This document shows positions 1-48,361 of a stretch of 48,361 nt of DNA, piece after piece. Position 1 is the stretch's first letter; the number at the start of each line of letters is the position of its first letter. A model generated the notes under the pieces. It was not told where the DNA came from. It saw only the letters and a program-made list of their open reading frames with translations, and did not search any database. A program made the translations under genes and the position numbers. Origin of the DNA: a virus; the IMG/VR virus record IMGVR_UViG_3300034024_000090, positions 1-48,361 of that record; one strand, given 5' to 3'.

Positions 1-1230
1 GATCGCGTAAGGGTGCGAGGCCGGACACTTCCGATAGCCCCAGGAGCCGTAGCCCGGGTTGGCGGTGTGGTCGCGGTGGTTCGGGCTGTCGAGCCGCTTG
101 CCGTCCCAGCACTCGGGCGCGTTGATCACGGCGCCGATGCGGTTGCCGGGTCCACAGCCCTTGGCCGCCTCCGTCAGGGTGGCGAAGTGGCCGCGGGTTG
201 CGGTCGGGCCGTCGCAATCGAAGTAGCCGTGGCCAGTCGGGCTCTGGCCCGACACCATGTCGTAGCCGAACACGTAGCGCAGGCCGCGCGGCAGGGCGAC
301 GCACCCCTTCTCCGCCATGCGCTTGCACTCGGGGTCGCTTGCGGGCCGGCGCTTGTAGTAGACGGACACGTAGTCCGGCCGCACCACGTTGCCGCGTCCG
401 TCCAGCATCGCCGGCATCCAGTAGGCCGAGCGGTTCAGGATGTTGTTGCACGTGCTGTCGCCGGTCGTGCGCAGGCTGGCGTAGGTCGAATGGGCGTTCG
501 CGCCGGTGTTCCCGAAATACTGATGAAGGTGCGACCGCCCGGGTTGCCCTGGGAAGACGACGGGATCGTCATAGGAGAGCTGGCCGGCCGCGCAGATGAA
601 ACGGAACGCGCCGACCACGTCCGGCGCACCGCTGTTCGCGCCCCAGGACTTCACGAGATAGGGCGCGGTGTCGAAATTGCTGGCGATCGAGGCCGGGATC
701 GCAGTCACGTCCGCGGTCTCGCGTGGCTGGACGGTGTCGCCGATCGTCGCCCCCGAGACCGCTACCGGCGGGGTCGCGGACTTGTAGGCGCACGACTTCA
801 CCACCCCGGGCGCGGGGTCGCCGAAGACGTCGTTCGAACAAGCGACCGAGCCGTTCGCCTGGCGGTACTCGAACCGGCCGTCGGCACCGTAGCGCACCTG
901 GGCCGAGCCGGGGACGTCGCAGCGGCCGCCTTCGCCGGCGCAGGGGATCCAGTGGACGGACGGCGGCGCCGGCGCGGGCGCGGGAGGCGCAGGCCTGATC
1001 GCGACGATGCGTTCGCGCCGGATCGTCTCGGCCGCGGCGGCGATCTCACGCACTCTGCCAAAGCAGTCGGCGCCGGTCGCGAGGCGGGCCGCGTCGTTCG
1101 CCTGTGCTTTGGGGATCGCGGTCGTGCCGCAGCCCGACACGGTCTGAGCGGACGCGGGCGACGCCGCCAGCGCGATCGTGGTGGCGATCGCGACGAGGAG
1201 CGCGCGGATGATGATGGCAGGATGAAGCAT
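1..1230 (-). CDS. DUF1996 domain secreted protein (3' end outside window)
   Basis: The reading frame is open for 410 codons and runs off the window edge without a stop. The start at 1230 has a GGAGAG Shine-Dalgarno just upstream. Residues 1-28 form a typical signal peptide (hydrophobic IRALLVAIATTIALA, then ASA-Q), so the product is exported. The rest matches the DUF1996 family: HLHQYFG at 234-240, followed by SAYWMPAMLDGRG, CWDGKRLD and CPASHP near the edge. DUF1996 proteins are known mainly from fungi, actinobacteria and some proteobacteria; their activity is not established, though the conserved His/Cys/Trp residues suggest an extracellular enzyme or binding domain. It is the last gene after the tail and lysis genes, so it is either a cargo gene or the first host gene. 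Family call firm; role unknown. Confidence 0.85.
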   Translation of the reverse strand, partial: MLHPAIIIRALLVAIATTIALAASPASAQTVSGCGTTAIPKAQANDAARLATGADCFGRVREIAAAAETIRRERIVAIRPAPPAPAPAPPSVHWIPCAGEGGRCDVPGSAQVRYGADGRFEYRQANGSVACSNDVFGDPAPGVVKSCAYKSATPPVAVSGATIGDTVQPRETADVTAIPASIASNFDTAPYLVKSWGANSGAPDVVGAFRFICAAGQLSYDDPVVFPGQPGRSHLHQYFGNTGANAHSTYASLRTTGDSTCNNILNRSAYWMPAMLDGRGNVVRPDYVSVYYKRRPASDPECKRMAEKGCVALPRGLRYVFGYDMVSGQSPTGHGYFDCDGPTATRGHFATLTEAAKGCGPGNRIGAVINAPECWDGKRLDSPNHRDHTANPGYGSWGYRKCPASHPYAI

Positions 1231-1282
1231 GGGTTCGCTCTCCAAGTAGAGGTTGGCGGTCGTTGGCGCGAGAGGGCGGCCC

Positions 1283-1867
1283 TCAGCGGACCCGCGTGAG
1301 GGAGAGCTCGGCCTTGTTGATGCCCACGTTGCTCACGCTGTCGATGAGCGTGAACAGGCGCACCTGCTGCCCGGCGGTGAGCGACATGAGGCGCGAGTTG
1401 TAGGCGAAGTGGCGGAAGAAGCCGGCCGGGTTGTTGTAGGCGACGCCGGTTCCCTGAAGCGCGGGATCCACCGCCCCGGTGATCCACCAGGCGAAACCGG
1501 GGCTGTCGGCATTCGACGTGTCCACGCCGACGCCGTAGCTGATCCCCTTCGGCGTCACGTCGTCCAGGCGGATCTTGCCCTGGCAGTCGTAGATGCCGGT
1601 CTGCGGGACCGTGTAGACGTTGGTCGAGCCGTTCCAGCCCGAGTGCGTGTCGATCGACGCCGGGCCGCCGAGCGCGACCGTGACGAAGTTGTTGGCGGCG
1701 TTGGCGTCGAACCTGCCGGTCTGGAAGGCGCCGTCGTTCCCGTTGTTGCGCGAGACCACCAGGGTGGGCCAGGCCGACACCTCGTCCGCACCGCCGACGA
1801 GCGTATCGCCCGCCGGCAGCACGGCCGGGATGCCCCCGACCAGGACGAGAGGCTTGCGCGAGGCCAC
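1283..1867 (-). CDS. C1q-like jelly-roll phage surface/tail protein
   Basis: A 194-residue protein with a GTG start six bases after the stop of the preceding gene. The central part, with VPQTGIYDCQGKIRLDD and a C-terminal AGQQVRLFTLIDSV, resembles the beta-sandwich (C1q/TNF-like) heads that end many phage tail and receptor-binding proteins. No signal peptide or membrane segment is visible. Its place after the tail fibre and endolysin genes suggests a virion surface component or an accessory fibre head. The fold assignment is pattern-based; the virion location is inferred. Confidence 0.6.
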   Translation of the reverse strand: MASRKPLVLVGGIPAVLPAGDTLVGGADEVSAWPTLVVSRNNGNDGAFQTGRFDANAANNFVTVALGGPASIDTHSGWNGSTNVYTVPQTGIYDCQGKIRLDDVTPKGISYGVGVDTSNADSPGFAWWITGAVDPALQGTGVAYNNPAGFFRHFAYNSRLMSLTAGQQVRLFTLIDSVSNVGINKAELSLTRVR

Positions 1868-1873
1868 GTTCTG

Positions 1874-2380
1874 TTACGCCAGCGTGATCGGCGTCTCGGG
1901 GCGGAACATGATCTCCGTCGCGGACAGCGCTACGCCGATGATCTGCGCGACTTGGCCCGCGGTAGACGGCGCGGCCTCGGTCCGCGCGCCCGCCGTCGCC
2001 GACAGGAACTGCCGTGCGCCGGGCGTCAGCCCGGCCAAGCCGCTGATCACGTTCTCCTCGGGGTAGACCGTCGCGTTGGCGCCGCTGGCGACCGCCTGGA
2101 GCACGAAGCCGTGCGCTTCCTTGCCTGCGGTCGCGGCGTCGGCCTTGCGGACGCGCGGACCGGTCGAGTTGTGGATGTTGATCAGGTCGCCGGCCGCCAG
2201 CGCCTCCGACGCCTGGATCACGCGCGTCTCCGCGCCGATGCCGCCCGGCAGGACGGTGCCGTCGAGCTTACCGTCCGCGCCGAGCTTAACGAGCTTGCCC
2301 GCGTCGGCGGCGCCCGCCGACGTCGCGTTGGCGTTGGCGTCGGTCGGCACGCCGCCGGTCAGCTTCAGATAATCGCCCAT
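1874..2380 (-). CDS. Putative phage structural protein (fibre or decoration type)
   Basis: A 168-residue protein rich in Ala, Gly and Thr, starting MGDYLKLTGGVPTD. A low-complexity N-terminus (DANANATSAGAADAGKL, then GADGKLDGTVLP) leads to a beta-rich region with AGDLINIHNSTGPRVRKAD and IIGVALSATEIMFRPETP. Such 'state and default-value' sequences occur in phage tail-fibre and capsid-associated proteins. It starts one base after the stop of the upstream gene and is followed by the jelly-roll protein, so the two probably act together. No specific family is recognised. Confidence 0.5.
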   Translation of the reverse strand: MGDYLKLTGGVPTDANANATSAGAADAGKLVKLGADGKLDGTVLPGGIGAETRVIQASEALAAGDLINIHNSTGPRVRKADAATAGKEAHGFVLQAVASGANATVYPEENVISGLAGLTPGARQFLSATAGARTEAAPSTAGQVAQIIGVALSATEIMFRPETPITLA

Positions 2381-2381
2381 G

Positions 2382-2882
2382 TCAGGTCTCCGAGGTGCGC
2401 GCCACGAGGCGCGGGTTGATGAGGATGGTGGTAGGGGTGATCGCCTCGCCCAGACGGACGATCGCGCCGGCGCTGGGAAGCGCCTGCGTCGGCTCGCCGC
2501 CCGCTCCGAGCCAGATCGGGCCCGGGGTCCACGTCCAGCCCGCGTGCGTCATGGGCCCGGCGGCCTGGACCTCGACGTCGCCGCCTGCTGCAGCCGCGCC
2601 GAGCGTCAGGCCGACGACGTGCTCTGCGAGCGGATCGCCCGGTCCGACCGCGCGGAAGGTGCCGTCGCCCAGCGTCGCGACGGCGCGGTGCCCGCCGACA
2701 GCCGCGACCGCCACGCCGACGAGCGGCGCGCCTCCTGCCACCCCGCGCGGGCCGGGCGGTCCGATCACGACCGCGACCGCTCCCGGCGCGGCGGGCTGGC
2801 GCAGCGCCGCGGGCGACAGGTCCGGCCCGCGCCAGCGAAGGATGAGCAGCCGCGGTGCGGGCCGCCAGCGTAGCGCCAGCAT
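2382..2882 (-). CDS. Hypothetical protein with short collagen-like motif
   Basis: A 166-residue protein of unrecognised family. The N-terminal third is Arg/Pro-rich and contains GPPGPRG (around residues 41-47), a short collagen-like stretch of the kind found as a flexible stalk in phage fibre proteins. The remainder is Gly/Ala/Val-rich, ending in a beta-like segment ILINPRLVARTSET. Its ATG overlaps the upstream stop by one base (TGATG) and its stop lies one base before the next start, so it belongs to the same coupled group of small distal genes. Confidence 0.5.
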   Translation of the reverse strand: MLALRWRPAPRLLILRWRGPDLSPAALRQPAAPGAVAVVIGPPGPRGVAGGAPLVGVAVAAVGGHRAVATLGDGTFRAVGPGDPLAEHVVGLTLGAAAAGGDVEVQAAGPMTHAGWTWTPGPIWLGAGGEPTQALPSAGAIVRLGEAITPTTILINPRLVARTSET

Positions 2883-3238
2883 CAGGTCGACGGATCGATG
2901 CGGATGAACAGCGGCTCGGTCTTCACGACCGTGCCGCCGACCAGCGTCAGGCTAGCATTGGTGACGTAGGAGCCGGGCTCGAGCGTGTCGCTCGTCTCGG
3001 CCGACAGGGTGAGCGTCCAGCCGGCGGCCACGCCCTGCCCCACATCGCCCCCGTGCTGCGCGACCGAGAAGGTGGCGGCCGCCGGCGTATCGCGCGGGGG
3101 TACGGCACGGCCGGCGCTGGCCGGCTTAAGCACGGCCGCGACCGACTGCACGAACGCGAGGTCCGCGTCGGTCGCGCCGACCGCCTCGAGCATCACGCTG
3201 ATCGTCTCACCGCGCTGGAAGCCGTAGATGGTGGTCAT
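2882..3238 (-). CDS. Hypothetical small phage protein
   Basis: A 118-residue protein beginning MTTIYGFQRGETISV, with alternating hydrophobic segments (GWTLTLSAETSD, GSYVTNASLTLVGG, VVKTEPLFIRI). This looks like a small beta-sandwich of the type often encoded beside phage baseplate or fibre genes. No membrane segment or catalytic motif is visible. It is coupled to the following gene by a one-base stop/start overlap. Function unknown. Confidence 0.5.
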   Translation of the reverse strand: MTTIYGFQRGETISVMLEAVGATDADLAFVQSVAAVLKPASAGRAVPPRDTPAAATFSVAQHGGDVGQGVAAGWTLTLSAETSDTLEPGSYVTNASLTLVGGTVVKTEPLFIRIDPST

Positions 3239-3260
3239 GGGCGGCGCCCTTCCTCGGTGA

Positions 3261-3911
3261 TCAGGCGCCAGCGACGTGCCGAAGGTGGCCGAGCTCGCGC
3301 GTCGCCGCCTCGATCGCCATCAGCCGCTCCGCGGTCGTCGCAGCGTGGGCGGCTTGATCGAGCAGGCGCTGAACCCGATCGGCGAGCACCTGGATGCTGG
3401 TCCGCGTCGGCTCGGGCACGAAGGCGAGGAACGGCTCAACAAAGCCGCGCACCCGGGCGTAGGCCGCGGTGAGCTCGTCCAGCCGGGCGCGCGCCGCGGC
3501 GACGGTCGTCGGCGTGTCGACGGGCGGTGCGACTTGGCCCGGGCGCACGGGCGCGGCCAGTCCGACGCAGCCCGAGAGGCCGGGCAGGACCATCAACGCG
3601 AGGAGCACAGGCAGGACGGCGGCTGCGCCGGGCCCGGCCGGAGGAGTCGGCTCCTCGCCCGTCAGCGCGGCCCAGGCGGCGCGCAGGCGCGCATGAGTGA
3701 CGCTTCGCAGGCCGGACCAGAGCGTGCCGGCCAGGATCAGGAGCGCACCGACGAGATAGGCGACGATCGGCTCGACCGCCGCGCGCGCCGTGCCCTCGTC
3801 GACGATGCCGCGGGCGACGAGCGCGGCGCCGGCGAGCGTGATCAGGTGACGAAGCACGGCCGCGAGAAAAGCGCGCACGGCGAGGCTCGCCGGCGTGGGG
3901 ACGCTGGTCAT
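3261..3911 (-). CDS. Holin-like membrane protein with internal lipobox
   Basis: A 216-residue protein with two parts. Residues 1-80 resemble small alphaproteobacterial phage holins: amphipathic first helix, then a membrane segment at about 46-67 (VEPIVAYLVGALLILAGTLW) and a basic tail. Residues 97-115 are a second hydrophobic run ending in LSGC, a good lipobox with Cys115. After it comes a Pro-rich linker and an alpha-helical region (about 135-212). An outer-membrane spanin has the same plan, a lipidated Cys followed by a helical periplasmic domain. Next to the endolysin gene, it is likely part of lysis. Whether it works as one polypeptide or has an internal start is open. Confidence 0.55.
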   Translation of the reverse strand: MTSVPTPASLAVRAFLAAVLRHLITLAGAALVARGIVDEGTARAAVEPIVAYLVGALLILAGTLWSGLRSVTHARLRAAWAALTGEEPTPPAGPGAAAVLPVLLALMVLPGLSGCVGLAAPVRPGQVAPPVDTPTTVAAARARLDELTAAYARVRGFVEPFLAFVPEPTRTSIQVLADRVQRLLDQAAHAATTAERLMAIEAATRELGHLRHVAGA

Positions 3912-3975
3912 TTCGGTTCTCCGGATGTTGAAGGTGGCGCGGCCGGATTTCAGGAACCGGCCGTTTCGTGGAAAG

Positions 3976-4557
3976 CTAAAGGATCAGCGCCCGTGCAGCC
4001 GCGAGGCGCGCGCGGCGATCGGCAAGCCCGTTCAGCCCGCCGTTGATCCGGCGGGTGATCATCAGCAGGTCGTCGCGATCGGCGAGGTCGTTCAGGTCGT
4101 GGTGCGCCCAATAGGCGCACGACACCATCAGCCCGATCGAGGGCGCGGATGCGAGCTCGGGGCGGCGCTCAAGGTCGATGCCGAGCTTCCGGCCGAAGCG
4201 ACGGTAGTTATCTCGGCCGGTCACCTGGATCGGACCCCGGCCCTTGTAGCGGCGGCCGTCGCCTGGGTGGACGTTCCCGAGATCCTCGCGACCCTCGTAA
4301 GCCTGGCCGGAGGCGTATTCCTCCATCGCGCGGAAGCCGTCACTCTCATGGCCGAGCTGCGCGACGAGGTGCGCCAGACGCAGTCCCGTCTCGAGCACGC
4401 CGGCGGCACGGAAGTGGACCGCCGCACCGACGCCGAGCTCGGCCGCGAGGTCGGGCATCGCGCCCGACCTGACGAATAGCGCCGCCAGGGTCGTCGGCCC
4501 TGGCGCGCCGTCCGGCTTCACCTTTAAGCGCGTCTGTAGCTTGGCAACATCCAGCAT
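3976..4557 (-). CDS. Endolysin, glycoside hydrolase family 19
   Basis: A 193-residue peptidoglycan hydrolase. A short N-terminal region (about 5-30, LQTRLKVKPDGAPGPTTLAAL) resembles a reduced peptidoglycan-binding repeat. The catalytic domain shows the GH19 signatures: LGHESDGFRAMEEYASGQ at 68-85, with Glu71 the likely acid and Glu79 or Glu80 the likely base, then YKGRGPIQVTGRDNY at 104-118. GH19 phage endolysins cleave the glycan chain of murein. No signal peptide is present, so release should depend on a holin; candidate membrane genes lie on both sides. Confidence 0.85.
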   Translation of the reverse strand: MLDVAKLQTRLKVKPDGAPGPTTLAALFVRSGAMPDLAAELGVGAAVHFRAAGVLETGLRLAHLVAQLGHESDGFRAMEEYASGQAYEGREDLGNVHPGDGRRYKGRGPIQVTGRDNYRRFGRKLGIDLERRPELASAPSIGLMVSCAYWAHHDLNDLADRDDLLMITRRINGGLNGLADRRARLAAARALIL

Positions 4558-4594
4558 CGGCTTCTCCTCTGTGATCAGTGCGGGCGGCGCCGGA

Positions 4595-4891
4595 TCAGCG
4601 GCCGGCGGTCAGCCGCTCGAGCACCAGGTCGAGCTTCGCCTCGATCCGGGCCCACTTCACCTCGAGCTCGGTGGCCTTGTGCTCCTGGCGCGTGACGCGG
4701 ACTTCGAGCTGGTCGATGCGCCGCGTGTTGTGCTTGGCCGTCGCGCGCTCATCTCCGATGACCATGAGGCCGGCGACGATCGCGAGCACGATCGTCACCA
4801 GGGCTGAAAGGAACGGCGCCCAATCCTTCCAGGACGAGCGCGGGGGAGCGACGGCCACGATCTGCGTGGCCCCGCTGGGGTGGTCGGTCAT
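4595..4891 (-). CDS. Membrane/coiled-coil protein, holin or i-spanin candidate
   Basis: A 98-residue protein with a soluble N-terminus, one strong membrane segment at about 26-46 and a charged heptad-rich helix from 50 to 95 (RIDQLEVRVTRQEHKATELE). A single N-terminal anchor followed by a coiled coil is the layout of inner-membrane spanins and some holin accessory proteins. It lies between the tail fibre gene and the endolysin gene. The topology is visible in the sequence; the lysis role is inferred from position. Confidence 0.55.
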   Translation of the reverse strand: MTDHPSGATQIVAVAPPRSSWKDWAPFLSALVTIVLAIVAGLMVIGDERATAKHNTRRIDQLEVRVTRQEHKATELEVKWARIEAKLDLVLERLTAGR

Positions 4892-4961
4892 GCTGTTCCT
4901 TTCGTCGCGGGCTATCGCGATCCGTGCCGATGCCGGGCCATCCCTCGTGCCCGATGGCGTG

Positions 4962-6482
4962 TCAGCCGTGCTGCACGTCTACCCAGGCGCGGCCGTCGCG
5001 CACGGCCCAGACCTTGCCGATGCGGCGGCGGTAGTCGTCGAAGATGATATCGGCGGCGGGCACGGCGATGGCCTTGATGCCACCGCCGTTCGCCGCGGCG
5101 ATAACGTAGTCGCCGGGCGCGAAATCGCCGGAGACGTTGACCGGCACCTGGCCGCAGAAGGCGATGCGGTCGACGCACTGGCGACACGTCTCAAGCTCGC
5201 CCCCCCACGCCGCCAGCGCCTGCGCGTGCGCAGCGATAGCAGCCTCCCACGCCGCACGCTCCGTCTGGTAGCCGGTGAGCTGGCCAGGATAGGCCGCGAT
5301 GGACGCGCGCCACGCGTCGAGCTCGGGGCTGTCCGGCTCCACGCCTTCCGGCATCGGACCGGGCTCGGCCGGAGCGACCGGCTCGGGTCCGGGCTCCTCC
5401 GGCCGCGGAGCCATGTGCGACGCCCAGCGGTCGCCGCCGACATAGGCCGGGTCGGTCGACTTCACGACGAAGCTGATCGCGTCGGCCCAGGTGCGGGTGA
5501 GCTTGCCGTCCGCATCCACGCCGCAGACGTCGCCCGGCGCGATAACGCCACATCCGTCCGCCTTGGTCATGTACTCGGCGTAGTCCGCGCCAGAGGCATT
5601 GATGGTGCCCCCGGCGTTGATCGAGCGGCCGGTAGTGGCGTCCGTGCCGAGCCGGAAGGCACACGCCGCAGGTGACGCGGGTGACCCACTGACGCCGGAA
5701 AACCGCGCGACGGCGTAGCCGACGCCCGTAGCGGTGATGTCGAGCACAGGTGCGCCAGCGTTCAAGGCTACGGTCTTGTTGACGACGTGACTCGAGCCCG
5801 AAGACGCGCCAGCCAGCAGATTGCCCGCGGCGTCGATCACTAGCCGCGATACGCCATTCAGCCGCACGTCCAAGCCGTCGTTGGACACTCCGTTGACGCC
5901 GGAGTTGAAGTCGATCGTGCTGCCGCCTGGGAATGAGCTCGTCAGGCGAAGGTTGGAAGTGGCCGGGTCGTTGCGGAAGGCGTGCAGCCCCGCTCCACCG
6001 CCGACCGCCGCGATGAAAGGCATATAAGCGAGCAAGTTGGATGCCGTCGCGGCGAAGCGCTCCGCTCCGCCCGTCGCGATCGTCAGCGAGTTCGCGGCGC
6101 TGCGATAAATGCCCGTGTCCTGGTCAGCCGAGAAGCGAAGCGCCGGCGCGGCCACCGTGCCGTCCCCGATCAGCCCTTGCCCGATGCCATCGCGTACCGC
6201 GCCGAACGTATTCAGCAACTCAGCCGCGCCGACCGCGAGGTCGCGCGCAAAGCTCTGCGTAGGGAGGATCGCATATCCCTGCCCGCCGCCGCTGCCGCCG
6301 AGATAGGGGCCGGTCAGGTTGAGCGACGTGGCGGAAATGACCTCGCCGATCTCGTACACGCGTCCATCCGGCCCGAGGAAAGCCTCCCCGATCCCGACGT
6401 TCGCAACGAAATTGGTGCCCGCGCCCGTGACCGCGGCGGAGCCGTTGGTGACGGTGACGGTGCCTGCGCGATACCAAGCCAT
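4962..6482 (-). CDS. Tail fibre with peptidase G2/IMC-like C-terminal domain
   Basis: A 506-residue fibre. Residues 1-70 (MAWYRAGTVTVTNGSAAVTG...) match the N-terminal attachment module of many siphophage side fibres. The middle (about 110-280) has repeated beta motifs such as APALRFSADQDTGIYR. From about 295 the sequence resembles the peptidase G2 / intramolecular chaperone domain: ADYAEYM at 299-305, then VIAPGDVCGVDADGKL, VVKSTDPAYVGGD and FCGQVPVNVSGDFAPGDY. A Pro/Glu-rich then Ala-rich insert of about 80 residues interrupts this domain near 350-430. Such domains trimerise the fibre and may cleave themselves off. The gene directly follows the tip protein gene. Confidence 0.75.
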   Translation of the reverse strand: MAWYRAGTVTVTNGSAAVTGAGTNFVANVGIGEAFLGPDGRVYEIGEVISATSLNLTGPYLGGSGGGQGYAILPTQSFARDLAVGAAELLNTFGAVRDGIGQGLIGDGTVAAPALRFSADQDTGIYRSAANSLTIATGGAERFAATASNLLAYMPFIAAVGGGAGLHAFRNDPATSNLRLTSSFPGGSTIDFNSGVNGVSNDGLDVRLNGVSRLVIDAAGNLLAGASSGSSHVVNKTVALNAGAPVLDITATGVGYAVARFSGVSGSPASPAACAFRLGTDATTGRSINAGGTINASGADYAEYMTKADGCGVIAPGDVCGVDADGKLTRTWADAISFVVKSTDPAYVGGDRWASHMAPRPEEPGPEPVAPAEPGPMPEGVEPDSPELDAWRASIAAYPGQLTGYQTERAAWEAAIAAHAQALAAWGGELETCRQCVDRIAFCGQVPVNVSGDFAPGDYVIAAANGGGIKAIAVPAADIIFDDYRRRIGKVWAVRDGRAWVDVQHG

Positions 6483-6494
6483 ACTGCTTCTCCC

Positions 6495-9400
6495 TTAAGG
6501 CTGCTGCTCGTTCGGCCCGATGTAGCCGCCACCGCCCCCGCCCCCGCCGCCGCCTCCGGGCGGTGGGTTGACGATGCCGCCGCCGCTGCCGGTCGACGAG
6601 CCGATCGAGCCTTTGCGAAGCTCCACGACCTTGATCGTGGAGCCCGCGCCGATCGTCAGAGGCACGTTGTCCGCCTCGGCGTTCTGGACGACGAAGGTGA
6701 CGGTGCGCTCGCCGGCGGCGATACCGGTGGCGTAGGCGAAAGGCGTGATCGGCATCGCCGCGTTCGCGCTGACCAGGATGATGTTCGTGCGCGTCGACTT
6801 GATGGTGACGCCGTCGATCTGGATGGTGCCGACGAACTGAAGATCGTCGGTGCTGCTGAAATCGCCGTTGAAGGTGATCTCGATGATGCTGCTCGCGTCC
6901 TCTTTGGTGAAGGTCAGCGACACAACTTGGACAGTCGACCCGCGCGGGATGACCACGTCGTTCGGCAGCGTGAAGAACGCCGCCTTTTGCACCGCGCCCA
7001 TCTGAAGTTGGTCGTAGCCGACGACCCCGTTGGTGAGTGCGCCGCCCATGCGCTCGCGCCCGTCCAGAGCCTTGAATGAGATCGCGTTCGCCGGCGCGCA
7101 CGTCGCGACATCTCGCGTTGGGCCGAACCATTCGAGCAAGTTGGCGTCGGCGCCGAAGCCGACACCTTGGACGAGCATGTGCGAGGCGTTGGCGAAAATG
7201 ACTCGCCCCGTTCCCATGCGCAGGTCGGTGTTGATGAGGTTCAGGCTGCCCGGCCCCTCTTCCGACCCGATCAGCTGGAACCCCGTCACATTGCCGTTGA
7301 CGTCGACCTTGACGGTGTAGGTGCCTTCGATCCGGCCGAGACGGTCAACGACGGCCTCAAATGCCTCCTCGACCCCGACTTCGCCGACACCGTCGAGGCG
7401 CGCGGTCACCTGCTGGACCGCGGTCGCGTTCGCCTCGTCGCGGTCGACGCTGGCCTGCCGGTCCTCCGCCACCGTCGCCTGCACCGCCACGATAGCTTCG
7501 CCAGCGGCATCAACCGCGTCCGACGTGTCGAGCAGCGCCGCCTCGGTGAGGTCGAGCCGCTGCGCGAATGCCGCGTTGTCTGAGGCCCTCGCCTCCTCCA
7601 ACGCCACGATCCGCCCGCGCGCTGCCAAGAGGTCAGTCGCTGCGGTCGCGAACGCCACCTCCAGCGCGGAGGTTCGCCCTGCCGTCGAGGCGTTCGCATC
7701 CGCCGCCACCTTGCGCGCATCGGCGATCGCCGCCTCGGCTCCGCTCAGACGGACGAGCAGCGTCTCGCGCACCAGCGCCGTCGCACGCTGCCCGGCGACG
7801 AGCTCGGTCGAAAGCTCGGTCTGGATCTGGACCACCTGCGCCTGCCGCGCGCGACCTGATTGGTCGCCTGCGATGAGTGCGCGGAGCAGGGCCTCGTCCG
7901 TCCCCTCACCGCCTCGCACCTGCTGGCGCACCGTCGTGGTCAGCGACGCGAGCCCGCCGGCCGCGGTGATGCTCGCCTGCTGTATCGTGCCGATCGCGGC
8001 CGCCTGGTCGTCTGTGACCACGCCCAGAGCGTCGATCCGCTGGCTCAGCGCCGTGTCGCGCGTCGCCCCGGCGGTCGTCTCTTGGATCGCCAGCGCGCGG
8101 TTCTCCGCTACCTGCGCGGCCAGCGTGAGCCGCGCCGTGGCTTCGACGCGCTCGCCGTCCAGGATGCGGGTGTAGAGATCCTGCCTGATCTCCGCCGCTT
8201 CGACGATCCGACGCCGGCTCGCCGCATTTCCTGCCAGCACCGCCCGAAGCGCCGCCTCGCCTGCCCCGTCGGCTACCGCCCGTGTCTGGCGGATGGTGAC
8301 GGATAGCCCCGCCGTGTCGCCCAGCGTCGTCAGGGTCTGCTCGACCGAGGATGTCCGCGTCGAGAGGAGGTCGAAGTCGGTCTGCTCGACCTTCGTCGTG
8401 ATCTCCCCGGCGAGCGCATCGAGCTCTTGCTCGGCCGTCGTCACCCGCCCGGCCACCCCGGCCAGCTCGATCGCGGTCGCCTTTGTGGAGACGGTCGCGT
8501 TCAGGCCGTCGATGACCTGCTCGGCCTCGGTCAGCCGGGCGATGATGGACCCGAGTTCGGCGACCTGTGAGGGGTCGAGCACCGCCATCGCGATGCGCTC
8601 GTCCACCTGGGCGACGCTCGCCTTGGTCGAGATCAGCGCGCGCTGCCCGTCGAGCGTCACCTCGGCGCGGGCCGTACGCTCAGCGATCTGGTCGACGGCG
8701 TAGATCCGCACCACCCCGGTGACGGGGTCCACCACGACGCCCGCGTCGCGCAGGATGTTGCGGGTGCGGCCCGCCTCCGCGAGCAAGCGGAGCAGGGCCT
8801 CGTCAAGCCGCCCTGCGTCGCGAGCCGCCTGACGCTCCGCGGCGGCGAGGTCGACCGTCACCCGATCCAGCGCGCCGAGCGCCGCGTCGGTTTCGACCCG
8901 CGCCAGCTCGAGTGCGGATACGTCGTTGATGATAGGCTCTATCCGGTCGAGCCCCGCGATCACTTCGGAGGCGGGCCGACCACCCACCGCGGCGGTGTCC
9001 TTCGACGTGTTCTCGCCGGTGACGTCCGCGTTGTCGGCCGGCTTCGTCCCGCCCGGGTCGCGGATCTCCGACCAGTCGACCTGCGTCGCCGAGCTCAGTC
9101 GAGACCAATACGCGCTCGGTACGGCAGGCGCGTTCCCCGCCGATGGAGTGGCGAACACGTAGAGCCACCGGGAGCCGTCGGCCAAGGTGACGATGTTGCC
9201 CTCGCGGTAGGTAACGCCGTCGGCGTAGCTTCCCACCTCCACCAGCGCCGCGGTGAAGGCGATGTCGCTCAGCGCGTGCACCGTCCAGGACCGCTCGGCC
9301 GTCAACGTCAGCTTCTTCCACGGCGCGCCGGTCTCGAGCTGCTCGACGCCAACGACCGGCGGCAGGGCGGTGCCGTCGGCGGCGAGCGTGATCGTGGAGG

Positions 9401-10403
9401 CCGAAAGCGCGACCGGCAGAACGAGCAGCTTGCCCGTCCAGCTCACCATCGCAACCGCGTTCACCGATGCGGCGATCCGCTGGATCAGCTCGCGCGCGGT
9501 CGTCTGCTCCTCGACGTAGACGGACAGGTCATAGGGGCGAGCGGCGTCGAGAGCGTCGAGTGATGCGTCGTCGATCTTGCCCGCGCCGCCGGACAGCAGA
9601 GCGAGACGACGGATCAGCTGCCCCGGCTTACGCGCCCAGCCGTTCGGTCCGGCCCGATCCCCACGCAGGAGGAAGCTGATCTGGCCGGTAGGCGGCGCGC
9701 CGAGACGCGCGAAGCCCTGCGCGTTGCACGTCGCCCACCGCCCCGCCGGCACGACCGCCGCATCGAGCGCGGCGTAATTCGGATAATCGGCGACCGGCGC
9801 GCCGAACCGCGCAAGCCGCTCCAGCCCGGCCTCGAAACCCTCCACCGCGCCATAGCCCGAGACCTGGAAGATGAGCGCCACCGCGTCGACGAGCACGCCC
9901 GGCGCATAGCGAGGCGCACCCAGCGCGAGCGGCTTCACCTGCCCCTTCAGCGCCGCGGCCCCCTCCGCCCCAGTCGTCCCGGCGTACGTCTTGAGCAGCG
10001 GCTCATCGAGCCAGCGATCGTCGACGGCGAAGTCGACCTGCGCCTGTCCGTCGGCGATCCGCGGCTGCGTCGCGACACGGCCGTCGAAGCGGAGCGTCCA
10101 ACTGCCCCAGTTCGCCCCCACCTCGCCGGTCCAGATCCGGATCCTTGCGTCCGCGAGCATGTACCGCCCGAGATCGGGCCAGGGCTCCACTTGCATCGTC
10201 AGGGTCGACGACGGCGTCGTGATCTGGCTCGCGAAAGCTCCGTCGAACAGGTCATAGCGGAGCTTGGGGAGGACGCTCAGCGCAGGCCACCACGTCTGGC
10301 CGTCGAGGTGGCACACCGCAGCATCGTCGTGACTCGCCGCGCGGAGCACGACCGGCGCGGATGCGACCGGGTCGAAGCCGTCGATCTGGATGACGCTGGC
10401 CAT
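6495..10403 (-). CDS. Tail tip / host-specificity protein, gpJ-like
   Basis: At 1302 residues this is the largest protein in the window. The N-terminal 500 residues have beta-rich hub-like sequence (DGQTWWPALSVLPKLRYDL) typical of the central tail tip. Residues about 560-1060 are long Ala/Asp/Glu-rich helical repeats (ALDRVTVDLAAAERQAARD and similar) like the DUF1983-type stalk of lambda J proteins. The C-terminus is a beta domain ending in a poly-Gly tract (about 1280-1295) and YIGPNEQQP. It sits between the distal tail protein and the fibre gene, the usual J position. It probably binds the host receptor and closes the tail tube. Confidence 0.8.
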   Translation of the reverse strand: MASVIQIDGFDPVASAPVVLRAASHDDAAVCHLDGQTWWPALSVLPKLRYDLFDGAFASQITTPSSTLTMQVEPWPDLGRYMLADARIRIWTGEVGANWGSWTLRFDGRVATQPRIADGQAQVDFAVDDRWLDEPLLKTYAGTTGAEGAAALKGQVKPLALGAPRYAPGVLVDAVALIFQVSGYGAVEGFEAGLERLARFGAPVADYPNYAALDAAVVPAGRWATCNAQGFARLGAPPTGQISFLLRGDRAGPNGWARKPGQLIRRLALLSGGAGKIDDASLDALDAARPYDLSVYVEEQTTARELIQRIAASVNAVAMVSWTGKLLVLPVALSASTITLAADGTALPPVVGVEQLETGAPWKKLTLTAERSWTVHALSDIAFTAALVEVGSYADGVTYREGNIVTLADGSRWLYVFATPSAGNAPAVPSAYWSRLSSATQVDWSEIRDPGGTKPADNADVTGENTSKDTAAVGGRPASEVIAGLDRIEPIINDVSALELARVETDAALGALDRVTVDLAAAERQAARDAGRLDEALLRLLAEAGRTRNILRDAGVVVDPVTGVVRIYAVDQIAERTARAEVTLDGQRALISTKASVAQVDERIAMAVLDPSQVAELGSIIARLTEAEQVIDGLNATVSTKATAIELAGVAGRVTTAEQELDALAGEITTKVEQTDFDLLSTRTSSVEQTLTTLGDTAGLSVTIRQTRAVADGAGEAALRAVLAGNAASRRRIVEAAEIRQDLYTRILDGERVEATARLTLAAQVAENRALAIQETTAGATRDTALSQRIDALGVVTDDQAAAIGTIQQASITAAGGLASLTTTVRQQVRGGEGTDEALLRALIAGDQSGRARQAQVVQIQTELSTELVAGQRATALVRETLLVRLSGAEAAIADARKVAADANASTAGRTSALEVAFATAATDLLAARGRIVALEEARASDNAAFAQRLDLTEAALLDTSDAVDAAGEAIVAVQATVAEDRQASVDRDEANATAVQQVTARLDGVGEVGVEEAFEAVVDRLGRIEGTYTVKVDVNGNVTGFQLIGSEEGPGSLNLINTDLRMGTGRVIFANASHMLVQGVGFGADANLLEWFGPTRDVATCAPANAISFKALDGRERMGGALTNGVVGYDQLQMGAVQKAAFFTLPNDVVIPRGSTVQVVSLTFTKEDASSIIEITFNGDFSSTDDLQFVGTIQIDGVTIKSTRTNIILVSANAAMPITPFAYATGIAAGERTVTFVVQNAEADNVPLTIGAGSTIKVVELRKGSIGSSTGSGGGIVNPPPGGGGGGGGGGGYIGPNEQQP

Positions 10404-10406
10404 GGG

Positions 10407-11198
10407 CTAAAAGATGCCGATGACGTTAGCGCGCGCCTCGAAGGCGGCGGCGTTGCGCCAGACATGGCCCAGGTCGCCCACGAGCGGCCCGAGGTAGCAT
10501 CGGTTCTGACGATCGATGTGCTCGTCAGGATCGGTCACCAGCGCGATCGGCTCGGTGTTGCCGATGCGCTCGAGAAGCGGCCGGGTCGACAGCTCGACCT
10601 CTTCACGACGCACGTTCGAGAAGGTCAGCCCCAGAGTGCGGAGCTTCTTGCCACGGGTGCGAAGCGGAACCCCGCGCCGCGAGAAGTCGAACGACCCGAG
10701 GTCGCGAACGCCGAAGGCCGCACCGAACGAGAAGTTGCGCTGCAGCTGGATCCGCTTGCCGACTACGGCGCGCGCGACGCGCACCGCGTACGGTCCGCCG
10801 AGAAAGCGCACCATGAGATAGCGGACCGCGGCGGGGAAGCCGGCCGGGGCCGACCAAAGCGTCACGCGCTTGCCCGAGACGGGGAATGTTGCGCCGGCGT
10901 CTAGCGGTTGCACGGTGCCGGTCCAGGTCGGCGCGGCGAAGCCGGCGCCTGCAGCCTGGGTGGAGGCGAGCACCTGCACCGTCGCCCCGACCGGCGCGAG
11001 CTCCACCCCGAACAGGAGCAGCGTGTCGATCGCGACGTCCGAGCCGAGATCCAGGATCAGATGCGGCTGGGCCTCGCTCGCCGACTGCCAGACGACGCCG
11101 GCATAGTCGTTCGCAACGTACAGCGCCGCGCCGAGCGCGGTTGTGCTCGCCGTCACGCCGGAGAGCGCCAGCGGCGGGATGATCCAGGCGTTGGCCAT
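10407..11198 (-). CDS. Distal tail protein (discoidin-like N-terminus)
   Basis: A 263-residue protein starting MANAWIIPPLALSGVTAS. The first 130 residues (PHLILDLGSDVAIDTLLLFG, then YLMVRFLGG) resemble an F5/8 C (discoidin-like) beta sandwich, a fold used for carbohydrate binding. The second half (RNFSFGAAFGVRDLGSFDFSRRG onward) resembles tail proteins linking the tape measure to the tip in sphingomonad and rhizobial phages. It starts upstream of the J-like gene with a three-base gap. Structural role likely; glycan binding is inferred from the fold only. Confidence 0.6.
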   Translation of the reverse strand: MANAWIIPPLALSGVTASTTALGAALYVANDYAGVVWQSASEAQPHLILDLGSDVAIDTLLLFGVELAPVGATVQVLASTQAAGAGFAAPTWTGTVQPLDAGATFPVSGKRVTLWSAPAGFPAAVRYLMVRFLGGPYAVRVARAVVGKRIQLQRNFSFGAAFGVRDLGSFDFSRRGVPLRTRGKKLRTLGLTFSNVRREEVELSTRPLLERIGNTEPIALVTDPDEHIDRQNRCYLGPLVGDLGHVWRNAAAFEARANVIGIF

Positions 11199-11272
11199 GG
11201 CTGCTCCGGTGTCAGGTCGCCCGCGCCGCGCCCGTGGGGCGCCGACGGCTGTAGGCGATCAGGATGTCGAGG

Positions 11273-11300
11273 TGGGCGGCCCGGCAAGGCGGGCCGCCCA
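11273..11300 (-). terminator. Perfect 11-bp intergenic hairpin, no T-run
   Basis: In the 111-base gap between two tail genes, TGGGCGGCCCG (11273-11283) and CGGGCCGCCCA (11290-11300) form a perfect 11-bp stem with a 6-base loop. No T-run follows on either strand, so it is not a classical intrinsic terminator. It could attenuate transcription, protect an mRNA end or mark a processing point. The inverted repeat is certain; its role is not. Confidence 0.45.
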
Positions 11301-11309
11301 TCGGCTGCG

Positions 11310-11681
11310 CTAGTTTCCGGCTCCGAAAAGCTCATAGATCGTGCGCTCGTTCTCGAGGTCGAGTTCGATCCGCGACGCGAGGGTGAGGCCGTCGACGCCC
11401 TGCTCCGCGTCGATCAGCCGCAGCTGCGGCACGCCCGCAGTCAGGTCGGGCCACACCTCCTGGTCGACTTCGACCGCAAAGCGCCACCGCTCGGTCCCGA
11501 TTAGCGCGCCGCGGGCGTTGAGCACGGCTTGCGCGTCGGCCGCGCTGTCGAAGAAACCTTCGCCCGGCTCGCTCGCGCCGTCCCGCGCGAAGGGGTAGCG
11601 CTGCGCAATCGCAGCGCTGGTCCACTCGACAGTGCTGGCTTCGCGCGTGCCCGCCTGGATGTCGGCGACGAGGGCGGGCAT
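11310..11681 (-). CDS. Putative minor tail protein
   Basis: A 123-residue acidic protein starting MPALVADIQAGTREASTVEW, with no membrane segment or known motif. Its start overlaps the tape measure stop by one base and a strong hairpin follows its stop. In long-tailed phages this slot is usually a small tail-assembly or distal-tail protein (lambda M/L position). Family not recognised; assigned by position. Confidence 0.5.
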   Translation of the reverse strand: MPALVADIQAGTREASTVEWTSAAIAQRYPFARDGASEPGEGFFDSAADAQAVLNARGALIGTERWRFAVEVDQEVWPDLTAGVPQLRLIDAEQGVDGLTLASRIELDLENERTIYELFGAGN

Positions 11682-14600
11682 CAGCGCATCGCGACCTGGG
11701 CGGCGGTGAAGGCGCGACCGCCGCCCCCGATGAAGCCCGACCCCGAGCCGCCGCCACCGCCCAGCATGGCCACGGCTGCATTGAGGCCGGCCATCTGCTG
11801 GGACAGCTGCGCGAGGAGTTCATTGGACGTCTGCACGCCGGACGCGGTTGAGGCGGTGGCGCTGGCGGTCGCCTTCGCGAACGGGCTCTCCACCGCCGGC
11901 GAGATCGGTTCGACGTTGTCGATTGCGCCGATCGCCTTGTTCGTCGCTCCCTGGACCAGGTCCATGAAGTCGAAGAAGCCCTGGGTGGACCCGTAGATCT
12001 GACGCTCGATGTCGAGCGCGGTCTGCGCCGCGGCCTGGTACTTCGACACATCGACGCGCTGGCCCGCGTTGATCTGCTGAAGAAAGGGCTGGAGCGCCGC
12101 CTGGGCCTGGGAGCGCTGATCGCGCAGACTGTAGGGCGAGTTCGGGCCGACCTTCAGATCAGCCAGGAAGTCCTTCAGCGACTGGCTCGCGCTCTCGGTC
12201 GAGTTCTTCACGTCCGCGAGCTGCAGGTCGTAGAGGCGTTGAGCCTGCGCCATCTGCTCCGCGGACGCGCCGCCTTCCTTCAGGGCGTCTACGGTGCGCT
12301 GGAACTTGCGGTTGAGCTCGTCGATGGCCGCGCCGACGGGGTCGAGCGCCGCCTTCAGATCCCGCGGGACCGCCTCGATCAAGCCCGCCTTGGTGATGGC
12401 GGCTTCGAGGTCTTGGCCCGACTTGATGATGTTCACCGACGCCTGGCTGATCCCGGTGATGATGCTCTGGGTCAGGGTCGTCTTGATCGCGAACTCGATC
12501 GCGGCCTTCTCGTCCTTGCCGAAGTCGTACAGGCCGCGGCCGCTGGCGCCCTTGAAGTCGAGCTTGCCCTGGTAGCCCGTCGTCGAGACGCGGAACTTGT
12601 CCTTGTAGGTGCCGAGCGTCAGCGTCGGCGCGCCGGTGATCGTCGCGCCGAGCTGATCGACGATGGCGTTGACGCCCTTGGCGACCGTGGACGCGACGCC
12701 CGACACGGCCGTCTGCCGAGACCCGGAATTGCCGGTGGCCTTCCCGCCATCGAGCGCACCGTTCGAGAAAGTGACGCCGGCGGTGGCGTACTTCGCCTTC
12801 GTGAACAGCCCTGCCGCGACGTTGCCCAGGATGCCGCCCACGATCGAGCCCAGCGGCCCCGCGGCGCCGCCGAGCGTCTTGCCCAGCGTGCCGCCGATCG
12901 CGCTCGAGATCGCTGGGCCGAACGACTTCCCTACCTCTTTGCCGAGGATCCCGCCGATACCGGACGCCAGCGGGCTCTGCTTACCGCCAGTGATCGATGA
13001 AAAGACCGACCCGCCGAACTGGCCGTACGCCACGCTGGACAACGCACCGCTGATCCGCCCGAGCGACCGCTCGCCGATCTCGATACCGTTGCGGGACAGC
13101 GCCTGGCCGATCGAGTCAGCGACCTCGCGGGACTGGCCCTCGATGCCGCCGGGTTGCAGCACCCGGGCGAGAGGCCCCGAAACCCGAACGCCCAGGAGGT
13201 CCGCCGCCGATACGACTCCGTCGCGGAACGTATCGGCCGCCGATCGGATGTCCTGACCGAAAGCCTCGGATGCGGACCTGATCCGCGCGTCGAACTCGTC
13301 GAGTGCGCGGTCGACCTGTTCCGGCCCGGCGATGCGGCGGAAGTCGTCGTTCGCGGCAGAGAGGCGCGTGCTGTCGTAAGCCGATTTCGCCGCGGCCTGG
13401 AAGCCGATCGCGTCGGAGACGCCGATCTTGCCCGCGGCCTGCAGCTTCGCGATCTCGGCCAGCTCTGCGCGGTAACGGCCCGCGGCCGCGGCGGCCGGGT
13501 CGTAGCGCCCGATCAGCCCTTCGAGCGCGGACTCCAGTTCACGCTGCGCCTGCTCGAGCTCGCGCTCGGCTTTCGCGGCGTCGCGGACGGACGCGTTGTA
13601 ATTGTCGAGGGCGAACTTCCCCTTCTCCCATGCGACGTGGAAGTGGTTCGCGTGACCTTTGTCGCCTGGGCCGAAAAGCTGCTCGACGCCCTTTGCGTTG
13701 CGTCGGATCGGGATGCCGGCGGTTTCGAATATGCGCCGGATGTCATCCTTACCGAGGGAGCTCATGCCGCCACGCGGGACGAAGTCGATCGCGCCGCCCT
13801 TATAGTGGTCGGACCCGGCGACATGCCTGCCGCCGGTCGTACTGGTGATCTGGACCCCGGGAAGCGCGGAGCGCAGCAGCTTCGCGATCGAGGCCGGCGT
13901 CGCTACATCGGAAGCCGCTGCACCGGCCGACGGCCGCTTGGCGTCCCGCGCCGCCTTGACCTCCCGGTCGCGCTGCTGCCGGAGCGCAAGGCCCCGACGT
14001 TCGAATTCGGCCTGGCTGATCGCGTCGCGCTGGCGCTCCTCGCGCAGCTTGCCGAGGGCAAGCGCATAGCGCTCCGTCGCCGCCGTGCTGCCGTCGAGCG
14101 CGGCCTCGATCTTGCGCTCGGCGATGACGATCTCGGCGCGGCGGACCGTCTCGCGCGCCTCGTTTGCATTAGCCGCCAGCCGGTCGACGTTTGCCTGCAG
14201 ATCTTTCACCCGCGCCTCAGCGGCCCGGATCGAGGACTCGAGGGTCCCGCGCGACTCCGCGCTGTTGAACGCGCTGTCGCGACGCGCGCGTAGCAGCCGG
14301 AGATCGCGCTGGGCCGAAGCGAGCTCGCCGCTGGCCTGACCGAGCCCGCCTGCCCCGGCCTTGCCGGTACCGTAGAGGGTGGCGGCGAGCTGGCCTCGCG
14401 CTTCGCTCAGCTTCTCGTCCTGTAGCTGCTGCGTCGTCTTGAGCTGGCGCTCCAGCTCCTTGTTCAGCTCCTTCATGGCCGCGACCTGGCCATCGACCGA
14501 CTTCGACCAGATCTCGTTCGCCTGGCGATCGATCTCCGTGGCCGAGGCCTTCTCGCGCAGCTTCTTCACCGCGTCCTCGAGGGCGTTGCCCCCCTCGAAC

Positions 14601-15343
14601 AGCTTGGCCACGAACGGCGTCAGGGCCACCAGACCGACCGTGAGAGCGGTGCCCCAACCGCCCGTCAGGAACGCGCCGACGGCTCCGAGCTTGCCCTCGA
14701 AGTCGCGCAACGCAAGGCCGGCCTGAGGTGCCTGCTGAGCGAACGCGACGAACGCGCTCTGGCCCGACGAGACCTGAACCGCGAAGTCCTGAAATTGCTG
14801 GCCGAGCATGACGACGCCCTGCTGGTTCCGCGCCGTCCCCCGCGTGGCCGCGTCGGTCGACGCGAGGTAGAGCTGGGTGGCGCCGCCGGTCCGGGCGAGT
14901 TCGGCCTGTACCGCCTCGAGCGCTCTGATGCGCTGCCGGATCGCGCCGGCGGCTTCCTGCTCGGCCAGCGCGGCGACACGCGAAGCGTCGGCCTCGAGCC
15001 GCATGGACTCGACGACTGCGCGTCCGCTGCCCGCCACACTGGCCTGGGCGACGGACAGCTCGCGAAGCGCCGCAGCGCGCTGATCCGAAGCGAGCGCCGC
15101 GCTCTTCAGCGACGCGATCTCGCCGGACAGGTCGAGCCCGCCGGTTGCGGTCCGGGGCAGATCGATCGCGGTGCGGGCGAGGCGGTTCACCTCGGCGAAC
15201 GAGCTGCTGAACGTCGAGCGAACGTCGTCGGCGGCCCGGCGAGCGTTCGCGCTCATCTCCGCGAAGCGCTTTCCCGACTCACTGCTGAACTGCTCGGCGC
15301 GCAACTGGAGGCGTGCAACGATGTCGACCGTGCGGTTGGACAT
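11681..15343 (-). CDS. Tape measure protein with M15 peptidase-like domain
   Basis: A 1220-residue tape measure protein. The N-terminus (VDIVARLQLRAEQFSSESGK) and long helical Ala/Glu/Arg-rich stretches are typical, and a hydrophobic segment near 225-255 fits the usual membrane-active region. Residues about 480-575 carry a zinc peptidase signature: S511-x-H513-x2-G-x-A-x-D520 and HFH at 567-569, as in M15 D-Ala-D-Ala carboxypeptidases. H513, D520 and H569 are the probable zinc ligands. This domain may open murein during DNA injection. A Gly/Ala-rich region follows at about 740-830. Length should set the tail at roughly 180 nm by the usual 0.15 nm per residue (inference). Confidence 0.85.
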   Translation of the reverse strand: MSNRTVDIVARLQLRAEQFSSESGKRFAEMSANARRAADDVRSTFSSSFAEVNRLARTAIDLPRTATGGLDLSGEIASLKSAALASDQRAAALRELSVAQASVAGSGRAVVESMRLEADASRVAALAEQEAAGAIRQRIRALEAVQAELARTGGATQLYLASTDAATRGTARNQQGVVMLGQQFQDFAVQVSSGQSAFVAFAQQAPQAGLALRDFEGKLGAVGAFLTGGWGTALTVGLVALTPFVAKLFEGGNALEDAVKKLREKASATEIDRQANEIWSKSVDGQVAAMKELNKELERQLKTTQQLQDEKLSEARGQLAATLYGTGKAGAGGLGQASGELASAQRDLRLLRARRDSAFNSAESRGTLESSIRAAEARVKDLQANVDRLAANANEARETVRRAEIVIAERKIEAALDGSTAATERYALALGKLREERQRDAISQAEFERRGLALRQQRDREVKAARDAKRPSAGAAASDVATPASIAKLLRSALPGVQITSTTGGRHVAGSDHYKGGAIDFVPRGGMSSLGKDDIRRIFETAGIPIRRNAKGVEQLFGPGDKGHANHFHVAWEKGKFALDNYNASVRDAAKAERELEQAQRELESALEGLIGRYDPAAAAAGRYRAELAEIAKLQAAGKIGVSDAIGFQAAAKSAYDSTRLSAANDDFRRIAGPEQVDRALDEFDARIRSASEAFGQDIRSAADTFRDGVVSAADLLGVRVSGPLARVLQPGGIEGQSREVADSIGQALSRNGIEIGERSLGRISGALSSVAYGQFGGSVFSSITGGKQSPLASGIGGILGKEVGKSFGPAISSAIGGTLGKTLGGAAGPLGSIVGGILGNVAAGLFTKAKYATAGVTFSNGALDGGKATGNSGSRQTAVSGVASTVAKGVNAIVDQLGATITGAPTLTLGTYKDKFRVSTTGYQGKLDFKGASGRGLYDFGKDEKAAIEFAIKTTLTQSIITGISQASVNIIKSGQDLEAAITKAGLIEAVPRDLKAALDPVGAAIDELNRKFQRTVDALKEGGASAEQMAQAQRLYDLQLADVKNSTESASQSLKDFLADLKVGPNSPYSLRDQRSQAQAALQPFLQQINAGQRVDVSKYQAAAQTALDIERQIYGSTQGFFDFMDLVQGATNKAIGAIDNVEPISPAVESPFAKATASATASTASGVQTSNELLAQLSQQMAGLNAAVAMLGGGGGSGSGFIGGGGRAFTAAQVAMR

Positions 15344-15372
15344 GCGCGCCTCCCCGAGGTTAGCGTGGGTGG

Positions 15373-15618
15373 ATGAAGAAGATCACGATCATGGCGGCTG
15401 CTGGCGCAGCGCTACTCGCGGCCTGCATGGGTCAGAGCGAGGCCGAGAAGGCGGTCCGTGAGTATGATATCGTCGCCAAGCAGGGCACCAATGCAGAGAA
15501 GTGCGCGGCGGCGGGAAAAGCCGCTGAGGCATGGCTGGGTGAGCAGAACGAAGCTCAGTATCAGCAATGGAAACGGACGCGCGATATCTACTGTCTTGCG
15601 GCAGAGTTCGGCAAATGA
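15373..15618 (+). CDS. Small lipoprotein on opposite strand (moron candidate)
   Basis: An 81-residue lipoprotein: MKKITIMAAAGAALLAAC is a classical type II signal with lipobox LAAC and Cys18. The mature part is short, charged and has two further Cys (EKCAAAG and DIYCLAA). It is the only rightward gene within the leftward structural operon and lies exactly between the tape measure start and the preceding tail gene. Its base composition is visibly less GC-rich than its neighbours. These are the hallmarks of a moron expressed from a prophage, often for superinfection exclusion. That role is inferred. Confidence 0.7.
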   Translation: MKKITIMAAAGAALLAACMGQSEAEKAVREYDIVAKQGTNAEKCAAAGKAAEAWLGEQNEAQYQQWKRTRDIYCLAAEFGK

Positions 15619-15626
15619 GGCCGACT

Positions 15627-16292
15627 TCAGCCTGAGTTGATCGCCCCCGCCCCTCGCAGAAACTCCGCCACCATCTCCCGCTCGGCTTGCTGCACCAGCG
15701 GCCCGACCGCGACCGTATTCCGGTGCCGAACCAGCGGCAGCAACACGAAAATAGGAACCGTCGCGCTGGCCCGACCCGTGGCGATGCGTCGCGCGGTATT
15801 CCCCCGCGCCAGCTGACGCCTGCCAGAGAGCACCGCGTCGTCCAGGACCAGCAGCGACGGGCGCCCCTGCCGGTAGACGAAGCGCAGGCGCTTGCCCGTC
15901 CTCCGCTCCCACTCGCCCGGCGTTAGGTTTCGCAGACGCCCGGTCGAGCCAGCCGCCGGCAGAGGAATCGCGAGGAACTGCCCCGCCTTCCCCCTCACCT
16001 CGCCCGGCTGCGACCAGAATTGGATCGCGCCGCGCGACCGATCACGGCCGTTGACGAAGACCTCGCCGACCGGGTTCCGCGCCGGGCCTTTCTCCGGATA
16101 GGCGTCGGATGCCCAAGCGCGCCAGAGCCGCCCCGGGACCGCCGCACGCGTAGCAGCCTCTAGATTACGCTCGAGGCGCTTAGTCGCGCCCGCCACCGCC
16201 GCCGTGCCGGCGGTGAGGTAGCGCCGGATCGTCCGGTCGCCGTCGGCGCGCAGTTGTGCGTCGTCGATCGTCAGCGTCGCGCCGTCAGCCAT
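15627..16292 (-). CDS. Phage tail protein, DUF6441-like
   Basis: I start this 221-residue protein at the ATG reading MADGATLTIDDAQLRADG, because that ATG overlaps the stop of the frameshifted chaperone extension upstream. It has basic helical sequence (TKRLERNLEAATRAAVPG), then RARNPVGEVF-type and LRFVYRQGRPSLLVLDD beta segments, ending in a helical tail. This resembles the DUF6441 proteins found in tail clusters of alphaproteobacterial phages. Located between the tail chaperones and tape measure, it is probably a minor tail or tail-completion protein. Family name moderately certain; function unknown. Confidence 0.6.
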   Translation of the reverse strand: MADGATLTIDDAQLRADGDRTIRRYLTAGTAAVAGATKRLERNLEAATRAAVPGRLWRAWASDAYPEKGPARNPVGEVFVNGRDRSRGAIQFWSQPGEVRGKAGQFLAIPLPAAGSTGRLRNLTPGEWERRTGKRLRFVYRQGRPSLLVLDDAVLSGRRQLARGNTARRIATGRASATVPIFVLLPLVRHRNTVAVGPLVQQAEREMVAEFLRGAGAINSG

Positions 16293-17156
16293 CTTCCCGG
16301 TCCAAGCTGTCGAGGAAAGCGAAAGCGTCGAGCAACGCCGCCGGCTGATCGCCCGGGCTGCCTGGACATGGCAGCACGCGCCCACCGAACGGGCCAGCGT
16401 AGCGGCGGCACGTCAGCCACAGGTCGACGACGCCCCAGACCCACGAGGGCAGCGCCAGACGCGGGTTCTCTAGCCAACGCTCTCCGGCGAGCTCCCATCC
16501 GCCGTCGACGTGTCGTCCGAAGCGGAAGTCTGCGGGCCGGTCTCGGACGATACGGGCCGCTCGGAGTTTCCCTCCTCTCCAGTCGAGAACTGGAGCGCGT
16601 AGGCGCGATTGCCGGCGGAGAGCAGCTCGATCGACTGGAGCCGGCTAAGCGCCGCTTCGGTCACCATGCCGTCCCGGCCTCGCGCGAACGGCACGGGCTT
16701 GCCGTCCTCGCCGGTGACGCTGTCCCAGCCCGCGCAGAAGCGCTTGAGCGCGACCACGGGCGCGATCTCGCCCCGCCGCGCGCGCCGCGCGACGAGGTCG
16801 CGATAATCAGGCCAGTGCGCGACGAGCACCTTGCGGACGTCGACGAGCAGGCGGACCTGCTCGTCCGGCAGCTTATCGGTCGTGGGATCCTTGATCTGGG
16901 TCTCGGCCTCGATCGCGCCGAGCACCTCGTCCAGGCCGGGATCGCCTTCAAGGAGGACTGACACACCGGCGACGGCGGCCTGGTGCAGCTCGAAGCTGTA
17001 CACCCGGCCGGCATCATGCTCGCCGGCGAGCTCGGCCTCCATACGTCCGCGCTCGATCACCCCGCCGGCGCGGAGGTGGAAGACGGGCGGGTTCGGACGA
17101 TCGCGCAGCCACTCAGGCGTGAACGGGATCGTCTCGGTGGTGCTGGTCGAGATCAT
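16285..17156 (-). CDS. Tail assembly chaperone GT (-1 frameshift product)
   Basis: This product shares the first 197 residues with the G-type protein, then continues in the -1 frame for 93 residues to a stop at 16285-16287, giving about 290 residues. The extension is open, rich in Trp and Leu (WELAGERWLENPRLALPSW, then WGVVDLWLTCRRYAGPFGG), and looks like a folded domain. Its stop overlaps the ATG of the next gene, as at other junctions in this genome, which supports its translation. In lambda-type phages the GT fusion bridges tail tube protein and tape measure during assembly. Confidence 0.75.
16470..17156 (-). CDS. Tail assembly chaperone G (zero-frame product)
   Basis: A 228-residue protein directly after the tail tube gene and before the tape measure block, the position of lambda gpG. 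It begins MISTSTTETIPFTPEWLRDR and has a helical middle (DRDLVARRARRG region), then a Ser/Thr/Glu-rich tail after residue 197. That tail has disordered composition, as expected when a slippery site diverts some ribosomes before it. No enzymatic motif is visible. It should coat the tape measure during tail assembly together with the frameshifted form. Confidence 0.7.
   Translation of the reverse strand: MISTSTTETIPFTPEWLRDRPNPPVFHLRAGGVIERGRMEAELAGEHDAGRVYSFELHQAAVAGVSVLLEGDPGLDEVLGAIEAETQIKDPTTDKLPDEQVRLLVDVRKVLVAHWPDYRDLVARRARRGEIAPVVALKRFCAGWDSVTGEDGKPVPFARGRDGMVTEAALSRLQSIELLSAGNRAYALQFSTGEEGNSERPVSSETGPQTSASDDTSTADGSSPESVG
16566..16572 (-). promoter_or_regulatory. -1 ribosomal frameshift slippery heptamer G GGA AAC
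   Basis: On the minus strand the heptamer GGGAAAC lies in the frame X XXY YYZ relative to the chaperone start at 17156: GGA is codon 196 and AAC is codon 197. Both tRNAs can re-pair as GGG AAA after slipping back one base. A purine-rich, Shine-Dalgarno-like GGAGAGGAG lies immediately upstream, a known kind of stimulator. I do not see an obvious stem-loop just downstream. Lambda uses the related GGGAAAG at the same gene position. Confidence 0.75.
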
Positions 17157-17169
17157 GGGGTTGCGGTCC

Positions 17170-18408
17170 TCAGGAAAAGGCGAGCACGAAGTCGCCGTCG
17201 CGGTTCGCGTTGTCGCGGCCGGGCGTGAGCAGCTGGTAGCGCAGCGTCTCCGACCGGAGCTTTCCGCGCTTGCCCGGCGTCGTCTCCACCGGCTGGCCGA
17301 CCGGCACCATGATCGACACGCGGTTGCCCGCGACCGACCCCATCTGGATCGAGGCGACGTGCTGCGCGAATGCGGCGATGTCGGCGAGGGAGTTCCGCGT
17401 CGCGACGAGGGTGGTCAGCGGGTCCAGCTCGAGCATCGGCGTGCGGCCGGCGATTTGCCCGCCTGCGAAACCATAGGTCGAGTTGGGATCATCGGGCGTC
17501 TCCAGCGAGCCCTGCGGATTGATGGACCAGCGGCTGATCGCGAGGCCGCGGCGGTTGATCTGAAACGCGGGCTGGGTCCCCGCGCCCTGAACCAGCAGCG
17601 GAGCGGAGTGGCCCGCCACCACAGGGTTGGTCGGCATCGCGGCGTCGACCCGGCCCATGTAGACGCCGGTCAGGTTGAAGACGGCGAACCCAGGCTGGCC
17701 CGCGGCGCCCTCGTATGTCACCGTGCCGCGGCAGTCCTGCCACTGGTGCAGCACCCCGTCCTCGTAGAGATACACGGTCGCGCACGGGTGCATCGACGCG
17801 CGGGACGCGGCGTCGCTCGGCGTGGTGCCGGCATAGGTCCAGGTCGCGGGCACCGCCGCCTGGTTGGTGGCCGACAGCGCGGACCCGAACACGTCGGTCA
17901 GCGTCGCGACCTTGCCCGCGGTATAGTCGGCGATGAGCGAGGCGCGGCCGGCGGCCGGCGCGCCGGTCAGGAGCAGCGGCACGCCGCGAAGCGCCTGGGC
18001 CGTGGCCGGCGCGCTGGCGCCGAGCGTCGCGCTCTGCGCCGTGCCGGCGGTCAGCGCCGCGGCCGCGATCGCGGCGACGAACTGGCCGAGCATGCCGCAG
18101 ATCTGGAGCGGAACGTGGAGCGGCGGGCGAACGCTGGCCGTGTACGCGACGCCGGGGCCTGCCCCTTTTAGGCGGCTTCGGAACGAGATGGTGGCGGGCT
18201 GGCCGACGACCATGGGCGCGGACGCGACGAAGCTGCCGTTGGCCTCCGTCGTCGCTTCCGAGCGGAACGGGCCGTTATAGTCCAGGGAGTCGGTCTCGAA
18301 CGGGATCGCGTCGGTCGCCGCCGACGGGACGGCAGGCGAGCCCTCGGCGCTCTGGGCCGCGATGCACAGCAGCGAGTTTTCGGGGCGGATGGGTGCGTCG
18401 ATCGCCAT
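17170..18408 (-). CDS. Major tail tube protein
   Basis: A 412-residue protein starting MAIDAPIRPENSLLCIA, long for a tube protein. The N-terminal part (ETDSLDYNGPFRSEATTE) and C-terminal part (GKRGKLRSETLRYQLLTPGRDNANRDG) are typical of major tail proteins of alphaproteobacterial siphophages. The Ala/Gly-rich central region probably forms an extra surface domain. It sits between the tail terminator and the G/GT chaperones, matching lambda V. It should polymerise into hexameric rings forming the tail shaft. Confidence 0.75.
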   Translation of the reverse strand: MAIDAPIRPENSLLCIAAQSAEGSPAVPSAATDAIPFETDSLDYNGPFRSEATTEANGSFVASAPMVVGQPATISFRSRLKGAGPGVAYTASVRPPLHVPLQICGMLGQFVAAIAAAALTAGTAQSATLGASAPATAQALRGVPLLLTGAPAAGRASLIADYTAGKVATLTDVFGSALSATNQAAVPATWTYAGTTPSDAASRASMHPCATVYLYEDGVLHQWQDCRGTVTYEGAAGQPGFAVFNLTGVYMGRVDAAMPTNPVVAGHSAPLLVQGAGTQPAFQINRRGLAISRWSINPQGSLETPDDPNSTYGFAGGQIAGRTPMLELDPLTTLVATRNSLADIAAFAQHVASIQMGSVAGNRVSIMVPVGQPVETTPGKRGKLRSETLRYQLLTPGRDNANRDGDFVLAFS

Positions 18409-18426
18409 GGAAGTGGTCCTTTAAAG

Positions 18427-18861
18427 CTAGGCGGCTTGGTCGGGGCGGCCGCGGACGGTCGAGAACTCGATGTCGAGGTCGAAGGAGAAGGTCAGGCGGG
18501 CCTTGGAGGTGAGCGGCGCGATCTGCGGCGGCCGGTACTCACCCTCGTCGATCGTCTCCGCGAGCCCGCCGAGCGGCGGGTCGGTGAGGAGCGCGCTGAC
18601 CGCGTCCGAGTAGAGGTTGTTGAGCTCGGCATGCGCCGCGGCGCCGCCGGCCTGCTCGTGATAGCCTTCGATCGTGACGCTCAGACGGTAACGCTGGCCG
18701 CCGCACTCGCTCTCGATCGGCTGGTGTCCGCCGTCCCAGATGTGGAGCGCGTTGAACAGGACCGGGTCCTGGTTCGGCATGCGCTCGACCTCCTCGACGC
18801 CGGTGATGTCGATGAGGCGCTTCTCGATCTCGGCGAAGATCGCCTCGCGGACCGCGGTCAC
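18427..18861 (-). CDS. Tail terminator protein, gpU-like
   Basis: A 144-residue protein with a GTG start immediately after the stop of the preceding small gene. The helical N-terminus (VREAIFAEIEKRLIDITGVEEVERMP) followed by strands (YRLSVTIEGYHEQ, ARLTFSFDLDIEFSTVRG) is typical of U-type proteins capping the tail tube. Its place between head-tail joining genes and the tube protein gene agrees. Function by fold resemblance and order. Confidence 0.6.
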   Translation of the reverse strand: MTAVREAIFAEIEKRLIDITGVEEVERMPNQDPVLFNALHIWDGGHQPIESECGGQRYRLSVTIEGYHEQAGGAAAHAELNNLYSDAVSALLTDPPLGGLAETIDEGEYRPPQIAPLTSKARLTFSFDLDIEFSTVRGRPDQAA

Positions 18862-19059
18862 CTACGCCTCGTTCCTCGCCTTGACGGCGGGCACGGGCAC
18901 GGGCGCGACTTCGACCTCCGCGCAGCCTCTGTCGACCATGTCGGACGCGCGCTCCGCCTCGATCTGATCGGCCGCGTCGCCGACGGTGAGGGTCGCGCCG
19001 GCGTCGACATACGAGCCGTCGTTCCGCGAGGTCGCGGAGTGGAGCAGGATCTTCTTCAT
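18862..19059 (-). CDS. Small conserved phage protein
   Basis: A 65-residue protein starting MKKILLHSATSRNDGSYVDAG, ending one base before the tail terminator start. It has a compact GATLTVGDAADQIEAERASDMVDRG core that looks like a ligand-free beta/alpha mini-domain. Similar short genes are found between head-tail connector and tail genes in related phages. Function unknown; it may be a head-tail interface protein. Confidence 0.55.
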   Translation of the reverse strand: MKKILLHSATSRNDGSYVDAGATLTVGDAADQIEAERASDMVDRGCAEVEVAPVPVPAVKARNEA

Positions 19060-19076
19060 GGGGTGCCTTTCGGGCG

Positions 19077-19379
19077 TCAGGACGCGTGGACGGTCCAGGA
19101 CCGGCCATCGCTCGATGCGAGGGGGTCCTCGCAGATCGTGAAGGCCTCGCCGGTGCGGACCACCCGGATCACGCCGCGGCGGAGCGGCGCGGGCAGGTCC
19201 ACGGCCTGGATGATGAAGCTGTGGCGGTCCGTCGCGACCTCGCCGCGGCCGAACGACACCAGGTCACCCGGTCGGTTCCAGATTGCGACGAATGGCGCGC
19301 CATCGTCATAGGTGATCGCTTCGCCGAACTCGGCCGCGTTAAAGAACACGGGCATGTCGCCCGCGAAGTCGATCGCCAC
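19077..19379 (-). CDS. Head-tail joining protein (FII-like)
   Basis: A 100-residue protein, MAIDFAGDMPVFFNAAEFGEAITYDD onward, with FSFGRGEVATDR-like and GVIRVVRTGEAFTICEDP strands. The small beta-barrel pattern with a long loop resembles lambda FII / Gifsy-2 head-tail joining proteins. It follows the capsid gene block and precedes the tail terminator. It should provide the surface on which tails dock. Confidence 0.65.
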   Translation of the reverse strand: MAIDFAGDMPVFFNAAEFGEAITYDDGAPFVAIWNRPGDLVSFGRGEVATDRHSFIIQAVDLPAPLRRGVIRVVRTGEAFTICEDPLASSDGRSWTVHAS

Positions 19380-19385
19380 CGCCGA

Positions 19386-19601
19386 TCAGCCCTTCAGGAC
19401 GTCGACGAGTTCGACGGCGCCGGTCTCGACGAGCGATGCCAGGGTCTTGTCGGAGAGCTTGTGCTTGGTCGCCAGCTCGTCGGTGATCATCTCGCCGGCG
19501 TCGATCTTCTGGTCCGGCTTGGGGCCGGTGACGAGCTCGTGGCGGGCGCGCGGCATCTTGACCATCTTGGGCGCAGGCGCGGCAGTCGTGGGGTCGGTCA
19601 T
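19386..19601 (-). CDS. Small head-associated protein
   Basis: A 71-residue Lys/Ala-rich protein with a Pro-rich N-terminus (MTDPTTAAPAPKMVKMP) and a helical C-terminus (ELATKHKLSDKTLASLVETGAVEL). It sits between the capsid protein and the head-tail joining protein, the lambda FI position. FI aids packaging by contacting terminase and prohead. Equivalence is suggested by position only. Confidence 0.45.
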   Translation of the reverse strand: MTDPTTAAPAPKMVKMPRARHELVTGPKPDQKIDAGEMITDELATKHKLSDKTLASLVETGAVELVDVLKG

Positions 19602-19636
19602 GGAGAGGCTCCTTGTCGGAAGCGAGGGAGAAAGGC

Positions 19637-19697
19637 GGGCGCGCGATCAAGAGGACTGCGCGCCCTAGTCAGCCGGACGGCAGGACGTTCGTCCGGC
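19637..19697 (-). terminator. Two tandem hairpins downstream of capsid gene
   Basis: In the 105-base gap after the capsid gene, GGGCGCGC (19637-19644) pairs with GCGCGCCC (19658-19665), and GCCGGACG (19672-19679) pairs with CGTCCGGC (19690-19697); both are perfect 8-bp stems. No T-run follows. They may stabilise the capsid mRNA 3' end or lower read-through into downstream genes. Confidence 0.45.
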
Positions 19698-19706
19698 AGG
19701 GGACCG

Positions 19707-20744
19707 TTATCGGACCGTCATGCAGCCCGACGCGTTCGCGCGCTTGGGCACGAAGATCGGAGCCGACTGGCTCATGAGCCACTCCGCGCCGGGATCCTCC
19801 TCGATCCAGTTCTTCGAGAAGATGCGCGCCGCGCCGTAGTCGTTGCGCGGATCGAGGATTGCGCCGTAGCAGGGCGTGCCCTCGTACGCGCCCGGCGCGC
19901 CGACGATGACGGTATAGGGCGGCAGCAGCTTCTTGATAACGCCGTCCACGTCCTCGTACGTGTCGTTGTACACGTAAAGTTCGACCTGGCCGATGCGGCC
20001 CATGAAGACGGGCGAGCCGGGCACGCCGGGCTTGAAGCCCAGGTCGATCGAGCTCGCGGTCTGGCCCAGTTGACGGTCCAGCACCTTCTCGAGCTTCCCG
20101 TCAGCGGCGTAGAGCGCCCAAGCGTCAGCGGTGAAAACGACGTGGCTCGGGGCCGCGCCGCACTCCTCCGCGATCTCCTGGATAAAGCCGTTCAGGCTAT
20201 CGACCGGCGACACGCCGACCTCGCCCCAACGGCCCGCGCCGGTTAGCGTCTTCGAGAGCGACGCCTTGCGGTTGAAGCTGACGGTCGCGCGCGGATACGC
20301 TTTGCCCTCGATCACGACGCCGCCGGTGCGCAGGATCTCGGCCGCCATGACCTCCTCGCGACGCTCGATCCGCGTCTTGTGGGCGGTGAGATAGTCGACG
20401 ATCGCGAGCTCGCGGCGCTCGGCCAGCGTGAACGCGCCGCCGATCGGCTCACCGGGACGCCGGCGGCTGATCTTGTGCGGGTCGACGCGGTCCTTCGGCT
20501 TGACGTAGCCAGGCGCGAACTTGTCCGTCTGAAACGGCTTGTCCTGGCCGGGCGTGCCGGGCGCGTACGGGCTCACCCAGGGGGCGATCCGCAGGTCGTC
20601 GAACACGCGGTCGAACATGACCTCGGGCGTGTCGAACTCGATCGGCGTGCCGCCGAAGAACAGGGTGCGCAGGAAGTTGCCCTGGATGCGCAGCGGCGTG
20701 ATGATGCCGATCAGGGCGGTGGTGGAGAAGAGAAGCGGGTCCAT
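19707..20744 (-). CDS. Major capsid protein (lambda gpE family, HK97 fold)
   Basis: A 345-residue protein of the lambda E family: early strands around FGGTPIEFDTPEVMFDRV, the E-type loop sequence, a central helix region (AAEILRTGGVVIEGKAYPRA), and a C-terminal TVIVGAPGAYEGTPCYGAILD, then NASGCMTVR. E-family capsid proteins assemble into a T=7 shell without covalent crosslinks and use a decoration protein, which is encoded just upstream. A strong GGAGGT ribosome binding site precedes the ATG, fitting high expression. Confidence 0.9.
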   Translation of the reverse strand: MDPLLFSTTALIGIITPLRIQGNFLRTLFFGGTPIEFDTPEVMFDRVFDDLRIAPWVSPYAPGTPGQDKPFQTDKFAPGYVKPKDRVDPHKISRRRPGEPIGGAFTLAERRELAIVDYLTAHKTRIERREEVMAAEILRTGGVVIEGKAYPRATVSFNRKASLSKTLTGAGRWGEVGVSPVDSLNGFIQEIAEECGAAPSHVVFTADAWALYAADGKLEKVLDRQLGQTASSIDLGFKPGVPGSPVFMGRIGQVELYVYNDTYEDVDGVIKKLLPPYTVIVGAPGAYEGTPCYGAILDPRNDYGAARIFSKNWIEEDPGAEWLMSQSAPIFVPKRANASGCMTVR

Positions 20745-20765
20745 GCTGACCTCCGAAAATGGAGA

Positions 20766-20793
20766 GGGCGGCCCAGCTCGCGCCGGACCGCCC
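20766..20793 (-). other. Intergenic hairpin between decoration and capsid genes
   Basis: GGGCGG (20766-20771) and CCGCCC (20788-20793) pair, extended inward by a further CC/GG step around one mismatch. It lies in the 78-base gap ahead of the capsid gene. Not a terminator by sequence (no T-run); perhaps an RNA-processing or stability element. Confidence 0.3.
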
Positions 20794-20822
20794 CCGAAGA
20801 GCGGTGGTGGATCCCGGTCGCG

Positions 20823-21185
20823 TCAGACCGAGTAGGTGATGCCCTTGGCGCGCAGACCGTCGCGGATGCTCGCGAGGGTATGGCCGGCGCCGAGCACGAG
20901 GGCTTCGCCGACCAGGTCGGCGGTTTCGTAGACGATTGCCTCGACGTCGCCGCCGGTCGCGTCGACCGCGTACGGCAGCACGAAGTTGGGCGTCTGGCTG
21001 CCGTCGCTCGCGGCCGAGGCGGACAGCGTCGCCTTACCGCTGGCGGTCACGGTGCCGAGCACCGAGCCGGCGGCGAAAGCGGCGCCGGCCAGCAGCGTCA
21101 CCTTGCGGGTGACGGGCGAGCCGGAGCGGATCAGGGTCTTCGGAGCCGTCGACTCCTGGGTGGTGTAGAAGGCGCGCTCGAACAT
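20823..21185 (-). CDS. Head decoration protein, gpD-like
   Basis: A 120-residue protein, the usual size for gpD. It reads MFERAFYTTQEST, SPVTRKVTLLAGAAFAAGSVLG, PYAVDATGGDVEAIVYETAD, with the Gly/Ala-rich beta fold of head-stabilising proteins. It should bind three-fold sites of the expanded capsid as trimers. It lies between the scaffold-like gene and the capsid gene as in lambda (Nu3-D-E). Confidence 0.8.
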   Translation of the reverse strand: MFERAFYTTQESTAPKTLIRSGSPVTRKVTLLAGAAFAAGSVLGTVTASGKATLSASAASDGSQTPNFVLPYAVDATGGDVEAIVYETADLVGEALVLGAGHTLASIRDGLRAKGITYSV

Positions 21186-21244
21186 GAGCAGGAACTCCCG
21201 ATGTGAGGGCGGCGCTCAGCGCGCCGGGATGGAGGCGCGGGCGG

Positions 21245-21784
21245 TCAGCCCTGCTTGAGGTGCGCGACGGCGGCGACGCCGGCGCGGGCGGCGAGCGCGA
21301 GGATGCCGGTGGCCTGCTCGGCCCCGGTCTTCGGCTTGCCCTTGTCCTTCGCACCAGCGCCGGGAGCGTCGGGGACCTGGCCGGCCTGGACCGCGCCGTC
21401 GCGCAGCTGGCCCATCGTCGCGCCGCGGCGCTTGCTCGCGGTGGCGAGCTCGATGGCGAACGCGCCCGCCGTGGTGCCCTGCTCGATCGCGGTGCGGAGC
21501 GGGGTCGCGACGACGCTCGACGGGCACAGGTCGGCCAGCGCCACGATGCGCGCGCGCTCGGCGGCGACCGCGATCACGACCGGATCAGCCGCATCAGCGC
21601 CGGTGCCGTCGTTCTCGGCCGCGGTGATCTTGCCCTTGAGCTCGGCGAGCTCGGCCGCGTCGGCCGCGTCGGCGGCCTCCTCCTCGGCGGTCAGGTCGCG
21701 CTTCTCGCCGAGCGCGGTGTTGATGCGGGCCTCCATGCGCGTCGCAACCGCACGCGCCTGAGCCCGGAGCTCTTCCAGGTTCAT
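21245..21784 (-). CDS. Scaffold-like head assembly protein
   Basis: A 179-residue protein with a highly helical acidic N-terminal half (MNLEELRAQARAVATRMEAR, then LTAEEEAADAADAAELAEL) and a basic C-terminus (GAGAKDKGKPKTGAEQATG, ending HLKQG). Such charge-segregated helical proteins between protease and decoration genes are commonly capsid scaffolds. An AGGAG ribosome binding site precedes the ATG. In lambda, scaffold Nu3 is in-frame inside the protease gene; here it is a separate gene. Role inferred. Confidence 0.55.
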   Translation of the reverse strand: MNLEELRAQARAVATRMEARINTALGEKRDLTAEEEAADAADAAELAELKGKITAAENDGTGADAADPVVIAVAAERARIVALADLCPSSVVATPLRTAIEQGTTAGAFAIELATASKRRGATMGQLRDGAVQAGQVPDAPGAGAKDKGKPKTGAEQATGILALAARAGVAAVAHLKQG

Positions 21785-21844
21785 ATTCTACTCCTCGTGG
21801 TGCGGCCGCAGGCGGCCAGGTTCGCGCCCGAAGGGCGGAATTCG

Positions 21845-22711
21845 TTAGATGCTCGAGGCCAGAGCGGCGGCACGGCGGCGCATGAGCGCCAGGCGTGCGC
21901 GGCTGGAACCGAACTTCGCGACCGCGTCGCGCAGGGTCATGACCCCGTCGGTCACACCGGCGGCGGCGGCGCGCGTGGCCGAGAAGGTGCGCCCGGATCC
22001 GTGGATGCCGGGCACGTCGGCCGCCGCGATGCCCCGACCCCGCGCGATCGCGGCCACGAACTCGAGGTTCATGTCGTCGATCTCGGCCTGCATCTCGGCC
22101 CGGTCCTCGTCCGACAGCGGCGCATAGGGGTGGCCCGCGATCTTCTCGGGCGACGAGGCGATCAGCGTCGTCTTCATGCCGATCTTGTCCTCAAAACCGG
22201 ACATATCGACGTGCCCGCCGCGGACGCCGACCGAGCCGACGCCGCCGCTGGTGCTGGCGTAGTAGGCCGAGGCCTGCGTCCCGATCCAATGCGCGGCCGA
22301 GTAGGAATAGGGGCTCGCGACCGCGATCACCGGCTTGACCTGGCGCACCTCATGGACGGCGTCTCCGGCCTCGGCGGTACCGTACACGAGCCCGCCCGGG
22401 CTCATGATGGAGACGAACACGGCGCCGATCTTGTCGTCCGCGCCAGCCTCACGGACCTGGTTGGCGAAGCGCTCGGTCGAGGTGCCGCCGTAGCTGCCCC
22501 GCGGCGAGAGGGGTCCCGAGAGCGGGATGATGATGGACGCGCCGTCGCGGATCGGGTCGACAGGCTTTGCCGCCGCCGCGCCGCCGCCGAAGCCGGCTAG
22601 CGCCTTCAAGGCCTCGGGCAGCATCGCCTCGAACGAACCGCGCTTGAGCAGGTCGCCCAGCGCGTCGGGGTGCATCGCCCAGAGGGTGCGAGCGCCGAAA
22701 GTCTCAAGCAT
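21845..22711 (-). CDS. Head maturation protease, S49 family
   Basis: A 288-residue ClpP/SppA-fold serine protease of the lambda C type. IIIPLSGPLSPRGSYGG (61-76) and FVSIMSPGGLVYGTAEAGDAV (99-119) are S49 hallmarks. SYSAAHWIG (136-144) holds the probable nucleophile Ser138, and Lys190 in SSPEK is the probable general base. It cleaves scaffold and portal during prohead maturation. Its start overlaps the portal stop by 8 bases. Confidence 0.85.
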   Translation of the reverse strand: MLETFGARTLWAMHPDALGDLLKRGSFEAMLPEALKALAGFGGGAAAAKPVDPIRDGASIIIPLSGPLSPRGSYGGTSTERFANQVREAGADDKIGAVFVSIMSPGGLVYGTAEAGDAVHEVRQVKPVIAVASPYSYSAAHWIGTQASAYYASTSGGVGSVGVRGGHVDMSGFEDKIGMKTTLIASSPEKIAGHPYAPLSDEDRAEMQAEIDDMNLEFVAAIARGRGIAAADVPGIHGSGRTFSATRAAAAGVTDGVMTLRDAVAKFGSSRARLALMRRRAAALASSI

Positions 22712-24428
22712 CCTCGTCCTCCTGCTGATCGGGCTTCTTCGGCTTCTCGGCCGGCGTCTCCGCCGGCGTGCCCGGCGAAACCGCGACGGGCAGACCTTCC
22801 GCGACCCAGGCGCGGTGCTCAGCGCCCCGCTTGCGCACGTTCTCGTGGAAGCTCCCGCCCGTCAGCTCGGCCGTGATCTCCTCGCCCGTCTTCCAGCCGT
22901 TATCCTGCTGGATCTTCAGGCCGTTCGCCTCCTGAGCGATGTTGAGGCTGATCTTGCCGTCGCCGCGCCAGTTCGCGCCCATCCAGGCCGCGCGGAGACG
23001 CAGGTCGGCGAAGAAGCCGGGCATGTCATACGCGCCCGAGGCGACCTTCTCGGCCAGGAAGCACTCGTAGGTCGGCAGGCAGTCGATGCCGCCGAACCAG
23101 TACCGGTCCACGCGGACCTTCAGGTAGAGCGTCTCCAGCTCGGCCTTCGACGCCGTGTAGCTGGAGTTGAACATCAGCATCAGCACGCCGAACGGGAGCC
23201 CGGTCGCGGCGCCGATCTGGCGGACGATGGCCTGGAAGAACGGGTCGAACGCCGAGTTGGGCCGGCCTGGGCTCTTGATCTCGACGTCGGCCTCGGAGTC
23301 GATCTCCATGACCGATCCGGCTTCGAACCGATATTCGTTCGCGGGCGGCGGGACATCGTAGCCGCCGACGCCGTCCGCGCCGTCGCCTCCAGCCCCGGCC
23401 TCCGCGTCGCCGAAGTCCGGCTCAGGCATCGGTCCCGCGCCCGGCGACTTGTAGACCACGGCGATCATCGCCGACATGACGGACGCGAACAACTCGGCGT
23501 CGGTCAGGTCCGAGATCATCCGCAGCTGCTCGAGCACGGTGGCGAGCATGCCGACGCCGCGGACCTGCTCCGGCCGATCCTTGCGGTAGACGTGCACCAC
23601 GCGTGGCAGGTTCAGGTCGCGGTCCCAGGCCTCGATGCGCTCTGGGGTCGGGTTGAGTGCGCCGACACCGAGCAGGTCGCCCGGGTGCTGCTTCAGGACG
23701 TGATACGCGATGGGAGCGCCATAGTCGTCGAGCTCGACGCCGCCAGCGATCCGGTTGCCGGTGCGCGAGTCCCGCGCTCCATCGCCTACGCCAGGCGGAT
23801 TGCGCAGCCGGTCGGCCTCAATCAGCTTCCAGGCCGTCTGCACCACGCGGCCGGGCTGATCCTCCGGCATGACGCGCAGCTTCAGGATGTCGCCGCTGGT
23901 CTGGACGCCGCGATAGGACACGGCTTGAAGACCGTAGCCCGTCGCGGACCGCTCCGCGTCGACGTCGCGCGAAGCCATGTAGGCGTCGAAGTCGGCCGAG
24001 ATCCGACGGTTCCAGGCCGCCGTCTCCTCGTCGGTGAGGCCCAGCGCCTCGCCGTCGACGGTCGGGATCGCCATGAGCCCGGTACCGATCGCGAAGGTCG
24101 TGTCCCGGTTGATCGCGGCAGTCGCGATCGGCTGGTTCATCGCCGCGTCGCGGCTCTCCGCGCGCAGCCGGTCGGCGCCGGGCAGCGTGTCGGCGTTGGC
24201 GGAGCGGGAGCGCGCGAACCAGCCGCGCCGCTTCCCGCGCTCGACCTGCCCGCCACGATACCCGCCCCCGCCGGTCACGCCGCCGCCGAACATCGCGCTC
24301 GCGGCCGCCATCTGCGCCCGCGCCTTCACGCGCGCGACGCCCGCGGCCGGGTTCACCAGAGCGACCGCGCGGTCGATCAGGGTGGGCTGGACCCGCACCT
24401 TCACCTCAGCGGCTCCGGTACCAGCCAC
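22704..24428 (-). CDS. Portal protein, lambda family
   Basis: A 574-residue portal. After a Gly/Arg-rich N-terminus it shows ADRLRAESRDAAMNQPIATAA, RISADFDAYMASRDVDAERSATGYGLQ, RVVHVYRKDRPEQVRG and LPFGVLMLMFNSSYTASKAELE, typical of lambda B-type portals. A dodecamer forms the DNA channel. I give the GTG at 24428, which overlaps the gpW-like gene by 23 bases; another GTG just after that gene's stop (about 24403) is also possible. The Pro/Glu/Lys-rich C-terminus (AETPAEKPKKPDQQEDED) may be trimmed by the protease. Confidence 0.85.
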   Translation of the reverse strand: MAGTGAAEVKVRVQPTLIDRAVALVNPAAGVARVKARAQMAAASAMFGGGVTGGGGYRGGQVERGKRRGWFARSRSANADTLPGADRLRAESRDAAMNQPIATAAINRDTTFAIGTGLMAIPTVDGEALGLTDEETAAWNRRISADFDAYMASRDVDAERSATGYGLQAVSYRGVQTSGDILKLRVMPEDQPGRVVQTAWKLIEADRLRNPPGVGDGARDSRTGNRIAGGVELDDYGAPIAYHVLKQHPGDLLGVGALNPTPERIEAWDRDLNLPRVVHVYRKDRPEQVRGVGMLATVLEQLRMISDLTDAELFASVMSAMIAVVYKSPGAGPMPEPDFGDAEAGAGGDGADGVGGYDVPPPANEYRFEAGSVMEIDSEADVEIKSPGRPNSAFDPFFQAIVRQIGAATGLPFGVLMLMFNSSYTASKAELETLYLKVRVDRYWFGGIDCLPTYECFLAEKVASGAYDMPGFFADLRLRAAWMGANWRGDGKISLNIAQEANGLKIQQDNGWKTGEEITAELTGGSFHENVRKRGAEHRAWVAEGLPVAVSPGTPAETPAEKPKKPDQQEDEDA

Positions 24429-24645
24429 GGCGCACCCGGCCGACCGACCGCTGCGTCGTCCCGCCCAGGCGCGTGACCCAGCCTTGCCAATAGTCGATGC
24501 CCTGCCGGATCTCGGCGAGGTCGGCCCGGGTCAGCTTCCGCTCGCCGATCTCGTAGCTCTGGCTGCCGAGCACCGCGGTCTCCGCCGCCAGATACTCGGC
24601 CAGTTTGGCGCCCGCGGTGGCGAGCGTGATGCCGACGTCGGCCAT
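24406..24645 (-). CDS. gpW-like head-tail connector (DUF6148-like)
   Basis: A 79-residue protein between large terminase and portal, the lambda W position. It is mainly helical (TLATAGAKLAEYLAAETAVL) with the short SYEIGERKLTRADLAEIRQGIDYW motif that marks small gpW-type/DUF6148 proteins. It probably joins the head after packaging to allow tail attachment. Confidence 0.7.
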   Translation of the reverse strand: MADVGITLATAGAKLAEYLAAETAVLGSQSYEIGERKLTRADLAEIRQGIDYWQGWVTRLGGTTQRSVGRVRRGWYRSR

Positions 24646-24660
24646 GCCGCTGCTCCCCTG

Positions 24661-26829
24661 CTATCTCGAGCGGACCGTGCGCACCGAGCGCCGCGGCTTC
24701 GGCCTGGTCGGCCCCGAAGGGCGCGACACGCTAACCATCGACGTTTCGACCGCCGCGACCGGACCCTCGCCTGGGTCAGACGATGCCGGCGTCGGCCCGG
24801 TCGGGCGCGGCGGGCGGGCCCAGAGCGGCACCTTGGTCAGGTTCTGGTCCAGGCCGACTAGGCGGAGCATCACGGCGAGCGAGTAGACCAGGAGGTCCCA
24901 GGTCTCGTTTCGGACACCCTCGCCCTTCTGCCACTGGCCCTCGACCTTCTCCTCCGCGCGCAGCTCTTTCACGAACCGGTCACCGGGCCGCTCGCCGAAC
25001 TCGCGCGGCAGTGCCACGAAGCTGGCGCCCGGCTCGGGACGGCGCAGGCGGTAGTCGAGCATGTCCTTCAAGCGGTTGACGTTCGGAACCCACAGCTCGC
25101 ACTCGGGAGCGCCGTCCATCTGCCGCTTCGCGTCGACCGTCGGCGGCGGCAGGAGCCGCCCCTTGGGCCGGTTGCCGCCCTTCAGCAGCGTAATCACCGT
25201 GGCAGGCAGCGCGGGCCGGCCGGAGCGCCGGTCGCCCGTCATCATGTCGCCCCACCAGTCGTAGGCGTTGTCGGTCGCGTCGTCCTGACCGCCGGTGTCG
25301 ACGCCGGTGTTCAGGATCCGCATGCGCAGGCTCGGGTCGCGCTGGAGCGGGTAGGTGCGTCGCAGCACCTTCTCGTAGAGCACGGCCCAGTGCTCGCGAC
25401 GCCGGAACGGGTCGAGCTTCGTGATGCCGTCATCCAGCGTGAGGATGTCGAAGCGGTCGATGATCCAGGCGCGGTTCCCGACGCCATGGCCGGCGACCAG
25501 CACGGAGAAGCGGTCCTGCCCGAGGTCGACCGTGGCGGTCAGCGCGACGACGCCGTCGGGCACCTCGCCCATGCGATAGGTCGAGGCCTTAGCGCGCTCG
25601 ATCAGCGCATCCTCGCTCACCGGCGCGTCTCCCGACGACTTCGAGACGTAGTTCCGGCCGACTTGCGTGTTCCAGTACGCGCGAAGCGGCTCCTCGTCCT
25701 GGTGCTCCTCGAACGCCAGTTCGGCCTGCCGCTCGCGCTCCGCCAGGTCGGGCCAGGGCGCGAAGCCGAAGATGCCCTCGAACCAGTAACTGTCGACCGT
25801 GTTGGGCTCGAGCTCGCCGACCTTGCCCCCGTTCGACCCGGTCGAGAGCGACACCGCGGTCTCGCCCTTGCCGATCCAACGGCCGGTCGCGAGCAGCATC
25901 GGCTTGTCGGTCTGGACATGCACGCCGCCGCAGGTCGGACAGACCACGCAGGCGCTGTTGCGCGCCTCGACGACGGTCCCGCTGCGATCGAAGCTGAGCC
26001 GCTCGTGGCAGAGCTGGAAGGGCTCGGAGCAGTGGAGGCAGTCCACCCACCGCTTCTTCGACGTGCCGCCCGCGACGAGCGGCTCGATCCCCTTCTTCGC
26101 GCCCTTCTTCGGGCTGGAATTAACGTAGAGCTTCCACCCGTAGCTCAGGAAGCTGTTGGTGCGGCCCTTGAACAGGCTGACCGCGTCGCCTTGCCCGCCG
26201 ATATCGTCGTCGAAGTCGTCATAGTCGTCGAGACGGCCGCGGGAGAACGGGCGGGCGCGGAAATTCGGGCCGGTGGGCCACAGGAAGTGCCAGTCGCAGC
26301 CCTTGAACTGCTTCAGGTGGATGTTGTCGGCCGACGCGCCCGCCTGCTGGCGAGCCTTCACGTCCGGGCACTCGTCCAGCAGCTTGTCGATCTGGGTCGT
26401 GACGTAGCTGTGGATCAGGTTCTTGTCGCAGAGCCAGAAGCCGATGTCGGCCGGGTCGTAAAGGACCGAGTGGACCTGCCAGTTGTTGCCGATCTCCGAC
26501 TTGCCGGTCTGGCTCGGCCCGATCACCGCGACGATGGTGCACGGATCGCTCATCGCGAGCGCGTTCATCGGGTCGTCGAGGTGGTCGTCCGACTCCGGGC
26601 TGTCCTTCCACGAGCCCGAATAGCCGCCCGGGTTGCGCAGGTTCCGGTGCTTGTTTGCCGCCTCCAGGACGGTCAGCTTCTCCGGGAAGAGCACTTCGCG
26701 GAACGCCCGCCGCACCGCGACCCGCGCGTCGGCGAAGCGGGGCGGCTCGACCGATTGCTGCTGGAGCAGGGCCAGCGCGCCCAGGCGGGGACGAGCCGCG
26801 GGCCGTTCAGCCGTCCGCTGCTCGTTCAT
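24661..26829 (-). CDS. Terminase large subunit, GpA family
   Basis: A 722-residue terminase. Walker A is GPSQTGKS at 104-111, the typical GpA form. A Cys cluster around residues 265-305 (DCLHCSEPFQLC, then CVVCPTCGG) fits the zinc-like insert of this family. The nuclease part follows with TVDLGQDRFSVLVAGHG and GVDTGGQDDATDNAYDW, supplying acidic metal ligands. The Pro/Arg-rich C-terminus likely contacts the portal. GpA-type terminases cut at cos sites, supporting cohesive-end packaging here. Confidence 0.9.
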   Translation of the reverse strand: MNEQRTAERPAARPRLGALALLQQQSVEPPRFADARVAVRRAFREVLFPEKLTVLEAANKHRNLRNPGGYSGSWKDSPESDDHLDDPMNALAMSDPCTIVAVIGPSQTGKSEIGNNWQVHSVLYDPADIGFWLCDKNLIHSYVTTQIDKLLDECPDVKARQQAGASADNIHLKQFKGCDWHFLWPTGPNFRARPFSRGRLDDYDDFDDDIGGQGDAVSLFKGRTNSFLSYGWKLYVNSSPKKGAKKGIEPLVAGGTSKKRWVDCLHCSEPFQLCHERLSFDRSGTVVEARNSACVVCPTCGGVHVQTDKPMLLATGRWIGKGETAVSLSTGSNGGKVGELEPNTVDSYWFEGIFGFAPWPDLAERERQAELAFEEHQDEEPLRAYWNTQVGRNYVSKSSGDAPVSEDALIERAKASTYRMGEVPDGVVALTATVDLGQDRFSVLVAGHGVGNRAWIIDRFDILTLDDGITKLDPFRRREHWAVLYEKVLRRTYPLQRDPSLRMRILNTGVDTGGQDDATDNAYDWWGDMMTGDRRSGRPALPATVITLLKGGNRPKGRLLPPPTVDAKRQMDGAPECELWVPNVNRLKDMLDYRLRRPEPGASFVALPREFGERPGDRFVKELRAEEKVEGQWQKGEGVRNETWDLLVYSLAVMLRLVGLDQNLTKVPLWARPPRPTGPTPASSDPGEGPVAAVETSMVSVSRPSGPTRPKPRRSVRTVRSR

Positions 26830-27406
26830 CCGCGTCCAGCGCCTTCACGAACTGCTCGAGGCGGTCGGCGAGGATCTCGTCGATCGCCTCCTCGACCTCC
26901 AGCTTCAGCCCGAACTTCCGTCGGACGATCTTGCCCACCCGCTGAAGCTGACGTCGCAGCTCGATCACCGCGTTGGCGGTCTCGCCTTCCCACGTCGCGA
27001 CACGGCACAGCTCGCCGATCTGCTCGCGGTAGTCGAGCTCGGCCTGGCCGGCCTTGAACTCCTCGTACCGCTGCTTCCCGGTGAGGTGCAGACCCTCGTC
27101 GTCGCCGGCGTCGCCCAGCATCTGCAGGCGGAGCTCGGCGAGCTGGCGCTGCTTCAAGTCGTCGGCGCCGTCGCCTGTCTTCCGGTCGCGCCACCAGGCC
27201 AGCGCCTTGGTGGCGAGGATCTTGTACCCCACCCCGCGCCGGCCGCGCTCGAGGAGCCACTCCGCTCCGTCCGGCGCCTGCTTCAGGTGCGTGCGCATCG
27301 TCTCGGGCGTGACCCCGACGAGCGACGCGAACTCGTCCAGGCTGATGATCAGCTCGGCAGGAGCGCGTTTCGGAGGTGCCTTCCGTGGGGTCGAAGGTCG
27401 CGTCAT
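26807..27406 (-). CDS. Terminase small subunit, Nu1-like
   Basis: A 199-residue DNA-binding protein. The N-terminal winged helix ELIISLDEFASLVGVTPETM (about 18-37) followed by GVGYKILATKALAWWRDRK is typical of Nu1-like terminase subunits. The C-terminal helices (IELRRQLQRVGKIVRRKFGLK) should bind the large subunit. It has a GGAGG ribosome binding site and overlaps the large subunit gene by 23 bases. It would recognise the cos region directly upstream. Confidence 0.8.
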   Translation of the reverse strand: MTRPSTPRKAPPKRAPAELIISLDEFASLVGVTPETMRTHLKQAPDGAEWLLERGRRGVGYKILATKALAWWRDRKTGDGADDLKQRQLAELRLQMLGDAGDDEGLHLTGKQRYEEFKAGQAELDYREQIGELCRVATWEGETANAVIELRRQLQRVGKIVRRKFGLKLEVEEAIDEILADRLEQFVKALDADERAADG

Positions 27407-27429
27407 GGCACCTCCGCCGCCCGATCAGC

Positions 27430-27520
27430 GCCCGGCCGGCGGAACCAAAGGCGTAATAATAAGGCGTAATGGTTTCCGAACACGGGAAACGCGCGTGCGA
27501 TGGGCCTCTGGCCCCCGCAT
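27430..27520. other. Candidate cos / packaging-initiation region
   Basis: This 163-base gene-free gap directly precedes the small terminase gene, where cos lies in lambda-like phages. It holds a direct repeat AAGGCGTAAT at 27448-27457 and 27461-27470, an inverted repeat GTTTCC/GGAAAC (27472-27477 and 27485-27490), and a dyad GGGCC-TCT-GGCCC centred at 27508. Direct repeats would suit cosB and the dyad a symmetric nicking site. The elements are visible; the cos assignment is inference. Confidence 0.45.
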
Positions 27521-27569
27521 ACCGTCCTGGTCGCCGGGAGGACCCAACGGGGGGGTGCCCCCGCCCCGC

Positions 27570-27776
27570 CTAGCGCCCGGGGGCGAGGGGGCCGGCGACG
27601 GCGCGACCGCGCACGACCGCGCGGGCCTGGGCCGCGATGTCCTCGACCCGATCGATCAGCGCGTCCGAGCGGTGCGTGGTGCGCGACGGCTGCTCCATCG
27701 CGTCGGCCGCAGTCTCGAGCTCAGCCGCGAGGCGCCGCAGCTCACGCGCCTTAGCCATGTGGGTCGGTGTGCTCAT
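27570..27776 (-). CDS. Small helical protein
   Basis: A 68-residue basic, helical protein (HMAKARELRRLAAELETAAD, then RVEDIAAQARAVV). Its ATG overlaps the stop of the upstream gene in an ATGA. No family is recognised. It lies at the junction between the early/late-control genes and the cos/terminase region. Confidence 0.45.
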   Translation of the reverse strand: MSTPTHMAKARELRRLAAELETAADAMEQPSRTTHRSDALIDRVEDIAAQARAVVRGRAVAGPLAPGR

Positions 27777-27991
27777 GATGCTGCTCGCAGTCGCGCGAGG
27801 GGCACGAGCGCCTCGCCGCGGAAGGTGACCGGCTCGCGCACCCAGGCCGTATCGCTATCGATAGCGACGATCTCGAACACGGGGCCGACATTCGCGCCGA
27901 CGCGCACCAGGTCGCCTTGCGCCTTCGGCCGGAGGCAATCCGTGGTGAGCGGGATGCCGGGGCAGAGCACGTCGGCATAGCTGTCCGCCAT
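27773..27991 (-). CDS. Small phage protein of unknown function
   Basis: I start this 72-residue protein at MADSYADVLCPGIP, the ATG at 27991. It is beta-rich (VGANVGPVFEIVAIDSDTAW) and looks like a compact SH3-like barrel, with FRGEALVPLARLRAAS at the end. It is the first gene after a strong hairpin downstream of the possible late regulator. Function unknown. Confidence 0.5.
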   Translation of the reverse strand: MADSYADVLCPGIPLTTDCLRPKAQGDLVRVGANVGPVFEIVAIDSDTAWVREPVTFRGEALVPLARLRAAS

Positions 27992-28012
27992 GGCCGTGCT
28001 CCTGAAACGACG

Positions 28013-28037
28013 AAGGCCCGCCTGATGGGCGAGCCTT
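28013..28037 (-). terminator. Hairpin downstream of putative late regulator gene
   Basis: AAGGCCCGCC (28013-28022) and GGCGAGCCTT (28028-28037) pair over ten positions with one mismatch and a 5-base loop. On the minus strand it ends in GGGCCTTCGTCGTTTC, a weak T-rich tail. It lies in the 100-base gap after the possible Q-like gene and before the packaging operon, which is the position of lambda tR'. It could be the terminator that the late regulator overrides. Confidence 0.5.
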
Positions 28038-28091
28038 GCGAGACCCAACTAGGGCCAATAGCGATTTGATAGGGGAGAATGTCGCCGCCAG

Positions 28092-29036
28092 TCAAGCGGC
28101 CTCATCGAGCGCGCCTGACGCCGGGATGAGCCACGCCCAGCCCCACCCTTCCTTCACGATCACCTCGACGTTGCGATACCGCTCCACCGTCCCGTCCCGG
28201 CTGCCGAGCTCAAGCGCGAGCGCATCGTGCACGGCCTCACCCATCCACAGCGCGTCGACGGGATGGAAGATGGCATCGCGCAGTGCGATCTGAGCGTCGA
28301 TCAGCTCCACCAAGGTCGAAGTCGGCGCGGACTGCGCTGGCCCGACCAGGTCGGTCTTGACCAGGGCGGTCCGAGCGGAAGCCTCCTCGGGCGTCATGGG
28401 CAGGCCGGGTACCCGCTCGCCAATCTTGCACGCGATCATCTTGATGACGGTGCGCGTGCGTCCCTCCGCGGCGGTGCGCGCCAGGTCCGCGAACGCGTCG
28501 GTCGCCACAGGGCCGATCGCCTCGTTCCGACAGACGACGTTTTCGAAGATAGCGAGCCATGTCGCAGGGATGCCGCGTACCGCGTCGAGGATGTCGTCCC
28601 GGGCGCGCTGGACCGCGATCGTGCGCGCCATGAGGCGGTCCGGGGCGTGCCGCCCGCCGCCGCCTGATCCGCCGCCCTCGTAGCTGGCCGTCGCCAGCTG
28701 CGTATCCCAGGCCAGCGCGTGCTGATCGGCATACCACTCGCAAGCCGCCGCTTCATGATGCTCGAGCACGCCGGCGCGCCGCAACCTCTCGACGCGCGTC
28801 AGCTTCCGCACCGTCTTATCCGCAACGCGGGGCTCGTCCCCGATCTGCACGACCTTCTGGAGCGTCACCGCGTCGGCACCGCGCTGGGCGGCGGGAAGGC
28901 CCGTCGCGGCCGACACGCGGTCGAGCTCGCTCATGCGCGCCGCCGCCGCACGCTTCGCACTTCCGGCTGCTACCGCCGCGACCGAGGCGCTTAGGCCAAC
29001 AGTCACCTTCTTCACCGCCCCGCCCCGCTTCGCCAT
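28092..29036 (-). CDS. Possible late-gene regulator (Q position; DUF6456-like?)
   Basis: I start at MAKRGGAVKKVTVGLSASV, after a GGAGG ribosome binding site, giving 314 residues. The N-terminus is basic and helical. LTRVERLRRAGVLEHHEAAACEWYAD (from about 105) and the following RTIAVQRARDDILDAVRGIP and WLAIFENVVCRNEAIG loosely recall DUF6456-type DNA-binding regulators. It is the last sizeable gene before the packaging and head genes, exactly where antiterminator Q lies in lambda. Its role as late regulator is inferred from position. Confidence 0.5.
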   Translation of the reverse strand: MAKRGGAVKKVTVGLSASVAAVAAGSAKRAAAARMSELDRVSAATGLPAAQRGADAVTLQKVVQIGDEPRVADKTVRKLTRVERLRRAGVLEHHEAAACEWYADQHALAWDTQLATASYEGGGSGGGGRHAPDRLMARTIAVQRARDDILDAVRGIPATWLAIFENVVCRNEAIGPVATDAFADLARTAAEGRTRTVIKMIACKIGERVPGLPMTPEEASARTALVKTDLVGPAQSAPTSTLVELIDAQIALRDAIFHPVDALWMGEAVHDALALELGSRDGTVERYRNVEVIVKEGWGWAWLIPASGALDEAA

Positions 29037-29118
29037 CTCTCGACCCTCCGACCCGAGGCGAACGATGCGAGAACGGAACGAACTCCGCCAGTTCCCAAAG
29101 TGTAACATCATCAACGGT

Positions 29119-29475
29119 CTAGAGCCGGTCGAGCAGGTCGGCCTGATCGGGCGGGATCCTGGGATCGGCAGGCCACGCCTGGCCAACGGCCTGCGCCATC
29201 GGTCCGGGCTTCACCACGGTCCAACCTCGTCCATGAGCGCCCGCCTCCAACTCCGCGTCCGAGAGCATCGCCACGCGATCGACCAGCAGGATCACGCATG
29301 GCTCACCCCTTCGGCCCGGCTTCACCTCGACCAGACCTTCGCGCTCGAGCCGATCTACGAACCGTCGGATGTGCTGCGGCTGCTTAGCCGCCAAGCGCGC
29401 CAGCTTGGACAGCGAGGGGCCGCGGCCGTGATGGCGATAGTGCGTTCGGATCGCGTCGAGGACTCGGTCGGTCAT
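29119..29475 (-). CDS. Winged-helix DNA-binding protein
   Basis: A 118-residue protein with a clear N-terminal winged helix (DRVLDAIRTHYRHHGRGPSL, then SKLARLAAKQPQHIRRFVDR and LEREGLVEVKPGRRGEP). This is a MarR/LexA-like reader fold. The C-terminal part is acidic with a WP/PP-rich end. It follows the possible helicase-loader gene by 6 bases and precedes the late-regulator candidate, so it may control the early-to-late switch. Confidence 0.6.
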   Translation of the reverse strand: MTDRVLDAIRTHYRHHGRGPSLSKLARLAAKQPQHIRRFVDRLEREGLVEVKPGRRGEPCVILLVDRVAMLSDAELEAGAHGRGWTVVKPGPMAQAVGQAWPADPRIPPDQADLLDRL

Positions 29476-29481
29476 CGAGGA

Positions 29482-30129
29482 TCAGGCGTCGGGAGACCGG
29501 CCGCCCATCATCCCCGAGATCTGGCGGCTCATCATCGCGGATAGCCCGGTCGCCTTCATGATTTCGCGGATGTCGTCCGGAGTGAGCGGGTCAGCCTCCA
29601 GCTCCGCAGCGCGCGCATCTTGGCGCTCGGCCTCTTCCGCAAGCCGCCGGAGGGCCCAGGCGCGGCTGCGGCGGTGGCCCAGTAGCGGCGTGACGAACAC
29701 GCGCAGCTCGCCCGCTGATCGCGGGAAGTAGCGCGGGCCGGGCGCGTTGCAGTAAGCCCGGCACGCCGCCTCAAGGATGTCGAGCGGCACGTCGGCCAGG
29801 TGCTCGCGAAGCAAGGCGAACGATGCCCTCGCCTCCGCTTGATCCTCGTCCCGGACGATAGTGGCGCTGCGCAGCGCCATGAGCACGCGGACGCGGTCCT
29901 CTCGCTCAGCCGGGGCCAGCGCAGCGGTGTGGACGGCCGCGGCCTCCTCCAGGCCGGGCGCGCTGCCTGCCGGGATCGGCAGGCCGTAACCGTGCCGGTC
30001 CATGCCGGCTAACGCCTGGGGCTGCACCCAGTCAGGGATCGCGGCCGTCAAGGTATTCGCCAAGGAGCGGATCGCGGAACTGCCCTCCCGACCTCCGGCC
30101 GCCCCACCCATGATCACGTCGTTCGCCAT
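29482..30129 (-). CDS. Possible helicase-loader / replication accessory protein
   Basis: A 215-residue protein immediately after the O-like initiator, the lambda P position. I choose the ATG at 30129, which has AAGG seven bases upstream; this overlaps the initiator gene by about 98 bases. An alternative ATG at 30003 avoids the overlap but lacks a ribosome binding site. LADVPLDILEAACRAYCNAP and PRYFPRSAGELRVFV resemble loader-type proteins of alphaproteobacterial phages, where a helical motif is followed by FP.S..EL. Function is inferred. Confidence 0.5.
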   Translation of the reverse strand: MANDVIMGGAAGGREGSSAIRSLANTLTAAIPDWVQPQALAGMDRHGYGLPIPAGSAPGLEEAAAVHTAALAPAEREDRVRVLMALRSATIVRDEDQAEARASFALLREHLADVPLDILEAACRAYCNAPGPRYFPRSAGELRVFVTPLLGHRRSRAWALRRLAEEAERQDARAAELEADPLTPDDIREIMKATGLSAMMSRQISGMMGGRSPDA

Positions 30130-30811
30130 CTGCACGCCTTACCCAGTTCCGCCACGTCGCCTGCCAGTCCGCCATCCGCTTGCCGGTGCCCCGCCAGTAA
30201 TCGCGGAACTTGGAGAGCTCCCGCTCCAGGCGGCCGGGTTGCCAGACCTGGACGATGCGCCCGACCTCGCTGCTCGGCGCGAAGGGTTCAGGCTCCCAGT
30301 CCTCGGGCAACTGCCGCGCTCGCTTCTGCGCTGGCCCGGGCTCGGGCGTCCTCGAAGGAGGCGTAGCCTCCGAAGAGGTCTGAAGGGTTCTTGACTGTTT
30401 GGGTGCACGTCGTGCGGGGGTCGGCGCATCTGATGCGGGGGTGGGGGCGCACGTGGTGCGGGGCTGCTCCACCGGCGCATCTGATGCGGGGGCTGGACCG
30501 CTGGACTTGCGTCCTTTCGCCGTACCGCTGTTCTCGCCACCAGAGGGGGCGCATGTAGTGCGGGGGTGGACGAAGTAGACCACGCCCAAGCCCCGCGCCT
30601 CCTCGCGCGTGATGTGTCCCGCCTCGTTCAGCGCCTTGATCGCCATCTGGACCGCGCGCTCTTTCAGCCCGGTCTTCTCGCAGATCAGCGCGATGCCGGG
30701 CCAGCACTTGCCCGACTCGTCGTCGGCGTGCCACGCCAGCCGCTGCGCGACGAGCTGCTCCGTGCTCGACAGCGGAAGGTCCCAGAACACGTCCTGAAGG
30801 CGCCGGCTCAC
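30032..30811 (-). CDS. Replication initiator, lambda O-like
   Basis: A 259-residue protein with a GTG start overlapping the upstream stop (GTGA). Residues 1-80 form a winged helix (EQLVAQRLAWHADDESGKCW, then PGIALICEKTGLKERAVQMA and IKALNEAGHITR), as in phage O and RepA initiators. Residues 82-137 are repetitive Pro/Ala/Thr-rich linker whose DNA holds five iterons. The C-terminus (DYWRGTGKRMADWQATWRNW) is typical of phage replication proteins and would contact the helicase loader. As in lambda, the origin seems to lie inside this gene. Confidence 0.75.
   Translation of the reverse strand: MSRRLQDVFWDLPLSSTEQLVAQRLAWHADDESGKCWPGIALICEKTGLKERAVQMAIKALNEAGHITREEARGLGVVYFVHPRTTCAPSGGENSGTAKGRKSSGPAPASDAPVEQPRTTCAPTPASDAPTPARRAPKQSRTLQTSSEATPPSRTPEPGPAQKRARQLPEDWEPEPFAPSSEVGRIVQVWQPGRLERELSKFRDYWRGTGKRMADWQATWRNWVRRADGERRDHGWGGRRSGGQFRDPLLGEYLDGRDP
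30403..30567. repeat. Five 19-bp iterons: candidate replication origin
   Basis: Five near-identical 19-mers lie at 30403-30421, 30424-30442, 30447-30465, 30475-30493 and 30549-30567. Two examples read GCGCATCTGATGCGGGGGT (second copy) and GCGCATGTAGTGCGGGGGT (fifth). The first 14 bases are themselves an imperfect palindrome (GCGCA-N4-TGCG type), followed by a G5 run. Spacing is 2, 4, 9 and 55 bases. They sit inside the initiator gene as in lambda ori. A less GC-rich stretch (about 30380-30402) adjoins on the side where lambda has its AT-rich unwinding region. Confidence 0.75.
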
Positions 30812-31392
30812 CTGCTCGCTCCTTGACGGAACAGGACCGGCCGCTGGTACGGATCGATGCGGTGACGCCCCCGCGCGAGCGGATGCTTAGGCGCCCCGGC
30901 GACGGTCGTTCCCCAGCACCACAGATCGGGCCAGGGCGCGGGACCGGACTGGATCGCCTCCAGCACTTCGCTGATCCAGAGGTCATCCCAGGCGATGGCG
31001 CCATAGCAGACGAACACGTGATCGGCCCGCTTCGCCATGGTCGCGACCGCGTCCAGGTTAGCGTGCAGCTGGTCGCGATCGTACCACTCGCCGCCCCACG
31101 CCTCCTCGACGCGCTGGCGGCACTCGACCGGGCTCGCGGTGCAGAAGGGGTATAGGTTGCCCGCGTCGTATCCACCGAAGCCGAAGAAGGCGAACCAGCG
31201 GTTCCACCATCGCGACGTCGGGTCGTCGCTCATCGCGTCCGCGGCCGACGGGTTGCAACCCAGCACGAAGGCCCGCGGGCCGGGGCCCCAGTCGCGGGAG
31301 AGGCGCTGGCGCACGCCGTCGCATGGGAAATGCGCGGAGCGGCGGAGCATCGGCTCGCCGAACAGGTCGAGCGCGTGGTGCAAGTTGGTCAT
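30808..31392 (-). CDS. DUF1643 family protein
   Basis: A 194-residue protein with DUF1643 features: GPRAFVLGCNPSAADAMSDD (about 38-57), DPTSRWWNRWFAFFGFGGYD, then GNLYPFCTASP, and a C-terminal HPLARGRHRIDPYQR. DUF1643 proteins are small enzymes of unknown reaction common in phages and near nucleotide or DNA modification genes. It lies between the PAPS-reductase-like gene and the replication initiator. Confidence 0.8.
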   Translation of the reverse strand: MTNLHHALDLFGEPMLRRSAHFPCDGVRQRLSRDWGPGPRAFVLGCNPSAADAMSDDPTSRWWNRWFAFFGFGGYDAGNLYPFCTASPVECRQRVEEAWGGEWYDRDQLHANLDAVATMAKRADHVFVCYGAIAWDDLWISEVLEAIQSGPAPWPDLWCWGTTVAGAPKHPLARGRHRIDPYQRPVLFRQGASR

Positions 31393-32519
31393 GCCGCCCT
31401 CTTGGTCGCGGAGAGGGCCACAAGATCGGCGAACCGGTCGATCACCATTGCAGGTGTCGGGAACAGGTTGGGTTGGCCGTGGCGGGCGAGCAGCTCTGCG
31501 CGCACCTCGGCGATGATGACCGCCTCGCCATGATCAGGAACGTAGAGCGGCCAACCTTCGACGAAGCGGTGCCGCGCGGGCATCGCGGCCTCGAGCTCGC
31601 GACGGCGCGCCGCGTCGCCCTTGCTGCCCGCGAGCTGCCGTCGCTGAAGGCCAGTGAGGAGATGGGGTGCGCGGTCCGCCAGCCAGCTCGCCGCCTGGAA
31701 CGAAAAGGTGGACTCGATCTCGAAGCCGATGATGAGCTCGAAGTAGGGCGCGGCCTCCGGCTCCCGGCCCGCGATCTCCAGATCGTCTCGCGAGCCCATG
31801 ATGCAGGCTGAGCAGCTATGGCGGGAGCAGCCGAGGCCGTACACGCGGGAAAGCGGGATGCCGTGACGAAGGTTCGCGGCGAAAACGTCCGCGACCGCCA
31901 TGTGCACGCCGGGGTTCCAGACCATCATACGGGTGCCCCAGCGATTGCCGGGCGTCACGAACCGCTTGTCGACCTTGGCGATCGGCGTCGACCGTCGACC
32001 GTGGCTCTCGTCGCGACGGAGGCCGGTGACCTGTACGATCGTCTCGCCCCGGTACCGCTTCGCGAGCGCCGGACCCATCACCTGGATCTTCTTCTCGGAC
32101 TGGCAGAACTTAAGCGAGGGTGACGACCAAGGCCCGCGCAGGTTGTAGAGCAGCATGTCGCGATAGGCCGCGAGACCGAGCTGCCACCGCCCTTGGAAGC
32201 GGCTGAACAGGTCGCCAGCCGCGGCACGCACTACGATCAGCGGCACACGCAGTGCAGCCGCCTGCGCCTCGACCTGAGCCGGGGTATGCGGCCATTCGGC
32301 GCGGCCGAGGTCGGCGTGCATCGCGATACGGCGCGAACTGGGGTGGCCCAGCTGGTCGAGGTGCTTGTCCGCGAGCGCCGCGACCGCGCCGCAATCCTTG
32401 CCTCCTGAGAGGGAGTAGACGAACCAGGCGCCCTGGCGCGCCGCCTCGTCGACCATGGGGTCGGTCGCGACGTCGTCGGGCCCGCGCGGCGGCGCGAACA
32501 GGTCGGCTATCGCGCTCAT
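31389..32519 (-). CDS. PAPS reductase-like / ATP pyrophosphatase family protein
   Basis: I start at the ATG giving MSAIADLFAP, whose ATGA overlaps the upstream stop; 376 residues. SLSGGKDCGAVAALA at 36-50 is the SGGKD PP-loop of the adenine-nucleotide alpha-hydrolase superfamily, which activates a substrate with ATP. The following HADLGRAEWPHTPAQVEAQA and LRRDESHGRR segments agree with the PAPS reductase-like branch. A Cys-rich block GCSRHSCSACIMGS near 270 could bind metal or an Fe-S cluster, as in DndC-type sulfur enzymes. The substrate is unknown. Confidence 0.75.
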   Translation of the reverse strand: MSAIADLFAPPRGPDDVATDPMVDEAARQGAWFVYSLSGGKDCGAVAALADKHLDQLGHPSSRRIAMHADLGRAEWPHTPAQVEAQAAALRVPLIVVRAAAGDLFSRFQGRWQLGLAAYRDMLLYNLRGPWSSPSLKFCQSEKKIQVMGPALAKRYRGETIVQVTGLRRDESHGRRSTPIAKVDKRFVTPGNRWGTRMMVWNPGVHMAVADVFAANLRHGIPLSRVYGLGCSRHSCSACIMGSRDDLEIAGREPEAAPYFELIIGFEIESTFSFQAASWLADRAPHLLTGLQRRQLAGSKGDAARRRELEAAMPARHRFVEGWPLYVPDHGEAVIIAEVRAELLARHGQPNLFPTPAMVIDRFADLVALSATKRAA

Positions 32520-33109
32520 GCCATCCCACCCTGTCGCATCGCCACCAGCGTGGGCTCCAGAAGGTACGGCAGGCACGCCGGCGCTCGCGCCACGACGCAG
32601 GACACCATGGCATCGGCGTCGAGATCACGCCCGAGGTGGACCGCGATAAGCCCGGCCATCTCGCGCGGGCGGAGCAAGAGGCAGTCGAACGGTACGACCA
32701 TGCGCCTGCCTCGCCACGCGTCGACGGCATCGAGCGCTGAGCCAGCCGCTTCCGTCTCGCGGCGGAGCTGGCGCTCCATCCGCTTCCGGTTTCCTCGGCC
32801 CTGATCGACGCCGACAACCTTAAGCTGGCTCCGCGCCTGTTCGCTCCAGTCGCGGAACAGCCAGAGGACGCGATAGTCCGGGCCTGCGGGAGGCGGCGCG
32901 CGGTGTGGGTCGAGCAGCTTTACCGCGCGGCCGGCTGCCTGCGCCTGCCACGATGCAGGATCGCTCCGCCGAAGGCTGTTGTGATCCTGGTCCTCGAACG
33001 ACGGCCATAGACCTACGCACGGCACCCCGCCGGCCGCGAGCATCTGCATCATGAGCGACGTGCCGCACCGGCCCAGGCCGGCGACGAGGATGATCTCGGG
33101 GCGGCTCAT
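32516..33109 (-). CDS. Sulfotransferase-like P-loop protein
   Basis: A 197-residue protein beginning MSRPEIILVAGLGRCGTSLM. The GLGRCGTS motif at 11-18 is the 5'-phosphosulfate-binding P-loop typical of sulfotransferase-fold proteins. A second region DYRVLWLFRDWSEQARSQ resembles the 3'-phosphate-binding motif, where an Arg and Ser contact PAPS. It is shorter than many cellular sulfotransferases. It is coupled by ATGA to the PAPS-reductase-like gene, suggesting shared sulfur chemistry. The acceptor is unknown. Confidence 0.65.
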   Translation of the reverse strand: MSRPEIILVAGLGRCGTSLMMQMLAAGGVPCVGLWPSFEDQDHNSLRRSDPASWQAQAAGRAVKLLDPHRAPPPAGPDYRVLWLFRDWSEQARSQLKVVGVDQGRGNRKRMERQLRRETEAAGSALDAVDAWRGRRMVVPFDCLLLRPREMAGLIAVHLGRDLDADAMVSCVVARAPACLPYLLEPTLVAMRQGGMA

Positions 33110-33576
33110 GCCGCTACCGCCTCGGCGCCGCCTAGCAGGGCGAGCAGGTCAAGTTGCGGCCCGGCGGTGAAGGGAACAGCTTCGGCGATCGGGGCGAAGA
33201 CAATGGGGGCGGCCCTGCGCGGCTCCGGGCTAAGCTCTGGCGTTGTCGGCACGGGGCGGCCGAGCAACGCGGCGATCTCGACGCGCAGCTGATGGCGGAT
33301 GCGCTCCAGCGGCGGCCAGTCGTTGATGATGACCCCGGTCCTCGGGTCAGCATACGGTTCAAGCCGGTCGAGGCGGCGTTGCAGCTCTGCCGCCGCCGCC
33401 TCGTTCGGCGCAGGTTCCGGCTCGGCCGCCAGTTCGGCGGTGAGCCGCTCGACCCAGCCCTCGACGCCGGCGGCGCGGGTCTGCGCGCCTGCGCCTGGGT
33501 CCGCGCGCAGCTCGGCCGCTCGCGCGGCCCACTGCGCGGTCACCCTGGTGATCCAGGTACGGCGTTCGGGGGTCAC
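33106..33576 (-). CDS. Hypothetical helical protein
   Basis: I use the GTG at 33576, which overlaps the stop of the upstream Cys-rich gene (GTGA); 156 residues. TPERRTWITRVTAQWAARAAEL and AAAAELQRRLDRLEPYADPRTG are amphipathic helices; the C-terminus (VPFTAGPQLDLLALLGGAEA) is hydrophobic and Gly-rich. No known family. Its neighbours suggest a role within the early modification cluster. Confidence 0.45.
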   Translation of the reverse strand: MTPERRTWITRVTAQWAARAAELRADPGAGAQTRAAGVEGWVERLTAELAAEPEPAPNEAAAAELQRRLDRLEPYADPRTGVIINDWPPLERIRHQLRVEIAALLGRPVPTTPELSPEPRRAAPIVFAPIAEAVPFTAGPQLDLLALLGGAEAVAA

Positions 33577-33767
33577 CGGCGGCCTCCGTCGGTCCTGAAC
33601 AAGCGCAGCTGCGTGCCCTCGCCCGGGTGCAGCCGATCGAGGTCGCGGCACTCGGAACAGGTGCACGCTTGGCCGGCTTCGCACCCAAGCCGCGAGGGCT
33701 CTGAAGCCGACTGCCGACTTGAACGTGAGCACCGGTCCGAGGCGCTGGGCAGAGCAGGCCGGGTCAC
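33573..33767 (-). CDS. Small Cys-rich protein
   Basis: A 64-residue protein with a GTG start overlapping the methyltransferase stop (GTGA). Cysteines 29, 35, 37 and 40 (GCEAGQACTCSECRD) could bind one zinc ion. A basic, Ser-rich N-terminus precedes it and LRLFRTDGG follows. Similar tiny Cys-rich genes are common in phage early operons. Function unknown. Confidence 0.5.
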   Translation of the reverse strand: MTRPALPSASDRCSRSSRQSASEPSRLGCEAGQACTCSECRDLDRLHPGEGTQLRLFRTDGGRR

Positions 33768-35941
33768 GCCGCCACCCTAAGCTGGCGGGAGCAGGGCTGG
33801 TTCGCCGCCACCAGCGCCCGGGCTACCGGCGGGCAGACGCTGTTGCCAATCGCGCTGATCTGCTCGGCGATCGTAAGCGGGCGCTCCACCCACTTCCCGC
33901 GCAGGAACTTCCGCACGACCGGGTTCAGGATGTAGCTGTCCGGGAAGCCCTGGGCGCGGGCGAGCTCGCGCGGCTTGAGCATCCGCAGGCCGATGTCGAC
34001 GATGACGTAGGTCTTGGCGTCAATCGTGACCGTGACGACCGCAAAGCGGGCCCGGGTCGTGACCGTGTCGAGCGGCCGCTCCGCGCGCTGGATCTGCGCG
34101 GCCTCGCTCTCGCCGTCCGAGCCGTAGTACTTCACCAGGAACGCGGCGACGGTGACGGCGCGCGCCATCATCTCGGGCGGGAGCGCGCCCTCCTCGACCA
34201 TCGTGGTCTCGACGACGCGCTGGGTCGACCCCTTGCCGACGATGGTGCTGAGCGGCTTGCGCGCGTCGTGGCCGACCATCCCGGTGTTGGCTTGCTCGAC
34301 GTGCGCGGCGACGACCGCATGATGGTTCGCGCCCGCGAGCGCCGTCTTCAGCGGCATGCGCGGATCGGCGCGGCCGCCGTTCGTGTTGCTGGTGTAGAAG
34401 CTGGACAGGAACGCGGTGACCGCGGCCGACTTCCCGCCGCCGCCCGCCGTCGTGGCCGCCAGCGGCTCGGCCACGTCGTTGCCGGTCGAGTTGCCGAACT
34501 GCCGATCGATGAAGGCCGCCTCGGCGAGCGTCGCCTGGGCGACCGCGGCTTGTGAGCCCTTCGCCGTGACGGTTCCGAACGGCCGAGCAGGGTTTAGCGC
34601 CCGCGGCTCCTGCCCCTCGCGCTCGCCGTTGCCCATCTTCACCAGCGTCGCGCCGACCAGGTTCTGATGCGCGCCGCCGGCGGTGACGGTGTGCGTGGGC
34701 TCGTCCGCGGCCGTGAACGGTTTGGCCGAGTTCCGGTTGGTCATGACGTGCGGTGCGAGCACCGCCTCGACGAGCCCGAAGGTCGGGTCGCAAGCCGTGG
34801 TGCGCAGCGGCTCGTCGACGGGGTTGCTGGCCCGCACCTGACCGCCTGGTTTCTCGCCGTAGAAGGGCGTGATGACGGCCCCGACCACGCCGAGCGGACT
34901 GGCTCCAGCTGGCCGCGCGGGTTCGCCGTTGGCGGTCACGGTCGGCATAGGCGCGTCGGCCGGCGAGCCGACCGAGCCCGTCCGAAACTTGGTGACGTGA
35001 GGAGCGACGGTGACGTCCACCGCGGCGAACTCGCCACCGTTCGCGGTCGTGATAGTCCGTAGCGGTTCCGAGGTGGCGTGCGCGCGCGGACTCGCCTGGG
35101 TATGGGTGACCGGCACGATGAAGGGCTCGGCCGCGTTCACGACATAGCGCATCACGCCGTGCGCGATCCGCCGCTTCGTCGCCTCGGCCAGCTCGCGGGC
35201 GCGCTTGAAGATCGACGGGCACGGGATGGTCCAGTCGATGCACTCGGCCGCGGTGCGATAGGGCTGGAGCCTGCCGCTGCGCACGCCGGGCGAGCCGGCC
35301 GCGCCGTGGGTCGCCTTGGGCCAGACGATACGCTGGCCGTCGCGACGCATCACCATGTACAGGCGCTTCCGGCTGGTGGGCGCGCCATAGTCGCAAGCCT
35401 TCAGGATGCGCCAGGCGACCCGATAGCCGAGCGCCCGGATCGCGCGGACGAACCGCTTGAACTCGCGCCCCTCCTGCCCCTTGATCGGGTTGCCCACCTC
35501 GTCGAGCGGGGCGGCGTATTCGAACTCCTCGACGTTCTCGAGATAGCCGCAGGTCGGCTGCACGTCCTTCAGCCAGACCACGACCTCCCAGCAGAGCGCG
35601 CGAATGCTGCGGTCCTTTACCGGACCGCCCTTGGCTTTGCTGAACTCCTTGCAGTCGGGGCTGAACCACGCCCCGGCCACCGGCCGCATCCGCGTCGCCG
35701 CGAGCGGCCAGACCGCCTTGATGTCCTGGCAGTAGTGGGTCGTGTCGGGATGGTTGGCCTTGTGGATCGCGATCGCGGTCGGGCTGTGGTTGATCGCGAT
35801 GTCGACGCTTCGGCCGATCGCCTGCTCGATTCCGGTGCTGGCGCCGCCGCCGCCGGCGAAGCCGTCGATGAACAGCCCGTCGACCTCGATCGGCGTGAAC
35901 GCGAGCGTGGCGCTCGCGACGAAGCCGGTGACCGCGCTCAC
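33764..35941 (-). CDS. C5-cytosine DNA methyltransferase with repeat array
   Basis: A 725-residue cytosine-5 methyltransferase. Motif I is DGFAGGGGAS (26-35), motif IV is SPDCKEFS (94-101) with catalytic Cys97 in the phage PDC form, and ENV is at 135-137. The C-terminal motifs RELARAQGFPDSY and GNSVCPPVARAL are motifs IX and X. Between about residues 290 and 640, where the target recognition domain belongs, lie about nine repeats of 35-55 residues, each with EPLxTxTAxG-type cores. It probably protects phage DNA from host restriction; the target site cannot be read from sequence. Confidence 0.85.
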   Translation of the reverse strand: MSAVTGFVASATLAFTPIEVDGLFIDGFAGGGGASTGIEQAIGRSVDIAINHSPTAIAIHKANHPDTTHYCQDIKAVWPLAATRMRPVAGAWFSPDCKEFSKAKGGPVKDRSIRALCWEVVVWLKDVQPTCGYLENVEEFEYAAPLDEVGNPIKGQEGREFKRFVRAIRALGYRVAWRILKACDYGAPTSRKRLYMVMRRDGQRIVWPKATHGAAGSPGVRSGRLQPYRTAAECIDWTIPCPSIFKRARELAEATKRRIAHGVMRYVVNAAEPFIVPVTHTQASPRAHATSEPLRTITTANGGEFAAVDVTVAPHVTKFRTGSVGSPADAPMPTVTANGEPARPAGASPLGVVGAVITPFYGEKPGGQVRASNPVDEPLRTTACDPTFGLVEAVLAPHVMTNRNSAKPFTAADEPTHTVTAGGAHQNLVGATLVKMGNGEREGQEPRALNPARPFGTVTAKGSQAAVAQATLAEAAFIDRQFGNSTGNDVAEPLAATTAGGGGKSAAVTAFLSSFYTSNTNGGRADPRMPLKTALAGANHHAVVAAHVEQANTGMVGHDARKPLSTIVGKGSTQRVVETTMVEEGALPPEMMARAVTVAAFLVKYYGSDGESEAAQIQRAERPLDTVTTRARFAVVTVTIDAKTYVIVDIGLRMLKPRELARAQGFPDSYILNPVVRKFLRGKWVERPLTIAEQISAIGNSVCPPVARALVAANQPCSRQLRVAA

Positions 35942-36216
35942 GCTGCCACCTCGCGGAGTTTGCGGGCATGCTCCACCATCCGCGCCGCTTGCTTCTCCAG
36001 CGCACCCGCCGCGAGCGCCAGGTCGCCGTTCGATACGCCTCGTTCGCCGGTGAGCTTGGCGCGCAGAGTCCGATGCGCTATCCCCAGCGCATCAGCTAAT
36101 GGCGGCTTCCCGCCCAAGAGCGAAGCGGCCGTCTCCAGCCCCATCATCCGCGTGATCTCGATCGAGTATCCGCCCTGTGCCGGGATTGCGGCACAGGTAG
36201 CCGTCGCCGCGCTCAT
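35938..36216 (-). CDS. Small HTH protein
   Basis: A 92-residue protein with a HTH in PPLADALGIAHRTLRAKLTG (38-57) and GVSNGDLALAAGALEKQAAR after it, like the compact repressor fold of phage Cro-type proteins. It overlaps the following methyltransferase gene and the preceding helicase gene by four bases each. It may regulate this operon or assist DNA recognition by the methyltransferases. Function inferred. Confidence 0.55.
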   Translation of the reverse strand: MSAATATCAAIPAQGGYSIEITRMMGLETAASLLGGKPPLADALGIAHRTLRAKLTGERGVSNGDLALAAGALEKQAARMVEHARKLREVAA

Positions 36217-38825
36217 GACGCGTGCTCCATGTCCAAGAGGTCGAAAAGGCTGGCGGTCGCGCGGCCCGCGTCCTGCTCGCGCAGGAGCCGGACACCGTCG
36301 GCGAAGTAGCCGGGGTTCAGTTCGCTCGCGGCGCCCCGGCGGCCATGCTTCACCGCGCGGAGCGGCACGGTCATGAGCCCGCCGAACGGGTCGTAGATCA
36401 GGTCGCCTGGGTTGGACCAGCCGAGGATGGCGCGATCGACCATGTCGAAGGGCAAGGGGCAGAGGTGACCCTCCCTACCCTTCTGCGCCTGCAAGGTGTT
36501 CGCGCCGAGCATGCGCGCGACGTCGGTCCACACGTCTGGGTGCCAGCTCTGCGGGGGCAGCAGCGCGAAGTCCGTGGGTAGGGCGTGACGTGCCTCGACG
36601 GACTCGGTGAGCGCGACATGCGCCTCGTGATCGTACGGCCGCGCGAAGCTGAAGCCTCGGTAGAGCTGGTACATCGCGTCGTGCGGGATCCCGACCAGGT
36701 CCTCTGGTCCGACCACCCGGTCTCCCGACGAGCGCCAGAAGCCTGCCGCGTCGTTCTGCCAACGTGAGCGGGAGTAGCCGGAGCCAGGGACGAGCCGAGC
36801 TTTCGAGGACCGCACCCTCGCGTCGTCCCAGTCGACGACCTCGCCCGTATCGAGCTCGACCATCGGCTTCGCCTTCACGACCGGATCGTCGGCATATCCA
36901 CGGGTCCGGTCGGTCTGCGGCTTTCGGAACAGCAGGAAGTATTCCGGCATGCCGACGCCCATGCGGGAGCCGTCTTTGCACTGCTCGGTCCAGCCCAGAC
37001 GATACGTCTGCGCGTTCTCACGCACCACGTCGGTGACGATCGTGATCATGCCCAGGTAAGCGAAGCCGTGCGCCCGGTAGTGCTCGATGCATTGGGCGTG
37101 GAACGGGTCGACGGTTTGGAAGCCGAGCCCGTCCATGCCGCCGGGCCGGACGCGATCTTTAACGTGGACGGCGAGACGGCGGCCGGGCTGAAGCACCCGA
37201 AGCAGCTCGGGCGTCAGGTAGTCCATCTGCCGGAAGAAGTGCGCGCCGTCGTCCGAGTGGCCGAAGTCGTTGTAGCTCGGGCTGTACTCGTACTGAGTCG
37301 AGAACGGCACCGAGGTTACGACCAGCCCGACGCTGTCCGCCTCCATTCGGCGGGTCTGGAGCACCGTGTCGTTGCGCCACACACGCCAGCCAGGGCCGGT
37401 CTCCTCCTCCCCGGCGTCGCCTGTCTCGACGGTCCGGGCGAGGACGTCGCCGGCGCCGGCCAGCCCTAGGCCGTAACGCCGAATGATCGCGCTCATACGC
37501 TCCGAGACTTCCTCGTGCTGCGCCCACTTTCGCTCGAGCGACCGACGGACCGCGCGCTCGGCCTCCGAATAGATCAGGTCGATCCGGACCGGGTTCGGCT
37601 GGAGGAAGCGCTGGATGCGGTGGATGGCCTGGATGAAGTCGCGGAACTTGAAGCCGATGCCCAGGAAGATCGCCCAGGAGCAGTGGCGTTGGAAGTTGCA
37701 GCCCGCGCCGGCGATGACCGGCTTGGTCGCAAGCTCCCGCACCTCGCCCTGGCTGAACGCGCGCAGCGTGGCCGCGCGCGCGTCGAGGTCTTGGCTGCCC
37801 CACACGCTGACCACGTCCGGCACGGCGCGCTCGATCGCTTCCCGCTCGCGCTCGAGGTCATGCCAGAGCAGGCGATGTGCATCCGGCGCCTCGGACCGCA
37901 GCTCCAGCATTTTCGCGATGCGCGCCGGCAGGCTGTCGCGCTTCTCGCGCGCGGCGTCGACCAGGCCGATCGCCTCGCGACGGAGCAGAAGGTGCTGCCC
38001 GCCTTTCTCCTCACCCGCGTTCGCGTGATCGCTCGGCACCTCGTGCCAGCGGACATCGAGTGGCGGCAGCGCGTAGCCCTCGTCGGAGAAGCCGAGGTCG
38101 GACGGACGCTGGACGAACGCGGCCCAGCTGTTCATCCATAACCAGAACTCCTCGACCTTGTGCGGGTGGATCGTGAGGTTGTCCGCGTCCTCGCTGTTGC
38201 GCTTGAAAAAGCGGGTCTTGGCCTGCCCGACGTCCATGACCTCTAGGAAGGCGCAATAGGCGAGCAGCTCGATGTACTCGTTCGGGCTAGGCGTGGCCGT
38301 TGCGACGAACTTGAACGGCATACCGTCGAACAGCCGCATGAACTCGCGGAAGGTCTTCGAGCCCCCGAACCCGCGCAGGCAGTCCGCTTCGTCGAGCGAC
38401 GCCGCGTTGAAGAGCGACAGGTCGATCTTGCCGTCGCGGACGCTCTCGTAATTCGTGATGTACAGGCCGGGCTCAGCAGCCTCTCCCGCTCCGGTGCCTT
38501 TCACGAACCGGATCGCCACGTCGAGCTTGCCGGCGTCGGCCGCGAACGTGCCTTCGAGGATCACGTTCAGCGGCGCGACCACCAGCTGACGACCGCCCTG
38601 CGCCGCCCCGATCAGCCGAAGAGCCTCGACCTGCATGAGCGTCTTGCCGAGGCCGAAGTTGGCGAAGCAGGCACGCCGGCCGCCGCGCACCATCCACTCG
38701 ACCAGAGCGCGCTGGTGCGGCTTGAGGATCGGGTGGATGTCGCGTGGATCGAGGTCGATCCCGAGCGGCGGGAGCGTGATGATCTTCGCGCGGACGAAGT
38801 CGAGATAGCCGATCGGAGCGTTCAT
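36213..38825 (-). CDS. Helicase-methyltransferase fusion
   Basis: An 870-residue protein starting MNAPIGYLDFVRAK, with its ATGA overlapping the upstream frame. Residues 30-460 are a superfamily 2 helicase: FGLGKT Walker A (57-62), DEAD at 145-148, ATATPSPNEY and an HRIQR motif VI. After about residue 500 comes a DNA methyltransferase: TSVPFSTQYEYS as a variant motif IV and DLIYDPFGGLMTVPLRAV with SELNPGYF as motif I, permuted as in beta-class N6-adenine or N4-cytosine enzymes. It combines translocase and modification activity, as in restriction or anti-restriction proteins. No nuclease motif is seen. Confidence 0.75.
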   Translation of the reverse strand: MNAPIGYLDFVRAKIITLPPLGIDLDPRDIHPILKPHQRALVEWMVRGGRRACFANFGLGKTLMQVEALRLIGAAQGGRQLVVAPLNVILEGTFAADAGKLDVAIRFVKGTGAGEAAEPGLYITNYESVRDGKIDLSLFNAASLDEADCLRGFGGSKTFREFMRLFDGMPFKFVATATPSPNEYIELLAYCAFLEVMDVGQAKTRFFKRNSEDADNLTIHPHKVEEFWLWMNSWAAFVQRPSDLGFSDEGYALPPLDVRWHEVPSDHANAGEEKGGQHLLLRREAIGLVDAAREKRDSLPARIAKMLELRSEAPDAHRLLWHDLEREREAIERAVPDVVSVWGSQDLDARAATLRAFSQGEVRELATKPVIAGAGCNFQRHCSWAIFLGIGFKFRDFIQAIHRIQRFLQPNPVRIDLIYSEAERAVRRSLERKWAQHEEVSERMSAIIRRYGLGLAGAGDVLARTVETGDAGEEETGPGWRVWRNDTVLQTRRMEADSVGLVVTSVPFSTQYEYSPSYNDFGHSDDGAHFFRQMDYLTPELLRVLQPGRRLAVHVKDRVRPGGMDGLGFQTVDPFHAQCIEHYRAHGFAYLGMITIVTDVVRENAQTYRLGWTEQCKDGSRMGVGMPEYFLLFRKPQTDRTRGYADDPVVKAKPMVELDTGEVVDWDDARVRSSKARLVPGSGYSRSRWQNDAAGFWRSSGDRVVGPEDLVGIPHDAMYQLYRGFSFARPYDHEAHVALTESVEARHALPTDFALLPPQSWHPDVWTDVARMLGANTLQAQKGREGHLCPLPFDMVDRAILGWSNPGDLIYDPFGGLMTVPLRAVKHGRRGAASELNPGYFADGVRLLREQDAGRATASLFDLLDMEHAS

Positions 38826-39177
38826 CGCGCCTGTGCTCCCAGCCCGCGGCGGATCGACTTCCACAGCTCCTCGGCGCGGATCACCGTCACGCGCATCTCG
38901 GCGGCGGCGTGAACGAGGCTGGGCGCGCCCTCCGCCATGATCTCGGCGAGCCGATTCATCTGCCGCCGCCGGCCGTCGCCGGCGAGCATGCGGGTGCGCC
39001 GTTCCGCTGGCAGGCGCGGGTCGCCCGCCTCACGCATCCGGCGGACCTGGCCCGCAACGGCCGCGCGGGAGACGCGACGTCCGCGCTGATCGCGTCGAAC
39101 GTCGCGTCTTTGGCGAGCAGCTCGACCAGGCGCGCGACGCGAGCCTCGGGCCAGGGCTTGGGAGAGACCCCGCGCAT
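38822..39177 (-). pseudogene. GcrA-like HTH gene with single-base frameshift
   Basis: From the ATG at 39177 one frame reads MRGVSPKPWPEARVARLVEL, then LAKDATFDAISADVA and loses sense. From about 39075 the -1 frame reads VSRAAVAGQVRRMREAGDPR and continues to a stop coupled (ATGA) to the helicase gene. Adding one G at about 39075 joins them as ISADVGVSRAAVAGQVRRM, a normal GcrA-like/HTH motif, giving 118 residues. No slippery heptamer is near. Thus a one-base deletion has broken the gene, or the read has an error. Confidence 0.65.
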
Positions 39178-39215
39178 CAGAGCGGGGCCCAGCGCGTCAG
39201 GCGCGCGTTATCGCT

Positions 39216-39295
39216 CGCGGAAGCGAGGGCTTCCGCGCCCATCCTATCCAGCATTGACCATGTTCCCTCGACTAGGCCGGCGTTGCAGCGCCGGC
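39216..39295 (-). terminator. Two hairpins in early-operon gap
   Basis: In the 134-base gap after the CII-like gene, CGCGGAAG (39216-39223) pairs with CTTCCGCG (39230-39237), 6-base loop, and GCCGGCG (39276-39282) pairs with CGCCGGC (39289-39295), 6-base loop. Both are perfect. No T-run follows. The position, after the immunity genes and before the long replication/modification operon, is that of lambda tR1/nut. Confidence 0.45.
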
Positions 39296-39311
39296 TCGAC
39301 TTGACCTCAGA

Positions 39312-39785
39312 CTACGCCGCGCCGCGCTCCCACTGCTCAATCCTGTTCAACAGGCCCCCGAGCGCATCGAACGCGGCGCGCACCTCTTGCTTGGCGTCCA
39401 ACAGCTCCTCCCGGGTCAGGCCCGCTCCGGCGGGCGAGGCGGGTGAGGAGGCAAGCACCAACTTGTGGACAGCGCCCGTCATCGCGGGCAGCGCGTCCGT
39501 GTTGCAGACGGCGTCGATCGGGACTGACCGGCGGCCGAAATGGCGGAGAAAGCCCTCGAGCGCGCATCCATCGAGCGACAGGAGGTTGGCCGCGCTCTCC
39601 AGGGACAGCGTGCTCTTCTCATCGCGAGCGTTGCGAATCGTTTTCTCGTCGAGGCCACCTAGCGCCTTTGCGACCCTGGTCGGCCCAAGCTCAGAGCAGG
39701 CCGCCAGGAGTGGCCGCGCGAGCAAGTCGCGGGCGTCCAGTTCCGTCAGCAGAGGAGCGGACGGGAGGACGTTACCCGACGACAT
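39312..39785 (-). CDS. CII-like early regulator
   Basis: I start at the ATG giving MSSGNVLPSAPLLTELD; 157 residues. PTRVAKALGGLDEKTIRNAR (about 35-54) is a predicted HTH, followed by ESAANLLSLDGCALEGFLRH. A helical C-terminus (LLDAKQEVRAAFDALGGLLN) suggests oligomerisation. The gene follows the Cro-like gene, overlapping it by 14 bases, the cII position in lambda. Whether it activates repressor or integrase promoters cannot be told from sequence. Confidence 0.5.
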   Translation of the reverse strand: MSSGNVLPSAPLLTELDARDLLARPLLAACSELGPTRVAKALGGLDEKTIRNARDEKSTLSLESAANLLSLDGCALEGFLRHFGRRSVPIDAVCNTDALPAMTGAVHKLVLASSPASPAGAGLTREELLDAKQEVRAAFDALGGLLNRIEQWERGAA

Positions 39786-40032
39786 GGGCCACTCCGCTGC
39801 CATGGGGAACGGGGACAACATCGCCATCGGCGGGGCACGCGGTCGGCAGGTCGAAGAAGTCGTTTGCGGTGACCTCGCCGCCCGTTTCCCGCACGATCAG
39901 CGGCATAGTCTCGCGGTCGGGGATGCGCTCGCCGACCACGTATCGGCGCACGGCCTCAGCCGTGCGGTTGATCCGCGGTGCGAAGTCGGCGGGCCTGAGC
40001 TCTCGCGCTTCCAACCAATCTCCGAGCTTCAT
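39772..40032 (-). CDS. Cro-like repressor
   Basis: An 86-residue protein starting MKLGDWLEARELRPADFAPR, with a HTH across residues 5-40 (NRTAEAVRRYVVGERIPDRE). It is the first gene leftward of the operator region, divergent from the CI-like gene, as cro is in lambda. It should bind the same operators and favour lytic growth. Size and position support this; the DNA site is inferred. Confidence 0.65.
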   Translation of the reverse strand: MKLGDWLEARELRPADFAPRINRTAEAVRRYVVGERIPDRETMPLIVRETGGEVTANDFFDLPTACPADGDVVPVPHGSGVAHVVG

Positions 40033-40049
40033 GCCGTGACCTCCATGCA

Positions 40050-40064
40050 ACACCAATATGGTGT
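40050..40064. promoter_or_regulatory. Operator O1: ACACCA-ATA-TGGTGT
   Basis: A 15-bp site with perfect 6-base inverted arms. It overlaps the probable -10 element (CATATT, minus strand, about 40055-40060) of the leftward early promoter, so a bound repressor would block it. Confidence 0.7.
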
Positions 40065-40078
40065 AGCTTCCCGGTCGG

Positions 40079-40084
40079 TGTCAA
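40079..40084 (-). promoter_or_regulatory. Leftward early promoter, perfect -35 TTGACA
   Basis: On the minus strand TTGACA occupies 40084-40079. A -10-like CATATT follows after 18 bases, inside operator O1. Transcription would begin just upstream of the Cro-like gene and continue through the whole early operon, so this is the functional equivalent of lambda pR. Confidence 0.6.
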
Positions 40085-40098
40085 CACCATTCTGGAGT
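40084..40098. promoter_or_regulatory. Operator O2: ACACCA-TTC-TGGAGT
   Basis: A 15-bp copy of the operator with one arm mismatch, touching the -35 of the leftward promoter. A third, weaker half-site (TGGTGC at about 40119-40124) lies nearer the repressor gene and may autoregulate it. Confidence 0.6.
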
Positions 40099-40134
40099 AT
40101 AGGCGCGCAGAACCGGATTGGTGCAAAAAGCGGC

Positions 40135-40797
40135 ATGGCCGGAGGAAACAACATCGAGAGCCTGCGCCTGGCGCGAGGCTGGTCTCGGCCGGAGCTCGGC
40201 AAGCGGATGAACACGAGCGGCCAGCAGGTCGAGCGGCTAGAGAAGGGCCAACGACGCCTGTCGCAGGAGTGGATCGAGCGTGCGGCCGAGGCCTTCGGCG
40301 TCGAGGCCTCCGATATCCTTCCGGGCGCCAAGTCGGTCTACCTGCCTGCGCCGGACGTCCCGCGCCTCGTCGACATGACCAGCGACGAAACGGTCGAGAT
40401 CGCGATGCTCGATCTCTCATTCTCGATGGGACCGGGGACCAGCGTTGACGATTATATCGAGGAGATGCCGGTCCGCTTCGACTTGAGCTACGTGCGTCGG
40501 CTTACCCGCACCTCGCCCGATATGCTCAGGCTGGCCCACGGGATCGGGGACAGCATGTTTCCGACGTTGCTGAGCAGCGACCAGGTCTGGATCGACACCA
40601 CGCAGCGGAACCTCACCGTGCAGGACAAGGTCTGGGCGATCTCGCTTTTCGGCGCGGCGGCCATCAAGCGCCTGCGGACGATCGGCCCCAACCGCGTGCT
40701 GGTCATCTCCGATAACCCGGCCGTCGACAACCAGGAGGTCTCTGCCGACGACCTCATCATCGGCGGGCGCGTGTTCCGACTTTCGCGCCAGATCTGA
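40135..40797 (+). CDS. CI/LexA-type repressor (S24 peptidase)
   Basis: A 220-residue prophage repressor. I choose the ATG giving MAGGNNIESLRLARGWSRPE because the HTH begins there (residues 6-42, with GKRMNTSGQQVERLEKGQRR). The C-terminal domain is an S24 peptidase: GDSMFPTL at 138-145 with Ser140, and AIKRL with Lys178 as the catalytic base. Such repressors self-cleave with RecA during SOS, inducing the phage; I do not see a certain Ala-Gly cleavage site. It should bind the ACACCA-N3-TGGTGT operators next to it and at 41.3 kb. Confidence 0.85.
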   Translation: MAGGNNIESLRLARGWSRPELGKRMNTSGQQVERLEKGQRRLSQEWIERAAEAFGVEASDILPGAKSVYLPAPDVPRLVDMTSDETVEIAMLDLSFSMGPGTSVDDYIEEMPVRFDLSYVRRLTRTSPDMLRLAHGIGDSMFPTLLSSDQVWIDTTQRNLTVQDKVWAISLFGAAAIKRLRTIGPNRVLVISDNPAVDNQEVSADDLIIGGRVFRLSRQI

Positions 40798-40867
40798 CGT
40801 CGCACCGGGGCGGGACACACCCCCAAAGAGAACAGACTAGGAACATTTTTCCGCTTCGATAGACTCT

Positions 40868-40892
40868 CCCCTCGCGACTCGGATGCGAGGGG
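40868..40892 (+). promoter_or_regulatory. Hairpin covering the HIRAN gene ribosome binding site
   Basis: CCCCTCGC (40868-40875) pairs perfectly with GCGAGGGG (40885-40892), 9-base loop. The right arm holds the GAGGGG ribosome binding site of the GTG start at 40896, so folding would hide it. It might also end repressor transcription, but no T-run follows. Upstream ACATTTTT (40843-40850) is A/T-rich. Confidence 0.45.
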
Positions 40893-40895
40893 ACC

Positions 40896-41318
40896 GTGCC
40901 GATTACAGCGTTGAGCCTAGCCGTCGTCGGCATCGACTACCCGAACAAGCGCGGCCCCGCCCGGCGCTTCGAACTGGCGCTGTGCCGCCCAGGCGAGCCC
41001 GTCGAGCTGATCCGGGAGCCGAAGAACCCTGCCGACCCCCGTGCTGTTGCGGTCTTCAGCTGCCGCGGCGTGCAGCTCGGCTACCTGACGGCGGAGCGGT
41101 GCGGCTGGATCGGACGGATGATCGGCGAAGGCCGGGAGATCGAGGCCGTGTTCCAGGGCGTCGAGGGCAAAGCCGCATGGGTACGGGCAGCGTTCGACGG
41201 CGCTCGACCGGAGGTTCGGGAAAACGAATGCGAGGTCGCGGCCGCGTCCGTGGACGAGGATTTCGAGCCGGATCAGCACGACGGGTTCTGGCCGGATCCG
41301 ATCTACCCAGACGACTAA
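40896..41318 (+). CDS. HIRAN domain protein
   Basis: A 140-residue protein with GTG start. Residues about 8-85 match the HIRAN fold: VVGIDYPNKRGPARRFELAL, then LIREPKNPADPRAVAVFSC and GVQLGYLTAERCGWIGRMI. HIRAN domains bind 3' ends of single-stranded or damaged DNA, often alongside helicases. The C-terminal 50 residues are acidic. It lies after the repressor gene and its stop adjoins the second operator cluster. Possible roles are recombination or anti-restriction; neither is shown. Confidence 0.7.
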   Translation: MPITALSLAVVGIDYPNKRGPARRFELALCRPGEPVELIREPKNPADPRAVAVFSCRGVQLGYLTAERCGWIGRMIGEGREIEAVFQGVEGKAAWVRAAFDGARPEVRENECEVAAASVDEDFEPDQHDGFWPDPIYPDD

Positions 41319-41357
41319 CACCAAAGCGGTGTTGACACGACAGCACCGATATGGTGT
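41318..41357 (+). promoter_or_regulatory. Second operator pair with rightward TTGACA promoter
   Basis: ACACCA-AAG-CGGTGT (41318-41332) and GCACCG-ATA-TGGTGT (41343-41357) match the repressor operators with one and two arm mismatches. TTGACA at 41332-41337 overlaps the first; the -10 region (TGTTTA at 41355, 17-base spacer, or TTTATT) overlaps the second. This copies the arrangement at 40.05-40.10 kb and should drive the rightward operon under repressor control, like lambda pL. Confidence 0.7.
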
Positions 41358-41423
41358 TTATTCGACACCAGCAGCACCGCCGGGCATCCCGCTCGGCCGG
41401 GCTCAGCTGGTGGAGATGCCCCG

Positions 41424-41681
41424 ATGCCGGCTCCGGCAGAAGACCTTTTCGATGAGGTGGAGATCGCGGCGTCGGTGATCCGGCGGCTCGGCACCACTGT
41501 GACCATCGAACGCCGCCCGTCGCTCGAGATGGGCACGGACGAGATCTGGACCATCATGGCGCACGCTGGCGGCTACGGCTTCGGCCAGGGTGGCACGCTC
41601 GCCGCCGCCATCGCTGAATACACGCCCCGTGCCACGCCGGTGAAGCACCAGGCGCAAGCCGTCGAGCGGATCGTCGCGTGA
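41424..41681 (+). CDS. Hypothetical small protein, first gene of rightward operon
   Basis: An 85-residue protein (MPAPAEDLFDEVEIAASVIR, then TVTIERRPSLEMGTDEIWTI). It has a beta-beta-alpha feel ending in TLAAAIAEYTPRATPVKHQA. A GGAG ribosome binding site precedes the ATG. It is coupled by GTGA to the VRR-NUC gene. Function unknown. Confidence 0.5.
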   Translation: MPAPAEDLFDEVEIAASVIRRLGTTVTIERRPSLEMGTDEIWTIMAHAGGYGFGQGGTLAAAIAEYTPRATPVKHQAQAVERIVA

Positions 41682-42100
41682 GCGTCACGGCCGCTGCCCT
41701 GCGCGTCCGCAGCGCGCCGCTGCTCAAGCTGTCCGAGCGCGAGGTCCAGCGCGGCGCGATCCGGCTGCTCGCCATGTCGGGCGTGTACGCGGTGCACGTC
41801 CCGAACGGCGTGCAGCTACCCGGCGACGAGCTCGAGCGCGTCAAGCGCGTCGCCGCGCTGAAGGCGGACGGCGTTTCGCCTGGCTTCCCCGACCTGGTGC
41901 TGATCGACAACCGGGCGGTCCGCCCGCCCGCGCTGTCGCGCATGGGCCTCATCGAGGTGAAGCGCGAGGGGAAGCGCACGCCCGATCCCGATCAGGTGTG
42001 GTGGCGCGACGAGCTGCAGCGGCTCGGCATCCCCTGGGCGCTGATCGACACGCCAGAGGGCGCGCTCGACGCCATCAAGACCTGGGGATGGCGGCCGTGA
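41678..42100 (+). CDS. VRR-NUC domain nuclease
   Basis: A 140-residue protein with a GTG start overlapping the previous stop. LLKLSEREVQRGAIRLLAMS, then GVSPGFPDLVLIDN and MGLIEVKREGKRTPDPDQVWWRDEL are the VRR-NUC signature: D in PDLVL and the E-x-K (IEVKRE) form the metal site. VRR-NUC proteins are PD-(D/E)XK-type structure-specific nucleases. In phages they are thought to work in recombination or host DNA takeover. Confidence 0.8.
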   Translation: MSVTAAALRVRSAPLLKLSEREVQRGAIRLLAMSGVYAVHVPNGVQLPGDELERVKRVAALKADGVSPGFPDLVLIDNRAVRPPALSRMGLIEVKREGKRTPDPDQVWWRDELQRLGIPWALIDTPEGALDAIKTWGWRP

Positions 42101-42453
42101 CCGCCGCGGCGCTGACGCTGGACGCTCTCACGCGTCCCCAATTGGGGACGCTCCACGCCGTCGCCGCGACGCGGGGTGAGGGTCACGAGGCCCCCTTTGG
42201 CAACGCGACCCTTCGCGCGCTGGAGCGGCGCGGGCTCGTGGAGCTGCGGGGGTCACCGTCCTGCTCGCGTCGGGTCCGCTGGTTCGCAACGCTCCAGGCG
42301 CACGACCTGATCGAGGCGGATCGCGTCGCCCGAGGCGCAACGCCACGCCACGCCCTGCCCCGCGTCACCGCATCCGGTCACGCCGCCGCGGCCAAGCCGC
42401 ATCGCTCGAAGTCGCGCAGCCGCGCGCCCTACGGAAGGGAAGCCTGGTCATGA
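42097..42453 (+). CDS. Basic winged-helix-like protein
   Basis: I use the GTG at 42097 that overlaps the upstream TGA; an ATG at 42088 is also possible. 118 residues: TRPQLGTLHAVAATRGEGHE and ATLRALERRGLVELRGSPSC form a small winged-helix motif. The C-terminus is very basic (AAAAKPHRSKSRSRAPYGRE), fitting nucleic acid binding. Function unknown. Confidence 0.5.
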   Translation: MTAAALTLDALTRPQLGTLHAVAATRGEGHEAPFGNATLRALERRGLVELRGSPSCSRRVRWFATLQAHDLIEADRVARGATPRHALPRVTASGHAAAAKPHRSKSRSRAPYGREAWS

Positions 42454-43037
42454 AGGATCTGTTGGACGGCCTCGCCGCCGGCCGGGAGCGCGTGCCGCTG
42501 CCAGAGGACGTGCGCGAGCTTCTCGATCAGCGGAGCGGCGCCGTCGCAAGCGTCGAAGAGGACGTCGACCTCGCCGCGTCCGTCGCGGACTTCCGCGGCG
42601 TCGTGCTCGATATCCGCCGCTGGAGCCAGGAGCACTTCGATCTCGCGACCAGGAAGGCCCAGTCGGTCCGAGACCTGACCGCGCTGAACGACCTGCAGGC
42701 GCAGATCGACGACGCGCTCGGCCACATCGAGATCCGCGCGCAGCGCCTGGGCGTCTCGGTCGATCGCTTCCTCGACGCAGTGAACGCGGATCTCGCGGCG
42801 AACCCGCCGCCGACCGGCCAGCCCTGGAAGCCGCGCGGCGAATATGAGCGCCACCTGCTCGACCGCGTGAACAAGGCGCACGCGGACGAGCAGCGGCTCT
42901 ACTCTGAGATCAAGCGGCTCGAGGCGCGCATCCCTGAGCTCGCGGCGGTCCGCAGCGAAGCCGACCGGGCCTGCGCTGGCTACTTCGCAGGATGGCCTCT
43001 CCGCGGCCCGAAGTCGCGCGCGGGAGCGGGCCGGTGA
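42450..43037 (+). CDS. Hypothetical helical protein
   Basis: A 195-residue protein predicted to be mostly coiled coil (DLAASVADFRGVVLDIRRWS, LNDLQAQIDDALGHIEIRAQ, EQRLYSEIKRLEARIPELAA). No known motif. ATGA and GTGA junctions couple it to both neighbours. It may be a structural partner in host takeover; no function is shown. Confidence 0.5.
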   Translation: MKDLLDGLAAGRERVPLPEDVRELLDQRSGAVASVEEDVDLAASVADFRGVVLDIRRWSQEHFDLATRKAQSVRDLTALNDLQAQIDDALGHIEIRAQRLGVSVDRFLDAVNADLAANPPPTGQPWKPRGEYERHLLDRVNKAHADEQRLYSEIKRLEARIPELAAVRSEADRACAGYFAGWPLRGPKSRAGAGR

Positions 43038-43270
43038 TCGCCGCCCTCGCGCTCCTCGTCTTCGCCGGCGCCGCGATCGTCGCCGTGTCGGTGATCGCCT
43101 GGATGGTCGCGCCGAAGTGGCGGCGGATCGTCCGGCTCGCGAGCGGACAGGTAGAGCCGCCGGCGGAGACCGATCGCTGGCGGCGGGTCCACATCGAGGC
43201 GGACCGGCGCGCCACCTTCTCTCGCCAGCAGTCGGTTCGCGCCGACGGCGCCGGGCGGAGGGCGCGTTGA
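43034..43270 (+). CDS. Small single-pass membrane protein
   Basis: I use the GTG at 43034 that overlaps the previous stop; an ATG at 42992 would add 14 residues. The 78-residue product starts with a membrane segment (VIAALALLVFAGAAIVAVSV, through about residue 22) and has a basic cytoplasmic tail. Single-pass phage proteins of this size are often superinfection or membrane-stress factors. Role unknown. Confidence 0.5.
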   Translation: MIAALALLVFAGAAIVAVSVIAWMVAPKWRRIVRLASGQVEPPAETDRWRRVHIEADRRATFSRQQSVRADGAGRRAR

Positions 43271-43671
43271 TGGCGTTCGCCGAGCACACGAAGGTGCCCT
43301 TCTCCAAGACGGTCCAGGACATCCTGGCGCTGCTGCGCAAAGCGGGCGCCAGCCAGGTCGGGCAGTACGAGGAGGATAAGCGCCTCACGATCATGTTCGG
43401 CATGGCCGACCGTTACGTGCGCTTCCGCGTCGGCTGGGAGGACAGCGAGCGCTCGCAGCGCCAGCGTGGCCGCGCGCTGCTCCTCGTGATCAAGGCGAAG
43501 CTCGAGAGCGTGGAGAGCGGCGTCGAGACGTTCGAGCAGGCGTTCCTCGCCAACGTGGTGATGTCCGACGGACAGACCGTGTACGAGCGCGTCTCCAGCG
43601 ACATGCAGCTTGAGTACGACTCCGGTAAGCCGGCGATGTACTTGATCACCCGTCCGCGGGGGCAGGACTGA
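43270..43671 (+). CDS. Hypothetical phage protein
   Basis: I choose the ATG giving MAFAEHTKVPFSKTVQDILA, joined to the previous stop as TGATG; 133 residues. KTVQDILALLRKAGASQVGQ, YVRFRVGWEDSERSQRQRGR and ESVESGVETFEQAFLANVVM appear in conserved small alphaproteobacterial phage proteins. No catalytic motif is obvious. The compact alpha/beta pattern suggests a stand-alone domain. Confidence 0.55.
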   Translation: MAFAEHTKVPFSKTVQDILALLRKAGASQVGQYEEDKRLTIMFGMADRYVRFRVGWEDSERSQRQRGRALLLVIKAKLESVESGVETFEQAFLANVVMSDGQTVYERVSSDMQLEYDSGKPAMYLITRPRGQD

Positions 43672-43961
43672 TGCCGTGTGAACACGTCTCCCTGCCCGGG
43701 GGCGGGACGGCGATCGTCTGCACCTCCCGTCGCCGACAGCGGTGCGCGTGCGGCCGCCCAGCGACCCTGCTGTGCGACTGGAAGGTGCCGGCCAAGCGCA
43801 GCGGGACATGCGATGCCCCTATCTGCGCCAAGTGCGCCATGGCGCCCGCGCCTGGGAAAGACCTCTGCGCGAAGCATGCGGCGGCGTTCGACGAGTGGCG
43901 CGCTGGTCGCGAGGCGGCTCGCGGCGACCAGCAACGAGCGGTCGACGGGGTGCTGCTCTGA
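43671..43961 (+). CDS. Cys-rich zinc-finger-like protein
   Basis: A 96-residue protein with Cys/His pairs: RQRCACGRPATLLCDWKV, then GTCDAPICAKCAMAPAPGKD and LCAKH, enough to hold two zinc ions. The acidic C-terminus lacks a motif. Such treble-clef mini-proteins are common in rightward early operons and often bind host proteins or DNA. Function unknown. Confidence 0.6.
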   Translation: MPCEHVSLPGGGTAIVCTSRRRQRCACGRPATLLCDWKVPAKRSGTCDAPICAKCAMAPAPGKDLCAKHAAAFDEWRAGREAARGDQQRAVDGVLL

Positions 43962-44188
43962 TGGCCAGCGACGTCCTCTCACTCTGGACCGTCAGGGCGA
44001 ACCCGTCCGACTTCCCGGGCAAGTTCGTCGCGCGCCGTCACGAGATCGGTGCGGGCTGGCATGGCCCTACTGCGGACCATCACATCGCCGACACGCTCGA
44101 GGAGCTTCGGCGAGCATTGCCGCCCGGGTTAACGCGCCTGGAGCGCTCGGCGGCTGACGACCCCGTCATCTTGGAGAGCTGGTTATGA
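43961..44188 (+). CDS. Small hypothetical protein
   Basis: A 75-residue protein with its ATG overlapping the upstream stop (TGATG). MASDVLSLWTVRANPSDFPG and VARRHEIGAGWHGPTADHHI look like a compact phage early protein. The C-terminus (EELRRALPPGLTRLERSAAD) is helical. It is coupled to the ACP gene by a 4-base overlap. No function is known. Confidence 0.5.
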   Translation: MASDVLSLWTVRANPSDFPGKFVARRHEIGAGWHGPTADHHIADTLEELRRALPPGLTRLERSAADDPVILESWL

Positions 44189-44439
44189 CCGACAACGCCG
44201 CGCGCCTGGCGCGCGTAATCCGCGAGCAGCTGGCCGTCGACGATGCCGCGATCACGCCCGAGGCAGACTTCGCCGACGACCTCCGCGCCGACAGCCTCGA
44301 TATGGTCGAGCTGACGACGGCGGTCGAAGAGGAGTTCGGCGTCGAGATTACCGACGACGAGGCGGAGCGCATCGTCTCCGTCGCGGACGCGCTGACGCTG
44401 GTCGAGGGCAAGCTGGGCGGGGTGCCGGTCCATGGCTGA
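44185..44439 (+). CDS. Phage-encoded acyl carrier protein
   Basis: An 84-residue acyl carrier protein. The helix-DSL-helix core is plain: DDLRADSLDMVELTTAVEEE at 31-50 with Ser37 as the phosphopantetheine attachment site, preceded by acidic helix 1 and followed by FGVEITDDEAERIVSVADAL. It needs a host holo-ACP synthase for activation. No partner enzyme is encoded nearby. ACPs are rare in phages of this type; it might redirect fatty acid or other acyl chemistry, or bind host proteins. Confidence 0.9.
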   Translation: MTDNAARLARVIREQLAVDDAAITPEADFADDLRADSLDMVELTTAVEEEFGVEITDDEAERIVSVADALTLVEGKLGGVPVHG

Positions 44440-45433
44440 CCTGTCGACGCCCATCGCGCACGAGGTGGATACTGCCGCCTTACGCGCCGCCTGGTCCGAT
44501 GAGGTTATCGCGCTTCGAGCCGTCCAGGACGCTGGCGGCGAGCCCGTGAAGCTGGACGGATGGCTCGCGAAAGCCGGCGCCCTGAACAAGGCGATGCGCG
44601 CCGCGCTGCCTGCCTTGCTCGACGCTTACGACGCTCGCCTTTCCGCCAAGCGCGCTGAGGTGGAGGGGGAACGCACGCTAGAGCAGGGCGTGGCGCGCTT
44701 TCGTCAGGACAGCGCCGACGAGGACGGCCGCTGGGCGACATGCTCGGGCTGTCACGAAAGCGAGGACGGCTACGACGTAGGCCATTACCCGTTCAGCGAG
44801 GCGCTCGGGTGCAAGCTGGGCGGCGGCTGTCGCGAGTGCGGCGGCGTCGGCGCGATCTGGGACACCACGGACTGGAGCGACTTCGCCGACTGGTCGCAAC
44901 AGCGCGACCGCGACCGCGAGACGATCAAGGCTGTGCTGGTCGAACGCCTGCGGGTGTTCGACGGCCGGGTTGTCAACCTAGACGACGCCGCTGACGACAT
45001 TCTCGCGCTGAAGCCCGGCACCTCGGCGGACGACACGTTCCAGCAACACGTCGCCCCATGGATGCAGGCGTGCTTCGGCCCAGCGATCAGCGCGGACTGC
45101 ATCGAGCGCGGCGACCGGTTTTTGGAGGAAGCGCTCGAGTTGCTGCAGTCCGGCGGATACGACCGCGCGCGCGTCGCGACGCTGGTCGACTATGTCTACG
45201 GGCGTCCGGCTGGGGTCCCCGCGCAGGAGGTGGGCGGCGTCATGGTCACCCTGGCCGCCTACTGCCTCGCGGCCGGACTCGACATGCATGAGGCCGGCGC
45301 GGCGGAGCTGACGCGGATCAGCGACCCGGCGACGATCGAGCGGATCAGGGCGAAGCAGGCGAGCAAGCGCGGCCTCCACACGCCGTTGCCGTGCAGACCG
45401 TCCGAGGTTGGCCGGGAGCCCAACGATGGCTGA
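44432..45433 (+). CDS. MazG-like protein with Cys-rich domain
   Basis: A 333-residue protein. Residues about 95-155 form a Cys-rich module (CSGCHESEDGYDVGHYPF, then GGGCRECGGVGAIWD) that probably binds zinc. Residues about 205-310 resemble MazG-like NTP pyrophosphohydrolases: FGPAISADCIERGDRFLEEA, LELLQSG and AQEVGGVMVTLAAYCLAAGL, with the E-x2-E type metal helices. MazG-like enzymes in phages are thought to adjust nucleotide or ppGpp pools. It overlaps the ACP gene by 8 bases. Confidence 0.65.
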   Translation: MADLSTPIAHEVDTAALRAAWSDEVIALRAVQDAGGEPVKLDGWLAKAGALNKAMRAALPALLDAYDARLSAKRAEVEGERTLEQGVARFRQDSADEDGRWATCSGCHESEDGYDVGHYPFSEALGCKLGGGCRECGGVGAIWDTTDWSDFADWSQQRDRDRETIKAVLVERLRVFDGRVVNLDDAADDILALKPGTSADDTFQQHVAPWMQACFGPAISADCIERGDRFLEEALELLQSGGYDRARVATLVDYVYGRPAGVPAQEVGGVMVTLAAYCLAAGLDMHEAGAAELTRISDPATIERIRAKQASKRGLHTPLPCRPSEVGREPNDG

Positions 45434-45572
45434 CCCCTGGAACCGCAACAATGGTCGGTTCGACTGCCCGACCTCGCTGACGGGTCAGCAGCTCGTCGAC
45501 ACAGCCGAGCGCGAGGCCGCTCTCGCCCAGGCCGCGAGAGCGACGAAGAGGAAGAAGGGGAAAGCGCGATGA
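45426..45572 (+). CDS. Very small basic protein
   Basis: A 48-residue gene: MADPWNRNNGRFDCPTSLTG, then QQLVDTAEREAALAQAARAT and KRKKGKAR. Its ATG overlaps the MazG-like stop and its stop overlaps the next ATG (ATGA), so both junctions argue that it is translated. The basic helical C-terminus may bind nucleic acid. Function unknown. Confidence 0.55.
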   Translation: MADPWNRNNGRFDCPTSLTGQQLVDTAEREAALAQAARATKRKKGKAR

Positions 45573-45793
45573 TGCACGCGCCGATCAAGGCGATCGACCG
45601 CACCAACGACAGCCTGGTGCGCCTGCCGGAGGTCATCCGGCAGACCGGGCTGTCTCGCACCACGATCTACCGCAAGGCGAAAGCGGGGACTTTCCCCGCT
45701 CCCGAGCAGATGAGCGACAACGCGGTGGGCTGGTGGGCGAGCGACCTCGCCGCCTGGAAGGCCGCGCCGATGATGTGGCGTGCGGCCGCGTGA
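45569..45793 (+). CDS. AlpA-family regulator / excisionase
   Basis: A 74-residue protein of the AlpA type: LVRLPEVIRQTGLSRTTIYR (16-35), KAKAGTFPAPEQMSDNAVGW and WASDLAAWKA. AlpA-like proteins are winged-helix regulators and in many P4-integrase elements act as excisionase or integrase activators. It lies 1.3 kb from the integrase end, so it is the best candidate for directing excision. Confidence 0.75.
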   Translation: MMHAPIKAIDRTNDSLVRLPEVIRQTGLSRTTIYRKAKAGTFPAPEQMSDNAVGWWASDLAAWKAAPMMWRAAA

Positions 45794-45848
45794 GATCAGC
45801 CCTCATGCAAGTACAGAGTGGCGGCAGCGCTCAAAGCGGTGAAGCGTA

Positions 45849-46040
45849 ATGCGGTGCGACCTCGCCAACATGCTTCGGCAGGCGCGCAACGCGATCGACC
45901 CTGAGCAGGACCGCTACGGCTACGCGGCGGCGCTAGAGGACTTGGAGGGCCACGTCCGGCAGGTGCGCGACGGTAGCGCCACGCTCGACGAGTTCGCCGA
46001 CTTCTACATGATCCGTCCGCAAGCGAGTAAGCCCGCATGA
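45849..46040 (+). CDS. Small hypothetical protein
   Basis: A 63-residue protein (MRCDLANMLRQARNAIDPEQ, then YAAALEDLEGHVRQVRDGSA and DEFADFYMIRPQ). Helical, acidic, without motif. The 55 bases before it hold no gene and no clear signal. It is coupled by ATGA to the next gene. Function unknown. Confidence 0.45.
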   Translation: MRCDLANMLRQARNAIDPEQDRYGYAAALEDLEGHVRQVRDGSATLDEFADFYMIRPQASKPA

Positions 46041-46780
46041 CCGCCCCGGTACAACCCCACCCCGACGCAGCGAGCGAAGCGCGGGAGGTGCTGCCCGTCA
46101 TTCAGGCAGATCGCGACGCCGCGGCCTCTGCGGTTCCGGATGACGGTTCGCACGCCGCTTACATGCTTATCGACGGCATCCTGTCGGGTCGCATGGACGA
46201 TTACGTGCAGGTTCAGGCGTTCGCGCGCTATCGAGTACAGGTCGCCACCGCCCGCGAGCAAGCCCAAGCGGACGCAGCGAGCGAAGCGCGGGAGGTAGAA
46301 AGCCTTGCGCCAGCGGAGATTGAGCGGCTGCGCGAGCTAGAGGCGAGTGCGACGCCAGCACCGTGGACGGTGTTTGGCGGGACAATCTCAGACTTTGATC
46401 GCGAGTGGCAAGGCTCGCTGAGCATGGAATGGGTGTCCAACTCGGCTGGCGATCCCGAGGCGCGGGAGGCCGAGAACGCCGCCTTCGTCGTCGCGCTTCG
46501 GAACGCCGCCCCCGCGCTCCTCTCCGCCACCGCCCGCGAGCAAGCCCAAGCCGAGACGATAGCAGGGCTGCGGGAGGACGCGAAAGCGTGGCACGCGCTC
46601 TACGAGGACATGGCAAAGGCGGCGGGCGATCTGAAGGCTGCTGTCCGTTCTCAGCTCGACGCCATGCCCTATGCTGACCACGGCGATGTGCGCGAGGCCT
46701 TCAACCGCATCGCTACGGTAGCCGGGCGCCGGCGCGACCGTTTGCAGGCCCGCCGCCCAATTGCCGAGTCCCAGTCGTGA
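46037..46780 (+). CDS. Ead/Ea22-like repetitive phage protein
   Basis: A 247-residue acidic protein built of modules. ASEAREV appears near residues 12 and 81, and ATAREQAQA near residues 70 and 164. In between are LAPAEIERLRELEASATPAP and helical stretches (ALYEDMAKAAGDLKAAVRSQ). This Ala/Glu/Arg-rich repetitive make-up resembles Ead/Ea22-like phage early proteins. Two DNA direct repeats underlie the repeated motifs. Function is unknown even for the better studied relatives. Confidence 0.5.
   Translation: MTAPVQPHPDAASEAREVLPVIQADRDAAASAVPDDGSHAAYMLIDGILSGRMDDYVQVQAFARYRVQVATAREQAQADAASEAREVESLAPAEIERLRELEASATPAPWTVFGGTISDFDREWQGSLSMEWVSNSAGDPEAREAENAAFVVALRNAAPALLSATAREQAQAETIAGLREDAKAWHALYEDMAKAAGDLKAAVRSQLDAMPYADHGDVREAFNRIATVAGRRRDRLQARRPIAESQS
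46064..46296 (+). repeat. 26-bp direct repeat pair within Ead-like gene
   Basis: Copies at 46064-46089 and 46271-46296 are identical over 26 bases, starting GACGCAGCGAGCGAAGCGCG. They encode DAASEAREV in the same frame. Recombination between them would delete 207 bases, exactly 69 codons, in frame. Confidence 0.75.
46243..46551 (+). repeat. 27-bp direct repeat pair within Ead-like gene
   Basis: Copies at 46243-46269 and 46525-46551 are identical over 27 bases, starting CGCCACCGCCCGCGAGCAAG. They encode ATAREQAQA in one frame, 282 bases (94 codons) apart. The pair interleaves with the 26-bp pair. Confidence 0.75.
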
Positions 46781-47091
46781 CCGGCTCGGCAGAGGTGGCG
46801 GAGATCGCGAGGGCACGAGCGCGGTTGGAACGCGACACTGATCCCGCTGTCGTCGCGCGCCACATGGAAGGCCTGCGTCGGTACGCCGAGCGTATCGCGG
46901 GAGCCGGACGACGCTGCCGGACGCAACAGTGCGCTCACGACGGATCATGCGTCGAATGCGGCGCGATCCAAGGCGAGGCCTGTCTCCAGCACCTCCTCAA
47001 CCAGGGGAACGGCGGCGTCGATCAGATCGAGCGCAGGCGAGGCGTCACGCCGCCCGCGGGCGTCCGATCAGCAGGTCCAGCGCCGGCCTAA
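46777..47091 (+). CDS. Small Cys-containing protein, end of rightward operon
   Basis: A 104-residue protein with a GTG start overlapping the previous stop. RCRTQQCAHDGSCVECGAIQ followed by ACLQH places four Cys and two His as a possible zinc site. The N-terminus is helical and basic. It ends 46 bases inside the convergent integrase gene, so its last residues may not be functional. Role unknown. Confidence 0.5.
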   Translation: MTGSAEVAEIARARARLERDTDPAVVARHMEGLRRYAERIAGAGRRCRTQQCAHDGSCVECGAIQGEACLQHLLNQGNGGVDQIERRRGVTPPAGVRSAGPAPA

Positions 47092-48361
47092 GACCCTCGG
47101 TCGTCTGATCGGCCCACCAGCGCGCCAGCTCCCAGCGCCGGGGCATGTGCCGGGCGCGGTTGTAGGCCATCTCGGCCGCCGAGATCCCGCGCGCCTTGTG
47201 CGACAGCATGGCGTCGATGATCGGCCGGTCGGCCTCGCGCTCGAGCACCGTCGCGCGCTCGTTCATGATGGTCGAGAAGCTTGTGCGCCAGCCGTGTGGC
47301 ACATGCCGGCCGCGGTACCCGACGCGATTGTAGGCGACGCCGATCGTCGAGCTGCTCATCGGCTTGTGGGTCGAATGGAACGAGTGGAACAGGTAGGGGT
47401 AGCGGCCCGTCAGCTTGCGGACGGCGCGCAGCACGTCGACCGCCTGGGGCGTGAGCGGCGCGACGTGCTCGAACGCCTCCTCGCCCTTGTCCTCGATCTC
47501 AAGCTTCATGCGCTCGGCCGACACGCGCCACACCGGATCGGGGGCATCGTTCTCGCCGCCGGGGGCATCCCAGTCGATGCCTTCGAACTCGTGCCACTTC
47601 GCCGAGGGCACGAGGCCGGGCCGGACGAAGGTCAAGCCGAGCAGCCGGGACGCGAGCTTGGTCAGCGGATGTGCGGTGGACCCGTCCACCGCGGCGTGGA
47701 GCTCGCGCAGCGCCGCGATGCTGTCGAGCCCCGGCATGCTGCCCCCGACGGGGGTGGGCAGGAGCGACTTCACCACCTCCTGGCCCGCTGGGTTCTTCCG
47801 CGTCTCGGGATAGACGCCCTCGCCCACCGCGAACTCGAACACGGCCCCGATGTGCTGGCGGATGCGCTTCGCCGTGTCGATCGCGCCGCGCTTCTCGACG
47901 CGGCGCAGAAGCCGGACGATCGTGGCGCGGTCGATGTCGACCAGCGGCAGCTTACCTATCTGGGGGAAGACGTCGCGCTCGAGCGCCTGCCGGACCTTGG
48001 TCGCGTTGACCGGCGACCAGCGGCCGAGCTGGGCCTCGTGCCAGCGGCGGGCCACGACCTCGAAGGTGGCGGCCGTGTCGACCTGAGCCGCGAGCTTCCG
48101 CTTCCGCGCCTCGGTCGACGGATCCTTATGGTCGCGGAGCAGACGCTTGGCGTCGTCGCGCAGGTCGCGCGCCTCGCGGAGTGACACGTCCGGGTAGAGC
48201 CCGAACGTCATCCGCTTCTCCTTGCCGTCGTAGCGGTACTTCCAGCGCCAGGACTTCGCGCCCTTGGTGGTGACGAACAGGTGCAGCCCGCCGGCGTCGG
48301 CGAGCTTGTAGTCCTTCTCGCCCGGCTGGGCTCTCTTCACCTGGTTGTCGGTCAGCGGCAC
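47045..48361 (-). CDS. int: Tyrosine integrase, P4 type (DUF4102)
   Basis: A 438-residue integrase. The N-terminus (MPLTDNQVKRAQPGEKDYKL, then GGLHLFVTTKGAKSWRWKYR) is the DUF4102 arm-binding domain. Catalytic residues are Arg247 (FVRPG), His356 and Arg359 (HGWR) and Tyr400 (AYNRAR). The GTG start lies exactly at the window edge; a start further out cannot be excluded. P4-type integrases usually insert at tRNA 3' ends; the attachment site would lie just outside. It converges on the rightward operon. Confidence 0.9.
   Translation of the reverse strand: MPLTDNQVKRAQPGEKDYKLADAGGLHLFVTTKGAKSWRWKYRYDGKEKRMTFGLYPDVSLREARDLRDDAKRLLRDHKDPSTEARKRKLAAQVDTAATFEVVARRWHEAQLGRWSPVNATKVRQALERDVFPQIGKLPLVDIDRATIVRLLRRVEKRGAIDTAKRIRQHIGAVFEFAVGEGVYPETRKNPAGQEVVKSLLPTPVGGSMPGLDSIAALRELHAAVDGSTAHPLTKLASRLLGLTFVRPGLVPSAKWHEFEGIDWDAPGGENDAPDPVWRVSAERMKLEIEDKGEEAFEHVAPLTPQAVDVLRAVRKLTGRYPYLFHSFHSTHKPMSSSTIGVAYNRVGYRGRHVPHGWRTSFSTIMNERATVLEREADRPIIDAMLSHKARGISAAEMAYNRARHMPRRWELARWWADQTTEGLRPALDLLIGRPRAA

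Follow-up and report, generated by a model that had tools for sequence, protein, structure and literature searches.

A putative lambda G/GT-type tail assembly chaperone gene with a conserved -1 slippery site in a phage that probably infects sphingomonads

The slip site of the tail assembly chaperone gene of phage lambda, G/GT, is GGGAAAG, whereas the gene considered here has GGGAAAC. Translational slippage of this kind is well known in tailed phages and is not in itself new; the frameshift mechanism of lambda G/GT is established and widely conserved (PMC5009743). In the Caulobacter phages, the chaperones that precede the tape measure gene have AAAAAAC in phiCbK and its relatives and GGGAAAC in Colossus (PMC3556154). 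These phages also have alphaproteobacterial hosts, and their two heptamers are the same two as in the family described below, although a tblastn search of the phage collection with our fused protein gave no match. Two Rhodobacter phages offer further comparisons. In RcKemmy, gp15/gp16 are annotated as a joined tail assembly chaperone with an in-phase GGGAAAC and a -1 extension like that of our gene, and they directly precede the tape measure gene; by profile, however, neither domain of our family is similar to them. In RcDurkin, the C-domain of gp42/gp43 is weakly similar (an LPCPGG..QPA motif) and follows an in-phase A AAA AAG in the -1 frame, but the pair is annotated as two separate genes, is very divergent and has AAG in place of AAC. 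In this phage (L012:6420-7330) the A AAA AAG comes shortly before gp42 ends, and the -1 frame stays open into gp43; we would suggest from the sequence that gp42/gp43 is an unannotated frameshifted chaperone.

The window analysed here, that is, the whole stretch of 48,361 nucleotides (IMG/VR record IMGVR_UViG_3300034024_000090), carries a leftward lambda-like head-tail module. Its gene order begins with terminase gpA, a lambda-family portal, an S49 protease, head protein D and capsid protein E, and continues with a head-tail attachment protein, tail terminator, tail tube, the chaperone gene, DUF6441 and the presumed tape measure. The features that concern us are the following:

17170..18408, minus strand: tail tube (major tail) protein, upstream neighbour (tblastn to annotated Rhodobacter phage tail tube proteins)
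17156..16470, minus strand: zero-frame chaperone gene (G-like), 228 aa, with a conserved N-domain at residues 1-197
16572-16566, minus strand: slippery heptamer G GGA AAC, in the correct zero-frame phase
16285..16566, minus strand: -1-frame extension (T-like), 93 codons plus a stop at 16287-16285
16470..16565, minus strand: overlap, the zero-frame tail under the -1-frame code, 31 codons past the site and Ser/Thr-rich
15627..16292, minus strand: DUF6441 tail protein, downstream neighbour (PF20039, E=6e-20)
11681..15343, minus strand: presumed tape measure protein, 1220 aa, from its position and length
47045-48361, right end of the window: integrase

As in lambda G/GT, the gene follows the tail tube gene, specifies a short zero-frame and a longer -1 product and has an X XXY YYZ site near the end of its first ORF; unlike lambda, the window has the DUF6441 gene before the tape measure gene, and the product matches no chaperone profile. 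An earlier note on this DNA had assigned the gene to the lambda G/GT position, and rightly so: it lies between the tail tube and tape measure genes, with the one DUF6441 gene intervening. The note gave no strand; the gene is on the minus strand. Its reading of GGGAAAC in X XXY YYZ phase at codons 196-197 agrees with the reading frames (the first G closes codon 195, GGA is codon 196 and AAC codon 197). The -1 frame is indeed open for 93 more codons, up to the stop ending at 16285, for a fused product of 290 aa, and the zero-frame tail is of low complexity, as had been claimed. The note had further described the -1 stop as overlapping the ATG of the next gene. The two reading frames do overlap, by 8 nt, but with that ATG at 16292 the stop falls just beyond it and not on it. 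On comparative sequence evidence, this is very probably a tail assembly chaperone gene of the lambda G/GT type whose long product would arise by a -1 slip at G GGA AAC. Some points speak against the frameshifted chaperone reading: neither domain is named as a chaperone by any profile or fold library, one lineage (L004/L005) is without a canonical heptamer, no stimulator was found, and A AAA AAC is a much poorer slip site in E. coli than A AAA AAG.

Within the window, neither the heptamer nor the open frame stands out. GGGAAAC occurs 3 times where 3.08 occurrences are expected, and the approximately 6,500 codons of the structural genes contain 11 in-phase X XXY YYZ heptamers. Since the genome has 70% GC and 93 or more open -1 codons follow 40% of codon positions, the open -1 frame is weak evidence. 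Both frame openness and heptamer count, being at chance level within the window, were rejected as stand-alone evidence. That the feature is real rather than fortuitous is settled, as far as sequences can settle it, by conservation among relatives and not by the window alone.

Such relatives were sought with the fused protein and its alignment in IMG/VR contigs, bacterial genomes and phage records, and two further IMG/VR relatives were reached through the tail tube gene. One relative is in Sphingomonas solaris and another in Synechococcus phage MinM1. Of 401 genomes sampled from the family around the S. solaris genome, 13 had a relative, as did 6 of 385 sampled at class level, both counts including S. 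solaris. With near-identical copies (L004/L005, L006/L007, L008/L015 and L018/L027) counted once, there are 25 distinct loci, the window included, and in every one of them the C-part is in frame -1 relative to the upstream ORF. Twenty loci match the family profiles in both parts, and all of these have the N-part in frame 0 and the C-part in -1. In L023-L026 and MinM1 the C-part alone matches its profile, but it too is shifted by -1 relative to an upstream ORF, one of similar length and with the same kind of end as in the rest of the family. Homologs of the -1 extension, the absence of which the earlier note had named as fatal to its reading, thus exist and are always in the -1 frame. A single virus contig of high GC could also acquire a two-frame gene through sequencing error or gene decay; this reading, of negligible probability, is refuted by the relatives: all 25 distinct loci, some of them in isolate genomes, share the -1 arrangement. 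In the MinM1 record the chaperone gene is split over the record ends (L037:2-577, L038:3855-4109), with the C-part annotated as a separate gene, and the sequence across the record junction reads A AAA AAC TGA.

The slip site is conserved to nearly the same degree. An in-phase X XXA AAC stands at the junction in 24 of the 25 distinct loci, as G GGA AAC in six (the window, L002, L003, L016, L017 and L018) and as A AAA AAC in eighteen (L006, L008, L009, L010, L019-L026, MinM1 and L051-L055), so that a functional slippery heptamer has been kept among the relatives and the loss envisaged in the earlier note is confined to one locus. The run of six A in the eighteen relatives might invite transcriptional slippage, in which the RNA polymerase adds or drops bases at a run. 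Yet in the six GGGAAAC loci, the window among them, no base is repeated more than three times in a row at the site, making transcriptional slippage very unlikely for them, and the codon phase of X XXY YYZ is kept, as slippage of tandem tRNAs requires; overall, we find it extremely improbable that the frame changes at the level of transcription. The sole lineage without X XXA AAC, L004/L005, comes from two metagenomes and reads GAC CGG ACT TTT CAG (around L005:4478-4489). Its -1 frame opens just three codons ahead of the conserved domain, and the shift must therefore occur there, most simply, we infer from the sequence, by slippage of just one tRNA on T TTT.

The stretch read in both frames gives a further view of the -1 ORF. 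Over the first 31 codons after the site, in the 13 loci that have the overlap, the proportions of differing bases are 0.27, 0.31 and 0.44 at -1 codon positions 1-3. Between L002 and L017 the overlap has 2, 3 and 12 differences at these respective positions (12 of 17 on the third), with amino-acid changes at 3 of 36 residues in the -1 frame versus 14 of 35 in the zero frame. The earlier note had proposed comparing codon-position bias in both frames, and the third-position bias follows the -1 codons. The overlap, judged from these substitutions, evolves as -1-frame code, with selection at the protein level on the -1 ORF. Because the differences follow the -1 codon positions, the low-complexity zero-frame tail is a by-product of the -1 code; it is also dispensable, since in five lineages (L003, L018/L027, MinM1, L052 and L054) the heptamer is immediately followed by a stop.

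The downstream ORF might instead be a gene in its own right, with translation beginning at a start codon within it or by reinitiation and the heptamer merely incidental, and the annotators of MinM1 and RcDurkin did indeed call the C-part a separate hypothetical gene. However, from its opening to the conserved domain the -1 frame of the window has no ATG, GTG or TTG, and most relatives are alike in this; as the first such codon is codon 63 of the 93-codon extension, the conserved domain cannot have an ordinary start of its own. Moreover, the heptamer is conserved exactly at the junction, and we give a separate gene scarcely any credence. What comparison of these loci does demonstrate is the conservation of the two-frame architecture, of the slip site and of protein-level selection in the -1 frame.

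Genes with a programmed -1 frameshift frequently, though not obligatorily, have a stimulatory Shine-Dalgarno (SD)-like element or downstream structure. The sequence downstream of the site in the window folds no better than its shuffles (z of -0.4, 0.05 and 0.9 for 40, 60 and 80 nt), in keeping with the earlier remark that no downstream stem is evident. Stable hairpins are predicted after the slip site in some relatives (z down to -3.4); among the relatives there is no convincingly conserved helix, the consensus fold having -5 kcal/mol, and an Rfam search of the region gave a chance match only. The purine-rich, SD-like element that had been noticed at the slip site is present in the window, where it matches AGGAGG at 6 of 6 positions and overlaps the heptamer, but it is not conserved among the relatives. 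The slip site probably works alone at low efficiency, as in lambda.

With respect to the protein, the AlphaFold model of the N-domain (residues 1-197) has a mean pLDDT of 90.6, and in it only residues 1-3 and 193-197 are modelled with low confidence; that of the extension has a mean of 84.8. Since both models are confident and the low confidence extends up to the slip site, the frameshift would join two folded domains via a short linker. A match to a chaperone profile is usual for tail assembly chaperones of the G/GT type, although it does not define them. The earlier note had proposed searching for the 290-residue product among such chaperones. The fused product, both parts and eight family members, scanned against Pfam, PHROG and NCBIfam, gave nothing above chance. 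Sequence and fold searches of the PDB returned nothing significant, a tblastn search of the phage collection with the fused product found no match, and the best viral fold matches had E >= 0.06, some named tail assembly chaperones being among these insignificant matches. As no library match names either domain, the chaperone role rests on position, architecture and the weak link to the RcDurkin C-domain. The frameshift might thus be real and the product some other tail morphogenesis factor, a reading that the absence of sequence or fold matches to a known chaperone family and the DUF6441 gene preceding the tape measure gene would both favor. We nevertheless consider it improbable: position and architecture fit G/GT, and the C-domain is weakly similar to the -1-frame region behind RcDurkin gp42, an annotated tail assembly chaperone. 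From its place between the tail tube and tape measure genes we infer a G/GT-type tail assembly chaperone, and the family is a new one, with a known mechanism and no profile in Pfam, PHROGs or NCBIfam.

The predicted course of events is as follows. Most ribosomes would make the short 228-aa product, while a minority would step back by one base at the G GGA AAC heptamer, with tRNA-Gly and tRNA-Asn re-pairing on GGG and AAA, and would go on to the 290-aa product with its second, 93-aa domain. By analogy to lambda, the short form would coat the tape measure protein and the long form would recruit tail tube subunits through its extension, and the ratio of the two would matter.

The virus itself probably infects sphingomonad bacteria and, because there is an integrase at the right end of the window, is probably temperate. 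The right half also encodes two proteins of DNA methylase type (C5 and N6/N4) and one with a PAPS-reductase domain (33764-35941, 36213-38864 and 31389-32576, all on the minus strand). Between the DUF6441 and tape measure genes, in a typical moron position, there is an 81-aa ORF with a lipoprotein-like signal (15373-15618, plus strand); it has no family match above the cut-off, with just short 13-residue matches in viral contigs. The tape measure candidate has no Pfam match. Several relatives too have a gap or small ORFs between the DUF6441 and tape measure genes (L005:5435-6039, L006:5601-5933, L008:5563-5847), that of L006 having a transmembrane-like start, and the interval looks as if it were an insertion spot for extra genes.

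In all 24 conserved heptamers the A-site codon is AAC, never AAG or AAA. The E. coli ribosome slips far less readily on A AAA AAC than on A AAA AAG, and roughly half of the bacteria known have just one tRNA for lysine (PMC5009743). Of six host genomes examined, at least five have a tRNA-Lys(CTT) dedicated to AAG, which could make A AAA AAG poorly slippery and would fit the avoidance of AAG. It is conceivable, though we hold it to be rather doubtful, that the slip sites of these alphaproteobacterial phages are tuned to the tRNAs of their hosts, using tRNA-Asn and no stimulator in the mRNA; RcDurkin, with its in-phase A AAA AAG, may be a counter-example.

The second domain of this chaperone family is invisible to ordinary gene callers, and in annotations of phages and prophages of sphingomonads and other Alphaproteobacteria the long product will be missed or split into two genes. 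The heptamers ending in AAC, together with the one T TTT-type lineage, constitute natural variants for tests of slip sites outside E. coli.
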